This document shows, piece after piece, positions 1-64,000 of a stretch of 64,000 nucleotides of DNA. Position 1 is the first letter of the stretch, and each line of letters begins with the position of its first letter. A program made the translations under genes and the position numbers. Source of the DNA: Bacillus sp. F19 (GTDB taxonomy: Bacteria > Bacillota > Bacilli > Bacillales > Bacillaceae); NCBI GenBank assembly GCA_023823795.1, contig CP085710.1, positions 1,080,001-1,144,000 on the forward strand, given 5' to 3'. The notes under the pieces are model-generated. The model was given only the letters and a program-made list of their open reading frames with translations. It was not told where the DNA came from and made no database searches.

Positions 1-1
1 T

Positions 2-229
2 GACAAATTATTAAAAGATGCTCAAACAACTTTAGCTAACGATCCAGCTAAACGTTTCGAAGCACTTCAAGAAGCTGAAAAAATTGTATTAGAAGAAGAT
101 GCAGGTATCGCTCCAATGTATCAGCGTGCTTCTAACCTTCTTATCAACAAAAACGTTGAAGGTTTCACTTACCACCTTGTAGGACCTGAATACAGCTACA
201 AGTGGATTAAAATCACTGACGCTGAGTAA
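2..229 (+). CDS. oppA: Oligopeptide ABC transporter substrate-binding lipoprotein, C-terminal end only
   Basis: An open frame runs in from the left edge and ends at TAA 227-229, giving the last 75 residues of a solute-binding protein. The tail reads ...GIAPMYQRASNLLINKNVEG and ends WIKITDAE, which is typical of the end of family-5 (SBP_bac_5) peptide-binding proteins. The next genes are oppB, C, D and F in canonical order, so OppA, the extracytoplasmic peptide receptor anchored as a lipoprotein, is the natural reading. The signal peptide and lipobox lie outside the window. A hairpin terminator follows, as expected where the receptor is made in excess over the permease subunits. Confidence 0.9.
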   Translation, partial: DKLLKDAQTTLANDPAKRFEALQEAEKIVLEEDAGIAPMYQRASNLLINKNVEGFTYHLVGPEYSYKWIKITDAE

Positions 230-275
230 TAGTTATTTACGAAATTAAGGGCGAATGATTCTAATCAAAAAGAAT

Positions 276-308
276 AAAAAGAGAGTATATGCTATATACT
301 CTCTTTTT
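276..308 (+). terminator. Intercistronic terminator/attenuator after oppA
   Basis: Perfect 14-bp inverted repeat (AAAAAGAGAGTATA / TATACTCTCTTTTT, 5-nt loop) ending in a T run, between oppA and oppB. It probably lets only part of transcription continue into oppBCDF. Confidence 0.75.
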
Positions 309-376
309 ACCTGCTATAGAATTGTCGAATTATGTAGATGATTCTGAATTTTCATATAGTTCTAGGAGGTGCACAC

Positions 377-1303
377 ATGGTTAAATATTTGGGCCAACGT
401 ATGATTTATATGCTTATCACTCTTATATTAATTGCTTCATTTACATTTTTCCTTATGAAACTGATCCCCGGTACTCCATTTAATAACGGTAAGTTGTCAG
501 ATGCACAGGTGGAAATCATGAAAGACAAGTATGGGCTCGATCAGCCTGTACCCGTGCAGTATTTTACTTACATGACAAACTTGGCTAAAGGTGATCTTGG
601 AGTATCATTCCAATTTGACAACACTCCGGTTTCAGAGCTGCTTGCTGCTCGCATAGCCCCATCTGCTATCCTCGGATTTCAGGCAATGTTTGTAGGAACG
701 TTATTCGGAATATTTCTTGGTATTGTCGGAGCACTGCGCCAAAACACTTGGGTAGATTATGGTGCAACATTCTTTGCTGTTATCGGTAAATCCATCCCCT
801 CATTTGTTTTTGCCGGTTTATTGCAATATTACGTCGGAGTAAAATTAGGGTGGCTGCCTGTTGCATTCTGGCGCGGACCTGAATACAGCATTTTGCCTAC
901 AATAGCTCTTGCTATGTTCCCAATTGCGATTGCTGCACGTTTTATGAGAACGGAAATGATCGATGTATTAAATTCTGATTATATTACACTTGCAAAAGCA
1001 AAAGGTGCAAGCTACTTTGAAATTGCTTTTAAACATGCCCTTCGAAATGCATTAATTCCAGTTGTAACGGTTTTAGGACCGCTGGCAGTAGGACTCATGA
1101 CAGGATCACTTGTTATTGAGAAAATTTTCTCCGTACCTGGACTTGGAGAACAGTTCGTTAAGTCAATTACAGTGAACGATTACCCTGTCATTATGGGTAC
1201 AACCCTTTTATTTGCTTTCCTATTTGTCTTAATTATTCTTGTTGTCGATATTTTATACGGCATCATTGACCCACGAATTCGTTTAGCGGGAGGTAAAAAA
1301 TAA
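377..1303 (+). CDS. oppB: Oligopeptide ABC transporter permease OppB
   Basis: Integral membrane subunit of the Opp importer, 308 aa. I chose ATG 377 rather than the longer frame opening at 338, because AGGAGGT (364-370) sits correctly upstream of 377 and the protein then begins MVKYLGQRMIYMLITL like known OppB proteins. The N-terminal membrane helix, a periplasm-facing loop with a GLDQPVPVQY stretch and the C-terminal BPD_transp_1 domain with the EAA-type loop (LAKAKGASYFEIAFKHALRN) are all visible. It overlaps oppC by one base (TAATG), indicating translational coupling. It forms the translocation pore with OppC, energised by OppD and OppF. Confidence 0.95.
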   Translation: MVKYLGQRMIYMLITLILIASFTFFLMKLIPGTPFNNGKLSDAQVEIMKDKYGLDQPVPVQYFTYMTNLAKGDLGVSFQFDNTPVSELLAARIAPSAILGFQAMFVGTLFGIFLGIVGALRQNTWVDYGATFFAVIGKSIPSFVFAGLLQYYVGVKLGWLPVAFWRGPEYSILPTIALAMFPIAIAARFMRTEMIDVLNSDYITLAKAKGASYFEIAFKHALRNALIPVVTVLGPLAVGLMTGSLVIEKIFSVPGLGEQFVKSITVNDYPVIMGTTLLFAFLFVLIILVVDILYGIIDPRIRLAGGKK

Positions 1304-2325
1304 TGGCACAAAAAGAACTCAGCAAAGAATTATTTCAACCCGCTAAAATTGATTCTTCAAAGAGTGAAGAAATAAATAAGCCGAGTCTCAATTATTGGCA
1401 GGATGCATGGCTTCGAGTAAGAAAGAATAAAGCTGCCGTTTTCAGTTTAATTGTAATTGTTCTCTTAACTCTTTTAGCATTTATCGGGCCTGCTGTCAGC
1501 GGATACGACTCAGCCCGTCAAAAAGCAACACATGCTAATTTGCCTCCTCGTATTCAAGGTCTTGAAAACATCAGCTGGCTGCCTTTTGATGGAACAAGAA
1601 CTCTTAATAATGGTGAGGAAATAAATATTTATGAACAGAAACAAATTAAAGAATATTACTGGCTTGGAACAGATAACCTGGGCCGTGATCAGTTTACCCG
1701 CATCTGGAAAGGGACACAAATCTCTCTATATATTGCCTTTTTAGCTGCATTTATCGATATGATCATCGGTGTAGCTTACGGTGCAATCTCCGGTTACTTT
1801 GGAGGACGTATTGATAACGTCATGCAGCGTATCATCGAAGTTCTGATGGGGATACCGAACCTTGTTGTCGTTATACTCATGATTTTAATTTTAAAACCTG
1901 GTATTATCTCCATCACAGTTGCATTAACCATAACTGGCTGGGTTGGAATGGCCAGGGTCGTTCGTGCACAAGTTCTTAAACTTAAGAATCAGGAATTCGT
2001 ACTGGCATCGAGAACACTTGGTGCAAGTCATGGAAAAATTATCTTTAAACATCTTATTCCAAACTTAGTTGGGGTAATAATCATCAATACAATGTTTACC
2101 ATACCGAATGCTATTTTCTTCGAGGCGTTCTTAAGCTTCATCGGACTTGGATTACAGGATCCTCTTGCCTCTCTAGGAACGTTAATTGATGAAGGGTTTA
2201 AATCAATGAGAGCATTCCCTTATCAAATGATTTACCCGGCAATCGTAATCAGTGTCATTATGGTTGCATTTAACATGATTGCAGATGGACTGCGCGATGC
2301 GCTGGATCCTAAGATGAGAGACTAG
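1303..2325 (+). CDS. oppC: Oligopeptide ABC transporter permease OppC
   Basis: Second membrane subunit of the Opp importer, 340 aa. It has the OppC N-terminal domain (first membrane helix around residues 43-65), the LGTDNLGRDQFTRIWKGT motif that precedes the permease domain, and the EAA loop ASRTLGASHGKIIFKHLIPN near residue 230 that docks on the ATPases. The start overlaps the oppB stop (TAATG). The C-terminal end is DGLRDALDPKMRD. OppD follows after 21 bp. Confidence 0.95.
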   Translation: MAQKELSKELFQPAKIDSSKSEEINKPSLNYWQDAWLRVRKNKAAVFSLIVIVLLTLLAFIGPAVSGYDSARQKATHANLPPRIQGLENISWLPFDGTRTLNNGEEINIYEQKQIKEYYWLGTDNLGRDQFTRIWKGTQISLYIAFLAAFIDMIIGVAYGAISGYFGGRIDNVMQRIIEVLMGIPNLVVVILMILILKPGIISITVALTITGWVGMARVVRAQVLKLKNQEFVLASRTLGASHGKIIFKHLIPNLVGVIIINTMFTIPNAIFFEAFLSFIGLGLQDPLASLGTLIDEGFKSMRAFPYQMIYPAIVISVIMVAFNMIADGLRDALDPKMRD

Positions 2326-2346
2326 AAAAAGGCAGGTGACCCAAAG

Positions 2347-3390
2347 ATGGAAAAAATATTAGAAGTAAAAGATTTGCATATTTCGTTCCACACGTTTGCA
2401 GGAGAAGTACAAGCCATTCGCGGTGTGGACTTTGACTTGAAAAAAGGGGAAACTCTGGCGATTGTAGGAGAATCAGGCTCTGGTAAATCAGTTACAACAA
2501 AGTCCATCATGCGTTTATTGCCTGAGAGCAACTCTGAAATCAAAAAAGGTGAAATCCTCTTTAATGGAAAGAACTTAGCTTCATTAACGGATAAGCAAAT
2601 GCAGAAGATCCGCGGTAAAGATATTTCGATGATCTTCCAGGATCCTATGACATCTTTAAATCCGACAATGATTGTTGGAAAGCAAATTATGGAACCTATT
2701 GTAAAGCACCAGAATATGAGCAAAGCACAGGCGAAGGAAAGAGCGATTGACCTTCTGCGTCTTGTTGGAATTCCAAAGCCTGAACTGCGCTTCAAACAAT
2801 ATCCCCATCAGTTCTCGGGCGGTATGAGACAGAGGGTTGTTATTGCTATCGCGCTTGCATGTAATCCGAAAGTTTTAATTGCGGACGAGCCTACTACCGC
2901 TCTTGATGTTACGATTCAGGCGCAGATTCTTGAGCTAATGAAGGATCTGCAAAAGAAAATTGACACATCGATCATTTTCATTACCCACGATCTTGGAGTA
3001 GTTGCAAATGTAGCTGATCGTGTAGCGGTTATGTACGGAGGGAAAATCATCGAGATTGGCACAGTAGATGAGATTTTCTACAATCCGCAGCATCCGTATA
3101 CTTGGGGCTTAATCAGTTCAATGCCGAGCCTTGATTCGCAAGATCAGGAGCTGTATGCGATACCTGGAACGCCTCCAAACTTATTGCATCCTCCAAAAGG
3201 CGACGCTTTTGCACCGCGTAACGAATATGCTATGCAAATCGATTTAGAAGAACAGCCGCCAATGTTTAAAGTATCTGATACACATTATGCTGCAACTTGG
3301 CTGCTTCATCCTGATGCACCAAAGGTTGAACCGCCTGCAGCGGTAAAACTTCGTCAGCGCAAGTTCCCTGAAATGAAGGAGGGAAAGTAA
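2347..3390 (+). CDS. oppD: Oligopeptide ABC transporter ATP-binding protein OppD
   Basis: Cytoplasmic ATPase of the Opp importer, 347 aa. Visible are Walker A GESGSGKS (about residues 41-48), the Q loop in MIFQDPMTSLNP, the ABC signature SGGMRQR (about 157-163), Walker B VLIADEPTTALD and the H loop THD. The C-terminal oligopeptide/dipeptide extension (about 270-347, SMPSLDSQDQELYAIPGTPP) is characteristic of peptide and nickel transporters. Three bases separate it from oppF. Confidence 0.95.
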   Translation: MEKILEVKDLHISFHTFAGEVQAIRGVDFDLKKGETLAIVGESGSGKSVTTKSIMRLLPESNSEIKKGEILFNGKNLASLTDKQMQKIRGKDISMIFQDPMTSLNPTMIVGKQIMEPIVKHQNMSKAQAKERAIDLLRLVGIPKPELRFKQYPHQFSGGMRQRVVIAIALACNPKVLIADEPTTALDVTIQAQILELMKDLQKKIDTSIIFITHDLGVVANVADRVAVMYGGKIIEIGTVDEIFYNPQHPYTWGLISSMPSLDSQDQELYAIPGTPPNLLHPPKGDAFAPRNEYAMQIDLEEQPPMFKVSDTHYAATWLLHPDAPKVEPPAAVKLRQRKFPEMKEGK

Positions 3391-3393
3391 GAG

Positions 3394-4332
3394 ATGGAAA
3401 GAGAAAAACTTCTTGAGGTTAAAAACCTAAAACAGCACTTTAATGTAGGGAAAGCAAATGAAGTAAAAGCAGTTGATAATATTTCATTTGATATCTATAA
3501 AGGTGAGACTCTTGGCCTTGTTGGTGAATCAGGCTGCGGAAAGTCTACGACCGGCCGTTCAATTATCCGTTTATACGACGCTACAGACGGTGAAGTAAAG
3601 TTTAATGGCGTAAATGTTCACGGAAAAAAATCCAAAAGCGAGCTGAAAACCTTTAATCGTAAAATGCAGATGATTTTCCAAGATCCATACGCTTCCTTAA
3701 ACCCGCGCATGAAAGTATCTGACGTTATTGCCGAGGGAATAGATATCCATGGTCTGGCAAAGTCCGATAAAGAGCGGATGGAAAGAGTGTACGAACTTCT
3801 TGAAACAGTAGGTCTTAACCGTGAGCATGCAAACCGTTTTCCTCATGAATTCAGCGGCGGACAGCGCCAGCGTATCGGAATCGCGCGTGCACTTGCAGTT
3901 GATCCGGACTTCATTATTGCAGATGAGCCAATCTCTGCTTTAGATGTATCGATTCAGGCACAAGTAGTAAACTTAATGAGGAATCTGCAAAAAGAAAAAG
4001 GACTTACGTATCTATTTATTGCGCATGACCTTTCAATGGTAAAATACATCAGCGACCGCATCGGTGTAATGTATTTCGGCAAGCTGGTTGAGCTTGCAGA
4101 CGCAGAAGAGCTTTATAACAATCCGATTCATCCGTATACTCAAGCTTTGCTTTCTGCTATACCGCTTCCGGACCCTGATTATGAGCGCACTCGTGTAAGA
4201 AAGAAATACGACCCGGCTCAGCATCAGTATACAGAAGGAGATCAGCCGCAGTTCCGCGAAGTAAAACCAGGCCATTTCGTGATGTGTTCAGAAGCTGAAT
4301 TCAAGCAGTACAAAACTTTATATGCAAAATAA
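3394..4332 (+). CDS. oppF: Oligopeptide ABC transporter ATP-binding protein OppF
   Basis: Second ATPase of the Opp importer, 312 aa. Walker A GESGCGKS (about residues 44-51), Q loop [13 protein letters not shown], signature SGGQRQR, Walker [13 protein letters not shown] and H loop AHD are present, followed by the short peptide-transporter C-terminal extension. It is the last gene of the opp operon, with a strong terminator immediately after the stop. In Bacillus this operon feeds peptides for nutrition and imports signalling peptides that act on competence and sporulation. Confidence 0.95.
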
Positions 4333-4338
4333 TGAAAT

Positions 4339-4370
4339 GTGATCTCATGAACTGAGATCACTTTTTGTTT
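4339..4370 (+). terminator. Terminator of the opp operon
   Basis: Hairpin with arms GTGATCTCA / TGAGATCAC and a TGAAC loop, followed by TTTTTGTTTTG. It starts 6 bp after the oppF stop. Confidence 0.9.
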
Positions 4371-4499
4371 TGTGTAAAAAGCATGAGGAATGGCAGCAGA
4401 AAGATGTTGAAAATTGTCAAAATAATTCCCAATACATGTATGAACATCCTGATTTTTCATTTATAATGAGGACAGATCAGCAAATGGAGGGTGTTAATC

Positions 4500-5705
4500 G
4501 TGGCTTTTTTACAAAAGATTGTACCTGTATTCCTACTGGCAAGCTCTATAGCTGCAGCAGGAGCAGGCAATCAGACACAGGCAGAAACAGGGTTAGTTGC
4601 AGCTGCACACGATAGTAAAGAACTTGTGTATCAAAAGAAAGAACTCCCGGAATCGATGCCCCGTTTTGTTTTTGACTCGGGACTGAACTTTGAATATCCA
4701 GATGCAATCAGAGGAATCTACGTGACGGGTCATTCCGCCGGCGGCAGTAAATTTGCACAGCTGACAAAGCTAATGGATTCAACCGATCTAAACGCAATGG
4801 TTATTGATGTGAAAGATGATTATGGAAATTTAACTTACCGCCCTGATCCATCTTCTCCTTATTACGATATTAGTCATCAATACATAAAAGATCCGCGGGC
4901 GATGCTGAAAGAACTTGAGAAAAAGAAAATCTATCCGATTGCGAGAATTGTTGTGTTTAAGGACTCGGTTCTCGCAAACAAAAAGCCGGAATGGTCTTTT
5001 AAAGATGGAAACAGCGTCTGGAAGAACGGGCGAGGAGAGTCATTTGTCAACCCATTTGTAAAAGAAGTATGGGATTACAATGTTCAGATTGCGATTGAAG
5101 CTGCAAAGCTCGGTTTTCAGGAGATTCAATTTGATTACGTCCGTTTTCCTGAAGGATTTGAGAATAAAGACGCCACGCTAAAATACAGCCACGGTGATTA
5201 TACAGATACAAAACAGGATAATGTTCAAAAGCGTGTAACAGCGGTAACGGACTTTGTTGAATACGCGAGGGAAAAATTGAAACCTTATGGCGTTAAAACC
5301 TCAGTTGATATCTTTGGATATACAGCTACATTGCCCGAAGCACCGGGTATTGGCCAAAACTTTACAAAGATCTCAAACCATGTTGATGTTATATCATCGA
5401 TGATTTATCCCAGTCACTGGACGGCCTATTTTGGAATTGAGAAGCCCGACTTAAAACCATACGAACTCATTTCAGAATATGCCAAGCTTGAAAATAAAAA
5501 GCTTGATGAGCTGAAAACAAGACCAGTGTCACGGCCATGGCTTCAGGATTTTACGGCTTCATGGCTCGGCAGCGGAAACTACAAAAAGTATGGAAAAGAA
5601 GATATAGAAGCTCAAATCAAGGCATTGAATGATCAGGGGATAAAAGAGTACCTTCTGTGGAATGCCGGAAATAACTATACAAAAGGCGTAGATTACACGC
5701 CTTAA
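4500..5705 (+). CDS. Secreted putative glycoside hydrolase (DUF4015 family)
   Basis: 401 aa. I place the start at GTG 4500 because TGGAGG (4484-4490) is 9 nt upstream. The in-frame GTG 4491 directly abuts that site. The N-terminus (MAFLQKIVPVFLLASSIAAAGAG) is a typical Sec signal peptide. The remainder matches the DUF4015 TIM-barrel glycosidase-like family: GIYVTGHSAGG near residue 75, AMVIDVKDDYGNL, and the acidic strand EIQFDYVRFPEG near residue 215. The substrate is unknown, and a cell-wall or exopolysaccharide role is inference. The gene stands alone between the opp terminator and the head hairpin of the first tandem array, which appears to serve as its terminator. Confidence 0.8.
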   Translation: MAFLQKIVPVFLLASSIAAAGAGNQTQAETGLVAAAHDSKELVYQKKELPESMPRFVFDSGLNFEYPDAIRGIYVTGHSAGGSKFAQLTKLMDSTDLNAMVIDVKDDYGNLTYRPDPSSPYYDISHQYIKDPRAMLKELEKKKIYPIARIVVFKDSVLANKKPEWSFKDGNSVWKNGRGESFVNPFVKEVWDYNVQIAIEAAKLGFQEIQFDYVRFPEGFENKDATLKYSHGDYTDTKQDNVQKRVTAVTDFVEYAREKLKPYGVKTSVDIFGYTATLPEAPGIGQNFTKISNHVDVISSMIYPSHWTAYFGIEKPDLKPYELISEYAKLENKKLDELKTRPVSRPWLQDFTASWLGSGNYKKYGKEDIEAQIKALNDQGIKEYLLWNAGNNYTKGVDYTP

Positions 5706-5751
5706 TTTATCAGTCACCGCGAATTTAAATAACTGGTTTCTTTTTGATCGT

Positions 5752-5826
5752 GAAAACAGCAAAATATAGAAGTAAACGGATACTAAATTGCCCTGCAATT
5801 TGTATCCGTTTTTTATTGTTCGGGGC
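5752..5826 (+). terminator. Array-head hairpin H1 (conserved with 36441-36513 and 61256-61332)
   Basis: Two-part hairpin: outer arms AAACGGATAC / GTATCCGTTT, inner arms AAATTGC / GCAATTT, then TTTTTATTG. It begins with GAAAACAGCAAAATA and ends with GGGGC, and the same layout is found at the two other arrays. It starts 46 bp after the glycosidase stop codon and looks like a rho-independent terminator. The flanking conservation goes well beyond what a terminator needs. Confidence 0.8.
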
Positions 5827-5840
5827 ATCAAACTTACGCA

Positions 5841-8134
5841 ATGAGTACCGAAAACCCTGGAGTAGTCCTGTTTCAGGGCAACAACCGCACCCTATGAGTA
5901 CCGAAAACCCTGGAGTAGTCCTGTTTCAGGGCAACAACCGCACCCTATGAGTACCGAAAAATCTGGAGTATGCCTGTTTCAGGGCAACAACCGGACTCTA
6001 TGAGTACCCAAAACCCTGGAGTATGCCTGATTCAGGGCAACAACCGCACCCTATGAGTACCCAAAACCCTGGAGCAGCCCTGTTTCAGGGTATCAACTGC
6101 ACTCAATGAGTATCCAAATCCAGGATTGAGCCTGAAAAGGGGAATCATATGGACTCTATGAGTACCCAAATCCAGGATTGAGCCAAAAAAGAGGAATCAT
6201 ACGCACTCAATGAGTATCCAAATCCAGGATTGAGCCTGAAAAGGGGAATCATACGCACTCAATGAGTATCCAACTCCAGGATTGAGCCTGAAAAGAGGAA
6301 TCATATGGACCCTATGAGTACCCAAATCCAGAATTGAGCCAAAAAAGAGGAATCATACGCACTCAATGAGTATCCAACTCCAGGATTGAGCCTGAAAAGG
6401 GGAATCATACGCACTCTATGAGTACCCAAATCCAGGAGTGAGCCAAAAAAGAGGAATCATACGCACCCTTTGAGTATCCAACTCCAGGATTGAGCCAAAA
6501 AAGAGGAATCATACGCACTCAATGAGTATCCAACTCCAGGATTGAGCCAAAAAAGAGGAATCATACGCACTCAATGAGTACCCAAATCCAGGATTGAGCC
6601 TGAAAAGGGGAATCATACGCACTCAATGAGTATCCAAATCCAGGATTGAGCCTGAAAAGGGGAATCATACGCACCCTATGAGTACCCAAATCCAGGATTG
6701 AGCCTGAAAAGGGGAATCAACCGCACCCTATGAGTACCCAAATCCAGGATTGAGCCTGAAAAGGGGAATCAACCGCACCCTATGAGTACCCAAATCCAGG
6801 ATTGAGCCAAAAAAGGGGAATCATACGCACTCAATGAGTACCCAAATCCAGGATTGAGCCTGAAAAGGGGAATCATACGCACCCTATGAGTATCCAAATC
6901 CAGGATTGAGCCAAAAAAGGGGAATCATACGCACTCAATGAGTATCCAAATCCAGGAGTGAGCCAAAAAAGAGGAATCATACGCACTCTATGAGTACCCA
7001 ACTCCAGGATTGAGCCTGAAAAGGGGAATCATACGCACACTATGAGTACCCAAATCCAGGATTGAGCCTGAAAAGGGGAATCATACGCACCCTATGAGTA
7101 TCCAACTCCAGGATTGACCCAAAAAAGAGGAATCATAAGCACTCAATGAGTACCCAAATCCAAGATTGAGCCAAAAAAGGGGAATCATACGCACTCAATG
7201 AGTATCCAAATCCAGAATTGAGCCAAAAAAGAGGAATCATACGCACTCAATGAGTATCCAAATCCAGGATTGAGCCTGAAAAGGGGAATCATACGCACTC
7301 TATGAGTATCCAAATCCAGGATTGAGCCTGAAAAGGGGAATCATACGCACCCAATGAGTACCCAAATCCAGGATTGAGCCTGAAAAGGGGAATCAACCGC
7401 ACCCTATGAGTACCCAAATCCAGGATTGAGCCAAAAAAGGGGAATCAAACGCACCCAATGAGTACCCAACTCCAGGATTGAGCCTGAAAAGGGGAATCAT
7501 ACGCACTCTATGAGTACCCAAATCCAGGATTGAGCCAAAAAAGAGGAATCAAACGCACCCTATGAGTACCCAAATCCAGGAGTGAGCCAAAAAAGAGGAA
7601 TCATACGCACTCAATGAGTATCCAAATCCAGGATTGAGCCAAAAAAGAGGAATCAAACGCACCCTATGAGTACCCAAATCCAGGAGTGAGCCAAAAAAGA
7701 GGAATCATACGCACTCAATGAGTATCCAAATCCAGGATTGAGCCAAAAAAGAGGAATCATACGCACTCAATGAGTATCCAAATCCAGGATTGAGCCAAAA
7801 AAGAGGAATCATACGCACCCTATGAGTACCCAAATCCAGAAGTGAGCCAAAAAAGAGGAATCATACGCACTCAATGAGTATCCAAATCCAGGATTGAGCC
7901 AAAAAAGAGGAATCATACGCACCCTATGAGTATCCAAATCCAGGATTGAGCCAAAAAAGGGGAATCATACGCACCCTATGAGTACCCAACTCCAGGATTG
8001 AGCCAAAAAAGGGGAATCATACGCACCCTATGAGTACCCAAATCCAGGATTGAGCCTGAAAAGGGGAATCATACGCACCCTATGAGTACCCAAAACCCTG
8101 AAGTATGCCTGTTTCAGAGCAACAACCGCACTCT
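5841..8134 (+). repeat. Tandem array 1: about 44 direct repeats of 52-53 bp
   Basis: Directly repeated units with no unique spacers. Five 53-bp units come first (5841-6105; ATGAGTACCGAAAACCCTGG followed later by a CAGGGCAACAACCGCACC segment). Then come 38 units of exactly 52 bp (6106-8081; begin ATGAGTACCCAAATCCAGG and end ATACGCACCCT or ATACGCACTCA). One more 53-bp unit of the outer type closes the array (8082-8134), and a decayed unit follows. The 53-bp units carry a CCCTG...CAGGG inverted repeat, and many 52-bp units carry CAGG-N6-CCTG. The period is not a multiple of 3 and stops occur in all frames, so it is not coding. The nested layout suggests that inner units were amplified within an older array. 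Confidence 0.95.
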
Positions 8135-8293
8135 ATTATTAACCCAAATTCACGATTATAAAAAGTTGGGACTAAACGATTTTTATCCTGAACAATTTCT
8201 ATAATACCTTCATTTTCAACGGGATTTTATGGTGTTCTCCTCTTAAACGGATCCTGTAAGCATATAAGGATTTTTTTACTTAAATTTGAAGTG

Positions 8294-8320
8294 AAAAAAC
8301 CGGTCACGGCCGGTTTTCTT
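8294..8320 (-). terminator. Terminator of the small membrane-protein gene
   Basis: On the minus strand AAAACCGG / CCGGTTTT arms with a short loop run into TTTTTTC, just past the stop of the gene at 8331-8528. Confidence 0.8.
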
Positions 8321-8330
8321 CCATTAAATA

Positions 8331-8528
8331 TTATCTTCGTCTGCCGCCGACTTTTCGCCACCCTGCCTGGGTTTTTAAAGTATGTTCAACGTTTTCATTT
8401 TTCTTTTTTCCGCTGAAGATGGTTTCTCCGATTCCATTTGTTATGACTCCCATTAAAGCTGTTATTCCAATAACCAATACAGCAACAAGCAGAAAATCGA
8501 ACGCATATTCAAACAAAATCCTCACCAT
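8331..8528 (-). CDS. Small membrane protein of unknown function
   Basis: 65 aa. One long hydrophobic segment (FDFLLVAVLVIGITALMGVI, about residues 9-28) is followed by a basic tail (GKKKNENVEH ... GWRKVGGRRR). The ribosome site is weak (AATGGG just before the ATG), and an in-frame GTG at the next codon is possible. It has its own terminator and faces the tandem array. I do not recognise the family. The hydrophobic core plus highly basic C-terminus supports a real small inner-membrane protein, but no function can be assigned. Confidence 0.6.
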   Translation of the reverse strand: MVRILFEYAFDFLLVAVLVIGITALMGVITNGIGETIFSGKKKNENVEHTLKTQAGWRKVGGRRR

Positions 8529-8635
8529 CCCATTATTTACTTATAATTTTATAGTAGCTCATGTTTAACACTAAGGAAAGAGGGTATATTTAATTTAGAA
8601 AGAAATGAACGTTAAAACGTGCAAGGAGCGGGTCA

Positions 8636-9214
8636 ATGAACTGGTATGAGAAATTAAATCAATACTTTCCTATTGAGGAAATGAAATCTAAAGAACATAT
8701 TGAAACTCTCTTGAAAGAGCGTGGTGATATTTATCATAAAGATGAAGGAGAACATCATGTTCTTATGTATGCGGAATTAGAAGATTTCATCTTTATTGAC
8801 TACTTGTTTGTATCGAAAAAAGCAAGAGGACAGGGTCTTGGACATAAGCTGATTTCAAATTTAAAAGAATTAGGAAAACCAATTATTCTAGAGGTGGAAC
8901 CCGTGGATGAAGATATTCTTGATACGGGCAAGCGCTTAAAGTTTTATCAGCGAGAAGGATTTCAGCATGCAAAATCAATCGGATACAGAAGAAAGTCGCT
9001 TGCTACAAACGAAGTGAATGCAATGGAAATTCTTTATTGGTCCCCTGAAGATGCTTCTGAAGAATTAATATATGAAGCAATGAAAAAGACATACTTAATG
9101 ATTCATACTTATAAAGATAAAGAATTTTACGGTAAAGAATATCAGGATGTACAGGAAGTTTTATCCATGCAGGAGCAGGATAATCAGAAAGATATTTTCG
9201 ATGGACTGGATTAA
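8636..9214 (+). CDS. yjbC: GNAT family N-acetyltransferase YjbC
   Basis: 192 aa with a GNAT core: DYLFVSKKARGQGLGHKLI (about residues 60-80) is the acetyl-CoA-binding motif A, followed by LKFYQREGFQ (motif B). The C-terminal third is acidic and outside the core. An AAGGAG site precedes the ATG. In B. subtilis yjbC lies directly upstream of spx and the two can be co-transcribed, and the same order is seen here. The acceptor substrate is unknown. Confidence 0.85.
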   Translation: MNWYEKLNQYFPIEEMKSKEHIETLLKERGDIYHKDEGEHHVLMYAELEDFIFIDYLFVSKKARGQGLGHKLISNLKELGKPIILEVEPVDEDILDTGKRLKFYQREGFQHAKSIGYRRKSLATNEVNAMEILYWSPEDASEELIYEAMKKTYLMIHTYKDKEFYGKEYQDVQEVLSMQEQDNQKDIFDGLD

Positions 9215-9382
9215 TTGAGAATCAGATGACCGCATTCAGAGGGATGAATGCTGCTGAAAGAACAGGGATTTAGAGTGAACTTGATAAAAGCAGTAAATAT
9301 AATCCTTCAATTTTTACGGAATTGTAACTGTTTTGTCAAACATTTGTATTTAAAAAGTGTATACTTACTTACTTTTCTATAG

Positions 9383-9450
9383 TATAATTCGTTATAGATA
9401 TTACTTAATTGTAGTAATTTCAATTTGAACACAAAGTAATACTTATTACT
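9383..9450 (+). promoter_or_regulatory. spx leader: -10 element and two ATTACT/AGTAAT palindromes
   Basis: TATAAT lies at 9383-9388. Downstream are ATTACT-N7-AGTAAT (9400-9418) and AGTAAT-N4-ATTACT (9435-9450). The first contains TACT-N7-AGTA, the spacing of the YodB operator known at the B. subtilis spx P3 promoter. The spacer bases agree only partly with that consensus. I see no convincing -35, and the regulator is inferred. Confidence 0.45.
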
Positions 9451-9496
9451 ATTATAAGCAGTCTGCTCATTTTACACAAAAAGGAGTGAAAGGTTT

Positions 9497-9898
9497 ATGG
9501 TAACGTTATATACATCACCAAGCTGTACTTCTTGTCGTAAAGCGAAAGCATGGTTAGAAGAGCATGAAATCGCATATACAGAGCGCAACATTTTTTCAGA
9601 GCCGCTATCAGTTGACGAGATTAAAGAAATCTTGCGCATGACTGAAGATGGAACAGATGAAATAATTTCTACTCGTTCAAAGATCTTTCAAAAATTGAAC
9701 GTGAATGTCGAAACAATGCCTCTTCAAGATCTTTATGATCTGATTCAGGAGCACCCAGGCCTATTAAGACGCCCTATCATCATTGATGAAAAGCGATTGC
9801 AGGTCGGATACAATGAAGATGAAATCAGACGCTTCTTGCCTAGAAAGGTACGCACATATCAGCTGAGAGAAGCACAGCGTTTAGTGAATTTCAGTTAA
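9497..9898 (+). CDS. spx: Transcriptional regulator Spx
   Basis: 133 aa, ArsC/Spx family. The redox switch CTSC is at residues 10-13 in a thioredoxin-like fold, and the RPI cis-Pro motif ([17 protein letters not shown]) is near residue 92. Spx binds the RNA polymerase alpha C-terminal domain and reprograms transcription in disulfide stress. It is degraded by ClpXP with the help of SpxH/YjbH, whose gene is also in this window (17599-18480). An AAGGAGTG site precedes the ATG. The length matches the family, and the C-terminus ends in LVNFS rather than the LAN of B. subtilis. Confidence 0.97.
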
Positions 9899-9914
9899 AG
9901 AATTATAACCCATA

Positions 9915-9955
9915 GAAAACCTTCCTTAGCTGTTAAGGAAGGTTTTCGTTTTTTT
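9915..9955 (+). terminator. Terminator between spx and yjbE, containing the yjbE stop codon
   Basis: Stem GAAAACCTTCCTTA / TTAAGGAAGGTTTTC followed by GTTTTTTTC on the plus strand. The convergent yjbE gene ends inside the stem at 9933-9935. Confidence 0.85.
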
Positions 9956-10607
9956 CGATGCGCTGATAAATGAAGCCAGATAAAATCAAGAACAAAATGA
10001 GCAAATAAGGGAGCATGACTCCCATGCTTGGATGTGTATGGAATATTGGCGCAAGCTTGTGTTCATGGATAATCATTTTGCCTGCAGTATAAGCAAGCAT
10101 TCCTCCTCCGATATAAATGAGAGCAGGATATTTATCTAAAATTTTAAGAATGAGATTGCTGCCCCAAATCATGATCGGGATCGAGATTAACAGGCCGATT
10201 ATGACAAGGATTGTCTGGCCATTAGCTGCTCCGGCAACCGCAATGACATTATCCATTCCCATCAGCATATCAGCCAGTACTATCGTCTGAACCGCTTTTC
10301 TCAAGGATTGATAACTTTTTATTTCTCCTTCTTTTTCCTCACTTCCTACAATTAAATGATAAGCGATATAGAGGAGCAGAATCCCGCCAATCAGCTGCAC
10401 AAAAGGAATCTGGAATAAATAGACTGCTACTGAAGTAAGCAGGATGCGAACCCCAATTGCGAAGACCGTTCCTAAAATGACTGCTTTTTTTCGCTGTTTA
10501 GGGGGCAGATTTCGGCTTGCCATTGCAATAACGATCGCGTTATCTCCTCCAAGGAGCAAATCAATGCCGATAATCATAATCAAAGACATGAGAAATTCCT
10601 GTTCCAT
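9933..10607 (-). CDS. yjbE: TerC family membrane protein YjbE
   Basis: 224 aa, about seven membrane segments. The family signatures are the metal-binding motifs GIDLLLGGDNAIVIAMA (about residues 14-30) and ADMLMGMDNVIAVAGAA (about 113-129), both with conserved acidic residues within helices. TerC proteins in Bacilli are linked to metal export, notably manganese, and to metalation of secreted proteins. YjbE itself is less well defined. No yybP-ykoY manganese riboswitch was found upstream. It is convergent with spx, as in B. subtilis. Confidence 0.9.
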   Translation of the reverse strand: MEQEFLMSLIMIIGIDLLLGGDNAIVIAMASRNLPPKQRKKAVILGTVFAIGVRILLTSVAVYLFQIPFVQLIGGILLLYIAYHLIVGSEEKEGEIKSYQSLRKAVQTIVLADMLMGMDNVIAVAGAANGQTILVIIGLLISIPIMIWGSNLILKILDKYPALIYIGGGMLAYTAGKMIIHEHKLAPIFHTHPSMGVMLPYLLILFLILSGFIYQRIEKNENLP

Positions 10608-10928
10608 TTAAGTACCTCTTTCCCTGTTATTGACTGCTCGTACCATATATATGAAGCGAACTTTGAATTATGAGCCATTCTATATAGGTAAATAACTGTT
10701 TTTGTAAATTCAAGGTTTTTTTATTTCATTCGGAGCTGTTTTATCATAAAATAGGAGTACAAGAATCTTGAAAGGCAAGTCTCATTTTCAAGACAAGTTT
10801 TATAAGCTAATGATGCGTTGCGCTGACGATTAAATAGCTGCTGATTTGGGTAAAGTGTAGAAAAGTGCAACTTATTTAGGGGTTTAGTTGTCCCTTCAAC
10901 ATCATATATAGAAGGGAAGGTTGTAAAG
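10608..10928. other. Divergent intergenic region yjbE / mecA
   Basis: This stretch of 321 bp is A+T-rich. I see no ORF with a ribosome site and no riboswitch core. A small inverted repeat CTTGAAA ... TTTCAAG lies at 10767-10792. The mecA ribosome site GAAGGGAAGG lies at the right end. The promoters for both genes must lie here but cannot be placed with confidence. Confidence 0.5.
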
Positions 10929-11597
10929 ATGGAGATAGAACGAATTAATGAATATACCGTAAAGTTTTATATTTCATATCTTGATATAGAGGAACGCGGT
11001 TTTGACAGAGATGAAATCTGGTACAACCGCGAAAGAAGTGAAGAGTTATTTTGGGAAATGATGGATGAAGTTCACGACGAGGAAGACTTCATGGTGGAAG
11101 GGCCGCTATGGATTCAGGTGCAGGCTCTCGATAAAGGTTTAGAAGTTATTGTAACAAGAGCTCAGCTGTCAAAAGACGGCCAGAAAATTGAACTTCCTTT
11201 ATCTGAGGATAAAGTGAAGGAATTACCGGTCGATGTGAACATTGAATCAATTCTAGATCAGCACTTTAATGATGATCTTGATGATTCAGACGGTTCGGCG
11301 GAGGAAGAAGAGCAGCAGCTGCAATTCCTGATAAAATTTAATGATTTTGAACATATTATTGCTTTAGCGCAAGTTCCTGTGAGCGGCTTTGTCAATTCAC
11401 TTTACTCACTGGATAAAAACTACTACCTGTATGTAGAGTTTGATGAGCAGCATTCAGATGAAGACATTGAGAATATGCTGAGTATTATTCTCGAGTATGG
11501 ACAAGAATCACGCATGACCATTCACCGCGTCACGGAATACGGCAAGGAAATTATTGCGAATGAAGCTCTTGACGTTGTTAAGAAACATTTTAGCTAA
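10929..11597 (+). CDS. mecA: Adaptor protein MecA
   Basis: 222 aa. The N-terminal substrate-binding domain starts MEIERINEYTVKFYISYLDI. An acidic linker (about residues 115-135, DDSDGSAEEEEQQ) leads to the C-terminal ClpC-binding domain. MecA delivers substrates such as ComK to ClpCP and is needed for ClpC hexamer assembly, so it links competence with proteolysis. coiA, a competence gene, lies downstream. The ribosome site is GAAGGGAAGG. The gene is monocistronic with its own terminator. Confidence 0.96.
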   Translation: MEIERINEYTVKFYISYLDIEERGFDRDEIWYNRERSEELFWEMMDEVHDEEDFMVEGPLWIQVQALDKGLEVIVTRAQLSKDGQKIELPLSEDKVKELPVDVNIESILDQHFNDDLDDSDGSAEEEEQQLQFLIKFNDFEHIIALAQVPVSGFVNSLYSLDKNYYLYVEFDEQHSDEDIENMLSIILEYGQESRMTIHRVTEYGKEIIANEALDVVKKHFS

Positions 11598-11607
11598 AAC
11601 TAAGAAG

Positions 11608-11642
11608 TGCCGATTTCATGAAGTTTGAAGTCGGCTTTTTTT
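11608..11642 (+). terminator. Terminator of mecA
   Basis: GCCGATTTC ... GAAGTCGGC hairpin followed by seven T residues, 10 bp after the mecA stop. Confidence 0.8.
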
Positions 11643-11744
11643 ACCATTAAATTTCATACAGTCTGTTTTCGGACAAGAGTTTTGTTTAAGCATCCGCAGT
11701 TATCGATAAAACAAAAGATCCTTTATAAAAGTCAGGGGTAAAAC

Positions 11745-13268
11745 ATGAAAAATACGGTTCGAGTGCTTTTGTTTGCAATTATTATTGGTTTTTTTATCTA
11801 TATCATTCAAAATTTTACTGGAAGTATTTCAAGTGAATGGATGATTACAGCTACTTCTGTTCTCTTTGCATTTTCACTTATCTTTATTGGATTTGTCATT
11901 TTCCTTGAAAACCGCAAACCCTCTCAAACGATTACATGGCTTGTCGTGCTTGGAAGTTTACCGCTGATCGGCTTTTTATTTTACCTGGTATTTGGCCGCA
12001 ATGTGAGAAAGAGGAAGTTATTTGACCGAAAAGCGCTGGTTGATGAAAAAATCATGTTTGAAATTGAAGGTAATCAATCGTCTTATGAGGATAAGATTGA
12101 TTTAATGGGCGACCATCAGCAAATGCTTTTTAATTTAGCGCACCGCATTGGACATACTCCAATTTCATTTGCTACAAGGACGAAAGCCTTGACGAATGGC
12201 AATGAGACATTTAATCATATTTTTGGGGAAATTGAGAAGGCTGAGCATCACATCCACCTTGAGTATTATATTGTCAGGCACGATGAAGTCGGCAGCAAAT
12301 TAAAAGATGCTTTGATTAAGAAAGCGAAAGAAGGCGTAGAGGTTCGCTTTTTATATGATTCAGTCGGAAGCTGGAAATTATCAAAGGCGTACATTAAAGA
12401 AATGCAGCAGGCAGGCATTGATGTAGTTTCATTCTTACCTGTGAAAATGCCCTTTTTGAATAACAAAGTCAATTTCCGCAATCACAGAAAAATCATCGTC
12501 ATCGATGGAACTGTCGGGTTTGTCGGCGGCTTGAATGTCGGTGATGAATACTTGGGCAAGAATGAGTTTTTCGGATTTTGGCGTGATACCCATTTAATGG
12601 TGTGGGGCGAAGCCGTCCGCACGCTGCAAATGATCTTTCTTCAGGATTGGTATTACATGACGGGAGAAAATATTGTGAAGAAAGAATATATGACTCCTTC
12701 TGTTCAGCTTGAAGAGCATGAAGGGGGCGTACAGATAATTGCTGGCGGACCTGATAACAAATGGGAAGTCATTAAGAATCTGTTCTTCTCGATGATTACA
12801 TCTGCCAAAGACTCCATCTGGATCGCATCTCCTTACTTTGTGCCGGATGAAGATATTCTTTCAGCCTTAAAGATAGCTTCATTAAGCGGTGTAGACGTAA
12901 GGCTGCTTGTGCCGAAGCGTCCAGATAAAAAAATCGTCTTCTATGCGTCAAGGTCTTATTTCCTGGAATTGCTTGAAGCTGGTGCGAAAATTTACGAATA
13001 TGAAAAAGGCTTTATGCACAGCAAGATTGTCATTGTTGATTATGAGCTTGCTTCTATAGGAACAGCAAATATGGATATGAGAAGCTTCCATTTGAATTTT
13101 GAAGTGAATGCCTTTCTTTACCGGACAAGAAGCACGCAAAAGCTTGTCGATGAGTATGAGCGTGATCTCAAAGTATCCCATGAAATTATCATGGATGAAT
13201 TCAACAAGCGCCCTTTCAAACAGAAGCTTTATGAATCAATGTCCAGACTGCTTTCCCCCTTGTTATAA
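11745..13268 (+). CDS. cls: Cardiolipin synthase
   Basis: 507 aa, phospholipase D family. Two N-terminal membrane helices (about residues 5-55) are followed by two catalytic HKD motifs: HRKIIVIDGTVGFVGG near residue 246 and HSKIVIVDYELASIGTANMD near residue 425. The enzyme joins two phosphatidylglycerol molecules into cardiolipin plus glycerol at the membrane. An AGGGGT site precedes the ATG. It sits between mecA and coiA, which are adjacent in B. subtilis, so this is a local insertion or relocation. It has flanking terminators and appears to be transcribed alone. Which of the Bacillus cls paralogs it corresponds to cannot be decided from the sequence. Confidence 0.94.
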   Translation: MKNTVRVLLFAIIIGFFIYIIQNFTGSISSEWMITATSVLFAFSLIFIGFVIFLENRKPSQTITWLVVLGSLPLIGFLFYLVFGRNVRKRKLFDRKALVDEKIMFEIEGNQSSYEDKIDLMGDHQQMLFNLAHRIGHTPISFATRTKALTNGNETFNHIFGEIEKAEHHIHLEYYIVRHDEVGSKLKDALIKKAKEGVEVRFLYDSVGSWKLSKAYIKEMQQAGIDVVSFLPVKMPFLNNKVNFRNHRKIIVIDGTVGFVGGLNVGDEYLGKNEFFGFWRDTHLMVWGEAVRTLQMIFLQDWYYMTGENIVKKEYMTPSVQLEEHEGGVQIIAGGPDNKWEVIKNLFFSMITSAKDSIWIASPYFVPDEDILSALKIASLSGVDVRLLVPKRPDKKIVFYASRSYFLELLEAGAKIYEYEKGFMHSKIVIVDYELASIGTANMDMRSFHLNFEVNAFLYRTRSTQKLVDEYERDLKVSHEIIMDEFNKRPFKQKLYESMSRLLSPLL

Positions 13269-13275
13269 TTTGATG

Positions 13276-13306
13276 AGACATGCCGTTTATGGTATGTCTT
13301 TTTTTT
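13276..13306 (+). terminator. Terminator of cls
   Basis: AGACATGCC / GGTATGTCT stem (one G-U) with a short loop and a run of T residues, 7 bp after the cls stop. Confidence 0.8.
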
Positions 13307-13330
13307 GGCGGAAGTATAAAATTTACACGC

Positions 13331-13402
13331 TTTGATGTCTAGCGCAGAATCCTCGGTCAGAATGGCTCCGCCAAAAAAGTCAAACCTTATCTGCCTTTTG
13401 AA
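13331..13402 (+). repeat. Degenerate copy of a dispersed intergenic repeat
   Basis: Shares the blocks GTCTAGCGC, CTCGGTCAGAA, GCTCCGCCAAAAAAGTCAAA and CTTATCTGCCTTTT with the copies at 20447-20716 and 21200-21347. Short and decayed. Confidence 0.6.
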
Positions 13403-13480
13403 TTTGAATATGACGCTTTTTTCTTATATAAACTTTCTATATAATGAAGATGATCATAAGATGGGAGATGATGTAAAGTT

Positions 13481-14674
13481 ATGCTAGTTGCCAAAACCGG
13501 CAAAGGAACCATAATTAATCTTTCGGACAAGCGATGGGAAGCAAAGATCCTTATGCAATTAAGAAGGGAAGAGGCCTTCTACTGTCCTGTGTGTGAAAAT
13601 CCGCTTGATTTAAAGATTGGCAGCATCAAAGTCCATCATTTTGCACATCAAAAAAATAAAACGTGCACTATAGAAACCGAGCCTGAAAGCGAGTACCACC
13701 TGAATGGGAAGCTCCAGCTTTATAAGTGGCTTCAGGGACAAGGAGTCCAAAGTGCAAAGCTCGAACAATACCTGCCAAGAATTTCTCAGCGCCCTGATGT
13801 GCTTTTTAAAAACAGAAATAAATACACTGCTGTAGAATATCAATGCTCAGTCATTCCTGCTTCTCTTTTTTCAAAAAGAACCAGTCATTATAAAAAAGCC
13901 GGCATTGATGAGATGTGGATATTAGGCGGTAAAAATACTGCAAGGTTAAGCAGTCATACCTTTCGCATTTCCCCTTTTCAGTGGCTGTTTGCAAGAACAG
14001 GTGAAGAGCCTCTTGATCCGCCGTTTATACTTACGTATTGTTCTCAAGTGCAGGCATTCCTCCTGATTGAACACCTCATTCCTTTTTCAAAACAAGTCTT
14101 CTTCTCCATTCCAAGATATCTGCCTCTAAATCAAACCGCCATTTCTGATCTTCAAAGTCCAAAACCGCATTCTATTAAGTCCCATCTTTCAAAGTGGATT
14201 CACCTCATCAAATCACATCGTTTAAAACCGGCTATACATCTTCATAGGGAAATGATCCTGCTGCAGAAAGAACTTTATGAAAAGAAGCAGACTCCGATTA
14301 CCCACCTTCCTGCAGAAGCCTTTCTTCCAATCAAAACCAGCTATCTGTTTGATTCACGCATCTGCCTTTGGCAAACCAAAATTCTCTTGTTTATAGATCA
14401 GATCCAAACACACACAATTTTTACTCTTGAAGAGGTTAAAAGGGAAATAAGGACAGATCCATCTACTAAAGTCCGTGATCTTTCCCATTTAAAGCATCTT
14501 ACAATTGGGGCTCCAATCCGTGAATATTTGGAGACATTATCTTTCATGGGCATGCTTCAGCGTGTAAATAAAAACAAATATGTGAAACAGAGAGAAATTA
14601 CATGGCAGAGTGCACCTGCTGATTTATTAAAGAGAGATGAACTTGTTATGAAGCAATTTACTCAATATAAATGA
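13481..14674 (+). CDS. coiA: Competence protein CoiA
   Basis: 397 aa. A zinc-type motif YCPVCENPLDLK ... HHFAHQKNKTC occupies about residues 28-63. Next is the CoiA nuclease-like core (RPDVLFKNRNKYTAVEYQCS near residue 107, with the D ... E-x-Q pattern of restriction-like nucleases). CoiA is induced in competence and acts in processing incoming DNA or recombination. No ComK box (two AAAA-N5-TTTT) was found upstream. The ribosome site is weak (GGGAGATGATG). The C-terminal helical part is variable. It is followed by a small membrane protein and pepF, as in B. subtilis (coiA-pepF). Confidence 0.9.
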   Translation: MLVAKTGKGTIINLSDKRWEAKILMQLRREEAFYCPVCENPLDLKIGSIKVHHFAHQKNKTCTIETEPESEYHLNGKLQLYKWLQGQGVQSAKLEQYLPRISQRPDVLFKNRNKYTAVEYQCSVIPASLFSKRTSHYKKAGIDEMWILGGKNTARLSSHTFRISPFQWLFARTGEEPLDPPFILTYCSQVQAFLLIEHLIPFSKQVFFSIPRYLPLNQTAISDLQSPKPHSIKSHLSKWIHLIKSHRLKPAIHLHREMILLQKELYEKKQTPITHLPAEAFLPIKTSYLFDSRICLWQTKILLFIDQIQTHTIFTLEEVKREIRTDPSTKVRDLSHLKHLTIGAPIREYLETLSFMGMLQRVNKNKYVKQREITWQSAPADLLKRDELVMKQFTQYK

Positions 14675-14738
14675 TTTGCATGAACAGGGTAAGGACGAAG
14701 CAACCTATGAAAGAGAGAATATGAATGGAGGAATGATG

Positions 14739-14897
14739 ATGTTTTATAAAAAAAGACGGAAAAGCAATCTATTTGATTACACCTTAACAGCTGTCAGCAC
14801 AGGAGCCATTGCATACCTGATGACGAAGTCAATGCGAGAAAATGGAGAGAAGGATGTCGACAGCCGTCAGGACTTGTCTGATATGCAGGGAAAATAG
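14739..14897 (+). CDS. Small membrane protein between coiA and pepF
   Basis: 52 aa from ATG 14739, chosen because TGGAGG (14726-14731) is 7 nt upstream. The in-frame ATG at 14736 is also possible. A basic start (MFYKKRRKSN) precedes one membrane-spanning segment (DYTLTAVSTGAIAYLMTK) and a charged tail. This is a positive-inside type single-pass protein. I recognise no family. The good ribosome site and the compact spacing to its neighbours support it as a real gene. Confidence 0.6.
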   Translation: MFYKKRRKSNLFDYTLTAVSTGAIAYLMTKSMRENGEKDVDSRQDLSDMQGK

Positions 14898-14975
14898 CAA
14901 GACTCTTAGATTGATTTGCAAGAAAATATAGAATATTATTGGGTTAATCATGTTTAAAGGGGGATTTAGATAACT

Positions 14976-16793
14976 ATGGCAGAACAAACAGCCGTTAAAA
15001 CATTGCCGAAACGAACAGAAATCGCTGTCGAAGATACATGGAAACTTGAGGATATTTTTGAAAATGATGAAGCTTGGGAAGCAGAGTTTAAAGAAGTGAA
15101 AGCTGCCCTGCCTAAAATCGGAGAATTTAAGGGCAAACTCGGAGATTCAGCAGATGCTTTTCTAGAAGCACTTACATATCAGGATACTGTGATGGAGAGA
15201 TTAGGAAAGCTTTATACATATGCCCACATGAGATACGATCAGGACACAGGGGATTCACACTATCAGGGCTTAAATGACCGAGCATCAAACCTTTACACAC
15301 AGGCGAGCAGTGTTTCGTCCTACATTATTCCTGAAATTTTATCAATGGATGAAGCGACAATGAAAGGCTTCTTAACTGAAAAAGAAGAGCTGAAGGTGTA
15401 CGGGCATACGTTAGATGAAATTAACCGCCAGCGTCCGCATGTATTATCTGCTGAGCAGGAAACCCTGTTAGCGCAGGCTTCAGATGTTTTGGGATCTTCA
15501 AGCAATACATTTGGCATGCTGAATAATGCGGATCTTGAATTTCCTTCAATAAAAGATGAGGACGGCGAAGAGGTAGAAGTAACCCACGGCCGCTACATCC
15601 GCTTTTTAGAAAGTGAAGACCGCAGAGTTAGGCAAGATGCCTTTAAAGCGGTATACAGCACATATGATAAATACAAGAACACATTTGCAAGCACGCTGAG
15701 CGGAGCGGTTAAAAAAGATAACTTTTACGCAACAGTAAGAAATTATCAGTCAGCACGCGAAGCAGCCCTCAGCAATAATAATATTCCTGAAGAAGTGTAT
15801 GAGAATCTCGTTAAAACGGTAAACGATAATCTCCACCTGCTTCATAAGTACATCGAGCTCCGCAAAAAAGTGCTCGGTCTTGATGAGCTTCATATGTATG
15901 ACCTTTTCACACCGCTTGTGAAAGACGTCAAGATGAAAATTCCTTATGCTGAAGCAAAGGACTATTTGCTGAAAGGTCTTGCTCCGCTTGGCGAGGATTA
16001 CCTGGCCATCTTGAATGAAGGCTTTGAAAACCGCTGGGTTGATGTGCACGAAAACAAAGGGAAAAGAAGCGGTGCCTACTCTTCTGGAACGTACGGCACA
16101 AACCCATATATCCTGATGAACTGGCAGGATAATGTGAACAATCTCTTTACATTGGCCCATGAATTCGGTCACTCCGTGCACAGTTATTACACAAGAAAAT
16201 CTCAGCCGTATCAATATGGACATTATTCAATCTTCGTAGCAGAGGTTGCTTCTACATGCAACGAAGCGTTATTGAATGATTATCTGTTAAAAACCATTGA
16301 TGATAAGAAAAAACAGCTTTATCTCTTAAATCATTATTTAGAAGGATTCAGAGGCACAGTATTCCGTCAAACGATGTTTGCCGAGTATGAACATACGATT
16401 CATAAAAAAGCACAGGAAGGCGAACCGCTGACGCCAGATCTATTAACGAAGCTATATTATGATCTAAACAAAAAATACTTTGGTGAACACTTGGCAGTGG
16501 ACGAGGAAATAGGCCTGGAATGGGCAAGGATTCCACACTTCTACTACAATTACTATGTTTACCAGTATGCAACTGGATTCAGTGCAGCAACCGCACTCAG
16601 CAAGCAGATCCTTGAAGAGGGAGAGCCTGCTGTCGAGCGCTATCTGGAGTTCCTTAAATCCGGAAGCTCGGATTATCCGATTGAAGTGCTGAAAAAAGCA
16701 GGCGTGGATATGACATCGCCCCAGCCAATTGAAGAAGCTTTGAAGGTATTTGAAGAGAAGCTGAATGAGATGGAACAGCTTTTGTCAGAGTAA
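14976..16793 (+). CDS. pepF: Oligoendopeptidase F
   Basis: 605 aa, M3 family metallopeptidase. The zinc site HEFGH is at residues 395-399 (LAHEFGHSVHSYY), with the third ligand Glu in FVAEVASTCNEAL about 30 residues later. It hydrolyses short peptides (about 7-17 residues) in the cytoplasm. Overproduction is reported to inhibit sporulation by cleaving the PhrA pentapeptide, which would link it to the peptide imports of the opp operon. The start has an AAAGGGGG site. Full length for the family, with a strong terminator after it. Confidence 0.96.
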   Translation: MAEQTAVKTLPKRTEIAVEDTWKLEDIFENDEAWEAEFKEVKAALPKIGEFKGKLGDSADAFLEALTYQDTVMERLGKLYTYAHMRYDQDTGDSHYQGLNDRASNLYTQASSVSSYIIPEILSMDEATMKGFLTEKEELKVYGHTLDEINRQRPHVLSAEQETLLAQASDVLGSSSNTFGMLNNADLEFPSIKDEDGEEVEVTHGRYIRFLESEDRRVRQDAFKAVYSTYDKYKNTFASTLSGAVKKDNFYATVRNYQSAREAALSNNNIPEEVYENLVKTVNDNLHLLHKYIELRKKVLGLDELHMYDLFTPLVKDVKMKIPYAEAKDYLLKGLAPLGEDYLAILNEGFENRWVDVHENKGKRSGAYSSGTYGTNPYILMNWQDNVNNLFTLAHEFGHSVHSYYTRKSQPYQYGHYSIFVAEVASTCNEALLNDYLLKTIDDKKKQLYLLNHYLEGFRGTVFRQTMFAEYEHTIHKKAQEGEPLTPDLLTKLYYDLNKKYFGEHLAVDEEIGLEWARIPHFYYNYYVYQYATGFSAATALSKQILEEGEPAVERYLEFLKSGSSDYPIEVLKKAGVDMTSPQPIEEALKVFEEKLNEMEQLLSE

Positions 16794-16799
16794 AATAAG

Positions 16800-16832
16800 A
16801 AGAATGCAGCTTTTGGGCTGCATTCTTTTTTA
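16800..16832 (+). terminator. Terminator of pepF
   Basis: AGAATGCAGC / GCTGCATTCT stem with a short loop and a T run, right after the stop. Confidence 0.9.
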
Positions 16833-17095
16833 GTTTCTGCAGAAGGCGGGAAGGCGATTAAAGGCTTTATTTGGCAAAAGCGGGAAGAGGATAAAAAAGC
16901 CGTAATGTACTATAAACGGCTGCTGTCATTCTATTAAAAAAAATGATTCGGCTAAATGTTTCTTAATTCAAGCTGGAAAAACGGATAATCTGCTAATAAA
17001 TTAGCTGATTCCGCTTAAAAAACTATAAAAATGGCTAGAAAAAGCTTGTCAAAATACAGATATCGATTGAATATAGACCATATTCAGAGTTGCGA
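16833..17095. other. Intergenic stretch after pepF
   Basis: No ORF with a ribosome site. One weak inverted repeat AAAAGCCGT ... ACGGCT (around 16895-16921) could be a remnant terminator. I see nothing else. Confidence 0.5.
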
Positions 17096-17272
17096 CTAAA
17101 ACCCCTTAAAAGTTTTCCGGTGATTCACCAAATATAGTGTCACAAAGATGGAAATAAACAAAAGCGGAGATGATATCAGCAATGGAAACATCTCCATTAA
17201 TCCAAGTATATTTAGAAAGAAACTTATAATAATCAGAATTATACTGATAATCAGGGGAAGGCTGCTGTTCAA
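17096..17272 (-). CDS. Small hydrophobic membrane protein, yizD position
   Basis: 58 aa read from a TTG at 17270-17272 on the minus strand, with an AAGGAGG site (17281-17287) 8 nt upstream. The protein starts MNSSLPLIISIILIIIS, has two hydrophobic segments (about residues 5-24 and 29-48) and ends NHRKTFKGF with a basic tail, giving a helix hairpin. A longer ATG frame overlapping here (17106-17372) gives a polar, unlikely protein, so this TTG frame is preferred. B. subtilis has the small gene yizD next to roxS, and the position agrees. Homology was not tested. Confidence 0.65.
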   Translation of the reverse strand: MNSSLPLIISIILIIISFFLNILGLMEMFPLLISSPLLFISIFVTLYLVNHRKTFKGF

Positions 17273-17331
17273 TTTGAAATCCTCCTTGTTTGTCCTTTCT
17301 AAAAAAATATGAAAGACACGCTGTATTTATG

Positions 17332-17416
17332 TTTGTGACAAATTTGTGAAATGAGTTTCTATGGGTTGTCATAAGTCGACAATTTCTGATATATTATAGA
17401 TGTGAAATCAATCACA
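17332..17416 (+). promoter_or_regulatory. roxS promoter with ResD-like and Rex-like sites
   Basis: Two direct TTTGTGA elements (17332-17338 and 17343-17349, the latter TTTGTGAAA) resemble ResD binding sites. TTGTCA (17366-17371) and TATATT (17390-17395) are separated by 18 bp. TGTGA-N6-TCACA (17401-17416) overlaps the expected start and resembles a Rex operator. ResD activation and Rex repression of RoxS are established in B. subtilis. The assignment here is by motif only. Confidence 0.65.
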
Positions 17417-17518
17417 AACAAACATTTACCCCTTTGTTTGACCGTGAAAAATTTCTCCCATCCCCTTTGTTGTCGTTAAGACATACAGAAGACTCCGTAT
17501 TACCCGTGCGGAGTCTTT
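17401..17518 (+). ncRNA. roxS: RoxS/RsaE family small regulatory RNA
   Basis: About 115 nt between a promoter and an intrinsic terminator (GACTCCG / CGGAGTC then TTTTT, 17491-17517). It carries the family's C-rich seed regions: ACCCCTTTGTTTG (17428-17440) and, after GTGAAAAATTTCTCCC, ATCCCCTTTG (17460-17469). These match what I know of S. aureus RsaE and B. subtilis RoxS almost base for base. RoxS pairs with ribosome-binding sites of central-metabolism and redox mRNAs to adjust NAD/NADH balance. Its place next to spxH is the same in B. subtilis. The 5' end is inferred from the -10. Confidence 0.92.
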
Positions 17519-17551
17519 TTAAGAATAAGAAAGTAAGCGTTTTCAATTTAA

Positions 17552-17597
17552 AAAGAAAGAAATCCGGTACAGGAAATTGTACCGGATTTCTTTCTTT
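17552..17597 (-). terminator. Terminator of the yjbI-spxH operon
   Basis: Long near-perfect stem AAGAAAGAAATCCGGTACA / TGTACCGGATTTCTTTCTT with a short loop and T tracts on both strands. It ends at the spxH stop and may also back up roxS termination. Confidence 0.85.
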
Positions 17598-17598
17598 T

Positions 17599-18480
17599 CT
17601 ATCCAATGTATCTCCAGAACGTACCGTGCTTCACTGGCACGCGCTCAACCTTTTGAGAAAGCAAATACTTTTTCATTTCCTTTTCCGCGTCTTCTGCCGT
17701 CATATTGTAAACTGCCGCAATCTCTGCTGTAGCGACAAATTGAAAATAGCTTAAAAAGATTTCAAGCGGCGGAGCTTGAGATGGCTTCGGTACATCCCCG
17801 AGCATTTCCGATAAGATGCCAACATACATTTCATAAGAATAATACCCGCTGATTTTCAGCCCTTCCTGATCGACATTCTGATTAAAGAAAGTGAGTGTAG
17901 GGTTTTCCTGAACGTCCATTTCCACAGATATTTTTAAATCGCATTGCAGTGCTTTGGCGGCACTGGCTGAATGAAGATCTTTTACAAACTCATCAGCGTC
18001 AAGGCCGACTTCCTGTGCAATTTGTACAAGAACTTTTTCTTCTGCAATATTCTTTGTTTGAAGAAATAAGACTTCCTGAAGTTTCCGCAAATAACGGATA
18101 CCTGCTTTTCGGCCCTGAAGCTCTGCTGATTTTATCGCAAGCGAAGCTGCAAATGGAGATGAAATCGAACTTTCAGATCTTAGTATCCCATCACAGGACA
18201 TCCCTGTTAAACTGGCTGTTTTTTCCCATGCTCGCGCAAGATTTGCCGGATTTTTCCGTTTCAGCTGGTTAAGCGTTTTGATGCGTCCGCTGATGATATG
18301 TTTTAATGTAAAGAATCTTCCATATTCAATCAGCAGTTTTTTTATGATCGGTTCAAGTGCCCAGCAGTCAGGGCATAGTGGATCGATGAACATATAGATT
18401 TCGAGCGGTTTTTTTGAATTGCCCTGACAGTGAGAGAAAAATGGAGCTGATTTTTGATTCTCACCGTGCTGAATCATCAT
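17599..18480 (-). CDS. spxH: ClpXP adaptor protein SpxH (YjbH)
   Basis: 293 aa, DsbA-like thioredoxin fold. The CxxC site is in [14 protein letters not shown] (about residues 32-45). A further Cys lies in the His/Cys-rich N-terminus (SHCQGN), which in the family binds zinc. SpxH targets Spx, encoded at 9497-9898, for degradation by ClpXP. Zinc release or aggregation under stress frees Spx. The start overlaps the yjbI stop (ATGATGA), so the two genes are translationally coupled. A start one codon later is equally possible. Confidence 0.93.
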
Positions 18481-18887
18481 TGCTGAGAACCCTTCGGCTG
18501 CTGTTTTTCATCTGAAGTGTTCACCATGTGCCGGGCTGTCAGTTCCAGCCGTTCAAAAAACCATTCCCGAAATCGTTCATCAAGTTCTAATTCATCCATT
18601 GCTTCTTCCATGCAGGAAAGCCACGCCCCGGCTCTTGCAGGGGTAATTTGAAAGGGCAAATGTCTTGCCCGCAGCATGGGATGTCCATGTTCTTCTGTAT
18701 ATAAAGACGGTCCGCCTAAGTATTGCGTCAAAAATTGCTTTTGTTTTCTAGCTGTTTCCGACAAATCATCTGGAAAAATCGGAGAGAGCAGAGGATGCTT
18801 GTGCACTCTATGATAGAAGGCATCAACCAGCTGCGAAAGTGCATCTTCCCCAATCGCTTCATATGGTGTTGAAAATTGATCAGCCAT
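18477..18887 (-). CDS. yjbI: Truncated hemoglobin YjbI (group II type)
   Basis: 136 aa. The 2/2 hemoglobin fold is recognisable from [18 protein letters not shown] near residue 25 and from the proximal heme region [15 protein letters not shown] near residue 68. YjbI is the upstream partner of spxH. In B. subtilis it has been linked to the oxidised-protein response and biofilm matrix protection. It starts from an ATG with AGGAGAT upstream. The C-terminus ([11 protein letters not shown]) is a polar extension. Confidence 0.92.
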
Positions 18888-19017
18888 GCCTGTGATCTCC
18901 TTTATTAATAAGATAAGCTTATTGTAACAATTGACCTACCATTGCTCAAACAAACTGCCTTGAAAAGTCATGTTATGTTCTAATTATATAATCCAGATGG
19001 AAAATGGCGATAGCCCT

Positions 19018-19100
19018 TTTTTAGTCTCCAGGAGTCTTTGTCCAGTTCTATAGTTTAGATCCAAGGTCAAAAGGGATTTGACGGTGCTTCCGCTTTTCTT
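19018..19100 (+). repeat. Possible decayed copy of the dispersed intergenic repeat
   Basis: Shares only GTCCAG, GGTCAAAAGGGATTTG and the ending GTGCTTCCGCTTTTCTT with the better copies at 20.5 and 52.5 kb. Confidence 0.4.
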
Positions 19101-19131
19101 AGTATATGTGAAGGGCTTCGTTCTATGAAAT

Positions 19132-19183
19132 GAAAAAGGGAGCTGATTTAAAGCCGCTTTCGCTTTAAATCAGCTCCTTTTTT
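19132..19183 (-). terminator. Terminator of the yjbK-yjbJ operon
   Basis: Very long stem (AAAAAGGGAGCTGATTTAAAG with its complement CTTTAAATCAGCTCC and a T run) and a small loop, ending at the yjbJ stop. T tracts on both sides make it bidirectional. Confidence 0.85.
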
Positions 19184-19793
19184 AAGCAAAATAGGAAGAA
19201 GTAATTTTTTGTACGTAATTTTGTGTTTCTTTAAACGGGGGAATGCCGCCGTACTTATCAACATTTCCAGGCCCGGCGTTATATGCTGCAAGAGCAAGTG
19301 GGATTTCACCATTGTATTTCGTAAGCATCTGCTTTAAATACTTCGTTCCGCCTTCAATGTTTTGAACGGGGTCAAAAGAATTCATGACGCCAAGTGACTG
19401 TGCCGTTTTTGGCATAAGCTGCATAAGTCCTGCAGCCCCTGCAGCACTCTTGGCATTAGGGTTGAAGCCCGACTCTTGAGAAATGACAGCTCTGATCAGT
19501 TTCTCATCCATGCTGTATTTGGCTGCCATTTGAGAAATGATGCTGTCAATTGCCTTGCTTGCCGGTTCAGAAGATGTCATACGGACATTTACGTTTACGG
19601 GCGGCATTGTCAAAGGGACGGCAGCTTGCTTAAATTGAGGCTGGACCTCTTCTGTCAGTCCGTCAATATAAGATTGAAAGATATCCTTGAACATGGACGC
19701 AGAGGAGGATTCGGAAGCTTCATCTGTTTCCGTTTGGGACAGGCTGCGTAAAGCCTGAAGCTGCATCAATGCTTTCATATAGTTAATTTCCAC
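19182..19793 (-). CDS. yjbJ: Lytic transglycosylase YjbJ
   Basis: 203 aa from GTG 19791-19793, chosen because AAGGAG is 7 nt upstream. Longer frames would run through yjbK. The SLT domain fills the C-terminal half: catalytic Glu in [18 protein letters not shown], then [18 protein letters not shown], and [19 protein letters not shown] leading to [17 protein letters not shown]. It cleaves peptidoglycan glycan strands to 1,6-anhydro products. No signal peptide is visible from the chosen start, as with some Bacillus SLT proteins, so the export route is unclear. It overlaps the yjbK stop by 11 bp. Confidence 0.9.
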
Positions 19794-20394
19794 TATCAAG
19801 CTCCTTCTCATTAGCGATCTGACGTTTATGATCATAAAAACGTTTAATTTTGTTCGGCGTTGTGCGCAGAGGAATTTGCAGGGAGGCGAGCAGCTCGTGA
19901 AAAGCAAGCAGTCCTTCATCTGCATCCAAGACCTCATATTCAACCTCATAATCCTCTTTATTTATATATCGGCTGTGATCAAGAACAATTAAGCCATTTT
20001 TATAGGTTTTCTCTGCCCGATTTGTGGATAAAGTTCCAAAGAAGGAAATGCTTTCAGAATGAATGCCGAGTAAAAGTATCCGTTCTAAAACCTGGCCTTT
20101 TGGAAGGGCTGAGTCGGATGAAAGAAGCTCTTCCGCTTTTTTGCCTGTGATTTCCTGGTGAGTTTCAAGCAGGCCGACAGGTGCAGGTTCTTTTAATGTC
20201 AGTATGTACCTGCCGTTTTTAAAGCGAATACGCAGGGCCGCACCGTGCTCTTTAAGATGGAATTCCGGCGTATCAAAATAATGGTTTTCCTGGAGTCTGA
20301 AGTCATCATCAGAGATTTGAAAAAAATCAGCCAGGCGGGAAAATTCACTTTCAGTAAGCAGATTTTTATATTCAATTTCAATTTCCTGGGTCAT
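19783..20394 (-). CDS. yjbK: CYTH domain protein YjbK
   Basis: 203 aa. It starts [18 protein letters not shown] with the ExExK signature of the CYTH (adenylate cyclase/thiamine triphosphatase) triphosphate tunnel fold. Further conserved charged strands are [17 protein letters not shown] near residue 55 and a YEVEYEV strand near residue 150. Family members hydrolyse inorganic triphosphate, thiamine triphosphate or similar. The substrate here is not known. First gene of the yjbK-yjbJ pair. In B. subtilis it is likewise near the relQ-nadK group. Confidence 0.88.
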
Positions 20395-20446
20395 GGTTAA
20401 AGTCCTTTCGGTTATCAGATATTAAAGCGTTGCTAATTGATGGTAA

Positions 20447-20716
20447 GCAAAATTGCCTGTCGGCTCTGCTTTTCTTGTTGTCCAGCTACACCGCCCGGCT
20501 CCTCGGCCAGAACGGATCCGCCAGTAAAGGCAAAAAGCGCCTTTTCTGTCGGATCCTTATCTGTCTGCCTGCGCTAAACAGGGCGATTCCGCATTTCAGT
20601 GTTGTCCAGCTCCACCGCCAGCTCCTCGGCCAGAACAAATTCCCTCAAGAAAGTCAAACCCGGACTTTTCGGGTGAATTCTTATCTGTCTGCCCAGCCGG
20701 CTCCGCTTTTCTCTTT
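20447..20716 (+). repeat. Dispersed intergenic repeat, two tandem copies
   Basis: Two copies in the yjbK/yjbL gap. Each has a GTCCAGCTMCACCGCC block, GGCTCCTCGGCCAGAAC, a TCAAACCCGGACTTTT-type inverted core, CTTATCTGTCTGCC and a GCTCCGCTTTTCTT-like end. They are higher in G+C than the surroundings, and I see no real gene in them. Related copies lie at 13331, 21200 and 52452. Elements of this look are common between genes in Bacillus-like genomes. Confidence 0.8.
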
Positions 20717-20809
20717 ATTATGGCAATTTAAAAAACGGTTTTCAATGTTTATCATGCACAGGGTGAATATGATAAAATAGACGTGGAATTGATTTGGAAG
20801 GAGATTTTT

Positions 20810-21193
20810 ATGAAACGAAGAATTGAAGTGAATGAAGCTGTACTTGATCAAGAAAGAATGATACTTAAAGCGATGCCTTTTGAAGAGGATGATTTAAATG
20901 GTTTGACTGCAAAGGGACAGATGCTGGTCGACTCCGATCAATTGGCGTTTATTTACATAATGGATAATAATGAAGATTTTATTTACACAAACCTGCCAGC
21001 TGAGGTTTGGCCGCAGCTGAAAACGGCATTAGACAGCGGGATACCATTAGATCTGAATGTAAACGGATTGACGATTGAGCTGACAGATATCCTTGATGAA
21101 TTATCCTATTTGCTTGAAAATATTAAAGGTAACGCAAACTATGGGGAAGAAATGGAAAAGAAAGTCGTTGAGACATTTGGCTTAAATGACTAA
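20810..21193 (+). CDS. yjbL: Conserved protein YjbL
   Basis: 127 aa from ATG 20810, with AAGGAG upstream. A longer frame from 20783 lacks a ribosome site. It is a soluble acidic protein with no membrane segment and no motif I can name. Its place between yjbK and relQ is what identifies it as YjbL. The function is unknown. It is separated from relQ by a dispersed repeat, so it may be transcribed alone. Confidence 0.75.
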   Translation: MKRRIEVNEAVLDQERMILKAMPFEEDDLNGLTAKGQMLVDSDQLAFIYIMDNNEDFIYTNLPAEVWPQLKTALDSGIPLDLNVNGLTIELTDILDELSYLLENIKGNANYGEEMEKKVVETFGLND

Positions 21194-21199
21194 TACAAA

Positions 21200-21347
21200 A
21201 AAGCATGTCAGATAAAGTTTGCGCATTGACGGCAAGCGGAGTCGCCCAACTCTTGCCAGAACAAATCCGCCAAAAAAGTCTAACCCGGACTTTTCTGCCG
21301 GATTCTTCTGCCATGTCTGAGCTAAACGGGCGCTTGCGCTTTTCTAA
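21200..21347 (+). repeat. Dispersed intergenic repeat copy
   Basis: Same family as 20447-20716: GAGTCGCCCAACTCTTGCCA, AGAACAAATCCGCCAAAAA, TCTAACCCGGACTTTT and GGGCGCTTGCGCTTTTCT. It lies between yjbL and the relQ ribosome site. Confidence 0.75.
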
Positions 21348-21365
21348 ATGACGAGGGGGAAGGCT

Positions 21366-22001
21366 ATGATCGGAAGAAAATGGGAAGTATTTTTAGCACC
21401 GTACCATCAGGCGGTTGATGAGTTGAAAGTGAAGCTTAGAGGGACAAGAGCGCAATATGAACTAGAAGGCAGCCATTCTCCGATTGAATTTGTTACTGGA
21501 AGAGTTAAGCCCATTGCAAGTATTCTTGATAAAGCAAGACGCAAAAATATTTCGCTTGATGCGCTTGAGACTGAAATGCAGGATATAGCTGGCATTCGCA
21601 TGATGTGCCAGTTTGTAGATGATATAAAGCTTGTCGTCGAAATGCTCAGACAGCGGAATGATTTTGAAATCATTGAAGAACGTGATTATATTTCGCAAAA
21701 AAAAGCAAGCGGATACCGCTCCTACCATGTAGTGGCCAAATATCCTGTTCAAACAGTTTCAGGTGAAAAAAGCATTTTGGTGGAAATTCAAATCAGAACG
21801 CTTGCGATGAATTTTTGGGCAACTGTTGAACACTCTCTTAATTACAAGTACAGCGGGAATTTCCCCGAAGACATTAAAATCAGGCTGAAAAGATCAGCGG
21901 AAGCAGCTTTTCTTTTAGATGAAGAGATGTCAAAGATACGCGGAGAAATAAGAGATGCACAAGTCATTTTTTCAAGGAAAACAGAAACGAAAGATAAATG
22001 A
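21366..22001 (+). CDS. relQ: Small alarmone synthetase RelQ (YjbM/SasB)
   Basis: 211 aa from ATG 21366 with GAGGGGGAAGG upstream. It has the RelA/SpoT synthetase fold: VTGRVKPIASILDKARRK near residue 43, DIAGIRMMCQFVDDIK near 73 and the G-loop KASGYRSYHVVAKYPV near 112. The EIQIRTLAMNFWATVEH motif sits near residue 142. There is no hydrolase domain. It makes (p)ppGpp or pGpp by pyrophosphoryl transfer from ATP to GTP/GDP/GMP and works as a tetramer. It forms an operon with nadK and yjbO, the standard arrangement in Firmicutes. Confidence 0.95.
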   Translation: MIGRKWEVFLAPYHQAVDELKVKLRGTRAQYELEGSHSPIEFVTGRVKPIASILDKARRKNISLDALETEMQDIAGIRMMCQFVDDIKLVVEMLRQRNDFEIIEERDYISQKKASGYRSYHVVAKYPVQTVSGEKSILVEIQIRTLAMNFWATVEHSLNYKYSGNFPEDIKIRLKRSAEAAFLLDEEMSKIRGEIRDAQVIFSRKTETKDK

Positions 22002-22022
22002 TGAATAAAGGGGCATGCTGTT

Positions 22023-22817
22023 ATGAAATTTGCGGTCACATCTAAAGGAGATACCGTTTCAAATACATTAATGCATAAGATGAAAGCCTATTTAATGGAT
22101 TTTCATCTCGAATATGATGAGGATAAGCCTGATATTGTGATTTCAGTAGGAGGAGACGGGACACTTTTATATGCCTTTCACCGCTACCGCAGCAGGCTTG
22201 ATAAAACGGCATTTGTAGGAGTACATACTGGTCATTTGGGTTTTTATGCCGACTGGGTTCCGGATGAAATTGAAAAGCTTGTGATTGCGATTGCGAAGAC
22301 ACCATATCAGGTTGTTGAATATCCGCTGCTTGAAGTTATCATCAGACATAATGACGGAGGACGGGAAGCCCGCTATCTTGCCTTAAATGAATGTACCGTG
22401 AAAGCGATTGAAGGCTCTCTTGTCATGGATGTTGAAATCAAAGGCCAGATTTTTGAAACCTTCCGGGGCGACGGTCTGTGCATGTCTACACCTTCAGGAA
22501 GTACAGCTTATAACAAGGCTCTCGGAGGAGCTATTTTGCATCCGTCAATTCCTGCGATCCAGGTTGCGGAGATGGCATCAATCAATAACCGGGTATTCAG
22601 AACAGTAGGCTCGCCTCTTGTTTTGCCGGATCATCATACTTGTTTATTAAAGCCGGTTAATGATGTTGATTTCCAAATCACCATCGATCATTTAACGGTT
22701 CTGCATAAAGACGTAAAATCGATTCAATGCCGCGTTGCCAATGAAAAAATCAGGTTTGCGAGATTCAGGCCATTTCCATTCTGGAAAAGAGTCCGCGACT
22801 CATTTATTTCCGAATAG
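22023..22817 (+). CDS. nadK: NAD kinase
   Basis: 264 aa. The [13 protein letters not shown] motif near residue 44 binds the ATP/NAD phosphates, and [16 protein letters not shown] near residue 157 is the second signature. It phosphorylates NAD to NADP. It is 21 bp downstream of relQ and upstream of yjbO. In B. subtilis this is yjbN (nadF), one of two NAD kinases. The ribosome site is AAAGGGGC. Confidence 0.95.
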
Positions 22818-22838
22818 GATCCTGAGAGGAAGATCGTT

Positions 22839-23741
22839 GTGAACGCGTTTCAATTAACATGGACAATCCCTGCTGCAAAAGAAGGCATGCTCATTCGGGA
22901 TTATCTTAAGGAAAAGAATATATCAAAGCGCGCTTTAACAGATATCAAGTTCGGAGGCGGATGCATTTTAGTGAATGGTGAACATGCAACCGTCCGCTTC
23001 GAGCTTAAGTCAGGGGATGAGCTCAAAGTCATCTTTCCTGTTGAAAAGCCAAGTTCAGGCATGCTTCCTGAAAAAGTAAACTTTGGTATTGTATATGAAG
23101 ATGAATGGTGTCTTGTCATTAATAAGCCGCCTTATCTACCGACCATTCCCTCGCGTGAACATCCAGGCGGGACGCTTGCAAATGGTCTGCTCTTTTATTA
23201 CAGGGAAAAAGGGATCGCTTCAACCATTCATGTTGTCAACCGTCTGGATAAGGATACATCTGGGCTAATGCTTGTCGCTAAGCATCGTTTCGCACACTCC
23301 TTGTTTTCTTCCCTTCAAAAGCAGCACGGAATCAAACGGACTTACCTTGCTTTGGTTGAAGGGAAAGTTTTGGTGAAGCAGGGCACAATTTCTGAGCCGA
23401 TCGGCAGGAAAGAGGACAGCATTATAGAACGGACTGTCAGAGATGATGGCAAGCCTGCTGTTACACATTACAATACTATTGCGAATTCAGAATGCAATAC
23501 ACTTGTTTCCCTAAAGCTTGAAACAGGAAGAACGCATCAAATAAGAGTTCATATGTCCCACATCGGCCATCCGCTATGCGGCGACAGTTTATATGGAGGC
23601 AGTCATCGTCTTCTATCAAGGCAGGCGCTGCACAGTGCTGAACTGTCATTTTTTCATCCGTTTCTGGAAAAAGAAATGAACTTCAAGATTGATTTGCCGG
23701 ATGATATCCGATCGGTGATAAATAAGAAAGACTCATGCTGA
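22839..23741 (+). CDS. yjbO: RluD-family pseudouridine synthase YjbO
   Basis: 300 aa from GTG 22839 with GAGAGGAAG upstream. It has an N-terminal S4-like RNA-binding part (about residues 1-85). The catalytic Asp is in VNRLDKDTSGLMLVAKH (about residues 132-148). LKLETGRTHQIRVHMSHIGHPLCG carries the C-terminal RluA/RluD signature (quoted in part: RTHQIRVHMSHIGHP). It converts uridine to pseudouridine, and the exact RNA site is unknown. It is the last gene of the relQ-nadK-yjbO operon. Its stop codon lies inside the stem of the terminator. Confidence 0.92.
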   Translation: MNAFQLTWTIPAAKEGMLIRDYLKEKNISKRALTDIKFGGGCILVNGEHATVRFELKSGDELKVIFPVEKPSSGMLPEKVNFGIVYEDEWCLVINKPPYLPTIPSREHPGGTLANGLLFYYREKGIASTIHVVNRLDKDTSGLMLVAKHRFAHSLFSSLQKQHGIKRTYLALVEGKVLVKQGTISEPIGRKEDSIIERTVRDDGKPAVTHYNTIANSECNTLVSLKLETGRTHQIRVHMSHIGHPLCGDSLYGGSHRLLSRQALHSAELSFFHPFLEKEMNFKIDLPDDIRSVINKKDSC

Positions 23742-23762
23742 GCACGGCATGAGTCTTTTTCG
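23728..23762 (+). terminator. Terminator of relQ-nadK-yjbO, overlapping the yjbO stop
   Basis: Arms GACTCATGC / GCATGAGTC with a 7- to 8-nt loop and TTTTT after it. The yjbO TGA (23739-23741) lies in the loop region. Confidence 0.85.
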
Positions 23763-23877
23763 ATGATTAAAAGTGGGTTTTCGAAAATAAAAAGGATCTT
23801 TTTATCAAATTCTATTTTTCGCAGCTAAATCCGATGATTTCGAAAATAGATTTACTTTCACACTAATTTCAGGCTCT

Positions 23878-24612
23878 TCAATCCATCTCCCGGAACCTTG
23901 ATTCGTCATACGGCAAAGATGATTTGACTGTAACAATCTCTTTTTCAGGATATCTGAGCGCTGTTAAATAACCTCCAAATACTGCTCCAGTATCAATGTT
24001 CACCGTATTGCCGACAAACCGTGCTTTGCGTACAGGTGTATGCCCATAGACAATTAACGGTTTACCTTTGTAAAGCTTTGCCCAGTCTCTTCTGACAGGA
24101 GTTCCGTCAGGGTTAGTCTGGCCGGTTATGTCCCCGTAAAGCACAAATTCTTTTACTTTTTTGTGCGTTTTTCCTATGTAGTCAGCCCTGATTCCTGCAT
24201 GGGCAATGACCAGTCTGCCCTCATCGAGGACATGATAGAGAGGAGATTGATCGTAGAGCTTCATAAAACTCTGATAGACATCCTTTCGCTCTTCTTCTCC
24301 CAATGCTTCGAGTTCTGCCGCTGTCGTTTCTAAACCGTGTGCAACTTGGACTTTGTTTCCGAGCATGTAGCGGTAAAGTTTGTTGCAGTGGTTGCCTGGC
24401 ACATAATATCCTGCTTGGTTCGAAGTGATTTTTATAACGGTCTTGATTACTTTTATAGAATGGGGTCCCCTGTCAGCCAGATCTCCTACAAAAGCGAGTT
24501 TTCTGCTGCTGTGAACAGGATACCCATTATTCCAATCATAGCCAAGCTTTTCCGTAAGCTCGCAAAACTCGTCAAAACAGCCATGAATATCACCGATAAT
24601 ATCAATTTTCAT
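23878..24612 (-). CDS. prpE: Bis(5'-nucleosyl)-tetraphosphatase PrpE
   Basis: 244 aa, calcineurin-like metallophosphoesterase. The motifs [19 protein letters not shown] (residues 3-21), [32 protein letters not shown] and [20 protein letters not shown] supply the metal ligands in order. B. subtilis PrpE splits Ap4A asymmetrically and also acts as a phosphotyrosine phosphatase that affects spore germination. Convergent with yjbO and transcribed from its own strand. The ATG has an AGGACGGG-type site. Confidence 0.93.
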
Positions 24613-24730
24613 CTAAACCCGTCCTCATTTGTCTCTTTTTCTAAGATGATAGCAGATATCTTTAAAGAATCAAAAATATCATATACCTTCATCGTTCCAA
24701 TAAAGAAAGAAAAGAATTCAGGATAAAAGA

Positions 24731-24757
24731 AAAAACCCGTTATGAAAACGGATTTCA
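24731..24757 (-). terminator. Terminator of rodA
   Basis: On the minus strand AAATCCGTTTTCATAACGGG runs into TTTTTTC. One G-U pair in the stem. Confidence 0.7.
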
Positions 24758-25933
24758 TTAGTCAAACATATACTTTCTGGTTCGTGATCTGACATTTAAA
24801 ACAATGCCGATGGCAATCATATAGGTTGCAAGTGAACTTCCTCCATAACTGATAAAAGGAAGCGGGAGTCCTGTAATTGGCAGGAGGCCGACGGTCATGC
24901 CGACGTTTTGGAAAACCTGAAACGTGATCATGCCGATGACTCCTGTGCATAAAAAGCTTCCGAATGGATCGTTGCTCTCAAGTGCAATATGAATCATCCG
25001 GTAGATTAGAAGGAAGAAAAGGGAAATCACGATACTGCCGCCGATAAATCCGAATTGCTCACAGATAATGGCGAAAATAAAGTCTGTATGTCCTTCAGGC
25101 AAGTAAACCTCAAGCTGCTGATAGCCTTTTCCGTAAAGCTCACCCGATCCAATTGCAAGAAGAGATTTGATAAGCTGAAATCCGATATCGCTGGAATATT
25201 CATAAGGATTAAGCCAGCCATAAATACGATCAAGTTTATAAGAATTGGTGTCTAAAATGTACTTGTTGAAGAAATCCGGAAATGTGAAAAAAATAAATAC
25301 GCCTAGAGCGGCAATTCCGGCACATGATAATATAAAGCTGAAGATGATTTTCCATTTAACCCCCGAGACAAGAATTAATGAGCCGATTATGGCGCAAAAG
25401 ACCATTGTCATCCCCGTATCCGGCTGTCTCATCAGCAGGAGTATGGGAGGTGCCGCTGTGGCAAATACTTTACCTAACAGGAGCAGGTCATCTCTGACTG
25501 TATTTGTGGCGTATTTTTCCCGGTGGTCTGTAATGATTTTGCTAAGGACAATAATCATAAAAATTTTCATCAGTTCCGATGGCTGGAAATTACCGATTCC
25601 AGGAAGGGTATACCAGCTTTTTGCACCTTTAATCGGCTCTACAATAGGCGACGGCAGGACTTCAAGCCCCAATAGCAAAACCATCCCAAATCCATATAAA
25701 TACCATGAGAGCTGTTTGAAACGGTCAAAATCAATGACCATTGTTCCGATGACTGCGATAATACCGATGATGTACCATTTAATCTGAAGAAAAGCAAAGT
25801 TTATATTCTGCAATTTTTCGGGTAGAGTAGGTTGGGCACTGCTTATCGCAATGACACTGGTCAGCGCCATTAAAAACATGATAAAAATAAGTGTGTAGTC
25901 TAACTGCTGCTGTGGGGATTTATCTGTGTTCAT
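24758..25933 (-). CDS. rodA: SEDS-family glycosyltransferase RodA
   Basis: 391 aa with about ten membrane segments. SEDS landmarks are the GAKSWYTLPGIGNFQPSELM segment near residue 105 (quoted in part), PEGHTDFIFAIICEQFGFIG with the conserved acidic loop near residue 280, and GLPLPFISYGGSS near the end. The FQNVGMTVGLLPITGLPLPF stretch fits RodA better than FtsW or SpoVE. RodA polymerises lipid II during cylindrical wall growth together with class B PBPs and MreB. It is not at this position in B. subtilis. It has its own terminator and appears monocistronic. Confidence 0.88.
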   Translation of the reverse strand: MNTDKSPQQQLDYTLIFIMFLMALTSVIAISSAQPTLPEKLQNINFAFLQIKWYIIGIIAVIGTMVIDFDRFKQLSWYLYGFGMVLLLGLEVLPSPIVEPIKGAKSWYTLPGIGNFQPSELMKIFMIIVLSKIITDHREKYATNTVRDDLLLLGKVFATAAPPILLLMRQPDTGMTMVFCAIIGSLILVSGVKWKIIFSFILSCAGIAALGVFIFFTFPDFFNKYILDTNSYKLDRIYGWLNPYEYSSDIGFQLIKSLLAIGSGELYGKGYQQLEVYLPEGHTDFIFAIICEQFGFIGGSIVISLFFLLIYRMIHIALESNDPFGSFLCTGVIGMITFQVFQNVGMTVGLLPITGLPLPFISYGGSSLATYMIAIGIVLNVRSRTRKYMFD

Positions 25934-26251
25934 TATGGATCCCTTTCTATTAAAAAACTAATATTGCAATGAATCATATTTTTTTATGAACCACCAAACA
26001 GTGGGGAATAAGCTCCCTGTGAATGAAGTTTCACTTTATCAATCTTAGCGAAAATTGATGAATTTGCAAAGGATTCATTTGTAAAACATCACAAAACATG
26101 CTACCTTATCACAAGGAAAAAACGACTGTACAGAGCGCAAACGCTAGTGCAGTGCATGTTTCTGCATGTAAATAAAATGTATCACAATTTGATGACATTT
26201 TGATGTCTTGGCTTTAATATAGGAACGGATTGGGGAAGGAGGAGACTCTGG
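25934..26251. other. Divergent intergenic region rodA / mgtE
   Basis: This 318-bp A+T-rich stretch was checked for an M-box magnesium riboswitch, because mgtE follows, and none of its conserved stems is visible. A GGGGAAGGAGGAG site precedes mgtE. Nothing else was recognised. Confidence 0.5.
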
Positions 26252-27619
26252 ATGTCAGATGAAAGAGAAAAATTAGAGATTGAAGCTGCGGAACTAGTAA
26301 CAGCTTTGGAAAACGAAGATCTAGACGGGTTTCGCTCCATGTTTTTGGAGCAGCATCCATATGATCAGGCGAAAATCTTTGTGAAGCTTGAGCAAGAGGA
26401 GCGATTGAAGCTTTATCATTATTTGTCTCCTGAAGAAATGGCTGCTCTTTTTGAGAATATTGAAGATGAAGAATACAATTACGAAATGTATTTATCCGAA
26501 ATGGATCCGCGTTTTGCATCACAAATGCTTGAGCACATGTACGCGGATGATGCGGTAGACGTGCTTAACGAATTAAACAAAGATCAGGCAGCAAGCTATC
26601 TGACCATCATGGATGATGAAGCTGCACAGGAAATTCGTGAACTCCTGCACTACGAGGAATTTACGGCAGGAAGTATCATGACCACAGAATTCATTGCCAT
26701 CATTGCAAATCAGACTGTCAAATCGGCCATGCATATTTTGAAGCATGAAGCTCCTGACGCTGAAACCATTTACTATCTTTATGTAATCGATGAAGATAAG
26801 CATCTAGTGGGCGTTATCTCGCTTCGTGATTTAATAGTCAGCGATGATGATCTCATGATTGGCGAAATTATGAGTGAACGGGTATTTTCCGTATCTGTGG
26901 GCGAAGATCAGGAAGATGCAGCAAGAAAAATGAGAGACTATAATTTCCTTGCTCTGCCAGTAGTTGATTTTCAGAATCATCTTTTAGGAATCATAACGGT
27001 TGATGATATCGTTGATGTTATCGACGAGGAAGCATCTGATGACTATTCGAAGCTTGCAGCTGTATCTGATGTGGATTCCATTGACAGGAGTCCTCTGTCA
27101 GCCGCTAAAAAAAGATTGCCTTGGCTTGTGATTCTTTTATTTCTCGGAATGTTAACGGCAAATTTAATAGGACAGTTTGAAGAAACGCTTAATAAAGTGG
27201 CCATTCTTGCTGTTTTTATCCCGCTGATTGCCGGAATGGCAGGGAACACTGGTACTCAGGCACTTGCGGTAGCCGTCAGAAGAATAGCGATGGGAGACCT
27301 TGAAGAAGGCAGTAATTTTAAAATTATTGCCAGAGAAGCTGGTACAGGGATTATCAATGGTGCCGTGTGCGGAGTTCTAGTAACAGGCGTCGTCTATTTC
27401 TGGCAGCATGATTTCTTCCTGGGTCTTTTAGTTGGCATTTCCATTCTTGCAACCCTGACTGTTTCGACAATCGCCGGCGCTTTTGTTCCGCTTGTGATGC
27501 ATCGGCTGAAAGTTGACCCAGCTGTTGCATCAGGCCCATTTATTACAACGATTAATGATATTATTTCCATTCTTATTTATTTTGGTATGGCTACATTGTT
27601 CATGCAATATTTAATCTAG
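26252..27619 (+). CDS. mgtE: Magnesium transporter MgtE
   Basis: 455 aa. It has an N-terminal MgtE_N superhelical domain (about residues 20-130), two CBS domains (about 135-260, TAGSIMTTEFIAI and IGEIMSERVFSV) and a C-terminal five-helix pore (about 285-455). The pore carries GMAGNTGTQALAVAVRRIA and a PFITTINDIISILIYFG end. The channel conducts Mg2+ and closes when the N and CBS domains bind Mg2+. The ATG has a strong GGGGAAGGAGGAG site. Twenty-two bp separate it from the antiporter gene downstream, so the two probably form an operon. Confidence 0.94.
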   Translation: MSDEREKLEIEAAELVTALENEDLDGFRSMFLEQHPYDQAKIFVKLEQEERLKLYHYLSPEEMAALFENIEDEEYNYEMYLSEMDPRFASQMLEHMYADDAVDVLNELNKDQAASYLTIMDDEAAQEIRELLHYEEFTAGSIMTTEFIAIIANQTVKSAMHILKHEAPDAETIYYLYVIDEDKHLVGVISLRDLIVSDDDLMIGEIMSERVFSVSVGEDQEDAARKMRDYNFLALPVVDFQNHLLGIITVDDIVDVIDEEASDDYSKLAAVSDVDSIDRSPLSAAKKRLPWLVILLFLGMLTANLIGQFEETLNKVAILAVFIPLIAGMAGNTGTQALAVAVRRIAMGDLEEGSNFKIIAREAGTGIINGAVCGVLVTGVVYFWQHDFFLGLLVGISILATLTVSTIAGAFVPLVMHRLKVDPAVASGPFITTINDIISILIYFGMATLFMQYLI

Positions 27620-27641
27620 ATTCAGTTAGGAGGGAAATACT

Positions 27642-29495
27642 GTGCATGGAGCTTCCTTTTCATCACTAGTTATCGTACTGTTAGCCGCTTTTGTAACCCC
27701 TCTCCTGCTGCATCGCTTTAAAATTAAAGTCATGCCTGTCGTAGTGGCCGAGATTATTATGGGGATCATTATCGGGAAAAGCGGATTCAATCTTGTTCAG
27801 GAGGATATGTGGCTTGAAACGCTATCCATGCTCGGTTTTATTTTTCTTATGTTTTTGAGCGGACTTGAAATTGATTTCACTGCTTTTATCGGTGGACGGA
27901 AGAAAGAAAAGCTGCCGAGCGGGAAGGAAGCGCCAAATACGTTTGCCGTTTCTTTTCTTGTCTTTGTTGGCATCTTTATATTGTCTCTGCTCTTATCGTA
28001 TCTGTTTGTTTTCCTTGGTTTTATTGAAAATGCCTTCTTGATGACGCTGATCATTTCAACCATATCACTCGGAGTGGTGGTCCCTACACTGAAGGATGCA
28101 GGCATTATGAAATCGAATATCGGTCAGATTATCTTGCTCGTTGCTGTCATAGCTGACTTAGTGACGATGATTCTTCTTGCCGTGTTTGCATCGATATATG
28201 GAGGAGAAAATACAAATACATGGCTGCTTCTGCTGTTATTTGGTGCTGGAATTGCTTTATATTTTCTCGGCAAAACCTTTCAGAGCAGATCATTCATAGA
28301 AACGATGTCTAAAGGCACGATTCAAATTGGGACAAGAGCTATTTTCACTCTGATCATTGTCCTTGTTGCCTTATCAGAAACAATCGGGGCAGAGAACATT
28401 TTAGGAGCGTTTTTAGCGGGTGTTCTAGTCTCACTGCTTTCCCCAAATAAAGAAATGGTTCAGAAAATGGATTCCTTCGGGTACGGATTTTTGATACCGA
28501 TCTTCTTTGTTATGGTTGGTGTCGATCTTGATGTATGGTCGCTGTTTGAGGATCCAAAAATTTTAATGCTGATCCCATTGCTGTTTATTGCGCTGCTGAT
28601 CTCTAAAATTGTGCCGATTTATTTACTGAAGAGATGGTATGACACAAAAACAACGCTTGCTTCAGGATTTTTGCTGACATCAACCCTATCCCTTGTTATT
28701 GCGGCAGCTACCATTGGAGAAAGAGTAAATGTGATTGATGCTCAAATGTCGGGTGCGCTCATTTTAACGGCTGTTCTGACGAGTATTTTTACTCCGATTG
28801 GGTTTAAGAAGCTATTCCCTGAACAGCTGTCTTCGCAAAAGAAGGTGAAGGTAGCTTTTATAGGAGCCAATCAAATGACACTTCCAGTGACGCGCGAGTT
28901 AAATCCGAAAATGTACGATACAACGGTGTATCATACTCATGTCGATAAAAATGAACAGCAGATCGCTGAATCATTGTTTCAAATTGAGGAGCTTGAAGAT
29001 TACTCAATCGAGACCCTGCAGTCCCAGGGAGTTTTTGAAGCAGATATCCTTATTGCTGCTGCAGGCGATGAGGATACGAATGCTGAAATCGCCCTATTTG
29101 CAAAAGAGGTTGAAGTTGGGCGGGTGATTGCCAGCATCTCATCACCGTTATTAGACGAGCAGCTAAGAGCGAAAGACATTGATGTCTTCTCTGTGCTGCT
29201 TTCTACTAAAACCCTGCTAAGGGCTCTTATTGAAGCACCAGGCATCATGAAGATTCTGACCAATAACGATTCAGCGCTTTATCAGATAAAAATGAACAAC
29301 AGACGCTACGATGGCATGGTGCTCCGCGGCTTTCCATTTACAGGCGACGTCATTTTTGTCCGTATTTTCAGGGAAAATGAATCGATTGTGCCGCATGGGG
29401 ATACAGAGCTGAAACGCGGAGATTTACTGATTCTGACTGGATCTGCTGAATATGTGGATGAGCTCAGACAAGAGCTTGAGTTCCATAAAAGTTGA
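27642..29495 (+). CDS. yjbQ: Cation:proton antiporter YjbQ (KefB/CPA2 type)
   Basis: 617 aa from GTG 27642 behind TTAGGAGGG. The N-terminal Na+/H+ exchanger domain (about residues 1-385, about 12 membrane helices) shows FLMFLSGLEIDFTAF and GAFLAGVLVS. A Rossmann-like RCK_N segment (about 395-530, VKVAFIGANQMTLPVTREL) and an RCK_C/TrkA_C domain at the end (RRYDGMVLRGFPF ... LKRGDLLILTGSAEYVDEL) would gate the channel by nucleotide or ion binding. It probably exports K+ or Na+ in exchange for protons. In B. subtilis it lies just before tenA, as here. Confidence 0.88.
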   Translation: MHGASFSSLVIVLLAAFVTPLLLHRFKIKVMPVVVAEIIMGIIIGKSGFNLVQEDMWLETLSMLGFIFLMFLSGLEIDFTAFIGGRKKEKLPSGKEAPNTFAVSFLVFVGIFILSLLLSYLFVFLGFIENAFLMTLIISTISLGVVVPTLKDAGIMKSNIGQIILLVAVIADLVTMILLAVFASIYGGENTNTWLLLLLFGAGIALYFLGKTFQSRSFIETMSKGTIQIGTRAIFTLIIVLVALSETIGAENILGAFLAGVLVSLLSPNKEMVQKMDSFGYGFLIPIFFVMVGVDLDVWSLFEDPKILMLIPLLFIALLISKIVPIYLLKRWYDTKTTLASGFLLTSTLSLVIAAATIGERVNVIDAQMSGALILTAVLTSIFTPIGFKKLFPEQLSSQKKVKVAFIGANQMTLPVTRELNPKMYDTTVYHTHVDKNEQQIAESLFQIEELEDYSIETLQSQGVFEADILIAAAGDEDTNAEIALFAKEVEVGRVIASISSPLLDEQLRAKDIDVFSVLLSTKTLLRALIEAPGIMKILTNNDSALYQIKMNNRRYDGMVLRGFPFTGDVIFVRIFRENESIVPHGDTELKRGDLLILTGSAEYVDELRQELEFHKS

Positions 29496-29568
29496 TAATT
29501 ATGACTTGAAAGTTTCTTTGAGCATGGTATGATGTACATGTGAATATTTCTAAAATAATATATGAACG

Positions 29569-29663
29569 ACCGCTAGGGGAGCCCTTTTAGAAGGGCTGAG
29601 ATTGAAGTTTGCCTTCAAGACCCTCCGAACCTGATCTGGCTAAAACCAGCGTAGGGAAGTGGT
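29569..29663 (+). promoter_or_regulatory. TPP riboswitch (THI element)
   Basis: Conserved core elements are visible: CTAGGGGAGCCC ... GGGCTGAGA, then ACCCTCCGAACCTGATCTGG, and CCAGCGTAGGGAAGT. They lie 80 bp upstream of the thiamine operon. Binding of thiamine pyrophosphate is expected to favour the downstream terminator. The extra P3 hairpin TTGAAGTTTGCCTTCAA is present. Confidence 0.95.
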
Positions 29664-29682
29664 GTAAAGGTCTATTTATACA

Positions 29683-29712
29683 CCACTTTTCTATTCGAAA
29701 AGTGGTTTTTTG
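29683..29712 (+). terminator. Riboswitch-controlled terminator
   Basis: CCACTTTT / AAAAGTGG hairpin followed by TTTTTTG. The segment GGTGTAAAGG...ACACCAC just before it can compete with the left arm, which is the usual anti-terminator layout. Confidence 0.85.
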
Positions 29713-29746
29713 CCGTTTTTATACTAAAAATGAGGAGGAATAAAAC

Positions 29747-30433
29747 ATGTCATTTTCAAAAGAATGCCGGGAGTATGCAAAAAAATGGTGGGAAGGAAGC
29801 TTTGAACATCCTTTTGTAAAAGGGATTGGTGAAGGCAGCCTTTTAAAAGAGAAATTTAAATATTATGTGATGCAGGATTCTTATTACTTAACCCATTTTG
29901 CAAAAGTACAGGCTTTTGCAGGGGCTATGGCCACTGACTTGCATACAACGTACCGGATGTCCGTTCATTCGCAGGGAACCTATGAGGCAGAGCTATCTTT
30001 GCATCAGCAATTTTCTGTCCTGCTTGGGATCACGGACACCGAACGGAAGGAATTTAAACCATCGCCGACTGCGTATGCTTACACCTCCCATATGTACCGT
30101 TCAGTTGCGACAGGAAATCTTGGTGAAATCATTGCAGCTCTGCTTCCATGCTACTGGCTCTATTATGAAGTCGGGGAGCACCTGAAAGATTGCAAGCCGG
30201 GTGATGAAGTTTATGAGAAATGGATTGCGACTTATCACGGTGATTGGTTTAAAGAGCTTGTCCTCGAGCAGGTTGCAAGATTTGACGAGCTTGCTCTGCG
30301 TGCAAGTGATCACGAGAGACAAATGATGAAAGAAAACTTTCTCATCAGCTCGATGTATGAATATCGTTTTTGGGATATGGCGGAAAAGATGGAAGCATGG
30401 GATGAGACACAAACCATGCTGATGCAAAAGTGA
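29747..30433 (+). CDS. tenA: Aminopyrimidine aminohydrolase TenA (thiaminase II)
   Basis: 228 aa, TENA/THI-4 fold. Recognisable are YVMQDSYYLTHFAKVQA near residue 41, the catalytic Cys in AALLPCYWLYYEVGEHL near residue 134, and SSMYEYRFWDMAEKME near the end with the Glu/Tyr pair. It hydrolyses aminomethylpyrimidine from degraded thiamine for salvage. First gene of the thi operon with GAGGAGG upstream, under the TPP riboswitch. It overlaps tenI by four bases. Confidence 0.95.
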   Translation: MSFSKECREYAKKWWEGSFEHPFVKGIGEGSLLKEKFKYYVMQDSYYLTHFAKVQAFAGAMATDLHTTYRMSVHSQGTYEAELSLHQQFSVLLGITDTERKEFKPSPTAYAYTSHMYRSVATGNLGEIIAALLPCYWLYYEVGEHLKDCKPGDEVYEKWIATYHGDWFKELVLEQVARFDELALRASDHERQMMKENFLISSMYEYRFWDMAEKMEAWDETQTMLMQK

Positions 30434-31038
30434 AATTGCATCTTGTCACAGATGGACGGCACACTGCTGCAGAGCTCGTGAAAATCATCACAGATATACA
30501 TACAGCTGCAGATGCCATTCATATTAGAGAAAAGAATAAATCGGCTGGGGAACTGATCGACTTGATTGAAGCGCTCCATCAAAATGGGGTGCCAAAATCA
30601 AAGCTTGTCATGAATGACCGTGTGGATGCAGCTGTTCTTTCTGGTTTGCACCAGGTTCAGCTCCCATCGCACAGCTTCAATGTGAAACTGGTGAAACAGC
30701 GCTTCCCGCATCTTGAGGTAGGCTGTTCCGTCCACACTGCTGCTGAAGCAGTATATTGTGCTGAAAATGGGGCAGATCGTCTCCTTTTCGGGCATGTGTT
30801 CCAAACATCATCAAAAAATGGTCTAGAAGCAAGAGGGATAAGCAAGCTTGCGGAAATAGCGGAATCTGTCAGCATTCCAGTCATTGCAATTGGAGGAATC
30901 ACTCCTGCTGTCATTCCTGATCTAAGAGATTTAAAGATTGAGGGAGCAGCCGTGATGTCCTATGTTTTTTCAGCGGAGCAGCCAAATCATGCGGCACTTG
31001 AACTTGCTGATCAGTTAAAAAGGGGGATGGGCCATTGA
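30430..31038 (+). CDS. tenI: Thiazole tautomerase TenI
   Basis: 202 aa, ThiE-like TIM barrel. It starts at GTG 30430 overlapping the tenA stop (GTGA). Motifs are HIREKNKSAGELIDL near residue 35, VGCSVHTAAEA and GADRLLFGHVFQTSSK. The ending IPVIAIGGITPAVIPDL is the phosphate-binding region. TenI aromatises the thiazole product of ThiG rather than joining pyrimidine and thiazole. A ThiE function cannot be excluded from the sequence alone, but the operon order matches tenI. Confidence 0.9.
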   Translation: MKLHLVTDGRHTAAELVKIITDIHTAADAIHIREKNKSAGELIDLIEALHQNGVPKSKLVMNDRVDAAVLSGLHQVQLPSHSFNVKLVKQRFPHLEVGCSVHTAAEAVYCAENGADRLLFGHVFQTSSKNGLEARGISKLAEIAESVSIPVIAIGGITPAVIPDLRDLKIEGAAVMSYVFSAEQPNHAALELADQLKRGMGH

Positions 31039-32150
31039 AGCCTTTATTTGATGCGGGCATTATCGGCGGAGGAGTCATTGGGCTTGCCTCTGCCTATTAT
31101 TTAGCGAAAGCCGGTCTTCGAGTTGCGGTATTTGAAAGCGGAAAAACAGGCAGCGGAGCATCCAGTGCTGCGGCGGGTATGCTCGGAGCCCATACTGAAA
31201 CTGAAAAGGACGATGCTTTTTTCAGGTTTGCTAAAGAAAGCCAGGCACTTTATCCAAAATTAGCTCATGATTTGCTGCTTGAAAGCGGAATTGACATCCA
31301 GCTTCAATACAATGGAATGTACAAACTGGCAATGACGGCCGAGGAAGCCGATTCTTTGAAAAAAAGAGCAGAAATAGAAAAGGATGTAGAATGGCATTCC
31401 AAAGAAAAAGTCCTAGAATATGAAAAAGACATAACAGATGCGATTTACGGGGCTCTGAAAATTGAAAAAGATGGAAAGCTTACTCCAGCTGCTCTGTGCA
31501 AAGCTTTTACAAAAGCCATTCAGCTGATGAGCGGAAAAATCTTTGAAAACACACCAGTATACAAAGTGAGCAGATTTGAAGGCTCCCACTATGAAATTGA
31601 AACGCCTCAAGATACGTTTTTTTGCGAAGCTCTTATACTTGCAAATGGCACATGGAGCAGCCGGCTGATAAAGGATTTAACACGTAATATATCTGTTCAT
31701 CCTGTTAAGGGCGAATGTTTGTCTGTGACAATGAAAGATGGAAAACTATCGTCTACTGTTTTTCATGAAAGCTGTTATCTTGTGCCAAAGCTTGATGGAA
31801 CTATAGTTATTGGGGCAACGATGAAAGAAGGAACCTGGAATACTGAGCCTTCCGTACAGGGAATCGCTGCTCTCTTGAATAAAGCAGTTACAATTATGCC
31901 GGCAATTGAAAATGCCAGTTTTCATCGTGCATGGGCTGGATTAAGGCCGGGAACAGCCGACAGCAAGCCCTTTATTTTCAAGCATCAGGGCATTCCGAAT
32001 CTCTTTGTGGCAACAGGGCATTTCCGAAATGGCATCCTGCTCGCTCCCAAAACAGGTGAAATGATCAGAGATTTATTTTTTAATAGACCGGCAGCTGAAG
32101 AATACGTTCACGCTTTTAGAATGGACCGTGCAGATGAGGTGAAACTATGA
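31035..32150 (+). CDS. thiO: Glycine oxidase ThiO
   Basis: 371 aa, DAO-family flavoenzyme. The FAD site GIIGGGVIGLASAYYLAKAG is at residues 8-27 and GSGASSAAAGMLGAHTE follows. The C-terminus has HRAWAGLRPGTADSKPFI and GHFRNGILLAPKTGE. It oxidises glycine to iminoglyoxylate, the nitrogen donor for the thiazole ring. It starts at TTG 31035 overlapping the tenI stop (TTGA), so translation is coupled. Confidence 0.94.
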   Translation: MKPLFDAGIIGGGVIGLASAYYLAKAGLRVAVFESGKTGSGASSAAAGMLGAHTETEKDDAFFRFAKESQALYPKLAHDLLLESGIDIQLQYNGMYKLAMTAEEADSLKKRAEIEKDVEWHSKEKVLEYEKDITDAIYGALKIEKDGKLTPAALCKAFTKAIQLMSGKIFENTPVYKVSRFEGSHYEIETPQDTFFCEALILANGTWSSRLIKDLTRNISVHPVKGECLSVTMKDGKLSSTVFHESCYLVPKLDGTIVIGATMKEGTWNTEPSVQGIAALLNKAVTIMPAIENASFHRAWAGLRPGTADSKPFIFKHQGIPNLFVATGHFRNGILLAPKTGEMIRDLFFNRPAAEEYVHAFRMDRADEVKL

Positions 32151-32350
32151 ACATTAAAGTGAATGGCAGCATGATAGATATGCAGTCTTCTGTGCGCACC
32201 GTTCAAGATTTGCTTGCTTTTTATGAGGTGAGCAAAAGAATCGTCATTGTGGAATATAATTCAGAAATAATAGCCAAAGAAGAATACGCGAAAACAGTTA
32301 TTAATGATGGGGATGTTTTTGAAATTGTTCATTTTGTAGGAGGAGGATAA
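32147..32350 (+). CDS. thiS: Sulfur carrier protein ThiS
   Basis: 67 aa, ubiquitin-like beta-grasp fold. It ends ...FEIVHFVGGG with the Gly-Gly tail that ThiF adenylates and that carries thiocarboxylate sulfur to ThiG. The tail has three glycines. It overlaps thiO by four bases (ATGA) and is 3 bp from thiG. Confidence 0.93.
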   Translation: MNIKVNGSMIDMQSSVRTVQDLLAFYEVSKRIVIVEYNSEIIAKEEYAKTVINDGDVFEIVHFVGGG

Positions 32351-32353
32351 TTT

Positions 32354-33121
32354 ATGTTAACGATTGCTGGAAAAACCTTTCAATCAAGACTGCTGCTTGG
32401 AACGGGAAAGTATCCCTCTTTTGACATTCAAAAAGAAGCGGTAAATGCAGCTGAAGCTGATATTTTAACATTCGCGGTGAGAAGAATGAATATTTTTGAA
32501 CCGTCTCAGCCTAATTTTCTGGAGCAGCTTGATCTTTCGCGCTACACGCTGCTGCCGAACACAGCTGGTGCAAAAACGGCTGAAGAAGCTGTCAGAATCG
32601 CCAAACTCGCTAAGGCTTCAGGGTTATGTGATATGATTAAGGTAGAAGTTATCGGGTGCGCGAAAACATTGCTTCCCGATCCTGTTGAAACCTTAAAAGC
32701 AAGTGAGGAGCTTGTCAAGGAAGGATTTATTGTACTTCCTTACACGTCTGATGATGTCGTGCTTGCGAGGAGACTTGAAGAAGCAGGCGTTCATGCGATT
32801 ATGCCGGGCGCGTCTCCAATCGGTTCAGGACAGGGCATTATCAATCCTTTGAATCTATCATTTATTATCGAACAAACGAAACTGCCGGTTATTGTGGATG
32901 CAGGGATTGGATCAGCTGCAGATGCTGCAAAAGCGATGGAGCTTGGAGCGGATGGTGTGCTGTTAAACACTGCTGTTTCAGCTGCAGGCAATCCGGTCAA
33001 AATGGCAGCGGCTATGAAGCTTGCCATTGAAGCAGGAAGATTAAGCTTTGAGGCAGGCAGAATACCAGTAAAAACCTATGCATCTGCAAGCAGCCCGGAA
33101 GAAGGAATGATTACATCCTAA
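32354..33121 (+). CDS. thiG: Thiazole synthase ThiG
   Basis: 255 aa TIM barrel. The DXP-binding Lys is in [19 protein letters not shown] near residue 97. [27 protein letters not shown] and [20 protein letters not shown] are family signatures. It condenses deoxyxylulose phosphate, dehydroglycine from ThiO and sulfur from ThiS into the thiazole phosphate. AGGAGGA lies ahead of the ATG. The thiF ATG directly follows its TAA. Confidence 0.96.
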
Positions 33122-34138
33122 ATGGAACGGTACTCTAGGCAAATCTTATTCTCTCCAATAGGAGAAACAGGACAGCAGAACATTCGAAATGGTCATGTGT
33201 TAATCATCGGCGCGGGAGCTCTTGGGACAGCAAATGCGGAAATGCTTGTTCGTGCGGGTGTCGGCACACTAACGATTGTGGACCGTGATTACGTCGAATG
33301 GAGCAATTTGCAGCGCCAGCAGCTTTACACTGAAGAAGATGCGGTTTTGCGTCTTCCTAAAGCTGCTGCTGCAAAACAAAGACTTTCCCAGATTAATCAT
33401 GAAGTGGAAGTCCAGGCGGTCATTGAAGATGTAACAGCTGATAATATTTTTGCATTCAGTCAGCATGCAGACGTTATTGTAGATGCGACGGATAACTTTG
33501 AAACTCGTCTTGTTATAAATGATGCAGCGCTTAAGCAGGGCATTCCGTGGATCTACGGGGCATGTGTCGGAAGCTACGGCCTCACTTATACAATCATACC
33601 GGGACTCTCGCCATGTTTGAATTGCCTTTTAAAGCAAATTCCAATGGAAGGCCAGACGTGCGATACAGTTGGCATTATTAGTCCGGCGGTCCAAATGGTT
33701 GCCTCTTATCAAACAGGGGAAGTGCTGAAATTGTTAACCGGGGCAGCGGATCAGGTGAGAAAAGAATTGCTTTCTTTTGATGTTTGGAGAAATCAATTTT
33801 CACAAATAAAAGTGCATGCATTAAAAGATGAAGCCTGTCCATCATGCGGGGACTCTGCCGTTTATCCATTTTTATCACGCAGCAACAGTGTGAAAACGTC
33901 GGTTCTCTGCGGCAGAGATACGGTTCAAATAAGGCCGGCAGTCGCTAAAGAAATGAACTTTAAGGAGCTTGCAAAAGTACTTGGAAGAGCGGTAACAGAA
34001 ATCACTGCAAATCCGTATTTACTTTCATTTCAGACAGAACATCAGAGGGTTGTCGTATTCCGTGACGGCCGTGCCCTGATTCATGGAACAAAAGACATGG
34101 CTGAAGCCAAGAAGATTTATCAGCGATATTTGGGGTAA
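33122..34138 (+). CDS. thiF: Sulfur carrier adenylyltransferase ThiF
   Basis: 338 aa, E1-like (MoeB/ThiF). The nucleotide-binding loop IIGAGALGTANAEMLVRAGVG (quoted in part: GAGALGTANAEML) lies near residue 30. WSNLQRQQLYTEED and IVDATDNFETR follow. Two Cys pairs, CLNC near residue 165 and CPSC near residue 240, give the zinc site. It adenylates the ThiS C-terminus. The C-terminal 80 residues form the extension also present in B. subtilis ThiF. It is the last gene of the operon. thiD, which follows it in B. subtilis, is absent here. Confidence 0.94.
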   Translation: MERYSRQILFSPIGETGQQNIRNGHVLIIGAGALGTANAEMLVRAGVGTLTIVDRDYVEWSNLQRQQLYTEEDAVLRLPKAAAAKQRLSQINHEVEVQAVIEDVTADNIFAFSQHADVIVDATDNFETRLVINDAALKQGIPWIYGACVGSYGLTYTIIPGLSPCLNCLLKQIPMEGQTCDTVGIISPAVQMVASYQTGEVLKLLTGAADQVRKELLSFDVWRNQFSQIKVHALKDEACPSCGDSAVYPFLSRSNSVKTSVLCGRDTVQIRPAVAKEMNFKELAKVLGRAVTEITANPYLLSFQTEHQRVVVFRDGRALIHGTKDMAEAKKIYQRYLG

Positions 34139-34162
34139 CAAGCCTGTAAGAATACAAGAAAA

Positions 34163-34190
34163 GAACTGGCCATGCTTTGGCCAGTTTTTT
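34163..34190 (+). terminator. Terminator of the thiamine operon
   Basis: AACTGGCC / GGCCAGTT arms with a 7-nt loop and six T residues, 25 bp after thiF. Confidence 0.9.
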
Positions 34191-34280
34191 CTGTAAAAGG
34201 ACATAGATTTATTGGATTTCTTTCTGATTTTAGACTAGCATGGAATTACCATTATTTTATATAGATTGAAGGTAGATTAT

Positions 34281-35516
34281 GTGTCTAATAAATCAAAGAA
34301 TTTAGCCGGAATATCACTTGCTGTCATGGGAACAGGGTTTGCTGCAGCGATCCCTTTTCAGGGAACTGTCGCTGGAGAATTTATGCAGGGAGGATTTGAA
34401 GCTGGGCTTGTCGGCGGATTAGCAGACTGGTTTGCTGTTACAGCTTTGTTCAGACACCCATTCGGCTTGCCTATCCCTCACACCGCGTTACTGCCTAAAA
34501 ATCGAAACAGGATGATTAGGGCACTTGTTAACACAATCGAAAATGACTGGCTGTCAAAAGAAAGCATTCAAACGAAATTATCACAAATAAATCTGACAGA
34601 AAAGCTGCTGCCTATTCTTGAAAAAGAGGTACATTCCGATTCTTTCAAAAAAACAATGAAATCGTTCATTATCCAAATGATTGAAAGTGCTGATTTGGGA
34701 AAGCTTGCTCCCCTTATTCAGAAGCAGCTGAAAGGTTATTTAACGTCAGATGAAGTATTAAAGATGCTTAAAGCTCTCATTCATCAGGTTCTTGAACGGA
34801 AATATGATGAAAAGAGCCTGGATTATTTCCTTTCAAAATTAGAGGAATGGGCATCAAGGCGTGATCAACGGGAGGAGTTTGGCAGATTTGCGATGAAGGC
34901 CATTGATAATGGACAAGCTGATGGTTTTTTGCAATTTGCCATAAAATCCTTCCGGAATATTGTAAATGAAGAAAAACTCGGAAAGATTCTTCAGGATATT
35001 ATCCTGAATGTTATTGGGGGGTTGCGAAATCCTGAGAGTGAATATCGTCAGGCCATCCTTGGCCGCGTTCGAAAAGAATTGCTCGGCATTCAGGAAAATC
35101 ATGCTTTATTAGAGGAAATAGACCGGTTGATTTTAGAGTGGGACCCTTCAGAAAATCTGATGACAATCTTAAAGAAAACGCAAGTAAAAGCTTTAGCCAT
35201 CATTGAAGAAGGTTCATTTATGGATGATCATCTTATGCCTTTTGCTGATCAATTAATCGGAAAAATAAGTGCTGATAAAGAAAAAACAGATGCAATCGAG
35301 AACAAAATACAGGAACAAATTACTCTTTTTATTGAAAAAAATCATTCGAAAATCGGTAAACTGGTCGAAGAGAATTTAAACAAGCTTGATGATGAGAAAT
35401 TAATTGATATGATAGAAAATAATGTAGGGAAAGACTTACAGTGGATCCGTGTGAACGGTGCAGTGTGCGGATTTTTCATCGGAATCGTTTTGACAGGACT
35501 TAAAATGCTCTTTTAA
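34281..35516 (+). CDS. DUF445 family membrane-associated protein
   Basis: 411 aa from GTG 34281, with GAAGG 8 nt upstream. A TTG start at 34266 would add five residues but has no site. The N-terminal hydrophobic part contains GGFEAGLVGGLADWFAVTAL and FRHPFGLPIPHTALLPKNR, which are diagnostic of DUF445 (YheB/YtaP group). A long charged helical middle follows, and a C-terminal membrane helix (VCGFFIGIVLTGLKMLF) closes the protein. The function is unknown. It stands alone between the thi terminator and fabI. Confidence 0.85.
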   Translation: MSNKSKNLAGISLAVMGTGFAAAIPFQGTVAGEFMQGGFEAGLVGGLADWFAVTALFRHPFGLPIPHTALLPKNRNRMIRALVNTIENDWLSKESIQTKLSQINLTEKLLPILEKEVHSDSFKKTMKSFIIQMIESADLGKLAPLIQKQLKGYLTSDEVLKMLKALIHQVLERKYDEKSLDYFLSKLEEWASRRDQREEFGRFAMKAIDNGQADGFLQFAIKSFRNIVNEEKLGKILQDIILNVIGGLRNPESEYRQAILGRVRKELLGIQENHALLEEIDRLILEWDPSENLMTILKKTQVKALAIIEEGSFMDDHLMPFADQLIGKISADKEKTDAIENKIQEQITLFIEKNHSKIGKLVEENLNKLDDEKLIDMIENNVGKDLQWIRVNGAVCGFFIGIVLTGLKMLF

Positions 35517-35589
35517 TTTGCTGTAATGATCCAGGTTCATTCATGAAATCCAGCAGCGGTCTAGAAAAACAGCAAATAGCATGCTATAC

Positions 35590-35606
35590 TTATAACCAGG
35601 TACTAA
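35590..35606 (+). promoter_or_regulatory. FapR-type operator upstream of fabI
   Basis: TTATAACCAGGTACTAA agrees at 14 of 17 positions with the palindromic FapR site TTAGTACCTGGTACTAA as I know it. It directly follows a TATACT -10-like element (35585-35590). FapR, released by malonyl-CoA, controls fabI in B. subtilis. Confidence 0.75.
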
Positions 35607-35634
35607 TAACATGTATTAATTAGGAGGATTCCAA

Positions 35635-36408
35635 ATGAATTTATCATTAGCTGGACGCAATGTAGTCGTAATGGGCGTCGCAAACAAACGAAGCATTGCC
35701 TGGGGAATTGCCCGTTCTCTTCATACGGCAGGAGCACGTCTTATTTTTACATATGCAGGTGAACGCCTTGAAAAATCAGTGCGCGATTTAGTTGAAACGC
35801 TTGATCGCAATGATTCGATTGTCCTTCCTTGTGATGTAACAAATGATGCTGAAATTGACACTTGTTTTGAAGCGATTAAAAATGAAGTAGGCGTTATTCA
35901 TGGAATTGCACATTGCATCGCGTTTGCACATAAGGAAGAATTGAGCGGAGAATACATGAATACAACCCGCGACGGATTTTTGCTTGCTCACAATATCAGC
36001 TCTTATTCACTGACAGCTGTGGCAAAAGCTGCAAGAGGCTTGATGACAGAGGGCGGAAGCATTGTGACACTCACATATCTTGGCGGAGAAAGAGTCCTTC
36101 CTAATTACAACGTTATGGGAGTGGCAAAGGCATCACTTGATGCAAGTGTGAGATACTTGGCAAGCGATTTAGGAAAAGACGGCATTCGCGTGAATTCAAT
36201 TTCTGCCGGCCCAATCCGTACGCTTTCTGCTAAAGGAATCAGCGATTTTAACTCCATTCTGAAAGATATCGAAGAACGCGCGCCGCTGCGCCGTACAACA
36301 ACTCCGGAAGAAGTTGGGGATACAGCACTTTTCTTGTTCAGTGACCTTGCAAGAGGGATGACTGGAGAAAATCTACATGTAGACTCCGGATATCATATTT
36401 TAGGTTAA
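35635..36408 (+). CDS. fabI: Enoyl-[acyl-carrier-protein] reductase (NADH) FabI
   Basis: 257 aa, short-chain dehydrogenase fold. VVMGVANKRSIAWGIARSLH (residues 10-29) is the FabI-type cofactor loop. SIVTLTYLGGERVLPNYNVM leads into the catalytic YNVMGVAK (Tyr-x6-Lys). It reduces trans-2-enoyl-ACP in the last step of each fatty-acid elongation cycle and is the triclosan target. TTAGGAGG precedes the ATG. A FapR-type operator sits upstream. The array-head hairpin H2 follows the stop and probably terminates the transcript. Confidence 0.96.
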   Translation: MNLSLAGRNVVVMGVANKRSIAWGIARSLHTAGARLIFTYAGERLEKSVRDLVETLDRNDSIVLPCDVTNDAEIDTCFEAIKNEVGVIHGIAHCIAFAHKEELSGEYMNTTRDGFLLAHNISSYSLTAVAKAARGLMTEGGSIVTLTYLGGERVLPNYNVMGVAKASLDASVRYLASDLGKDGIRVNSISAGPIRTLSAKGISDFNSILKDIEERAPLRRTTTPEEVGDTALFLFSDLARGMTGENLHVDSGYHILG

Positions 36409-36440
36409 TCAAAGCCTCCATTCTCTTTAATTTTAATGGA

Positions 36441-36513
36441 GATAACAAAATACAGAAGAAAACGGGTAATGAATTGCACAGCAATTTTTGCCCGTTTTTT
36501 TGTTGTTTGGGGC
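36441..36513 (+). terminator. Array-head hairpin H2
   Basis: Outer arms AACGGGTA / TGCCCGTT (closing with one U-G pair) and inner arms AATTGC / GCAATT around ACA, then TTTTTTTGTTG and GGGGC. The preceding CAAAATACAGAAGAAAACGG agrees with H1 and with H3 read on the minus strand. It lies 33 bp after the fabI stop. Confidence 0.8.
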
Positions 36514-36528
36514 GAGTATTGGCAAGCT

Positions 36529-36892
36529 ATGATTTCCTAAATACAGGAAAGAGCGTGTTTAGAGGACTCAAAGGCCCTGTATGATTCTCCAAATCCAGGA
36601 TAGAGGGTGATTAGAGAACTCAAAGGCCCTGTATGATTCCCCAAATCCAGGATAGAGAGTGTTTAGAGGACTCAAAGGCCCTGTATGATTCCCCAAATCC
36701 AGAATAGAGAGTGTTTAAAGGACTCAAAGGCCCTGTATGATTCCCCAAATCCAGAATAGAGCGTGTTTAGAGGACTCAAAGTCCCTGTATGATTCCCCAA
36801 ATCCAGGAAAGAGCGTGTTTATAGGACTCAAAGGCTCGGTATGATTCCCAAAAATCCAGGAAAGAGCGTGTTTAAAGGAATCAACTACCAAC
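36529..36892 (+). repeat. Tandem array 2: seven direct repeats of 52 bp
   Basis: Units start ATGATTCCCCAAATCCAGG and contain GAGGACTCAAAGGCCCTGT at the end. Unit starts are 36529, 36581, 36633, 36685, 36737, 36789 and 36841. The last unit is degenerate. Period and unit layout agree with array 1, with CCCAAATCCAGGAT at the same unit position, so it is the same family. No ORF runs through it. Confidence 0.93.
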
Positions 36893-37026
36893 CCGATAAT
36901 CTCTTTAATGAGGCAGTTTTTTTATTCCTGAAACAAATAAGTGATTGCTTGTCTATGCGGCGTCTCCTAGTCTGATAAAATGTGGATAAGGAATAAATCA
37001 TAATCATAAGGAGGATTGATTATTGC

Positions 37027-37488
37027 ATGAGTGAATTTCAAGATCAAGTCACTGTAAATGCACCGCTTGACCAAGTATTCAAATTTTCCGCTGACGTTGA
37101 AAATGCCCCTCTGTTTATGCAAAATGTGACGAAAGTAGTGAAGCTGACGGATGGACCTGTTCAAGCAGGCACGAAATACAGAGAAACCCGTGAAATAAGG
37201 GGAAGAGAGGCTTCAGCGGTTATTGAATTTATTGAGTATGTTCAGAGTGCAAAGTACTCAGTTAAAAGTGAAATGAAAGGGATGGAAGCCATCTATCATT
37301 ACACGTTTTCTGCATCAGGCAATCAGACGACAATCCGTTTTGAATGTGAAATCAATGCGAAAAAATTCACAATGAAACTCATTAAGCCGGTATTTGTGAA
37401 GATTATGAAAAAAGAAGACGGAGATCATCTTCAGCGTTTAAAAAAAGCATTGGAAGCTCAGGCTGCGGATGATAAAAAAGGACAGTGA
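37027..37488 (+). CDS. SRPBCC family protein
   Basis: 153 aa. The pattern VTVNAPLDQVFKFSADVENAP at the start, a central beta sheet and an amphipathic C-terminal helix (HLQRLKKALEAQA) fit the START/SRPBCC helix-grip fold (polyketide cyclase/dehydrase-like). Members bind hydrophobic ligands. No ligand can be named here. A strong AAGGAGG site lies 13 nt upstream of the ATG, somewhat far, and TTG 37023 is out of frame. The GNAT gene follows after 6 bp, so the two are probably co-transcribed. Confidence 0.75.
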   Translation: MSEFQDQVTVNAPLDQVFKFSADVENAPLFMQNVTKVVKLTDGPVQAGTKYRETREIRGREASAVIEFIEYVQSAKYSVKSEMKGMEAIYHYTFSASGNQTTIRFECEINAKKFTMKLIKPVFVKIMKKEDGDHLQRLKKALEAQAADDKKGQ

Positions 37489-37494
37489 CCAATT

Positions 37495-37941
37495 ATGGGG
37501 TTAACATTTAAACTGGCAGCTTCAGACGAATTAGAAGAAATTTACGAATTAGCAGGAGAAAACCGCAGGGAAGCAACCAATCACGTTTCAGACGATAATA
37601 AGGAAAAGATGATTGAAGCCTATGAATATTCCGCAAAATATCAGGCTTATTTTGTTTGCTTGATGGACGGCAGCACAATGCTTGGCTGGATTATGATTGA
37701 TAAAGCATTCGATTTCTTAACGGGAGATGAAATTGGCTGGATTAATGATCTATATGTAAAAGTGCCATACAGAGGCAAGGGATACTCCAAGTTATTGATG
37801 GAGGAAGCAATAAAAGAATTCAAAAAAAACGGGTACAGCGATGTTAGGCTGAATGTGTATGCACATAACCAAAAAGCGATGAAACTGTATGAACAAATGG
37901 GATTCAAAGACGTCAGCAAATTTATGAAAGTATCACTTTAA
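37495..37941 (+). CDS. GNAT family N-acetyltransferase
   Basis: 148 aa. It has a complete GNAT core: INDLYVKVPYRGKGYSKLLM (about residues 80-99, motif A with the R/Q-G-x-G-type loop) and NVYAHNQKAMKLYEQMGFKD (motif B). The substrate is unknown. It sits 6 bp after the SRPBCC gene. No terminator is seen before cotO. Confidence 0.82.
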   Translation: MGLTFKLAASDELEEIYELAGENRREATNHVSDDNKEKMIEAYEYSAKYQAYFVCLMDGSTMLGWIMIDKAFDFLTGDEIGWINDLYVKVPYRGKGYSKLLMEEAIKEFKKNGYSDVRLNVYAHNQKAMKLYEQMGFKDVSKFMKVSL

Positions 37942-38011
37942 CACACTCATCATAAAACTGATCTCCCCGCATATACTTCTTTGTAGATCATGAACATGAG
38001 GAGGGAAGTCT

Positions 38012-38428
38012 GTGAAAAAGCATCAATCTGTTAAAAATCCTCCGCTGCTGTATATCGTTCAGCCGGAATTGGAACCTGTTTTAACATCTATGCAAAAAAC
38101 ATATGTCTTAAGAAAAGATCTGCCGGCAGAAACAGCAGCGGTACCTGAAGAGCCAGTATTGAGCGAGGAAGTGAAAGCTGAATCTGCTATGCTGAAAGAA
38201 AAAAGGCTGACAAAGCCTCTGCACTCGTTTAACGATCTTACAAATAAAGAGAAAATTGAGCTGCTTCTAAATTTACCTGAGAGACTCTCCAGTTTAAATT
38301 GCAGCATCAGTACAAATGTAAAGACTCATATTGGAAAAGTAACAGAATATAAAGATGAGTGTGTTTTGATTAATGGAGAGAAGATTCCGTTAAACGAGAT
38401 TCAGGCTATCACTTTAAAAGATTTATAA
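38012..38428 (+). CDS. cotO: Spore coat protein CotO
   Basis: 138 aa from a GTG with GAGGAGGG upstream. The C-terminal CotO domain is clear (FNDLTNKEKIELLLNLP then CSISTNVKTHIGKV and GEKIPLNEIQAITL). The N-terminus starts MKKHQSVKNPPLLYIVQPEL as in the family. It is shorter than B. subtilis CotO (over 200 aa), with a reduced low-complexity middle. CotO is a morphogenetic protein of the outer coat that depends on CotE. Its place after fabI is conserved. A CATATACTT element at 37970-37978 is a weak sigma-K -10 candidate. The duplicated terminator hairpin starts at its stop codon. Confidence 0.85.
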   Translation: MKKHQSVKNPPLLYIVQPELEPVLTSMQKTYVLRKDLPAETAAVPEEPVLSEEVKAESAMLKEKRLTKPLHSFNDLTNKEKIELLLNLPERLSSLNCSISTNVKTHIGKVTEYKDECVLINGEKIPLNEIQAITLKDL

Positions 38429-38456
38429 AAGAACCACGGGTTTTCCGTGGTTCTTT
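38428..38456 (+). terminator. cotO terminator hairpin, left copy of a 29-bp duplication
   Basis: Perfect stem-loop AAAGAACCACGG / CCGTGGTTCTTT around GTTTT. An identical 29-bp copy lies at 39996-40024 on the other side of the IS element, so it is a target-site duplication. Originally it probably was the shared bidirectional terminator of cotO and cotJC. Confidence 0.85.
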
Positions 38457-39995
38457 CAGATTGTAGACAAAAGGCATTCGGATGAACTCTATCCGAATGC
38501 TTTTTGTCATTTCTGGGGCTAATTTGATGTTTGTAGGCCTATTCGTTGACTATTTTTATACCGCTTTCGCTGGCTTCCATGTCCAGGATGCCAACTTTTT
38601 CAAGTTCATGGCAGCAAAAGTAAGCATCGCCTGCATGGACAATTTTTTGAGTCCTCTCAACGTTGTCCAACGCATACCATGCTTTTCTTTTGCATCTGCA
38701 AAGACACGCTCTATCGTTTCTTTGCGTTTTGCATAAATTGTTTTGTTCTCTTCTGTATGACGAAGGTGTTCAGCTTCATCTAAGTATTCTTGCCAGAGAT
38801 GCCTTTCAATCAATTTCTGATGATTTTGGCTCTCCGTACATTGGCTTAGGAATGGGCAATTTTCACAAACCTTCGGATCGGAAGAGTATTGTCTGTATCC
38901 TTTTTTCGTAGTAGTTCTGTAAGGAAGCACTTGATCGTGCGGGCATATGTAACAATCAAAATGTTCGTCATACACATAATCACTTTTCTTGAAAAATCCA
39001 TCTTTTGTTTTTGGCCGTGTATAAGGAAAAACCGGACGAATTTCTTTTTCGTTCAAATAGTGAGCAAGAGCAGGGTTCTTGTAAGCAGCATCGGCAGCAA
39101 CAGCAACAGGTTTCTTGTGAAGCTCAGTTACTTGATCAAGTAGAGGCTCGAATATTGCACTGTCGTGCACGTTACCAGGCGTAACGATTGTCCCCAGAAC
39201 AAATCCTTTTCGTCAGAGGCTGTGTGAAATGAGTAAGCGAACTGTTTTGTTCTTTCATCTTTTACGTAATAGCCACTTTCCGGATCCGTCGTACTTTCTT
39301 TAATCACTTTCTCTTCCGGTTCAAATTTATCTGGGGAAAAGGCTTTTTCCGTTTTCTTCGCGGTCTAGATTGAGTTCGTTTTGGAGCCTTTCCTCATATG
39401 ATTTCGTTTCTTTTCGTACGATCTTTTCTGATACTTTCGTTTATTAGCACTAGCCTTTACGTGAGTTGAATCAATAAATACCTGTTCTCCATTGACCAGT
39501 TTCTTATCAATCGCCTCTTTTAAGATGCGGTAAAATATCTGCTCAAACAGATCTGTATCCTTAAAGCGCCGTTCATAGTTTTACCGAATGTTGAGAAGTG
39601 GGGCACCTTGTCATGAAAACCAAAACCCAAAACCAACGGTAGGCTAAGTTGGTTTCAATCTCTTCAATGGTTCTTCTCATGGATCGAATACCGAAAAGGT
39701 ATTGGATGAAGGTCATTTTAATCAATATGACCGGATCAATACTTGGACGACCTCGATCTGCGGAATAGACTTTCTCTACTAATGGATAGATGAAAGAAAA
39801 ATCGAGAGCTTGTTCAATTTTACGGACTAAGTGATCTTCCGGCACCAACTGTTCAAGTGTAATCATTTCTAGTTGATCGCGATTCATTTGATTATTTTTA
39901 GACAACATCCAAATCACCTCTGTATTGTTCTATTTTCATTATATAAAAAAACTGCCGACAAATCCCCCAAAAAGGGGGGATTTGTCGACAGTCTG
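38457..39995 (-). mobile_element. Decayed IS1182-family insertion sequence
   Basis: 1539 bp, in the size range of the family. The terminal inverted repeats are CAGATTGTAGACAAA at the left and CAGACTGTCGACAAA read inward from the right (13 of 15 identical). It is flanked by identical 29-bp stem-loops (target-site duplication). Inside each end is another hairpin: GCATTCGGAT...ATCCGAATGC at the left and GACAAATCCCCC...GGGGGGATTTGTC at the right. The transposase on the minus strand is broken by frameshifts, so the copy is not expected to move by itself. Confidence 0.9.
38556..39917 (-). pseudogene. IS1182-type DDE transposase, frameshifted
   Basis: The N-terminal part (39573-39917) reads MLSKNNQMNRDQLEMITLEQ and includes the typical ADRGRPSIDPVILIKM motif. 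The middle (about 39170-39570), reachable only by changing frame, gives KVPHFSTFGKNYERRF and GEQVFIDSTHVKASANKRKY with the first catalytic Asp. The C-terminal part (38556-39170) gives VAADAAYKNPALAHYL, the Cys cluster CENCPFLSQCTES and IERVFADAKEKHGMRW with the catalytic Glu. At least two frameshifts separate these blocks, so no full-length product is made. The recognisable order and content give the family call. Confidence 0.88.
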
Positions 39996-40024
39996 AAAGA
40001 ACCACGGGTTTTCCGTGGTTCTTT
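39996..40024 (-). terminator. cotJ operon terminator hairpin, right copy of the 29-bp duplication
   Basis: Identical to 38428-38456. It serves the cotJABC transcript coming from the right and ends 7 bp before the cotJC stop. Confidence 0.85.
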
Positions 40025-40031
40025 TTTGTTC

Positions 40032-40601
40032 TCAAAAGATCTTTTTTCTGTCTCTTTCTTCTTTTAAAATTTCTACGGCTTCTCTAAACCTCTGAGAATG
40101 CACGATTTCCCGTTCCCTTAGAAATCTGAGAGAATCATTTAAATCAGGATCATCAGACATATCAATAATCCATTGATAGGTAGCACGGGCTTTTTCTTCT
40201 GCTGCAATATCTTCGTATAAATCAGCAATAGGATCTCCTTTTGCCTGTATATATGAAGCAGTAAAAGGAACTCCAGCAGCATTTTGGTAAAACAATGCGC
40301 TGTCATGGATTACGTAATGATCTCCAATACCAGCTTCTTTCAATTGCTGGGGGGTTGCATCTTTTGTTAATTTATAAATCATTGTCGCAATCATTTCAAG
40401 ATGGGCGAATTCTTCCGTTCCAATATCTGTAAGAAGTCCGACGACTTTATCAGGAATGGAATAGCGCTGATTCAAATAACGCAATGCAGCAGCAAGCTCT
40501 CCGTCCGCTCCTCCATATTGTTCAATTAAAAATTTGGCCAAAGTAGGGTTGCATGTACTGACTCTTACAGGGTATTGCAGCTTTTTATCATATGTCCACA
40601 T
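40032..40601 (-). CDS. cotJC: Spore coat protein CotJC (manganese-catalase-like)
   Basis: 189 aa. It is of the ferritin-like manganese catalase fold: ELAAALRYLNQRYSIPDKVV with the first metal Glu near residue 35, DIGTEEFAHLEMIATMIYKL (E..H pair) near residue 62, and AAEEKARATYQWIIDMSDDP with EREIVHSQRF as the second metal half. It starts MWTYDKKLQYPV. Last gene of cotJA-cotJB-cotJC, which is transcribed in the mother cell by sigma E in B. subtilis and placed in the inner coat. Confidence 0.95.
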   Translation of the reverse strand: MWTYDKKLQYPVRVSTCNPTLAKFLIEQYGGADGELAAALRYLNQRYSIPDKVVGLLTDIGTEEFAHLEMIATMIYKLTKDATPQQLKEAGIGDHYVIHDSALFYQNAAGVPFTASYIQAKGDPIADLYEDIAAEEKARATYQWIIDMSDDPDLNDSLRFLREREIVHSQRFREAVEILKEERDRKKIF

Positions 40602-40619
40602 TCTGATCCTCTCCTTTCG

Positions 40620-40883
40620 TCATACTTGCCATGGCCATGGACCGCTTTTCCATGTCCAGTATTCACCTGAAGGATTAGGACTTCCTTGACTGAGAGGTCC
40701 AAATTGGGCTTCGAACGTTTGTTTGATTTGTCTGCAATATTGTGCATACTGGTTATATTGGGAGATAGCCTGAGCATCATCAGGATGCGTGTCTAAATAT
40801 AAGGTTAGTTCGACAAGAACAAAATCAACCGCCTGGATTTCCTCTAACTTCTGATAGTATTCGGGCGGAAGTGTTTTAGCCAT
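40620..40883 (-). CDS. cotJB: Spore coat assembly protein CotJB
   Basis: 87 aa. It starts MAKTLPPEYYQKLEEIQAVD and has the conserved LYLDTHPDDAQAISQYNQY segment, ending WTWKSGPWPWQV. It lies between cotJA (2 bp away) and cotJC (18 bp). B. subtilis CotJB is needed with the others for the CotJ layer. Confidence 0.93.
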   Translation of the reverse strand: MAKTLPPEYYQKLEEIQAVDFVLVELTLYLDTHPDDAQAISQYNQYAQYCRQIKQTFEAQFGPLSQGSPNPSGEYWTWKSGPWPWQV

Positions 40884-40885
40884 CT

Positions 40886-41119
40886 TTAGCTTCCTCCTTT
40901 TTTATATGGATTTTCATAATAATCATAAAAAACAGGCCATAATGTACCTTTTTTTAAGGCTTCATATGGGGAGAATTGAGGAAGATTGGGCGGCTGAAAT
41001 CCCAGATATAAGTTTGGGGGAGTCGAGTAGTATTTTTTGCCGATCGGCGGACAGGGATCGAATTGGCTGTGAAAAGGAATATAGGTTTTAACTGAGGAGA
41101 AAGATTCCTGATTTTTCAT
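40886..41119 (-). CDS. cotJA: Spore coat associated protein CotJA
   Basis: 77 aa from the ATG at 41117-41119, with GAGGTG 7 nt upstream. Starts further up (41125 or 41164) have poorer spacing or none. Conserved are FDPCPPIGKKYYSTPPNLYL and the Pro/Tyr-rich stretch leading to LKKGTLWPVFYDYYENPY. First gene of the cotJ operon. In B. subtilis cotJABC lies far from cotO, so its presence here is a rearrangement. Confidence 0.92.
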   Translation of the reverse strand: MKNQESFSSVKTYIPFHSQFDPCPPIGKKYYSTPPNLYLGFQPPNLPQFSPYEALKKGTLWPVFYDYYENPYKKGGS

Positions 41120-41251
41120 TTTCATACACCTCACATTATTTAAGTCTCTTACGAATGTATTCATTTAGTATTAAAATAATGAATAACTTGAATGATATGG
41201 ATTTGTACTTAGATGGTTTAACTCAACATGGTTTGGTCTTTTTCAAATAAT

Positions 41252-41299
41252 AAAAAAAGATGACAGCAGCCAGCAGCCAGCAGCTGAAATCATCTTTTG
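41252..41299 (-). terminator. Terminator of cotI
   Basis: On the minus strand AAAAGATGATTTCAGCTGC pairs with GCTGTCATCTTTT around a CTGGCTG-repeat loop and is followed by a T run. It ends 8 bp past the gene. Confidence 0.75.
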
Positions 41300-41306
41300 A
41301 TTGGCA

Positions 41307-42803
<1,497 letters not shown>

Positions 42804-42811
42804 TTACTTCA

Positions 42812-42839
42812 TAGATTATGAGAAAAGGTTGTTTTTTGT
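42812..42839 (-). promoter_or_regulatory. Sigma-K-type promoter of cotI
   Basis: On the minus strand AC (42838-42839), 17 bp, then CATAATCTA (42812-42820). This agrees with the sigma-K pattern AC-N16/17-CATANNNTA. It lies 18 bp before the start codon. Confidence 0.55.
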
Positions 42840-42981
42840 CCTAGGATAAATGCCGCCGTCTGAAAAAAGATTAAAAAATAATCAAATCGCCTTTTTTGAA
42901 AATGTTACATGAAGAAAAGCACATACTCCCTGTTTTTTCGTATTTTAAGATAAGGGCTTACTAGACGAATGGAGGTAACGT

Positions 42982-44115
42982 ATGAAAATTGCATTAATAG
43001 CGACTGAAAAACTCCCTGTTCCCGCAATTAAAGGAGGAGCTATCCAGATCTATCTGGATTCCATCGCCCCTCTTATTGCACAAAAACATGAAGTGACAAT
43101 CCTTTCAATTCAGCATCCAGATCTACCTGAAAAAGAAACGAGAAATGGTGTTCATTATATACGTTTTGCACAAAGCGAATATCAGTCTTTTCTCGGGGAG
43201 CATTTAAAGAACACAAAGTACGATGTGGTTCACCTGTGCAACAGACCAGCCTGGATTCCTGCCCTGCATGCCCAGTCGCCGAATACGAAATGGATTTTAA
43301 GTGTTCACAATGAGATGTTCGCGGTTGAAAAAATGACGGATGAAGAGGGCAGAGCCTGTATTGCAGCTGTCGCTCAAATCGTAACAGTCAGCGATTATAT
43401 TGGCCGTACCATTACAGACAGATTCCCTGAGGCAAAAGGGAAGGTAAGAACCGTTTATTCAGGTGTAGACCTGCAGACTTATTTTCCCGACTGGACGCAG
43501 GAAGGCAGAAGGCTCAAAGAAAGAGTGCGTTCTGAATTAAATCTGAATAATCAGAAAGTTATTTTATTTGTAGGTCGTTTAAGTAAAGTAAAGGGACCTC
43601 ATATCCTCCTGCAGGCAATGCCTAAGATCCTTGAAAAACATCCTGATACTGTTATGGTTTTCATCGGATCGAAATGGTTTGGCGACAATGAAGTCAACAA
43701 CTATGTCAGTCATTTATATAAACTCGGCGCCATGTATCCTGAAAATGTTCAATTCATTCAGTTCGTTCAGCCGAAAAACATTCCAACTCTATATGCCATG
43801 TCAGATATTTTTGTATGTTCATCACAATGGCAGGAACCGCTTGCACGTGTTCATTACGAAGCAATGGCCTGCGGACTTCCAATCATTACGAGCAACCGCG
43901 GAGGAAATCCTGAAGTCATTGATGAAGGCAGAAATGGTAAGGTTATCAAAAATTTTGAAGATCCATTTGCTTATGCTGAAGCGATAAACTCCCTGCTTGA
44001 CAGCTCTGGAAAGCGTAATGAAATGGGAAGATACGGAAGATCAAAAGCAGAGCGTGAATTCAGCTGGAACACAGTAGCCGGGAATTTACTTAGAGTTTAT
44101 GAAAATGGAAGATAG
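42982..44115 (+). CDS. cotSA: Spore coat glycosyltransferase CotSA
   Basis: 377 aa, GT4 (GT-B fold). The N-terminus has MKIALIATEKLPVPAIKGGA. The C-terminal donor domain has VILFVGRLSKVKGPHILLQA near residue 193 and HYEAMACGLPIITSNRGGNP with the EX7E motif near residue 293. It is required for coat assembly together with CotS in B. subtilis. A good GGAGGTAA site precedes the ATG. It starts the plus-strand cotSA-cotS-ytxO operon, divergent from cotI. It is a paralog of the gene at 45983. Confidence 0.9.
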   Translation: MKIALIATEKLPVPAIKGGAIQIYLDSIAPLIAQKHEVTILSIQHPDLPEKETRNGVHYIRFAQSEYQSFLGEHLKNTKYDVVHLCNRPAWIPALHAQSPNTKWILSVHNEMFAVEKMTDEEGRACIAAVAQIVTVSDYIGRTITDRFPEAKGKVRTVYSGVDLQTYFPDWTQEGRRLKERVRSELNLNNQKVILFVGRLSKVKGPHILLQAMPKILEKHPDTVMVFIGSKWFGDNEVNNYVSHLYKLGAMYPENVQFIQFVQPKNIPTLYAMSDIFVCSSQWQEPLARVHYEAMACGLPIITSNRGGNPEVIDEGRNGKVIKNFEDPFAYAEAINSLLDSSGKRNEMGRYGRSKAEREFSWNTVAGNLLRVYENGR

Positions 44116-44130
44116 AGAGGGTGAAACATC

Positions 44131-45231
44131 TTGGATACAGAACTAAACAAATATGAGCTCCAAATGAATATCCTAAACTTGTACCCTTTTGATGTGCAGT
44201 CGATAACCCTTTTAACCAACAAAAGCGGGCGTACGACTTGGAAAGTAGAGACGGGTCAGGGTGTGAAAATTTTAAAGAGAGTAATCATGAAGCCTGCAAG
44301 GATGCTGCTGATTGCAGAAGGACATGAGCATTTGCAGGACAATGGTCTGCCGATTGCAGGCATACACCGTACAAAAGCAGGCGCAATCTGTGTCGGTGCT
44401 GATAATTCAGCATATGTCCTGTATGATCTGCAAGAAGGAAAAGAAGTTCTCTATTATGATAAAAGACAAATGCTCCAGATCATGGAGTTCATTGGGAAAT
44501 TTCATCAAACTTCAGCTGGCTATATGCCGGATGAAATGAGCAAAAAAAGAAGCCGCCTGGGAAAATGGCATAAGTTATTCAGATGGAAGCTGCAGGAACT
44601 TGAAGGAAATAAAATGCTCGCTATAAAATCGGATAAAGAAAACAATCTTCCAGCTCCGGCGGTCATCGAACCTGATGCAGAACAAACGTGGCTGCAGGAT
44701 CCCTTCTCAAAAATGGTGATTGAATCAATTGATGAAATGATTCTGCGAGGCCAGCAGGCCCTTGCGGAACTCGATGAAGGCCATTATAAGCAATGGTCTC
44801 TTGAATGCTTAGAATCCAGAATGTTTTGTCAGCAGGACTTTACGCTTGCCCGTTTTATTGAGACCGAAGAGGGCCTTGCAATGAAAGAACTGCATTCCAT
44901 TACAAATGATTTGCCATCCAGGGATTTGAGAGTGATTTTAAATAAAGTTTTGAAAAAAATGTCAGTCTGGGATACTGAGCTTGTCATTGAGTTATTAAGA
45001 ACGTATGACAAGACGAATCCACTTACGAAAGAACAGTACAGGGTTTTATGGACAGATTTGAAGTTTCCTCATTTATACTGTTCGATCGTTCATAAGTATT
45101 TCCTCGGTCAAAAAACATCCTGGTCAGATGAGAAATATAAATGGGCCCTGCAGAACATTATTTCTGTTGAGCAGTCAAAGCATGAATTTTTAACTGATTT
45201 CGATGGGTTATTTTCAAAAATTAAAGCATAA
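44131..45231 (+). CDS. cotS: Spore coat protein CotS, probable pseudokinase
   Basis: 366 aa from TTG 44131 behind AGAGAGGGTGAA. It aligns with the kinase-like part of CotI. The ATP region (TTWKVETGQGVKILKRVIMK) still has a lysine, and the DLPSRDLRVILNK stretch is shared. The catalytic loop, however, reads FCQQDFTLARF where CotI has [11 protein letters not shown], so the His and Asn are lost, and the metal-binding VIDLD is replaced by MKELH. It therefore looks catalytically dead. CotS is a coat protein whose incorporation needs CotE. The next gene starts 15 bp later. Confidence 0.88.
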   Translation: MDTELNKYELQMNILNLYPFDVQSITLLTNKSGRTTWKVETGQGVKILKRVIMKPARMLLIAEGHEHLQDNGLPIAGIHRTKAGAICVGADNSAYVLYDLQEGKEVLYYDKRQMLQIMEFIGKFHQTSAGYMPDEMSKKRSRLGKWHKLFRWKLQELEGNKMLAIKSDKENNLPAPAVIEPDAEQTWLQDPFSKMVIESIDEMILRGQQALAELDEGHYKQWSLECLESRMFCQQDFTLARFIETEEGLAMKELHSITNDLPSRDLRVILNKVLKKMSVWDTELVIELLRTYDKTNPLTKEQYRVLWTDLKFPHLYCSIVHKYFLGQKTSWSDEKYKWALQNIISVEQSKHEFLTDFDGLFSKIKA

Positions 45232-45246
45232 AGGAGGGTGAGCAAG

Positions 45247-45885
45247 ATGAGTACAAATCACTCTGAATTCAGTGAAATTCCAAAAGTGGAACTAGTGAAC
45301 TTTTCATTTTCTCCTCCTGGTCCGATGGGATGGAGCTCAGCTGAATATGAATCGATGCTTGAAGATCCAGAGACTTTCTTGTCAAAGTATAAAATACGGC
45401 ATGCAGAGCCTGCGACTGGAAATGTAGAGCTAATTGAATTGCCATTAAAAAAACGGAAGCCTCAAGAAGCAATTATGGGTGTTGAGCCAATAAACGAAGT
45501 AATGCATGAGACCGTCCAATCTTTAACCCAAGAGCTGCAAGAGGCAGCAGAAGAACCTGCAGCTGCTTTATCTGAAGCAGCTGAGGTGAAAGCTGTTAAG
45601 GTGAAAAAAGAGAAAAAGCCTTCATCAAAGAAAAAAGGAAAAGACCAGCTGATTGTATCTGAACCTGCAGCTGAGATTCCTGAGACAGCAGTTCAGGAAT
45701 CTGCTGCTAATGAAGAAGAAATGATCCCTGCAGCGAGTCTAAAGGCTGAAGTAACTCAGAAGCTGTCTGCTTTTGAACAGCCAATAACCGATCAAGAACA
45801 ATCGGGTCTTCGCTTTACCTCATCAAGAAGAAAATCAAAATCAGGGCCTTCAGCGCGTAAAAACAAAGTTTTGTTTTTAGATTGA
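45247..45885 (+). CDS. YtxO-like spore coat protein
   Basis: 212 aa from ATG 45247, with AAAGGAGG 9 nt upstream. The first ~60 residues (VELVNFSFSPPGPMGWSSAE ... SKYKIRHAEPA) look folded. The rest is of low complexity with Ala/Glu runs and basic clusters (KKEKKPSSKKKGKDQ, then TSSRRKSKSGPSARKNKV at the end). The position after cotSA-cotS is that of B. subtilis ytxO, which gives the name. The basic clusters resemble those in the CotI extension. It has a strong terminator. Confidence 0.7.
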   Translation: MSTNHSEFSEIPKVELVNFSFSPPGPMGWSSAEYESMLEDPETFLSKYKIRHAEPATGNVELIELPLKKRKPQEAIMGVEPINEVMHETVQSLTQELQEAAEEPAAALSEAAEVKAVKVKKEKKPSSKKKGKDQLIVSEPAAEIPETAVQESAANEEEMIPAASLKAEVTQKLSAFEQPITDQEQSGLRFTSSRRKSKSGPSARKNKVLFLD

Positions 45886-45899
45886 AGGTTAGTAGTTTG

Positions 45900-45927
45900 A
45901 TATCAGCTTGCTGATATCTTTTTTTAA
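45900..45927 (+). terminator. Terminator of cotSA-cotS-ytxO
   Basis: Near-perfect palindrome GATATCAGC / GCTGATATC followed by TTTTTTT. Confidence 0.9.
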
Positions 45928-45954
45928 TATTGGCCGAACCAGAATGCCAAAAAT

Positions 45955-45986
45955 TAAAAGAACCAGCATTTAGCCGGTTCTTTTAA
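45955..45986 (-). terminator. Terminator of ytcABC
   Basis: On the minus strand AAAAGAACCGGC pairs partly with GGTTCTTTT and ends in T residues. It overlaps the end of ytcC. Confidence 0.65.
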
Positions 45987-47113
45987 GCGTTAATATATAT
46001 TTGTTCCAATTTTCTTGCTGTCTTAAAAAAAGAAAAATTCTTTTCAGCATAGTGCCGTCCATTTGTCCCTAGAACTGCAGAAAGAGTGCTGTTCGCAAGG
46101 AAGTCTGAGATGTGTGCTGCAAATGCCTCTGGCTGATCATACTCTTTGATCACATAGCCATTCATACCATTGATGATTACTTCTGCATTTCCCCCGCGAT
46201 CAGTGGTGATAATCGGCAGCCCGGCTGCCATGGCCTCGTAATGAATTCTCGCCAAAGGTTCATGCCACTGCGAGCTGCATACGAGCATATCTCCCATGAG
46301 AAGTACATTTGGTATTTCTTCAGAAGGTATATATTTTGTAAAAAGGATATGTTTATTTAAAGGCTCTGATTCATCGTATAAGTACTGAACATATTCATTT
46401 ATTCCATTTTCACTGAACCATTTTCCTCCGACAATGACTAAAACGGCGTCAGGGTGCTCTTTAATGACTTCCTCCATTGCTCTTATTAAAATATGGGGTC
46501 CTTTAGTCCGGCTTAATCTTCCGATAAAAAGGATCACTTTTTTATTTTGCAGTCCGTATTTCTTCCTCCATAAATCCTTAATTTTGATGCCTTCAGGAGA
46601 CCCGCTGGGATAAAACTTTGAAAAATCAACACCAGAGTATACTACATGAGTTTTTTCTTCTGCCTCTGGATAGCGGACGGTGACAGTGCGTTTAATGTAT
46701 TCACTCACTGTTGTGATTGCATCGCAGTCTTTAATGGCTGTCAATGCCTGATTGGGTTTTAGTTTTCTCGTTGAGAACATATCGTTATGCAGGCTGAGAA
46801 TCAGTTTGCTGTCCGGGGAAGCCTGTTTATATCTCCAAATTTCGTTCGGGCGATTAAAAACATGAATATGTGTAAACGATTTTCCCTTTAGATTATGTGC
46901 TGCCTCCTCATGAAAGGATGACCTTGGAAAACGAATATATGCAATGCCATTTTCAGTATTCTCAGCAGGGAGAAGAGGGTCTGTAATCGAATAAATTGTG
47001 ACGCTGTACTTTTGGCTGAAATAAGGGGAGATGCCGTCCAGCATAAGCTGAATGGCACCTCCTTTCACAGCTGGTGCGGGCAGTTTTTCCGTGCAGATAA
47101 AGGCGAGATTCAT
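45983..47113 (-). CDS. ytcC: Glycosyltransferase YtcC (CotSA paralog)
   Basis: 376 aa, GT4. It is very similar in outline to CotSA (42982): the start MNLAFICTEKLPAPAVKGGA, the donor-domain VILFIGRLSRTKGPHILIRA, and HYEAMAAGLPIITTDRGGNA with the EX7E pair. It is the last gene of the ytcA-ytcB-ytcC operon. The start overlaps the ytcB stop by four bases. It probably adds a sugar made by YtcA/YtcB to a spore surface polysaccharide, which is inferred from context. Confidence 0.88.
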   Translation of the reverse strand: MNLAFICTEKLPAPAVKGGAIQLMLDGISPYFSQKYSVTIYSITDPLLPAENTENGIAYIRFPRSSFHEEAAHNLKGKSFTHIHVFNRPNEIWRYKQASPDSKLILSLHNDMFSTRKLKPNQALTAIKDCDAITTVSEYIKRTVTVRYPEAEEKTHVVYSGVDFSKFYPSGSPEGIKIKDLWRKKYGLQNKKVILFIGRLSRTKGPHILIRAMEEVIKEHPDAVLVIVGGKWFSENGINEYVQYLYDESEPLNKHILFTKYIPSEEIPNVLLMGDMLVCSSQWHEPLARIHYEAMAAGLPIITTDRGGNAEVIINGMNGYVIKEYDQPEAFAAHISDFLANSTLSAVLGTNGRHYAEKNFSFFKTARKLEQIYINA

Positions 47114-48066
47114 GGCGATTCTCCTTTTAAAATGACCTTCATATAGTCAAATTCTTTTATAAGCCCTTCGCGAAGGGAAATATCAGGTGAATAGCCTAAT
47201 ACCTTCGCTGCGTGAGAGATATCTGCATGAGTGTGCTTCGGTTCTCCGGTAGCTGCATCTAAATACCGAATGACAGCTTTCTTGCCTGCAATTTTTTCAA
47301 TTTCAGTTATGATTTCATGAATGGCTGCTCTTTCCTTTCCGCCGATGTTAAAAATTTTTCCGATGGTATTCTCTGCGTTCATGACAGCGGCTGTTCCCTT
47401 AACGCAATCATCAATGTACGTAAAATCACGGGATTGAGTGCCGTCGCCAAATAAAGTGAGCGGCTGATCCGTTAAAATTTGTTTAAAGAAGCGGTGAAAG
47501 GCCATGTCTGGCCGCTGTCTTGGACCATACACGGTAAAATAGCGCAAAATCGTAACAGGAACATCAAAGTTCTGATGATAAACGGAGCATAAATGCTCGC
47601 CTGCAAGCTTTGTTACCCCATAAGGCGAGAGCGGATCGGGCATGGTATCCTCAGGGACCATTCCATGTTTGTATCCATAAATAGAAGAGGTGGAAGCATA
47701 GATGAACTTTTTGAGACTTACAGACTTAGCAGCCTCCAATAAACGCTGTGTAGCAAGGATATTATTTTCAGTATAAGGAAAAAAGTCCTTTCCCCAGCTT
47801 GCTCTTACTCCAGGAATACCTGCAAGGTGATAGACGATATCTGCTTTTTTCAGGAGGCCGGCACAGTCAATATTCATGATTGATTCTTTAATCAGCTTAA
47901 AGCGAGGATGCGGCAGCAGATTAAATGCGTTTAAATCTTTCAAAGAGCCTGGTGTGGGACCGATAAAACAATCGATCCCGATAACTGTATTTTCTTCTTG
48001 TTCCAGCAGCTTTTCGCATAAATGAGAGCCAATAAATCCAGCGCATCCTGTCACAATGATTCTCAT
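47110..48066 (-). CDS. ytcB: NAD-dependent sugar-nucleotide epimerase/dehydratase YtcB
   Basis: 318 aa, extended SDR. It has the Rossmann motif VTGCAGFIGSHLCEKLLEQ at the start, Ser/Thr in YASTSSIYGYKHG and the catalytic Tyr-x3-Lys in SPYGVTKLAGEHLC. The NAD site and the TVYGPRQRPDMAFHRF stretch fit the UDP-glucose/UDP-glucuronate 4-epimerase group. With the UDP-glucose dehydrogenase next to it, UDP-galacturonate is a likely product (inference). It overlaps both neighbours by four bases. Confidence 0.88.
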   Translation of the reverse strand: MRIIVTGCAGFIGSHLCEKLLEQEENTVIGIDCFIGPTPGSLKDLNAFNLLPHPRFKLIKESIMNIDCAGLLKKADIVYHLAGIPGVRASWGKDFFPYTENNILATQRLLEAAKSVSLKKFIYASTSSIYGYKHGMVPEDTMPDPLSPYGVTKLAGEHLCSVYHQNFDVPVTILRYFTVYGPRQRPDMAFHRFFKQILTDQPLTLFGDGTQSRDFTYIDDCVKGTAAVMNAENTIGKIFNIGGKERAAIHEIITEIEKIAGKKAVIRYLDAATGEPKHTHADISHAAKVLGYSPDISLREGLIKEFDYMKVILKGESP

Positions 48067-49349
48067 AGGCGGCCAACTCCAATATAATCTAAGTCAGCTT
48101 TCCTGATGAGAACAGGATTAAGACAATTTCTTGCATCGATCACAGATCTGCCTTTCATAATACGCCGTACCTGCTTCCAGTCGAGGCCGATGATTTGCTT
48201 CCAATCCGTTGCGACAACAATTAGATCTGCATCCAGTATAGCTTCATAAGGAGTCTCAGTCTGCTCAACCATACTGAGCTCTTTTGGCAAAGCTGCTTTG
48301 GGATCATAAGCAGACACTGTACATCCATATTCATGGAGTTTTTTAATGAATGCAACAGCTGGGGATTCCCGGATATCATTTGTATTTGGTTTAAAAGCAA
48401 TGCCAAGAACGGCAATTTTCATAGAGGACAGAGCCGGAAACATGGTTTTTATTTTCTCAAAATAGACGTTGATTTGTGTGGCATTCACAGATTGAACAGC
48501 ATCCAGTATGAGCGGCTGCAGCCCGTTATCTTTAGCAGTAAAGCTTAACGCTTTTAAGTCTTTTGGAAAACAGGAGCCTCCGTACCCAATACCTGCCTGC
48601 AAAAAAGAATGGCCAATTCTCGCATCCAGGCCGATCCCTTTAGCTACATGTGTTACATCCGCGCCAAAAAGTTCACAAACTCGGGCGATTTCATTGATAA
48701 AACTGATTTTAGCAGCTAAAAATGCATTAGAAGCATATTTAATCAATTCTGCTCCAGCATAATTTGTTACGATGACGGGCGCTTCAATTCCTTTATAGAG
48801 TTCATTTAATTTATCAAGTAAATCCTCGTTTTCTTCCGCTAAGCCATAAACAATCCGATCAGGAAACTTCATATCATGAAGAGCTGATCCTTCCCTCAAA
48901 AATTCCGGATTTGAAACAAGATCAAATAGGGAAGCCTGATATCCTTTTTCTTTCAGCAATTCCAGGATTGCGGCATTGGTGCCCGGAGGAACTGTACTTT
49001 TTATTATGATTATTTTATAGGAAGCGAGATGGTCCGTCACATCAATCATCGCTTTATATAGAAAGCTTAAATTAGAGCTGCCATCCGGTAGGGACGGTGT
49101 TCCTACTGCCATAATAATGATTTCTGCATTGCTTATGCCTGATGAAAGATCGTCAGTAAAGCGGAGCCTGCTTTTATTTTTCTGGACGCAATCTTCTAAA
49201 TCAGGTTCAAAAATTGGAATAGAGCCGTTCTGCAACGATGCAATCTTATCAGTGTCTTGATCGATGCATGTAACGTGATGACCAAGATCTGAGAGAACTG
49301 CTGCAGTTGTTAAGCCAACATAGCCAGCGCCAATCACGCAAACATTCAT
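48063..49349 (-). CDS. ytcA: UDP-glucose 6-dehydrogenase YtcA
   Basis: 428 aa. The NAD fold VIGAGYVGLTTAAVLSDLGH is at residues 4-23. VGTPSLPDGSSNLSF, STVPPGTNAAIL and the catalytic Cys in GIGYGGSCFPKDLKAL near residue 258 are present. FKPNTNDIRESPAVAFIKKL is the C-terminal domain signature. It oxidises UDP-glucose to UDP-glucuronate. First gene of the ytcABC operon with AAAGGGG upstream. In B. subtilis ytcABC is a late sporulation operon near cotS. Confidence 0.93.
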   Translation of the reverse strand: MNVCVIGAGYVGLTTAAVLSDLGHHVTCIDQDTDKIASLQNGSIPIFEPDLEDCVQKNKSRLRFTDDLSSGISNAEIIIMAVGTPSLPDGSSNLSFLYKAMIDVTDHLASYKIIIIKSTVPPGTNAAILELLKEKGYQASLFDLVSNPEFLREGSALHDMKFPDRIVYGLAEENEDLLDKLNELYKGIEAPVIVTNYAGAELIKYASNAFLAAKISFINEIARVCELFGADVTHVAKGIGLDARIGHSFLQAGIGYGGSCFPKDLKALSFTAKDNGLQPLILDAVQSVNATQINVYFEKIKTMFPALSSMKIAVLGIAFKPNTNDIRESPAVAFIKKLHEYGCTVSAYDPKAALPKELSMVEQTETPYEAILDADLIVVATDWKQIIGLDWKQVRRIMKGRSVIDARNCLNPVLIRKADLDYIGVGRL

Positions 49350-49566
49350 AGTAGAAACCCCTTTCTAAACACCATCTCCCATAGCCTATTATGAAACAAG
49401 CATGAAAGGTTACAGCAGATGAGAAAAAACTCATAAAAGGGCCTTTTCACAGGGACAAATTACCTTCAGGGCATCTTGTGAATAGGCTACAACATAAAAA
49501 AATGAAGAGCGAGTGAGGTAGAAGAATTCTTATCTTTACCTTGAGCAGAGGAGTGAATCTTCTCAG

Positions 49567-50649
49567 ATGGAAACAATTGCGCATTATTTAACGGAAGATG
49601 TGAAAATCAATCAGCGCTTTATATATAATCAAATGGTTTATCAGGGGCTGTACCGCTCTATTGTAATCGGTCCATTTCAAAGGAAGCATGACACGGATTT
49701 CCCCTTAGATTCTTTTTATAATATAAATGAGATCCCGGATCTGACTGCCTTTTTTAACGAACAGAGGGTAGCCGCCATTCATGCACATCATGGCAAGCAT
49801 GCCGTTGATGTCTTTCCGCTTGCCATGCAGCATAACCTTCCATTTATAGTCAGCATCCGCGGTTCTGACGGTTCGGCACAAAGCGAAGCGCTGTATAATA
49901 GAAACTTTTCGCGTTACCGTTCAATTGTCAATCATGACAGTTTATTCGTGCCGGTTTGTGAATATCTTGGAAATGAGCTTCTGAAGCTTGGGGTTCCAAA
50001 CTGTAAAATAAATGTTCTGTATGGAGGAATTGACCTGGATGTGTTTCCATTTCAAGAACGCCACAAACCTGCTGATGGGGAGTTTGTCATCATTTCAGTC
50101 GGCAGACTGGTTCAAAAAAAGGGGCATGATACACTGATACGAGCTTTTAAGTCGGTCCATGAAACATATCCGAATATTAAGCTTAAAATCATTGGAGGCG
50201 GAAAGGAGAGAGCTAATCTCGAAGCGCTGATCGGGGAACTGCATCTAACGAATGCTGTGTTTTTATTAGGAAAAATGAGCTTGTTTGATATAGCAGAAGA
50301 ACTGAAAAAAGCGCACCTCTTTTGTTTGCCGAGTGAAATAGCCCAAAACGGAGATGTGGAAGGCATTCCAAATGCTATTAAAGAAGCGATGGCGATTGGT
50401 CTACCCGTGATATCAACCAGGCATGCAGGGATACCTGAGATGATTTCTCATCTTCGCACAGGCTATTTAATTGAAGAAAGAAATGTTCAGCAGCTCTCGG
50501 ACGGAATTGAATCATTCCTCCGTTCACAAGAAACATGGAGTGACTATACCCGTGCTGCAAGACATGTGATTGAAGAACGATTCGACTTGAAAAAACAGCT
50601 GATCAAGCAGCATGAGATGTATGATAAATTTCTTAAGAAGAATTGGTAA
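49567..50649 (+). CDS. GT4 family glycosyltransferase
   Basis: 360 aa. The N-terminal acceptor domain has HYLTEDVKINQRFIYNQMVY, PFIVSIRGSDGS near residue 98 and VPVCEYLGNELLKLGVP. The donor domain has VISVGRLVQKKGHDTLIRAF, KLKIIGGGKERANLE and GDVEGIPNAIKEAMAIGLPV with the EX7E motif. It resembles colanic-acid or exopolysaccharide transferases. The ribosome site (GAGGAG) is 13 nt ahead of the ATG, which is long, so the start is not certain. Divergent from ytcABC and probably part of the same spore polysaccharide pathway (context only). Confidence 0.82.
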   Translation: METIAHYLTEDVKINQRFIYNQMVYQGLYRSIVIGPFQRKHDTDFPLDSFYNINEIPDLTAFFNEQRVAAIHAHHGKHAVDVFPLAMQHNLPFIVSIRGSDGSAQSEALYNRNFSRYRSIVNHDSLFVPVCEYLGNELLKLGVPNCKINVLYGGIDLDVFPFQERHKPADGEFVIISVGRLVQKKGHDTLIRAFKSVHETYPNIKLKIIGGGKERANLEALIGELHLTNAVFLLGKMSLFDIAEELKKAHLFCLPSEIAQNGDVEGIPNAIKEAMAIGLPVISTRHAGIPEMISHLRTGYLIEERNVQQLSDGIESFLRSQETWSDYTRAARHVIEERFDLKKQLIKQHEMYDKFLKKNW

Positions 50650-50651
50650 TA

Positions 50652-50679
50652 AACGCAGAATGAAATCTGCGTTTTTTTC
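50652..50679 (+). terminator. Terminator of the GT4 gene
   Basis: AACGCAGA / TCTGCGTT stem with an ATGAAA-type loop and a T run, just after the stop. Confidence 0.88.
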
Positions 50680-50784
50680 TGCTGCAATTAAGAAATGCCC
50701 AAGTGCCTTGGTCAGCGCAGGCATGGAGGATCCATTCTGTCTGAGGATTAAGACGCTGAGTACGGCAATCTTTCTTATCCAATA

Positions 50785-50806
50785 AAAAAAACACCTGACT
50801 AGGTGC
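50785..50806 (-). terminator. Terminator of the HipA-like gene, containing its stop codon
   Basis: CACCT/AGGTG palindrome read on the minus strand as GCACCTAGTCAGGTG then eight T residues. The TAG stop of the gene is in the loop. Confidence 0.75.
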
Positions 50807-51587
50807 CAAAGTATTTGCTGTTTGCATCTATGATAAGCTGAGGAAGCTCATGCAATCCCTCTCTTTTTAAAAAGGCAAGCAGCTTCTCTTTTTCCTGCTT
50901 CGTGACATTCCAATCAGATGGGATTTCTGCAAGAATCGCCCGAATGTCCTCTTGCTTTACATTTCTCATTTTTTCACTGAAATCATAAAGCAAAAGGGGA
51001 TCCATAAGAAGCGAACTAGCCCATTTGTATACAGGCATATCAACGCGGTAAACAGGCTCTTTAGAAAGTGTTTCTTCATTCCATACATACATGCCCGGAA
51101 AGCATCTGCCATGATCAATCATCCAAAAGAAATAGGTTCCGTTTTCTTTTTCTTCAAACAGTATATTTGTCCGGCTGCGGTCATTGTTGTTCACCCACTG
51201 ATCAAACACGAGCATTCCCGCCAGGTCTTTCATATTTACAAGGTTTTCTTTTTGCGGAGGCATTGAAAGCTCTGCATAGGATTTTACATTTGTCAGAAAT
51301 GGAAAAGCCAGATGGTTACCCTGCTTATAAGAAGAATAGCGGCATGCAGGTATTTCTGCCAGAGAGTCTTCAGGCATATGAACAACCTTTAGCGGCAAAC
51401 ACGGCAAATCAAGAAGATGGGCAAGCTTTGCTGTAAGCCACTCATTTACTATTTCCCGTTTGCGGTAGTGCCGCACCATATGAAATTTAACCACATAATG
51501 ATTCCCATCACTGAATAAAAACAGCTGCGCATAATTTCCTTCCAATGTTTTTAAGTATTGGATTGGCATGATCTCTTTATCTGACAA
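50799..51587 (-). CDS. HipA-like kinase-fold protein
   Basis: 262 aa. It has the features of the HipA-like (HipA_2) group: a phosphate-loop-like N-terminal beta region (FSDGNHYVVKFHMVRHYRKR), the catalytic-like segment VFDQWVNNNDRSRTNILFEE near residue 130, and FFWMIDHGRCFPGMYVWNEE with the metal Asp. The N-D-R...N and D-H-G residues expected in a kinase are kept. No HipB-like antitoxin gene is adjacent, so a toxin role is not supported. A role in the coat, like CotH or the CotS family, is possible but unproven. GGGGGAT lies upstream of the ATG. Confidence 0.72.
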   Translation of the reverse strand: MSDKEIMPIQYLKTLEGNYAQLFLFSDGNHYVVKFHMVRHYRKREIVNEWLTAKLAHLLDLPCLPLKVVHMPEDSLAEIPACRYSSYKQGNHLAFPFLTNVKSYAELSMPPQKENLVNMKDLAGMLVFDQWVNNNDRSRTNILFEEKENGTYFFWMIDHGRCFPGMYVWNEETLSKEPVYRVDMPVYKWASSLLMDPLLLYDFSEKMRNVKQEDIRAILAEIPSDWNVTKQEKEKLLAFLKREGLHELPQLIIDANSKYFGT

Positions 51588-51632
51588 GTATCCATCCCCC
51601 TTATACTAGGAAGAGCTGTTATAGACAGCTCT

Positions 51633-51908
51633 TTACTCATCCTCTCCTTCAACAGCATCTTCACTGAGCGGAAGTTCAAGTTCAGTAATTTCATCTAAAT
51701 GGAAAGTCACGGGTTCTCCTCCATTTTCATAAAAACGGTCGATGATAAAAGCAGCTTTTTCATCATCTGAATTGTATGATTTGAAGGCAGCTTCATAATG
51801 AATTTTTTCCCCGAGATGAACATTTACTTCATCCCCCGCTGTTATTCCGGCCAATTTTTGTTTTATATCATTTGATTCTTCAAAGTTAAAAAAGATTACT
51901 TTGCCCAT
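51633..51908 (-). CDS. Conserved hypothetical protein
   Basis: 91 aa from the ATG at 51906-51908, with AAAGGAGGATATT upstream. The longer frame to 52025 has no site. It starts MGKVIFFNFEESNDIKQKLA, is acidic and ends LPLSEDAVEGEDE. The short beta-rich pattern (GDEVNVHLGEKIHYEAAFKS) suggests a small barrel or ubiquitin-like fold. Family unknown to me. It lies between the HipA-like gene and yjcA, on the opposite strand to yjcA. Confidence 0.65.
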   Translation of the reverse strand: MGKVIFFNFEESNDIKQKLAGITAGDEVNVHLGEKIHYEAAFKSYNSDDEKAAFIIDRFYENGGEPVTFHLDEITELELPLSEDAVEGEDE

Positions 51909-52051
51909 AATATCCTCCTTTGATGCTCCATTTCCTATACAGTATATGTAACACCTCTCCAGAAAGTTAACCAGTAAACGCGAACTTCGGTCATAAACGC
52001 CATGACCTTTCATAAAATGTATCATTATCCAAAGCAGAGAAGGAGATATAT

Positions 52052-52402
52052 ATGATTGGATGGATCGACTTTATTTTACTGTTTTTAGCGAGCTTCAGGC
52101 TTACCAGGTTGCTTGTTTTTGATAAAATAACAGCTTTTATCAGAAGGCCTTTTCATAAGGAAGCGGAAGAGGTTTTGCCTGATGGAAGCACACTTTCCTA
52201 TATTGAAATAAAGGGAGAGGGGCTTCAGAAGTGGATTGGCGAATTGCTCAGCTGTTACTGGTGTACGGGTATTTGGACTTCTGCCTTTCTGTATATTATT
52301 TTCGTTAACATGCCGGACCTCGCATCTCCCCTGATACTCATTCTGGCGATCGCAGGCTGTGCAGCGATTCTTGAATCTATTATTGAAAAATTAATCTTCT
52401 AA
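52052..52402 (+). CDS. yjcA: DUF1360 sporulation membrane protein YjcA
   Basis: 116 aa with two or three membrane helices (about residues 2-22 and 85-116). The family signature FLASFRLTRLLVFDKITAFI at the start and LLSCYWCTGIWTSAFLYIIF with the conserved CxxC around residue 71 are visible. DUF1360 proteins including YjcA and CotYjcA-type products are linked to sporulation in B. subtilis, where yjcA precedes yjcZ and spoVIF as here. AAGGAG is upstream. Its terminator follows directly. Confidence 0.87.
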   Translation: MIGWIDFILLFLASFRLTRLLVFDKITAFIRRPFHKEAEEVLPDGSTLSYIEIKGEGLQKWIGELLSCYWCTGIWTSAFLYIIFVNMPDLASPLILILAIAGCAAILESIIEKLIF

Positions 52403-52434
52403 AAAAAGAGTCTATGCCGCTAGACTCTTTTTTG
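52403..52434 (+). terminator. Terminator of yjcA
   Basis: AAAAGAGTCT / AGACTCTTTT stem with an 8-nt loop and trailing T residues. Confidence 0.9.
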
Positions 52435-52451
52435 TATTCTTTGCACATAAT

Positions 52452-52537
52452 CTCTGGACTGGACTAAAAAAGAGCATTTTTCCTGTCTGGTCCTTATCTG
52501 TCTTCTTGCACTAAACAGTCGGCTCCGCTTTTCTTTA
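52452..52537 (+). repeat. Dispersed intergenic repeat copy
   Basis: Shares GACTAAAAAAGAGCATTTTT, CCTTATCTGTCTTCTTGC, CTAAACAGTCGG and CTCCGCTTTTCTT with the family at 20.5 and 21.2 kb. It runs up to the end of the gene at 52535. Confidence 0.65.
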
Positions 52538-53332
52538 TTGAATCGAGATTTTGTTTAACGAGGGCACTCCCCTCTGCAGTTCTTTGGTGTAAACAAAGCC
52601 ATTTACGGTTATGGGACGGCTGTCTGGTTTTGGGAAGGATATTTCGAAACTTGAGAAAACTAGATGATCATTTGGTTTAATTGGTGCATCGATTAAAGGC
52701 TGGAGCCAGTATTGATTGTCGCTGCGGATTCGCTCACGCCAATTTTCATGGACGTGTTTCCAATGATTATTTGCAGCATCTTCGTAAATTTTAGTATCAT
52801 CCATTTTTCGCTGCAGGATGATTTTTCCGCTTAATGATCCAAAGAGAAGCGGTGTAATTTGAATACAGATAATCGGCTGGTGCAGAGGCTGATTACCGGT
52901 GTTTTTTAGGATGAAGTCTCCAAATACAGTCAAGTTGTCATCTTCTCCCTGAGGAAGGAGAATGGAAGCCTGAAAGTGGGCACTTGCTTGCACAACCGGT
53001 TCTATGACTGCTGGTTTTGCCTGATCTTCCTGCATCAATATTTTTTTGCGCAGATCAGCTGTCCGTTTTTTTTCTTCCTCAAGAGCGACTTCTAGTGTGA
53101 GCACTTTTTTCTCAAGCTTAAACACCTCTTTTTCAAACTGATCGGTGTGGGTGTGGAGTGCTTCGTTCAGTTTTTCCTGCAAATACTGATTCCGGATGAG
53201 CTCTTTCTTTACTTGATTTTCTGCGTCATTGACAAGCTGCTGCATACGGCTTAGTTCAGAACGGTAATGCAGAATTTGCTGCTGCAGCTGAAGAGAGCGC
53301 TCACCGGAATTGGGCTTTTCTTGCTTTTTCAT
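52535..53332 (-). CDS. Coiled-coil protein of unknown function, probably sporulation-related
   Basis: 265 aa. Residues about 10-105 form a long heptad-rich coiled coil (RSELSRMQQLVNDAENQVKK ... FEKEVFKLEKKVLTLEVALE). Residues about 120-265 form a beta-rich globular part (ASILLPQGEDDNLTVFGDFI ... VFSSFEISFPKPDSRPITVN). I do not recognise the family. It lies in the gap between yjcA and the small coat-type genes, where B. subtilis has other genes. GGAGCTG is the ribosome site. A role in coat assembly is suggested only by the neighbourhood. Confidence 0.7.
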   Translation of the reverse strand: MKKQEKPNSGERSLQLQQQILHYRSELSRMQQLVNDAENQVKKELIRNQYLQEKLNEALHTHTDQFEKEVFKLEKKVLTLEVALEEEKKRTADLRKKILMQEDQAKPAVIEPVVQASAHFQASILLPQGEDDNLTVFGDFILKNTGNQPLHQPIICIQITPLLFGSLSGKIILQRKMDDTKIYEDAANNHWKHVHENWRERIRSDNQYWLQPLIDAPIKPNDHLVFSSFEISFPKPDSRPITVNGFVYTKELQRGVPSLNKISIQ

Positions 53333-53412
53333 TTTTGCAGCTCCTTTCTGAACTCCCTAAAGCATATGTATGAAGGAAAGCATCAAATCATTTCTTGGTA
53401 CCCGCATATGAA

Positions 53413-53447
53413 ACAAAAAAAATAAGAGGCTGTATTTGATAACAGCC
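53413..53447 (-). terminator. Terminator of the Cys-rich coat-like gene
   Basis: GGCTGT / ACAGCC stem with an 8-nt loop, read on the minus strand into TCTTATTTTTTTTG. Confidence 0.8.
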
Positions 53448-53459
53448 ATCTTAGTTTAA

Positions 53460-54167
53460 TTAGTGTACTGGGAAGATTTCAGGGCATTGCGGCGGGAATT
53501 TCATGTTGTTGTCGCATGCACCGCTTGCTTCTGTTAACTCTTCACGCGGCTTACAGATTTTAGCTTCCACTTCTAGTTTCACGTCAGCTTCCATTTGGAT
53601 ATCTAAGCAGAATGAAATGGATACATCAAGTTGTGAGAACACGTCTGTGCAAACTAAAGTTGCATCGCACTCAAAGAAGTTAACATGGCAATCAAGTTCA
53701 GTTCCATCTGGAGCACAAAGGATGAATGTTTGAGCTGTAGCAAACGGAATTGGTCTTGATTCACAGATAACCATGTCATTTGCATCTAAGATTTCAACTG
53801 TTACAAAGCCTTTAACAAGTACTTTTACTCTTTGCAAAGTAACTTCGTCCCCGTTTGGAAGGGTTACAGTTACATCTTGACGTTTGTCTTGAGGTGAAAT
53901 CTCCATGCAGAGAAATGACTTGCTTTTCTCGTTTGGATCGATGCGATTACCGTCTTTATCACTTAGGAAGCAGTTTACTGTAACGTCTCTTGTATGCCCC
54001 ATGTTCTTTAAGAACATACAAATATCGTCTGTTTTGCCGTCGCAGTCAAATATTTCATCTAAATCATCGTCGTTTATACTGATTAGAGGCAGGTCTACTG
54101 AACGTGTAACCCAGTCGAACACTTTACGCGTATTAATACAAACTTTTTCTTTTCTAGATTGACTCAC
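53460..54167 (-). CDS. Cysteine-rich beta protein, probable spore coat or surface component
   Basis: 235 aa with about fifteen Cys spread along the chain (FDCDGKTDDIC, NCFLSD, CMEI, ILCAPDGTELDCHVNFFECD, TLVCTD and others). The beta-strand periodicity is strong (VTVTLPNGDEVTLQRVKVLV then VKGFVTVEILDANDMVICES). The start VCINTRKVFDWVTRSVDLPL resembles SPOCS-type (DUF3794) coat or cortex proteins, but I cannot assign the family with certainty. It has AGGAGG upstream and a sigma-K-type promoter 73 bp upstream. Late mother-cell expression and disulfide cross-linking in the coat or exosporium are inferred. Confidence 0.7.
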   Translation of the reverse strand: MSQSRKEKVCINTRKVFDWVTRSVDLPLISINDDDLDEIFDCDGKTDDICMFLKNMGHTRDVTVNCFLSDKDGNRIDPNEKSKSFLCMEISPQDKRQDVTVTLPNGDEVTLQRVKVLVKGFVTVEILDANDMVICESRPIPFATAQTFILCAPDGTELDCHVNFFECDATLVCTDVFSQLDVSISFCLDIQMEADVKLEVEAKICKPREELTEASGACDNNMKFPPQCPEIFPVH

Positions 54168-54239
54168 TGTTGTTTTCCTCCTATCTTAATTTCTCCCGTC
54201 CAATTTAATGAACAGATACATTAGGTGTCGGGACTAATG

Positions 54240-54266
54240 TATAGTATGTTTTTTCCCAATTTGTGT
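54240..54266 (-). promoter_or_regulatory. Sigma-K-type promoter of the Cys-rich gene
   Basis: Minus strand: AC (54265-54266), 16 bp, CATACTATA (54240-54248), an exact match to CATANNNTA. Confidence 0.6.
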
Positions 54267-54314
54267 GCCGTGATAAGAGCGGAATTTTAGGTGAATGTCA
54301 GTTTCCTGCATAAA

Positions 54315-54342
54315 ACCTCTGAAGGCTGAATTTCATAGTAGT
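54315..54342 (+). promoter_or_regulatory. Sigma-K-type promoter of the coiled-coil gene at 54380
   Basis: AC (54315-54316), 17 bp, CATAGTAGT (54334-54342). One deviation from CATANNNTA at the last base. Confidence 0.45.
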
Positions 54343-54379
54343 AAGGGAATAATTTAATATATGGATGGGAGAGAGGATT

Positions 54380-54700
54380 GTGACAAATCAACAGACAGAA
54401 AACGTAAAAGCTCTCAAAGCGCGGATCTCTTACTTGCAAAGAGAACTTTCACATACGCGGGCACAGCTGCTGGATTATGAAGAGGATGGGTCTTACAATG
54501 AACTGCGCAGAGAAAATAAAAATCTAAAGGAAAAACTCATTCATCTTGAAGGGGAAAATCTCGTTCTATTTGAATTGCTTACAAAAAATAAAACTGAGGA
54601 AGAAAAAGATTCTGCGCAGTCAGATAAATTTTATGATTCATGGTTTATAAGCAACCTGAAAAATCAAGCTTCAAAAGATGACGATAAACCGAAAGAATAA
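54380..54700 (+). CDS. Coiled-coil protein of unknown function
   Basis: 106 aa from GTG 54380, with GGGAG 8 nt upstream. The ATG at 54365 has no site. Residues about 8-75 are a continuous coiled coil (ALKARISYLQRELSHTRAQL then RRENKNLKEKLIHLEGENLV). The tail is charged. It is divergent from the Cys-rich gene and preceded by a sigma-K-like promoter. Probably a small coat component (inference). Family not recognised. Confidence 0.65.
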   Translation: MTNQQTENVKALKARISYLQRELSHTRAQLLDYEEDGSYNELRRENKNLKEKLIHLEGENLVLFELLTKNKTEEEKDSAQSDKFYDSWFISNLKNQASKDDDKPKE

Positions 54701-54782
54701 CATACTCTTAAATAAATGACTGACCTTGTGTCTCCGCTTTTATTATTAGTTCTTTCGCTGAAGTCAAAGAGATGGTTTATGA

Positions 54783-54791
54783 CATAGATTA
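54783..54791 (+). promoter_or_regulatory. Sigma-K-type -10 before the 47-aa gene
   Basis: CATAGATTA fits CATANNNTA, but no AC is found at the right distance. Weak. Confidence 0.3.
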
Positions 54792-54819
54792 TAAGCAAGA
54801 AACGTAAGGGAGGATTATC

Positions 54820-54963
54820 ATGCTAAATAAAAAAGCAACGAAAGCGCCGAAATCAAATTCAGTGGTCTTTTATGGCTCTTCCCACTATAATCAGCAGCCT
54901 TCTGGCAGCATGAAGAAAACCGGCTGCGGATGCGGAAAGAAAAAGATGATTGTCAGAGATTAG
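54820..54963 (+). CDS. Small basic Cys-containing protein, probable sporulation protein
   Basis: 47 aa with a strong AAGGGAGGA site. It starts MLNKKATKAPKSNSVVFYGS and ends KKTGCGCGKKKMIVRD, with a CGC pair between lysines. It is too short for ordinary gene calling, but the ribosome site, its own terminator and the sigma-K-like -10 support it. It is comparable in character to small basic coat proteins. No family is assigned. Confidence 0.6.
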   Translation: MLNKKATKAPKSNSVVFYGSSHYNQQPSGSMKKTGCGCGKKKMIVRD

Positions 54964-54977
54964 ATAATTGATAAGAG

Positions 54978-55011
54978 TCCTCTCCATTTGGCAGAGGATT
55001 TTTTGTTTTTT
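54978..55011 (+). terminator. Terminator of the 47-aa gene
   Basis: TCCTCT / AGAGGA stem with a 9-nt loop and TTTTTTGTTTTTT. Confidence 0.8.
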
Positions 55012-55103
55012 AATTAAGTTTTTAATTGCTCCTTGAGGAAGGAGCTTTAAAACAAAGGCAAACGCCGGCACTTCTGAATAAGTTAATAGAAGAGGTGAGT
55101 GAC

Positions 55104-55319
55104 ATGGGAAAGATTAGCGGGAAATTCGAAAAGTTTCTTGATGGGCTGTATGACCGCCATGATGAGATCCAGGAAAAGCATTCAAAATGGATGAGCGAGA
55201 AGGAGAAGGATTTAAAGTCACTTGCTATCTCAGCAGGCAAGTTTGAGGATAGGGTGGAGCAGGCGGCAAATGAAGTGGAGAGATGGATGGCAGCTCAGGA
55301 AAAAAATCTAAAATCATAA
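55104..55319 (+). CDS. Small helical protein of unknown function
   Basis: 71 aa from ATG 55104 with GAGGTG upstream. A longer frame from 55026 lacks a site. It is highly charged and helical throughout (FEKFLDGLYDRHDEIQEKHS then KWMSEKEKDLKSLAISAGKF), with no membrane segment. It lies among sporulation genes upstream of the yjcZ homolog. Function unknown. Confidence 0.6.
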   Translation: MGKISGKFEKFLDGLYDRHDEIQEKHSKWMSEKEKDLKSLAISAGKFEDRVEQAANEVERWMAAQEKNLKS

Positions 55320-55350
55320 ATATCCGCACTTGACCTGCTCAATTTGTCCA

Positions 55351-55378
55351 ACCAAAACGGCATCACGGACATATGCTG
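55351..55378 (+). promoter_or_regulatory. Sigma-K-type promoter of the yjcZ homolog
   Basis: AC (55351-55352), 17 bp, CATATGCTG (55370-55378). Last base deviates from the consensus. Confidence 0.4.
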
Positions 55379-55411
55379 TATAGACGAAAGATAGAAGGAG
55401 GTGGCTAAGAT

Positions 55412-55546
55412 ATGGGTTACGGATACTATGGCGGCTGTGGCTACGGCGGCGGTTACCAAGGCGGAGGATACTGCGGTTCAACATTTGTTTTAATCGTAGT
55501 ATTGTTCATCTTATTGATCATTGTATTAGGTGCTTCTTTCTGCTAA
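55412..55546 (+). CDS. YjcZ family sporulation protein
   Basis: 44 aa with a strong GAAGGAGGTG site. A Gly/Tyr-rich head (MGYGYYGGCGYGGGYQGGGY, residues 1-20) is followed by one membrane helix FVLIVVLFILLIIVLGASFC. This layout defines the YjcZ/YckD-type small sporulation proteins, which occur in many copies in Bacilli. Position upstream of spoVIF matches B. subtilis yjcZ. It is followed by a terminator. Confidence 0.88.
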   Translation: MGYGYYGGCGYGGGYQGGGYCGSTFVLIVVLFILLIIVLGASFC

Positions 55547-55563
55547 GCATTTCTGAACGTGAT

Positions 55564-55607
55564 AAAAAAGGAAGTATGGGCATTATTGTCCGTACTTTCC
55601 TTTTTTT
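55564..55607 (+). terminator. Terminator of the yjcZ homolog
   Basis: AAAAAAGGAAGTA pairs with TACTTTCCTTTTTT with one bulge and a short inner stem, then T residues. Confidence 0.8.
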
Positions 55608-55811
55608 AAGGCTCTTTTCGTAAACATTGATGCTTAAGGTAGTCATTAAAAAATCGGGGCTTGGATTTTTTACAGTAGTTTCGGTATATAAAAATAGCCA
55701 TGCATTTTTAAATTTTTGGAAAAGAGCACGACAGAGAACTTATTGCGAAAAAAAAACATACGCAAAGCAACAATCAATGCGAACACAGCCTTTTATAAAA
55801 GATAGGCAGGC

Positions 55812-55838
55812 ACATCAAATACAGAGCTTCATAGGATA
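55812..55838 (+). promoter_or_regulatory. Sigma-K-type promoter of spoVIF
   Basis: AC (55812-55813), 16 bp, CATAGGATA (55830-55838), an exact match to CATANNNTA. The B. subtilis spoVIF gene is sigma-K dependent. Confidence 0.6.
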
Positions 55839-55863
55839 TATCATCGTAAAGGAGGCAACAAAC

Positions 55864-56118
55864 ATGGATAATCACTTCTTTAAAAATCTTGAAAAGAAAA
55901 CTGGCGTTAATATGAAGGAAGTATTAGATCTTGCCAACTCCCTTCAAAATGCCAATTTCCAAGATGAACAAACCGTCCGCAGCGTTATTCGCCGCGTCTC
56001 TCAAATTGCCAATAAGCCTGTTAATAAAGAAATGGAAGACAAAATCGTAAACAGCATTGTGAATGGAAAAGAGAAGCTGGACTTTGGAACAATTTCTAAG
56101 ATGATTAATAAGAAATAA
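55864..56118 (+). CDS. spoVIF: Stage VI sporulation protein F
   Basis: 84 aa from ATG 55864 with AAAGGAGG. The frame continues upstream to 55627 without support. It starts MDNHFFKNLEKKTGVNMKEV and has QTVRSVIRRVSQIANKPVNK and the end FGTISKMINKK, as in SpoVIF (YjcC). SpoVIF acts late in coat assembly and controls GerE-dependent genes in the mother cell. Position between yjcZ and yjcD is conserved. Confidence 0.92.
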   Translation: MDNHFFKNLEKKTGVNMKEVLDLANSLQNANFQDEQTVRSVIRRVSQIANKPVNKEMEDKIVNSIVNGKEKLDFGTISKMINKK

Positions 56119-56125
56119 GAAAGCA

Positions 56126-56153
56126 GCCTCTCCAGATTTGGAGAGGCCGTTTT
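56126..56153 (+). terminator. Terminator of spoVIF
   Basis: GCCTCTCC / GGAGAGGC perfect stem with an AGATTT loop and CGTTTTG. Confidence 0.85.
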
Positions 56154-56193
56154 GTGAGGTTTGGCTGAAATATTTCGGCTGATTGTCTCAAAC

Positions 56194-58470
56194 TCAAACC
56201 ATCAGCCCTCTGATAAAGCGTGACGGAATCGCTTTCCGTCCGCGTCTGTATTGAGGAACAGAAACTGACAGAGAAGATTTAGCACGTGTCATGGCGACAT
56301 ACATTAAGCGGCGTTCTTCTTCGATTGGCTTTTCATCGCCTTTTCGGAAGGAGTCCAGGGCAAAGTCATGCGGAAGGCCTCCGTCTACTGCCCCCAGAAT
56401 ATAGACATGTTCATATTCTAAACCCTTCGCCCGGTGCACCGTCATCAGCTGAACGGCATGTGGATCACGCTTTTGTTTCCATTCTTTCGATTTGGCTGTC
56501 ATATGCTCGACATGCTCCAAAAGTTCCGCAACCGTATCGAATTTATTGGCAAGCACTCTTAAATCTTTCAGATCGTCCGAGCCTTTTTCAATGGCGTTGC
56601 CTTCATTGCCCCGTTTTTTCAAAAAGTCAGAGAACCCCATATCTTTTTCAATTATATCAATGGCAGCTGTAGGCTTTAATGTTTTCAGCTTTGCAAACAT
56701 CGGGACAATCCTCTTGATTTTTGCCTTTTGAAAAGGCTGAAGGGCCTCCAGTTTGGTCAGTGCTTCAACAAATGTACAATCGTATGTGATGGAAAAAGCC
56801 TTTAAGTCGTTCAGGGCACTCTGTTTTATAAACAGGGCGCTCATCACATGGACGATGGCTGCAGAATCATCAGGGTTCATCCCAAGCCTTAAGTAAGCAA
56901 GCAGCCCCTTAATCATTCTCCTTTCGTAAAAAGAAAGGCCTTCCTGTTCAATCGTAAAAGGGATGCTCGATTGAGCGAGCCGCTCGAAAATGGCACGGCC
57001 AGCCGTATGGGTCCGGTACAGCACAGCAAATTCACCCGGCTTTGCCCCGTTTTCAAGCTTTTCCTTCATGTCATTCACAACAAGCGTCGCTTCCTCTTCT
57101 TCATCATGAGGAAAAAAGAAGAGCGGAGGTGCCTCATTTTGATATTGAGCGTTCATGGCTTTTTGGTGGCGCTGTTTATTTTTAGAAATAACCGAATTGG
57201 CACTAGAAACAATTTCGTGGCTTGACCGGTAATTCTCTGCAAGTGTCACAATTTTCGCATCAGGAAAATCATTTTTGAAATTCAGGATAAAAGACGGATC
57301 ACTGCCCCTGAATGCGTAAATGGATTGATCATCATCTCCGACAACACAAAGCTGATTTGTGTGAGATGACAGCATTTTTAAAAGCTCGTACTGAACGGGA
57401 TTAATGTCCTGGAATTCATCAACGAGAAAATAGCGGAATCGGTTTTGATATTGGGCAAGCAGTTCAGGATTTTCTGCTAAAAGCACGTAGCATTTGATCA
57501 GCATATCATCAAAATCGAACTGATTCTGAGCGCTCTTCATTTCTTCATATTTTTCGTAAAGGAATAAGGCCTGTTCTTCCCATTCTGTTTCAGGCTTAAT
57601 GCCGCGGTTAGAGAGAAACGTATTTTTCCAAAAGCTGATCTGCTGCAGAGCCTGATCGTATGGAAACTCCTTCTCATTTAGACCAAGCTCGCGTCCGGCG
57701 GATTTTATGTACTGCTCTTTCTGCCAGTCCCATTTAATTAAGTGCTGACCATTCCATCTTTCGGGATCACTGTGCATCAATATTTTGTAAAAGATGCTGT
57801 GGAAGGTACCGCAAACCAGCCTTCCTGATGAAGGCGATGCGGCATATTCATTCAAACGGTGTTTCATTTCCTGTGCTGCCTTTGAAGTGAAGGTGACAAG
57901 CATAATGGAGCCTGGGTTTATTTGCTGTTCCTCCATCATGTAAAGTGCGCGTGTAGTTAAAACGCGGGTTTTGCCGCTCCCGGCGCCAGCGAGAACAAGA
58001 AGCGGACCGTCAATAGTAGTAACAGCTTCAAGTTGTGTATCATCAAGATTTACTTTCAGAATGCTTTTTGCAGCCGTTTTTTCTTTTACACGCAAGGGAG
58101 TTTGTCCTAGTTTTGCAAGCTGGTAAGGCTTCCAGGAAGTTTCTTTTTTTGGCTGATCCCCGCCTATGGCTCTTTGGGCAGGCATGCGGAAACCGTTTGT
58201 TTCTTTATGAACGATTTCTTTTGAGGCAGCAGCCTGCTGAATCGTTTCGCTGTATTGTTCACATTGCTCATGTATCGCATGATCAGCATGATAAAAATAA
58301 GGTTTTTGTTTGATGCCTAAGTATAGCTTTAATGGCTGATTACAGCATGCGCATGTCACTTTTCCATGAAGGCTTGCTTCATAGATCTGCTGAAAACGTT
58401 CTCTGGCCAAGTAAGGGAGCTGTATAAATTCATCTTTAAATTTTCCGCAAATCAACGAAAGTCCTCCCAT
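56194..58470 (-). CDS. yjcD: UvrD/PcrA-like DNA helicase YjcD
   Basis: 758 aa, superfamily 1 helicase. Residues about 35-75 hold a Cys/His module (VTCACCNQPLKLYLGIKQK then PYFYHADHAIHEQC) similar to the CoiA zinc region. The helicase core follows with Walker A LAGAGSGKTRVLTTRALYMM near residue 160, Walker B/motif II FLVDEFQDINPVQYELL and motif III VVGDDDQSIYAFRG. Motif IV and later motifs include VTLAENYRSSHEI, VQLMTVHRAKGLEYEHVYIL and MYVAMTRAKSSL. It translocates 3'-5' on single-stranded DNA by analogy. Role in vivo unclear. In B. subtilis it follows spoVIF, as here but convergent. Confidence 0.92.
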   Translation of the reverse strand: MGGLSLICGKFKDEFIQLPYLARERFQQIYEASLHGKVTCACCNQPLKLYLGIKQKPYFYHADHAIHEQCEQYSETIQQAAASKEIVHKETNGFRMPAQRAIGGDQPKKETSWKPYQLAKLGQTPLRVKEKTAAKSILKVNLDDTQLEAVTTIDGPLLVLAGAGSGKTRVLTTRALYMMEEQQINPGSIMLVTFTSKAAQEMKHRLNEYAASPSSGRLVCGTFHSIFYKILMHSDPERWNGQHLIKWDWQKEQYIKSAGRELGLNEKEFPYDQALQQISFWKNTFLSNRGIKPETEWEEQALFLYEKYEEMKSAQNQFDFDDMLIKCYVLLAENPELLAQYQNRFRYFLVDEFQDINPVQYELLKMLSSHTNQLCVVGDDDQSIYAFRGSDPSFILNFKNDFPDAKIVTLAENYRSSHEIVSSANSVISKNKQRHQKAMNAQYQNEAPPLFFFPHDEEEEATLVVNDMKEKLENGAKPGEFAVLYRTHTAGRAIFERLAQSSIPFTIEQEGLSFYERRMIKGLLAYLRLGMNPDDSAAIVHVMSALFIKQSALNDLKAFSITYDCTFVEALTKLEALQPFQKAKIKRIVPMFAKLKTLKPTAAIDIIEKDMGFSDFLKKRGNEGNAIEKGSDDLKDLRVLANKFDTVAELLEHVEHMTAKSKEWKQKRDPHAVQLMTVHRAKGLEYEHVYILGAVDGGLPHDFALDSFRKGDEKPIEEERRLMYVAMTRAKSSLSVSVPQYRRGRKAIPSRFIRGLMV

Positions 58471-58610
58471 AATTTCACAGTAAAATGCGTACCTTTATAA
58501 ATAAAGACACAAACTCTATCTTATCAAAAGGAAGCAAAACAAAAAAGGGGAAGGAACATTCGTTTTAGAGCACGAAATGATGGGAATAGATTCTGAAAGG
58601 GGTGATGTAG

Positions 58611-58854
58611 ATGAGTTACGTAGCACCAATAATTATAGATCAATATGTGCAGTACACCAATCGGATGGTCAGGCACAAGCCGGATTATGCAGAATTATTA
58701 AGTGTCGCGCGAATTGAACTAAACACCAGACCTGAGGGAGGAAGAGAAGAAATTTGACCATATGCTGGATCAGGCAAAACGGACAAAGCGGGCAAGGGAG
58801 GTTTATATGAAAACATTGACAGGGAATGGATGTCTGTTTTACGAATCGATTTGA
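58611..58854 (+). pseudogene. Small conserved-type protein broken (or shifted) by one base
   Basis: ATG 58611 behind GAAAGGGGTGATG encodes MSYVAPIIIDQYVQYTNRMV and stops at TGA 58755-58757 after 48 codons. From about 58738 the +1 frame continues without a break as EEEKKFDHMLDQAKRTKRAR up to 58854. The two pieces join naturally in GGREE/KKFDHML, so an 80-residue protein was probably intended. The slip lies in the purine-rich run at about 58736-58752. It may be a true mutation, a sequencing error, or programmed frameshifting. Without the shift a 48-aa protein and possibly a second ORF (58762-58854) remain. Confidence 0.55.
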
Positions 58855-58880
58855 AAAGACTTAATAAAAAGGAGTATGTC

Positions 58881-59768
58881 ATGAAATGCATCAAACTAAC
58901 GGAAAAATGCTTTTATTTTCAAGGTGCCGTCAATATCGGCTATATTATGAGCGGCAATTATGGCATGCTTATTGACGCAGGACTGGATCCTCAAACAGCA
59001 AAAAAGGTCTGCAGGCAATTATCGGCCCAAGGCTTTCCATTAAGCCATTTATTTATCACTCATGCTCACGCCGACCATTACGGCGGCGCAGCATATATTC
59101 AGGAAAATCATTCAGTTCATACATACGCTTCAAAAGAAGAGGCAGCCATATTAACCAATCCGATACTAGAACCGCTTTATTTATTTCAAGGCAACAAGCC
59201 ACTTCCTGAGCTGCGGAACAAATTTCTGGAAGGGGCACCTATTATCATTGATGAAGAGGTAACGGAAGGAAAGCACCAATTTGGCGATGTCTTATTTGAA
59301 TGCATGGCACTCCCCGGTCACAGTCTTATGCAGCTTGGCGTAATGGTGGACGGCATATTATTTGCTGCGGACGCCTATTTTGGTGCAGAACAGATAAAAA
59401 AACATAAGATTCCTTACATAATAGACGCCGAAGATACACTTAAATCCTTAGAAAAACTTTTAACCATCGAATGTCTAGGAGCGGTGCCGGGTCATGGAAA
59501 TTATGAGGAAGCGTTTCAAGAAACGGTCAAGCTAAATATAGAGTATCATCATCACGTTCTTTCCGTCCTTTTGGACATTCTCTCAAGCCGTCCTCATACT
59601 CATGAACAAGTCATCCAAAAAATGTGCCGTCATTTTGGCGTTAATCCATCATCCCTTTCATCATGGCTGCTGTTTAGAACTGCAATCATGGCATACGCGA
59701 CGAAGCTGATAAAAGATCAAAAAGCTGAAATGGTGATCGAGGATGCCATCCTTTATTTAAAAAGTTAA
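58881..59768 (+). CDS. Metallo-beta-lactamase fold hydrolase
   Basis: 295 aa from ATG 58881 with AAAAAGGAG. The longer frame to 58830 has no site. The metal motif LFITHAHADHYGGAAYI (about residues 56-72), the third ligand CMALPGHSLMQLGVM near residue 153, FAADAYFG (Asp) and the final His in GAVPGHGNYEE fit the glyoxalase-II-like group. A C-terminal helical tail (residues about 215-295) resembles the YflN/winged-helix end of similar Bacillus hydrolases. The substrate is unknown. It shares its last four bases with the convergent DUF421 gene. Confidence 0.8.
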   Translation: MKCIKLTEKCFYFQGAVNIGYIMSGNYGMLIDAGLDPQTAKKVCRQLSAQGFPLSHLFITHAHADHYGGAAYIQENHSVHTYASKEEAAILTNPILEPLYLFQGNKPLPELRNKFLEGAPIIIDEEVTEGKHQFGDVLFECMALPGHSLMQLGVMVDGILFAADAYFGAEQIKKHKIPYIIDAEDTLKSLEKLLTIECLGAVPGHGNYEEAFQETVKLNIEYHHHVLSVLLDILSSRPHTHEQVIQKMCRHFGVNPSSLSSWLLFRTAIMAYATKLIKDQKAEMVIEDAILYLKS

Positions 59769-60442
59769 TTCATTTTTTGAAGGTAAAGTCCTTCTCCTTC
59801 AAGCCATTCAGCGTATAAGACCTCCTTGTAGGTCTTTATATTTTGCTTCTTGAGCTCTTCCTGCAGCCATTCTTCTGAAAATCCTGCTTCCTGTACATTA
59901 TCAAGCAGGACTTCTCCATCAAGAATCATTGAAAAAGGCAGAATTGCCTTTTCTTCCGGCATGCTAAAATCACTTCGCGTCGGCATTTCAAATTCAGGTT
60001 TTTTTAAAATGTTTACTGTCCCATCTGTTTCCAGAACAGCAAAAGCTACTTCACTCAATGAAAATGCGCCTCTTGCTCTTACCAGATGCTGAAGCTGATT
60101 GAGATCAAGCTTGCTTGCTTTTAAACTTTCACGAATAATTCTGCCCTTATGAATAATAATGGTGGGCCTTCCTTCTAAAAAGGCTCTCGTGTTCTTCCAT
60201 TTTTGCGTAATAATTTCAAGAAGATAAATAAGAGATCCCCATACTGAGATAGCGAACAGTATTTTAAGTATGCCAGTATCGTCGTCAAATACGGCATTTC
60301 CTACAAGCTCCCCAAGTACTAGAGCAGAAATGAAGTCAAATGTAGTAATTTGGGTAATTTGGGTTTTACCTAAAATTCTTGTTAAAAAGAATAATCCAAA
60401 AAACCCAACGATTAAATCAAGACCTGTATGTAAAAACTCCAT
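59765..60442 (-). CDS. DUF421 membrane protein (YetF-like)
   Basis: 225 aa from the ATG at 60440-60442, with AAGGTGA upstream. The frame to 60478 is less likely. Three membrane helices at the N-terminus (LIVGFFGLFFLTRILGKTQI then FISALVLGELVGNAV) are followed by the DUF421 signature TRAFLEGRPTIIIHKGRI near residue 92 and the cytoplasmic domain with FSLSEVAFAVLETDGTVNIL. YetF-type proteins in Bacilli are of uncertain function, some linked to sporulation. It overlaps the convergent hydrolase by 4 bp (stop codons share bases) and has no visible terminator. Confidence 0.82.
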   Translation of the reverse strand: MEFLHTGLDLIVGFFGLFFLTRILGKTQITQITTFDFISALVLGELVGNAVFDDDTGILKILFAISVWGSLIYLLEIITQKWKNTRAFLEGRPTIIIHKGRIIRESLKASKLDLNQLQHLVRARGAFSLSEVAFAVLETDGTVNILKKPEFEMPTRSDFSMPEEKAILPFSMILDGEVLLDNVQEAGFSEEWLQEELKKQNIKTYKEVLYAEWLEGEGLYLQKMN

Positions 60443-60605
60443 AGCGTCACCTTGTCTCGTATTAGATGAAGTTAGCATGTGCAGGTTTGCCTGTTTTTAT
60501 TGAAGAAGAAATCTTAAAACATCGGTATTAAATGATGCTGCTGGAATTTAAATTCTAAAAAACAAGACAGCACCAAGTATTTGCATAAGGTCTTAGAGAA
60601 TGTGT

Positions 60606-61228
60606 ATGATCCCCGAAACCACTAGATCTATGATTTTGAGTACTCAAAGGAAGCGTATGATTCCTCAAAAAAGTCAACTCCATGGTTTTGAGTACTCAAA
60701 GAAGGTGTATGAGTACTCAAAAAAGCCAACTCCATGTTTTTGAGTACTCAAAGGAGGTGTATGAGTACTCAAAAAAGCCAACTCCATGGTTTTGAGTACT
60801 CAAAGTAGGTGTAGGAGTACTCAAAAAAGTTAATTCCATGTTTTTGAGTACTCAAAGGAGGTGTATGAGTACTCAAAAAAGCCAACTTCAGTGTTTTGAG
60901 TACTCAAAGAAGGTGTAGGAGTACTCAAAAAAGCCAACTTCAGTGTTTTGAGTACTCAAAGAAGGTGTAGGAGTACTCAAAAAAGCCAACTTCATGGTTT
61001 TGAGTACTCAAAGTAGGTGTAGGAGTACTCCAAAAAGTCAATTCCATGTTTTTGAGTACTCAAAGGAGGTGTATGAGTACTCAAAAAAGCCAACTTCAGT
61101 GTTTTGAGTACTCAAAGAAGGTGTAGGAGTACTCAAAAAAGCCAACTTCAGTGTTTTGAGTACTCAAAGAAGGTGTAGGAGTACTCAAAAAAGCCAACTC
61201 CATGTTTTTGAGTACTCAAAGGAAGCGA
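60606..61228 (-). repeat. Tandem array 3: about 12 repeats of 52 bp with paired palindromes
   Basis: Units start at 60606 (51 bp), 60657, 60709, 60761, 60813, 60865, 60917, 60969, 61021, 61073, 61125 and 61177. Each has two GAGTACTC or near copies. They lie 31 bp apart in the unit and 21 bp from the next unit, and many extend to TTTTGAGTACTCAAA. Read on the minus strand, unit positions agree with array 1 (GAGTAC-C-CAAA near the unit start, CATAC near the end), so the array is the same family in inverted orientation. The hairpin H3 is at its minus-strand 5' side. Confidence 0.92.
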
Positions 61229-61255
61229 TTAATTCCCCTAAGAACAAAACGTTAA

Positions 61256-61332
61256 TCACAACAAAACAACGGATACCAATTGCACAGTGCAATGTAGTAC
61301 CCGTTTTCTTCCGTATTTTGCTGTTTTCTCGC
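61256..61332 (-). terminator. Array-head hairpin H3 (minus strand)
   Basis: On the minus strand: GAAAACAGCAAAATACGG, arms AACGGGTAC / GTATCCGTT (one G-U in this orientation only) and inner arms ATTGCA / TGCAAT around CTG, then TTTTGTTG. It lies 29 bp past the yjcF stop and is the counterpart of H1 and H2. Confidence 0.78.
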
Positions 61333-61360
61333 CTTAAAAACGCAACCCGTTAGCTGCTTT

Positions 61361-61792
61361 TTAAGCTTTTATTTCTTTTACCATCGTAACATGCGGAATG
61401 CCTGCATCTAAAAATGTTTCTTTTGAAATGGTGTTATAGCCAAGCTTCTCATAGAAAGGCTCTGCATGTGTTTGTGCATTCAGCTTTAGTTTTTGCATTT
61501 CCTTTGAAGCAGCAATCTCTTCAAGTTTTTCCATGATGATTTTGCCTGCGCCTTTAGAGCGGTAATCAGGAAGCACGCAAATTCGTTCAATTTTGCCGAT
61601 GCCGTTCAGGATGCGAAAACGTCCTGCACCAACTGGCTTGTCGCCGTCATATAAAACAACGTGAGAAGCTTCTCTTTCAAACTGATCGATTTCTTCTTCT
61701 TCAGGCACATGCTGCTCTTCTACAAATACTTTTGTTCGGACATCATAGGCTTCCTGCAATTCTTCATCTGACTTTACAATTCTTGCGATCAC
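61361..61792 (-). CDS. yjcF: GNAT family N-acetyltransferase YjcF
   Basis: 143 aa from GTG 61790-61792, directly after the yjcG stop. It has the ElaA/YjcF-type GNAT core: VRTKVFVEEQHVPEEEEIDQ near residue 18, ICVLPDYRSKGAGKIIMEKL (motif A) near residue 71, and HAEPFYEKLGYN. The substrate is unknown. Third in the yjcH-yjcG-yjcF direction. Hairpin H3 appears to end this transcript. Confidence 0.88.
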   Translation of the reverse strand: MIARIVKSDEELQEAYDVRTKVFVEEQHVPEEEEIDQFEREASHVVLYDGDKPVGAGRFRILNGIGKIERICVLPDYRSKGAGKIIMEKLEEIAASKEMQKLKLNAQTHAEPFYEKLGYNTISKETFLDAGIPHVTMVKEIKA

Positions 61793-62314
61793 CTACAGAC
61801 CTTCCTTTCCAAGAAGAAATGTCTCAAAAACCGTCCATGATCCATTTTCCAGCTGATAGAGAAGATGGAAGCGGTCAACCGTTTCTTCATGCTGAAAATC
61901 TGTCATTTTCAGGTGGCCAAGCACATCTGAAAGCTCATCATCAGACAGCTCTTGACCAATCGTAATATGAGGAACAAAAGCATATTCAGGCTCAATATCA
62001 GAGAAGTATTCATCATGCAGAGCATCATACAGGTTCAATATTTCTTCTGTCGGTTCAACTTTAAGATAAATGACGTTGTTTACTGGTGAAAAGGAACTGA
62101 ATTTTCTGATTGAGAGTGAGAGCGGCTGCATTCTTTGTGCAATCTGACGCAGTTCTCTTGAAATGTCCCTTACCTGCTCATCTGTCGCTTCAAATGGCTG
62201 TTTAAGCGTCAAATGAGGCGGGATCAAAGCATAGTTGGTGTCATAGCGCTTTCGGTAAGAGTTAGCTGAATCCTGCAGTTTTTTTGATGGAAAAATGGCA
62301 ATACCGTACTTCAT
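61793..62314 (-). CDS. yjcG: 2'-5' RNA ligase-like phosphoesterase YjcG
   Basis: 173 aa, 2H phosphoesterase superfamily. The two H-x-T/S-x motifs are visible: [10 protein letters not shown] (about residues 32-41) and [11 protein letters not shown] (about residues 115-125). It starts [20 protein letters not shown]. The structure of B. subtilis YjcG is known, but its substrate is not. AAGGAGGG lies upstream. The yjcF gene starts immediately at its stop. Confidence 0.9.
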
Positions 62315-62386
62315 ATGTGTTCCCTCCCATGTATAAATATGTATTCATAGTATATCAAAAATTAAGGTTTGAAGCATATGAGACAA

Positions 62387-63109
62387 TTAGAACATTGTTT
62401 TTAAAATCTTTTTCAAAGACGGCTGCCAGAACGTCCATTTGTGGTCGCCTTCAAATTCTTCATAGACGGATGGAATTCCTTTAGCGGAAATGGCCGCGTG
62501 CAGTTCCCTGTTTGGGGTAATGAAGTCCTGCACTGCGCCGTCAGTCGTTTTGACTTCTGTTTCTTTCGTGCCAATTTGGTGATAGACCGATAATAAAGCC
62601 GGGAAAGAAAAATCCTTCACCATTTGCAGAACAGCTTCATCTGAATAAGGTGATTGCATCATTACTTTTCCAAACGTATTCGGATAAGTAAGAGCGGTCA
62701 TAAAGGATACAGTTCCAGCAAGAGAATCTCCGATTAGAGCTCGCCCGGCTCCTATTTGATAGGTCGGAAACTCCTTGTCCAGATAGGGAACAACTTCATT
62801 AGCCAAAAAGCGAATATAGGCTTTTTGCTTCGGCCCTTCCGGATGATATTTATCACGGCGATCATGCACGTCACGATACGGAATGCCTACAATGATTACA
62901 TTTTCGATTTCTTTTTCACTTAATAGCTCCTCTGTCTGCCTTGGGATGCGCCCGAGTCTGAAGTAATCCTGACCGTCCTGTGCAATGATCAGGCTGTACT
63001 TATAAAGAGGCGAATAATTCTTCGGCAAATAAATCAGGAGCGTTACTTCTTCTTCTAATTCTTTTGAATAAAGCAGCGTCTCTTTTACAATTCCTGCTTT
63101 CGCTGTCAT
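62387..63109 (-). CDS. yjcH: Esterase-like alpha/beta hydrolase YjcH
   Basis: 240 aa from the ATG at 63107-63109, with TGGAGGT 7 nt upstream. The frame starting at 63124 has no site. It is of the esterase D/enterochelin-esterase-like fold: the strand ELEEEVTLLIYLPKNYSPLY, YSLIIAQDGQDYFRLGRIP, and the nucleophile elbow ALIGDSLAGTVSFMTAL near residue 125. GDHKWTFWQPSLKKIL supplies the His near the end. Substrate unknown. It precedes yjcG-yjcF, the B. subtilis order. Confidence 0.88.
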   Translation of the reverse strand: MTAKAGIVKETLLYSKELEEEVTLLIYLPKNYSPLYKYSLIIAQDGQDYFRLGRIPRQTEELLSEKEIENVIIVGIPYRDVHDRRDKYHPEGPKQKAYIRFLANEVVPYLDKEFPTYQIGAGRALIGDSLAGTVSFMTALTYPNTFGKVMMQSPYSDEAVLQMVKDFSFPALLSVYHQIGTKETEVKTTDGAVQDFITPNRELHAAISAKGIPSVYEEFEGDHKWTFWQPSLKKILKTMF

Positions 63110-63201
63110 CACAAATACCTCCAAAGATGTTGGACGCTGTCACATCCATTATTAAAAACGCTTCCATTCATTTTAGCATGAATTGTGACAAAATTCTTGC
63201 T

Positions 63202-63990
63202 TCATGCACGATTGATTTTTGCTGATACGTCTGACATGAATTGTCGGGCCTCATCCGCATTCAGATGAATAACATCCGCATTTTTTTTAAAACCATACAT
63301 GTAATCCACGGTTACAGCTTCTTTTAAAACGATTTGAATGGCCGGTTTTTCTTTTATGAATTCCGGCAGGCTCAAATCCAGAACGGTTCGTTCTTGTATT
63401 TTTGTTGATTTTTCAGGGAAATCATTGTCCTTGATCTCATTTATTAAGTGAAGCGGAATGGTGACTCTTTTAGATATTCCTGCCTGAAGGTATAAGCTAG
63501 TATCTGTCAGTCTATACGGAGTCAGCCGGATTGCTTGAAGATCAGCCAGAATAAAGAGGACGCCATATCCGTTTAAAATAAGCAATATCCATGAAAGAAC
63601 CGGACTAAACGAATGGAGAAGAAAATGGAATCCCGCTGTTTCCAGGACAATCGCATGAATCAGCATAATATTGAGGGCAGCCACACTTGTTTTATGATGG
63701 GCTGTGAAATAAACCCCTGTTCGTTCAGGCGCTTTTTTCCTCCAAGTGAAGAAAGCGTAGTAGAAAAGGGATATTTCAGTAAAAAGGATATCCATCAGAC
63801 GGTTAGAGGGAACATGCTTTTCGAAAGCAGCTTTAGCTTTTGGAATAAAGAAAGGGAGATCAGTCATTTTATACTGTGCAAGGATTCGCGGCAGTTTCTT
63901 GATAAATAGAACGAGAATAAAAATCTCTGCGAGTAAAACAAGAGCTTCACAAGCAAAGAGCATCCAGGGAATGAACGAGAAAGTCTCCAT
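63202..63990 (-). CDS. Membrane protein of unknown function, possibly cut by the window edge
   Basis: 262 aa from the ATG at 63988-63990. The frame stays open to the edge, so the true start may lie further out. Four hydrophobic segments are visible: residues about 8-32 (WMLFACEALVLLAEIFILVL), 70-85, 110-130 and 135-155. A C-terminal cytoplasmic PH-like beta domain follows (LQAGISKRVTIPLHLINEIK). Family not recognised by me. Similar proteins in Bacilli are carried as hypothetical membrane proteins. No link to yjcH is visible. Confidence 0.6.
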   Translation of the reverse strand: METFSFIPWMLFACEALVLLAEIFILVLFIKKLPRILAQYKMTDLPFFIPKAKAAFEKHVPSNRLMDILFTEISLFYYAFFTWRKKAPERTGVYFTAHHKTSVAALNIMLIHAIVLETAGFHFLLHSFSPVLSWILLILNGYGVLFILADLQAIRLTPYRLTDTSLYLQAGISKRVTIPLHLINEIKDNDFPEKSTKIQERTVLDLSLPEFIKEKPAIQIVLKEAVTVDYMYGFKKNADVIHLNADEARQFMSDVSAKINRA

Positions 63991-64000
63991 CTGCTGTGCG

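What the first reader, a model, noticed from the sequence alone, without database searches (positions are those of the whole stretch)
5752..8134. Hairpin-led 52-bp repeat arrays: a three-locus family, largest copy
About 44 units fill the gap after the glycosidase gene, and two other loci in this window (36529-36892, 60606-61228) have the same 52-bp period. They share unit landmarks (GAGTAC-CC-AAA near the start, GG-A-TCATAC or its equivalent near the end) and the same hairpin at the head. The arrays have no spacers, no ORF and no transposase. Three independent arrays keeping one period and one polarity in 64 kb points to a genome-wide element with a mechanism or function. Options are a protein-binding array (52 bp is about five helical turns), a transcribed repeat RNA, or a parasite of terminators. 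I cannot name a described family that fits. The function is inference.
Basis: partly seen in the sequence, partly recalled or inferred. Interest (0 to 1): 0.9.

Follow-up and report, generated by a model that had tools for sequence, protein, structure and literature searches.

The report
Fixed-length 52-bp bacterial satellite arrays
Between their genes, this bacterium and its relatives carry many tandem DNA arrays whose repeat unit is nearly always 52 bases (five turns of the double helix) even when the repeat sequences look unrelated, which hints at a DNA-wrapping or DNA-phasing protein that measures length rather than reading sequence.

Summary
Window 5843-8136 holds 44 units (five of 53 bp, 38 of 52, one terminal) behind a terminator-like hairpin; 36528-36892 and 60606-61228 are homologous. 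At least 19 such arrays lie in this genome; 327 of 353 extracted units are exactly 52 bp. The hairpin stands beside 7 of the 19. At orthologous sites copy number and unit sequence turn over.

The larger result lies outside the window. Sampled stretches of eight genomes show the same period in arrays that mostly do not resemble the window family: 20 of 23 arrays with period 25-100 bp are 52 or 53, 11 of them in one sister species. In a model-free lag count of non-coding DNA, 52 (40 bins) and 104 (33) dominate. A unit's two inverted motifs do not covary, against a maintained hairpin; composition is phased at 10.4 bp.

Best reading: satellite-like arrays whose length is set by helical phase, probably for a wrapping protein, still unknown. 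Main rival: a neutral satellite with inherited length.

The parts
5766..5820 (+). Head of array 1: terminator-like hairpin (AAACGGATACTAAATTGC..GCAATTTGTATCCGTTTTTT), T-run towards the array
   Evidence: downstream of the + strand ORF 4491-5705
5843..6107 (-). Array 1, five 53-bp units of another type (unit strand as in the 52-column model)
6108..8083 (-). Array 1, 38 units of exactly 52 bp; the type is also the consensus type of the arrays at 662k (L033), 1285k (L037), 1378k (L038) and 3024k (L043) of the same contig
8084..8136 (-). Array 1, last unit, again of the first type
36451..36507 (+). Head of array 2, behind the FabI gene (35635-36408)
36528..36892 (-). Array 2, 7 units (six of 52 bp, one of 53)
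60606..61228 (+). Array 3, about 12 units of 52 bp; in most units the palindrome GAGTACTC occurs twice, 31 and 21 bp apart
61258..61315 (-). Head of array 3, behind the - strand ORF 61361-61792

Best explanation
These are bacterial satellite-like DNA arrays whose monomer length, five turns of B-DNA, is held by a constraint on the double helix. Each unit carries protein sites or bendable segments on one face of the DNA, and an array lets an oligomeric, probably wrapping, chromosomal protein bind in register. Units are copied and replaced quickly by recombination, within arrays and apparently between loci, so sequence drifts while the 52-bp register does not. Arrays persist mainly away from promoters, at gene 3' ends, where they do least harm or help to insulate neighbouring genes. 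Shown: a near-constant period across arrays of dissimilar sequence, turnover at orthologous sites, independent evolution of the two inverted motifs in the window family, 10.4-bp phasing of composition. Inferred: the protein, the wrapping, exchange between loci and any benefit to the cell.
For: Period: 20 of 23 arrays of period 25-100 bp in 1.6 Mb from 8 genomes are 52 or 53 (array 1 counts twice there, as its 53- and 52-bp parts, and 5 of the 20 are of the window family). Lags 52 and 104 tower over all others from 12 to 130. 15 of 19 arrays outside the window family score no better against it than z 2 over shuffled units. Motifs inside the unit: inverted complementarity (9.35 of 14 pairs against 3.2-4.7 when slid) without covariation (re-paired null 9.36; the longer-side pairing 8.15 against 7.99), so the sites evolve separately. 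W/S power peaks at 10.4 bp in the window family (3.22 over 43 related arrays) and in 11 other families (2.49 against 1.34 in 2012 control windows, p 0.006). Of 61 arrays with a called ORF on each side, 25 lie between convergent and only 5 between divergent ORFs. Proteins of the right kind exist in Bacillales: RemA rings bind poorly conserved repetitive DNA and are thought to wrap it, and LrpC-type proteins were proposed to bind in a nucleosome-like manner (PMC8481266, passages read).
Against: No protein was identified. The constraint on length inside arrays looks weak: 24.8 substitutions per indel in arrays against 17.3 in flanks, the latter from only 7 indels (the array figure is depressed where the consensus was a base short). 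A W/S peak at 7.4 bp (2.3) is nearly as high in the 11 other families, in part because of one of them (9.49), and control DNA itself is somewhat raised at 10.4 bp. Lags 21 and 42 are only 7 and 4 bins, and some of the 21/42-bp arrays lie in open frames, so could be coding. The 31/21 motif spacing is not seen in the two G007 arrays I counted by eye (L177 and L182:15780, about 25/27). Four of the 19 other arrays do show weak similarity to the window family (z 2.2-3.8). Copy number ranges from about 1 to 44, and sites in some species have none, so no single array is needed.
Confidence: 0.47

Rival explanations
1. A neutral, fast-evolving satellite. All 52-bp arrays descend from one ancestral array; recombination homogenises and moves units, sequence similarity decays, and the length is simply inherited because indels are rare. 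No function.
For: Turnover and copy-number change at orthologous sites. Four of 19 arrays outside the window family have faint similarity to it (z 3.8, 2.8, 2.6, 2.2). 51- and 53-bp variants exist. The excess of indels in flanks over arrays is small and rests on 7 indels.
Against: The other 15 of 19 arrays show no such similarity (z below 2) while the period is unchanged. Composition is phased at the helical repeat.
Confidence: 0.3
2. A copying machine with a ruler: an unknown enzyme duplicates or re-inserts 52-bp segments regardless of sequence, so the length reflects the mechanism of formation.
For: The same length in dissimilar sequences. The window family and the L082 family each occur at several loci in one genome.
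Against: No enzyme was linked to the arrays (only six ORFs beside the window arrays were checked, and none is a recombinase); 53-bp blocks and mixed 52/53 arrays occur. A Y1 (RAYT-type) transposase was not found in the own genome.
Confidence: 0.1
3. A transcribed repeat RNA whose unit is a hairpin.
For: Inverted arms in many units; some arrays fold much better than shuffles, for example L091:4657 (z -6.5 on one strand), L182:15284 (-5.2 on one strand) and L182:15780 (-4.5 and -4.2).
Against: No covariation between the arms of the window family (not tested in the others); many arrays have z near 0 or positive; where a head is present its terminator would be expected to stop the upstream gene's transcript before the array; one G000 array has directly repeated motifs (L155:13357); Rfam has no match at the window arrays.
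Confidence: 0.07
4. REP/BIME-type elements moved by a Y1 (RAYT) transposase.
For: Between genes, seldom between divergent ones, inverted motifs in tandem.
Against: PF01797 finds no Y1 transposase in the own genome, while it rings in 51 of 61 genomes of the order sample and in 5 of 14 controls. No other genome of the genus was in that search.
Confidence: 0.03

Closest known systems
Eukaryotic satellite DNA with nucleosome-sized monomers (recalled, not searched)
   Same: Monomer length nearly constant while monomer sequences differ between families; concerted evolution; fast turnover; length thought to follow a wrapping protein
   Different: Bacterial, between genes, 52 bp, arrays of up to 44 units at many loci rather than megabase blocks; no histone-like ruler known here
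REP/BIME elements with RAYT transposases (PMC2817692: start of abstract in a listing; PMC3733652: passages)
   Same: Extragenic, inverted motifs in regular arrays
   Different: No Y1 transposase found in this genome; near-exact period across dissimilar families; up to 44 units
Pneumococcal BOX elements boxA-boxB(n)-boxC (recalled; one search returned nothing)
   Same: A fixed head followed by a variable number of repeat modules
   Different: Head on only 7 of 19 arrays; unit 52 bp, up to 44 copies; no defined 3' module established
CRISPR (recalled) and TIGR arrays (TIGR: PMC12045711, passages read)
   Same: Regular tandem arrays; TIGR has two alternating repeats per unit
   Different: No spacers (units 84-95% identical to their array's consensus); TIGR units are 36 nt with two 9-nt spacers near a Tas gene
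RemA and LrpC target DNA in Bacillus subtilis (PMC8481266, passages read)
   Same: Poorly conserved, repetitive, periodic sites for ring or octamer proteins thought to wrap DNA
   Different: The RemA sites described are promoter-upstream with a 10-bp repeat (7 protected plus 3); no 52-bp array is mentioned in the passages read

Membership tests
REP/BIME with RAYT | Y1 (RAYT) transposase in the genome | tested here: not met
   0 matches of PF01797 in G000
REP/BIME with RAYT | Palindromic units in extragenic space | tested here: met
   for the window family (inverted motifs, imperfect)
CRISPR | Unique spacers between repeats | tested here: not met
   contiguous 52-bp units, no spacers
TIGR array | About 36-nt unit with 9-nt variable spacers | tested here: not met
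   geometry from PMC12045711
TIGR array | Neighbouring Tas (Nop-domain) gene | not tested
   no search for Nop-domain proteins was made
Known structured RNA (Rfam 15) | Match at gathering score | tested here: not met
   only RsaE and TPP in the window, neither at the arrays
BOX-like modular element | Constant 5' module, variable number of middle repeats, constant 3' module | tested here: inconclusive
   head and units yes; head missing at 12 of 19 arrays; a 3' module was looked at by eye only
Helically phased protein-binding array | Period a whole number of turns and sites not maintained as a hairpin | tested here: met
   period and phasing; window family only
Helically phased protein-binding array | A protein that binds in that register | not testable with these tools
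   needs pull-down or ChIP

The most novel reading that the evidence does not exclude
A new class of bacterial satellite DNA defined by length, not sequence: a chromosomal wrapping protein with a five-turn pitch fixes the monomer at 52 bp (perhaps with a 21/42-bp ladder in related genera), in the way that nucleosomes are thought to fix eukaryotic satellite monomers, and lineage-specific sequence families rise and are replaced on this fixed register.
Probability: 0.33. Interest if true: 0.93.

Novelty: categorically new. Interest (0 to 1): 0.82.

Why it matters
Bacterial repeats are classified by sequence. A class kept by its length would be a physical readout of how DNA is packaged in these cells, much as satellite monomer length is thought to be in eukaryotes. 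It makes a testable prediction (a protein with a 52-bp pitch, sensitive to half-turn insertions) and supplies natural, fast-evolving arrays at many loci as probes of bacterial chromatin, recombination and concerted evolution.

Tried and rejected
Hairpin RNA or ssDNA unit: rejected as the main basis. RAYT/REP: no Y1 transposase found in the own genome. CRISPR and TIGR: no spacers. A known RNA family: none at the arrays. The hairpin as an obligatory head: rejected, 7 of 19. A narrow hairpin pattern found only 2 sites and was replaced by a structure model. 'R1 absent, so array absent' was wrong: three species without window-family hits (G003, G004, G007) have other arrays (G007, G004; G003 by homology to a G007 array only), and in G005 divergent window-family arrays were found. 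The model search scores only 150 candidates a genome and BLAST listed 100 matches, so loci may have been missed. Indel-to-substitution ratio: weak and partly spoiled by short consensus units. The 31/21 motif spacing as a universal rule: not seen in two G007 arrays counted by eye. Mild clustering of the 19 loci (gap CV 1.41 against 0.93, p 0.015) was not pursued.

Literature: nine term searches listed no paper whose title or abstract start describes such arrays; three returned nothing. The library is open-access only and matches words, not meaning. Listings only were seen for all papers except PMC12045711, PMC8481266, PMC10899789 and PMC3733652, of which passages were read.

Full report
WHAT IS THERE. 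Window 5843-8136 is an uninterrupted array of 44 units: five of 53 bp, 38 of exactly 52 bp and a final unit of the first type. The homologous arrays at 36528-36892 (7 units) and 60606-61228 (about 12 units, opposite strand) align with it to one 52-column unit. Each of the three has a terminator-like hairpin on the side of the preceding gene. The neighbours that were checked are ordinary: a DUF4015 putative glycosyl hydrolase, two GNAT-type acetyltransferases, FabI, a polyketide-cyclase-like protein and a YetF-type protein.

GENOME-WIDE FAMILY. The window lies at 1.080-1.144 Mb of a 5.09-Mb contig (C1) of a 5.59-Mb genome. BLAST with four units (100 matches listed, perhaps a cap), then with array 3, finds 19 arrays, all on C1; 19 is a lower bound. 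Of 353 units extracted, 327 are exactly 52 bp and the rest 50, 51 or 53; the extraction accepted only 48-56 bp and extended each match to the model's ends, which favours 52. Within an array, units are 84-95% identical to its own consensus, while consensuses differ between arrays.

THE HEAD. Twelve strong hairpin heads exist in the genome (E at most 1.8e-8). Seven stand within 300 bp of one of the 19 arrays. By eye the other five are followed by one or two decayed units, but a profile search at 12 bits finds a unit beside only one of them, L078. In 36 of 42 head loci pooled over five species (12 from G000 and the 30 best-scoring fetched loci, orthologues included) the head starts within 68 nt of a same-strand open-frame stop (no control was run). 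I infer that it acts as that gene's terminator. Twelve of the 19 arrays have no such head.

SISTER SPECIES. Model R1 finds the unit family in G000, G001 and G006, and three weak matches in G002, of 8 genomes of the genus, and in 3 of 81 genomes of the family at a stricter threshold and filter. The head model also finds G002 and G005, but not G003, G004 or G007. The one named-genome scan, for the head pattern, gave 13 stretches, all from Metabacillus idriensis DSM 19097 or a record labelled Peribacillus frigoritolerans F-D2; identical printed stretches identify these with G002 and G005.

TURNOVER. At orthologous places with flanks mostly 88-97% identical, the arrays differ. Array 1 has 44 units in G000 and 13.6 in G006, of another unit type (flanks 97%). 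The L032 place has 9.7, 21.1 and 14.9 units in three species (flanks 93-97%); L033 has 10.1, 23.5 and 13.9 (flanks 71-95% by piece). Not all change: L035/L089 have 13.1 and 13.6, L041/L088 have 18.7 and 16.0. Behind fabI (array 2) the counts are 6.8 (G000), 18.2 (G001), 6.1 (G002), 7.6 (G005) and, by eye, one remnant with another head version (G006). G004 and G007 show neither head nor array there by eye; for G003 the right flank was not matched in the fetched stretch. Array 1 and L038 have one unit type at both ends and another in the middle, L041 at one end; the middle type of array 1 is also the consensus of L033, L037, L038 and L043. Exchange between loci is the simplest reading, but it is inference.

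THE PERIOD IS SHARED BY DISSIMILAR SEQUENCES. I sampled 400 kb at random from G000 and from G007, and stretches at positions picked by hand without knowledge of repeats from six further genomes (200 kb each of G004 and G058; 100 kb each of G009, G078, G063, G001). Of 40 arrays with at least 2.8 copies and period 10-200, 17 have period 52, 3 have 53, and 3 have 104 or 105; among the 23 with period 25-100, 20 are 52 or 53. Of these 20, 11 come from G007, which gave no hit for the window family or the head; 5 are of the window family, array 1 counted twice because its 53- and 52-bp parts are separate rows and the random draw happened to include it. G000 also holds a second family (L082) at seven loci and another short array (L155:13357-13530). 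The L177 family gives 24, 24 and 17 matches in G007, G003 and G002 and none in the other five.

Scored against the window family in every rotation and strand, 15 of 19 such arrays stay below z 2 over shuffled units; L202 (3.8), L182:3372 (2.8), L182:15284 (2.6) and L184 (2.2) are above. Five arrays of G001, G002 and G005, tested alongside, are clear relatives of the window family (z 6.7-11.7). Similarity among the other families was grouped by eye only. A lag count that uses no repeat model, on non-coding DNA of all samples including ten other families, gives 40 bins (of 400 bp) at lag 52, 33 at 104, 8 at 51, 5 at 53, 7 at 21, 4 at 42, 6 at 103, 5 at 105, and at most 3 elsewhere between 12 and 130; one array can fill several bins.

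HOW FAR IT EXTENDS. One 52-bp array turned up in 200 kb of G058, another genus. None was found in 100 kb each of G009, G063 and G078, nor in 40 kb from each of ten other families, where a few 21/42-bp arrays were seen, one of them outside open frames (L234:3706). These samples are small, so absence there is weak evidence.

DNA SITE OR HAIRPIN? The two motifs of a window-family unit are inverted copies: 9.35 of 14 positions pair, against 3.2-4.7 when slid. If they were held together as a stem, the arms of one array should match each other better than the arms of different arrays. They do not (real 9.35, re-paired 9.36; 26 consensuses left of 43 after removing near-duplicates). Single-strand folding of 66 arrays is on average only slightly better than shuffles, with wide scatter and a few strong cases, the strongest z -6.5. 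This fits two separately evolving double-strand sites in the window family; the other families were not tested for covariation.

HELICAL PHASE. 52 bp is five turns at 10.4 bp. W/S composition of the units peaks at 10.4 bp in the window family and, averaged by family, in 11 others: 2.49 against 1.34 in 2012 control windows (p 0.006; 0.008 allowing for the choice of frequency). Arrays whose consensus is not 52 letters were left out. A peak at 7.4 bp (2.3) is nearly as high, raised in part by one family. The evidence for phasing is therefore good on period and moderate on composition.

CONTEXT. 61 of 66 arrays had a called ORF on each side: 31 between co-directional, 25 between convergent, 5 between divergent ORFs. 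ORFs were picked by length, those overlapping an array were excluded beforehand, orthologues are counted separately, and no background rate was computed. One array (L180) is spanned by an open frame, and 10 contain one of 74-128 codons. With those limits, arrays lie between genes and seldom between divergent ones.

MECHANISM AND RIVALS. I favour a length constraint on double-stranded DNA, most simply an oligomeric wrapping protein (RemA and LrpC are the sort of protein meant; PMC8481266, passages read), acting on satellite-like arrays that recombine fast. The chief rival is a neutral satellite with an inherited length. Against my reading: the indel constraint inside arrays is only slightly stronger than in flanks, no protein is known, and individual arrays are dispensable over evolutionary time. 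On checking, the 21/42-bp ladder proved thinner than I had first written (few bins, some in open frames), so I lowered the best explanation from 0.50 to 0.47 and the novel case from 0.35 to 0.33, and raised the neutral rival from 0.28 to 0.30.

NOVELTY. None of the families tested fits (membership table). Nine text searches of an open-access library turned up no description; this does not exclude one in papers not held or worded otherwise. The likeness to nucleosome-length satellites and to BOX elements is from memory.

Noticed in passing
L170:4672-5063 (G000), L194:9844-10106, L197:12685-13162 and L198:5835-6067 (G004), L188:14217-14705 and L193:916-1217 (G007): A different tandem repeat of about 120-124 bp, similar by eye between species of the genus; period not a whole number of helical turns.
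   Followed up: no
L225:7209-7412 and 11364-11448, L212:1573-1671, L084:960-1060, L234:3706-3820: Arrays of period 42 or 21 (4 and 2 helical turns) outside open frames, in related genera, another family and G000; similar arrays at L195, L229, L230 and L245 lie in open frames.
   Followed up: partly
window 38450-40000: An insertion-sequence-like stretch with 12 further near-identical full-length copies in this genome, plus partial ones.
   Followed up: no
window 17402-17520 and 29565-29674: RsaE/RoxS small RNA and a TPP riboswitch (Rfam).
   Followed up: no
L141 and other NZ_SMZY loci: The record labelled Peribacillus frigoritolerans F-D2 shares identical stretches with G005, which is placed in the same genus as the window genome and M. 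idriensis; probably mislabelled.
   Followed up: partly
L033:3288-3577 and L037:3217-3506: Two arrays of the same genome share a 97.6% identical 290-bp stretch running from the array end towards the next gene: a duplicated array-plus-leader segment.
   Followed up: no
L082:103-1064 and six other G000 loci: Second 52-bp family: seven loci in G000, one strong and one short match in G006, only two short fragments in G001, none in the other five genomes: recent spread or loss.
   Followed up: partly
window 8249-8278; L079, L082, L142, L146, L152: A second terminator-like hairpin seems to follow the array or its remnant; a possible 3' module, seen by eye only.
   Followed up: no
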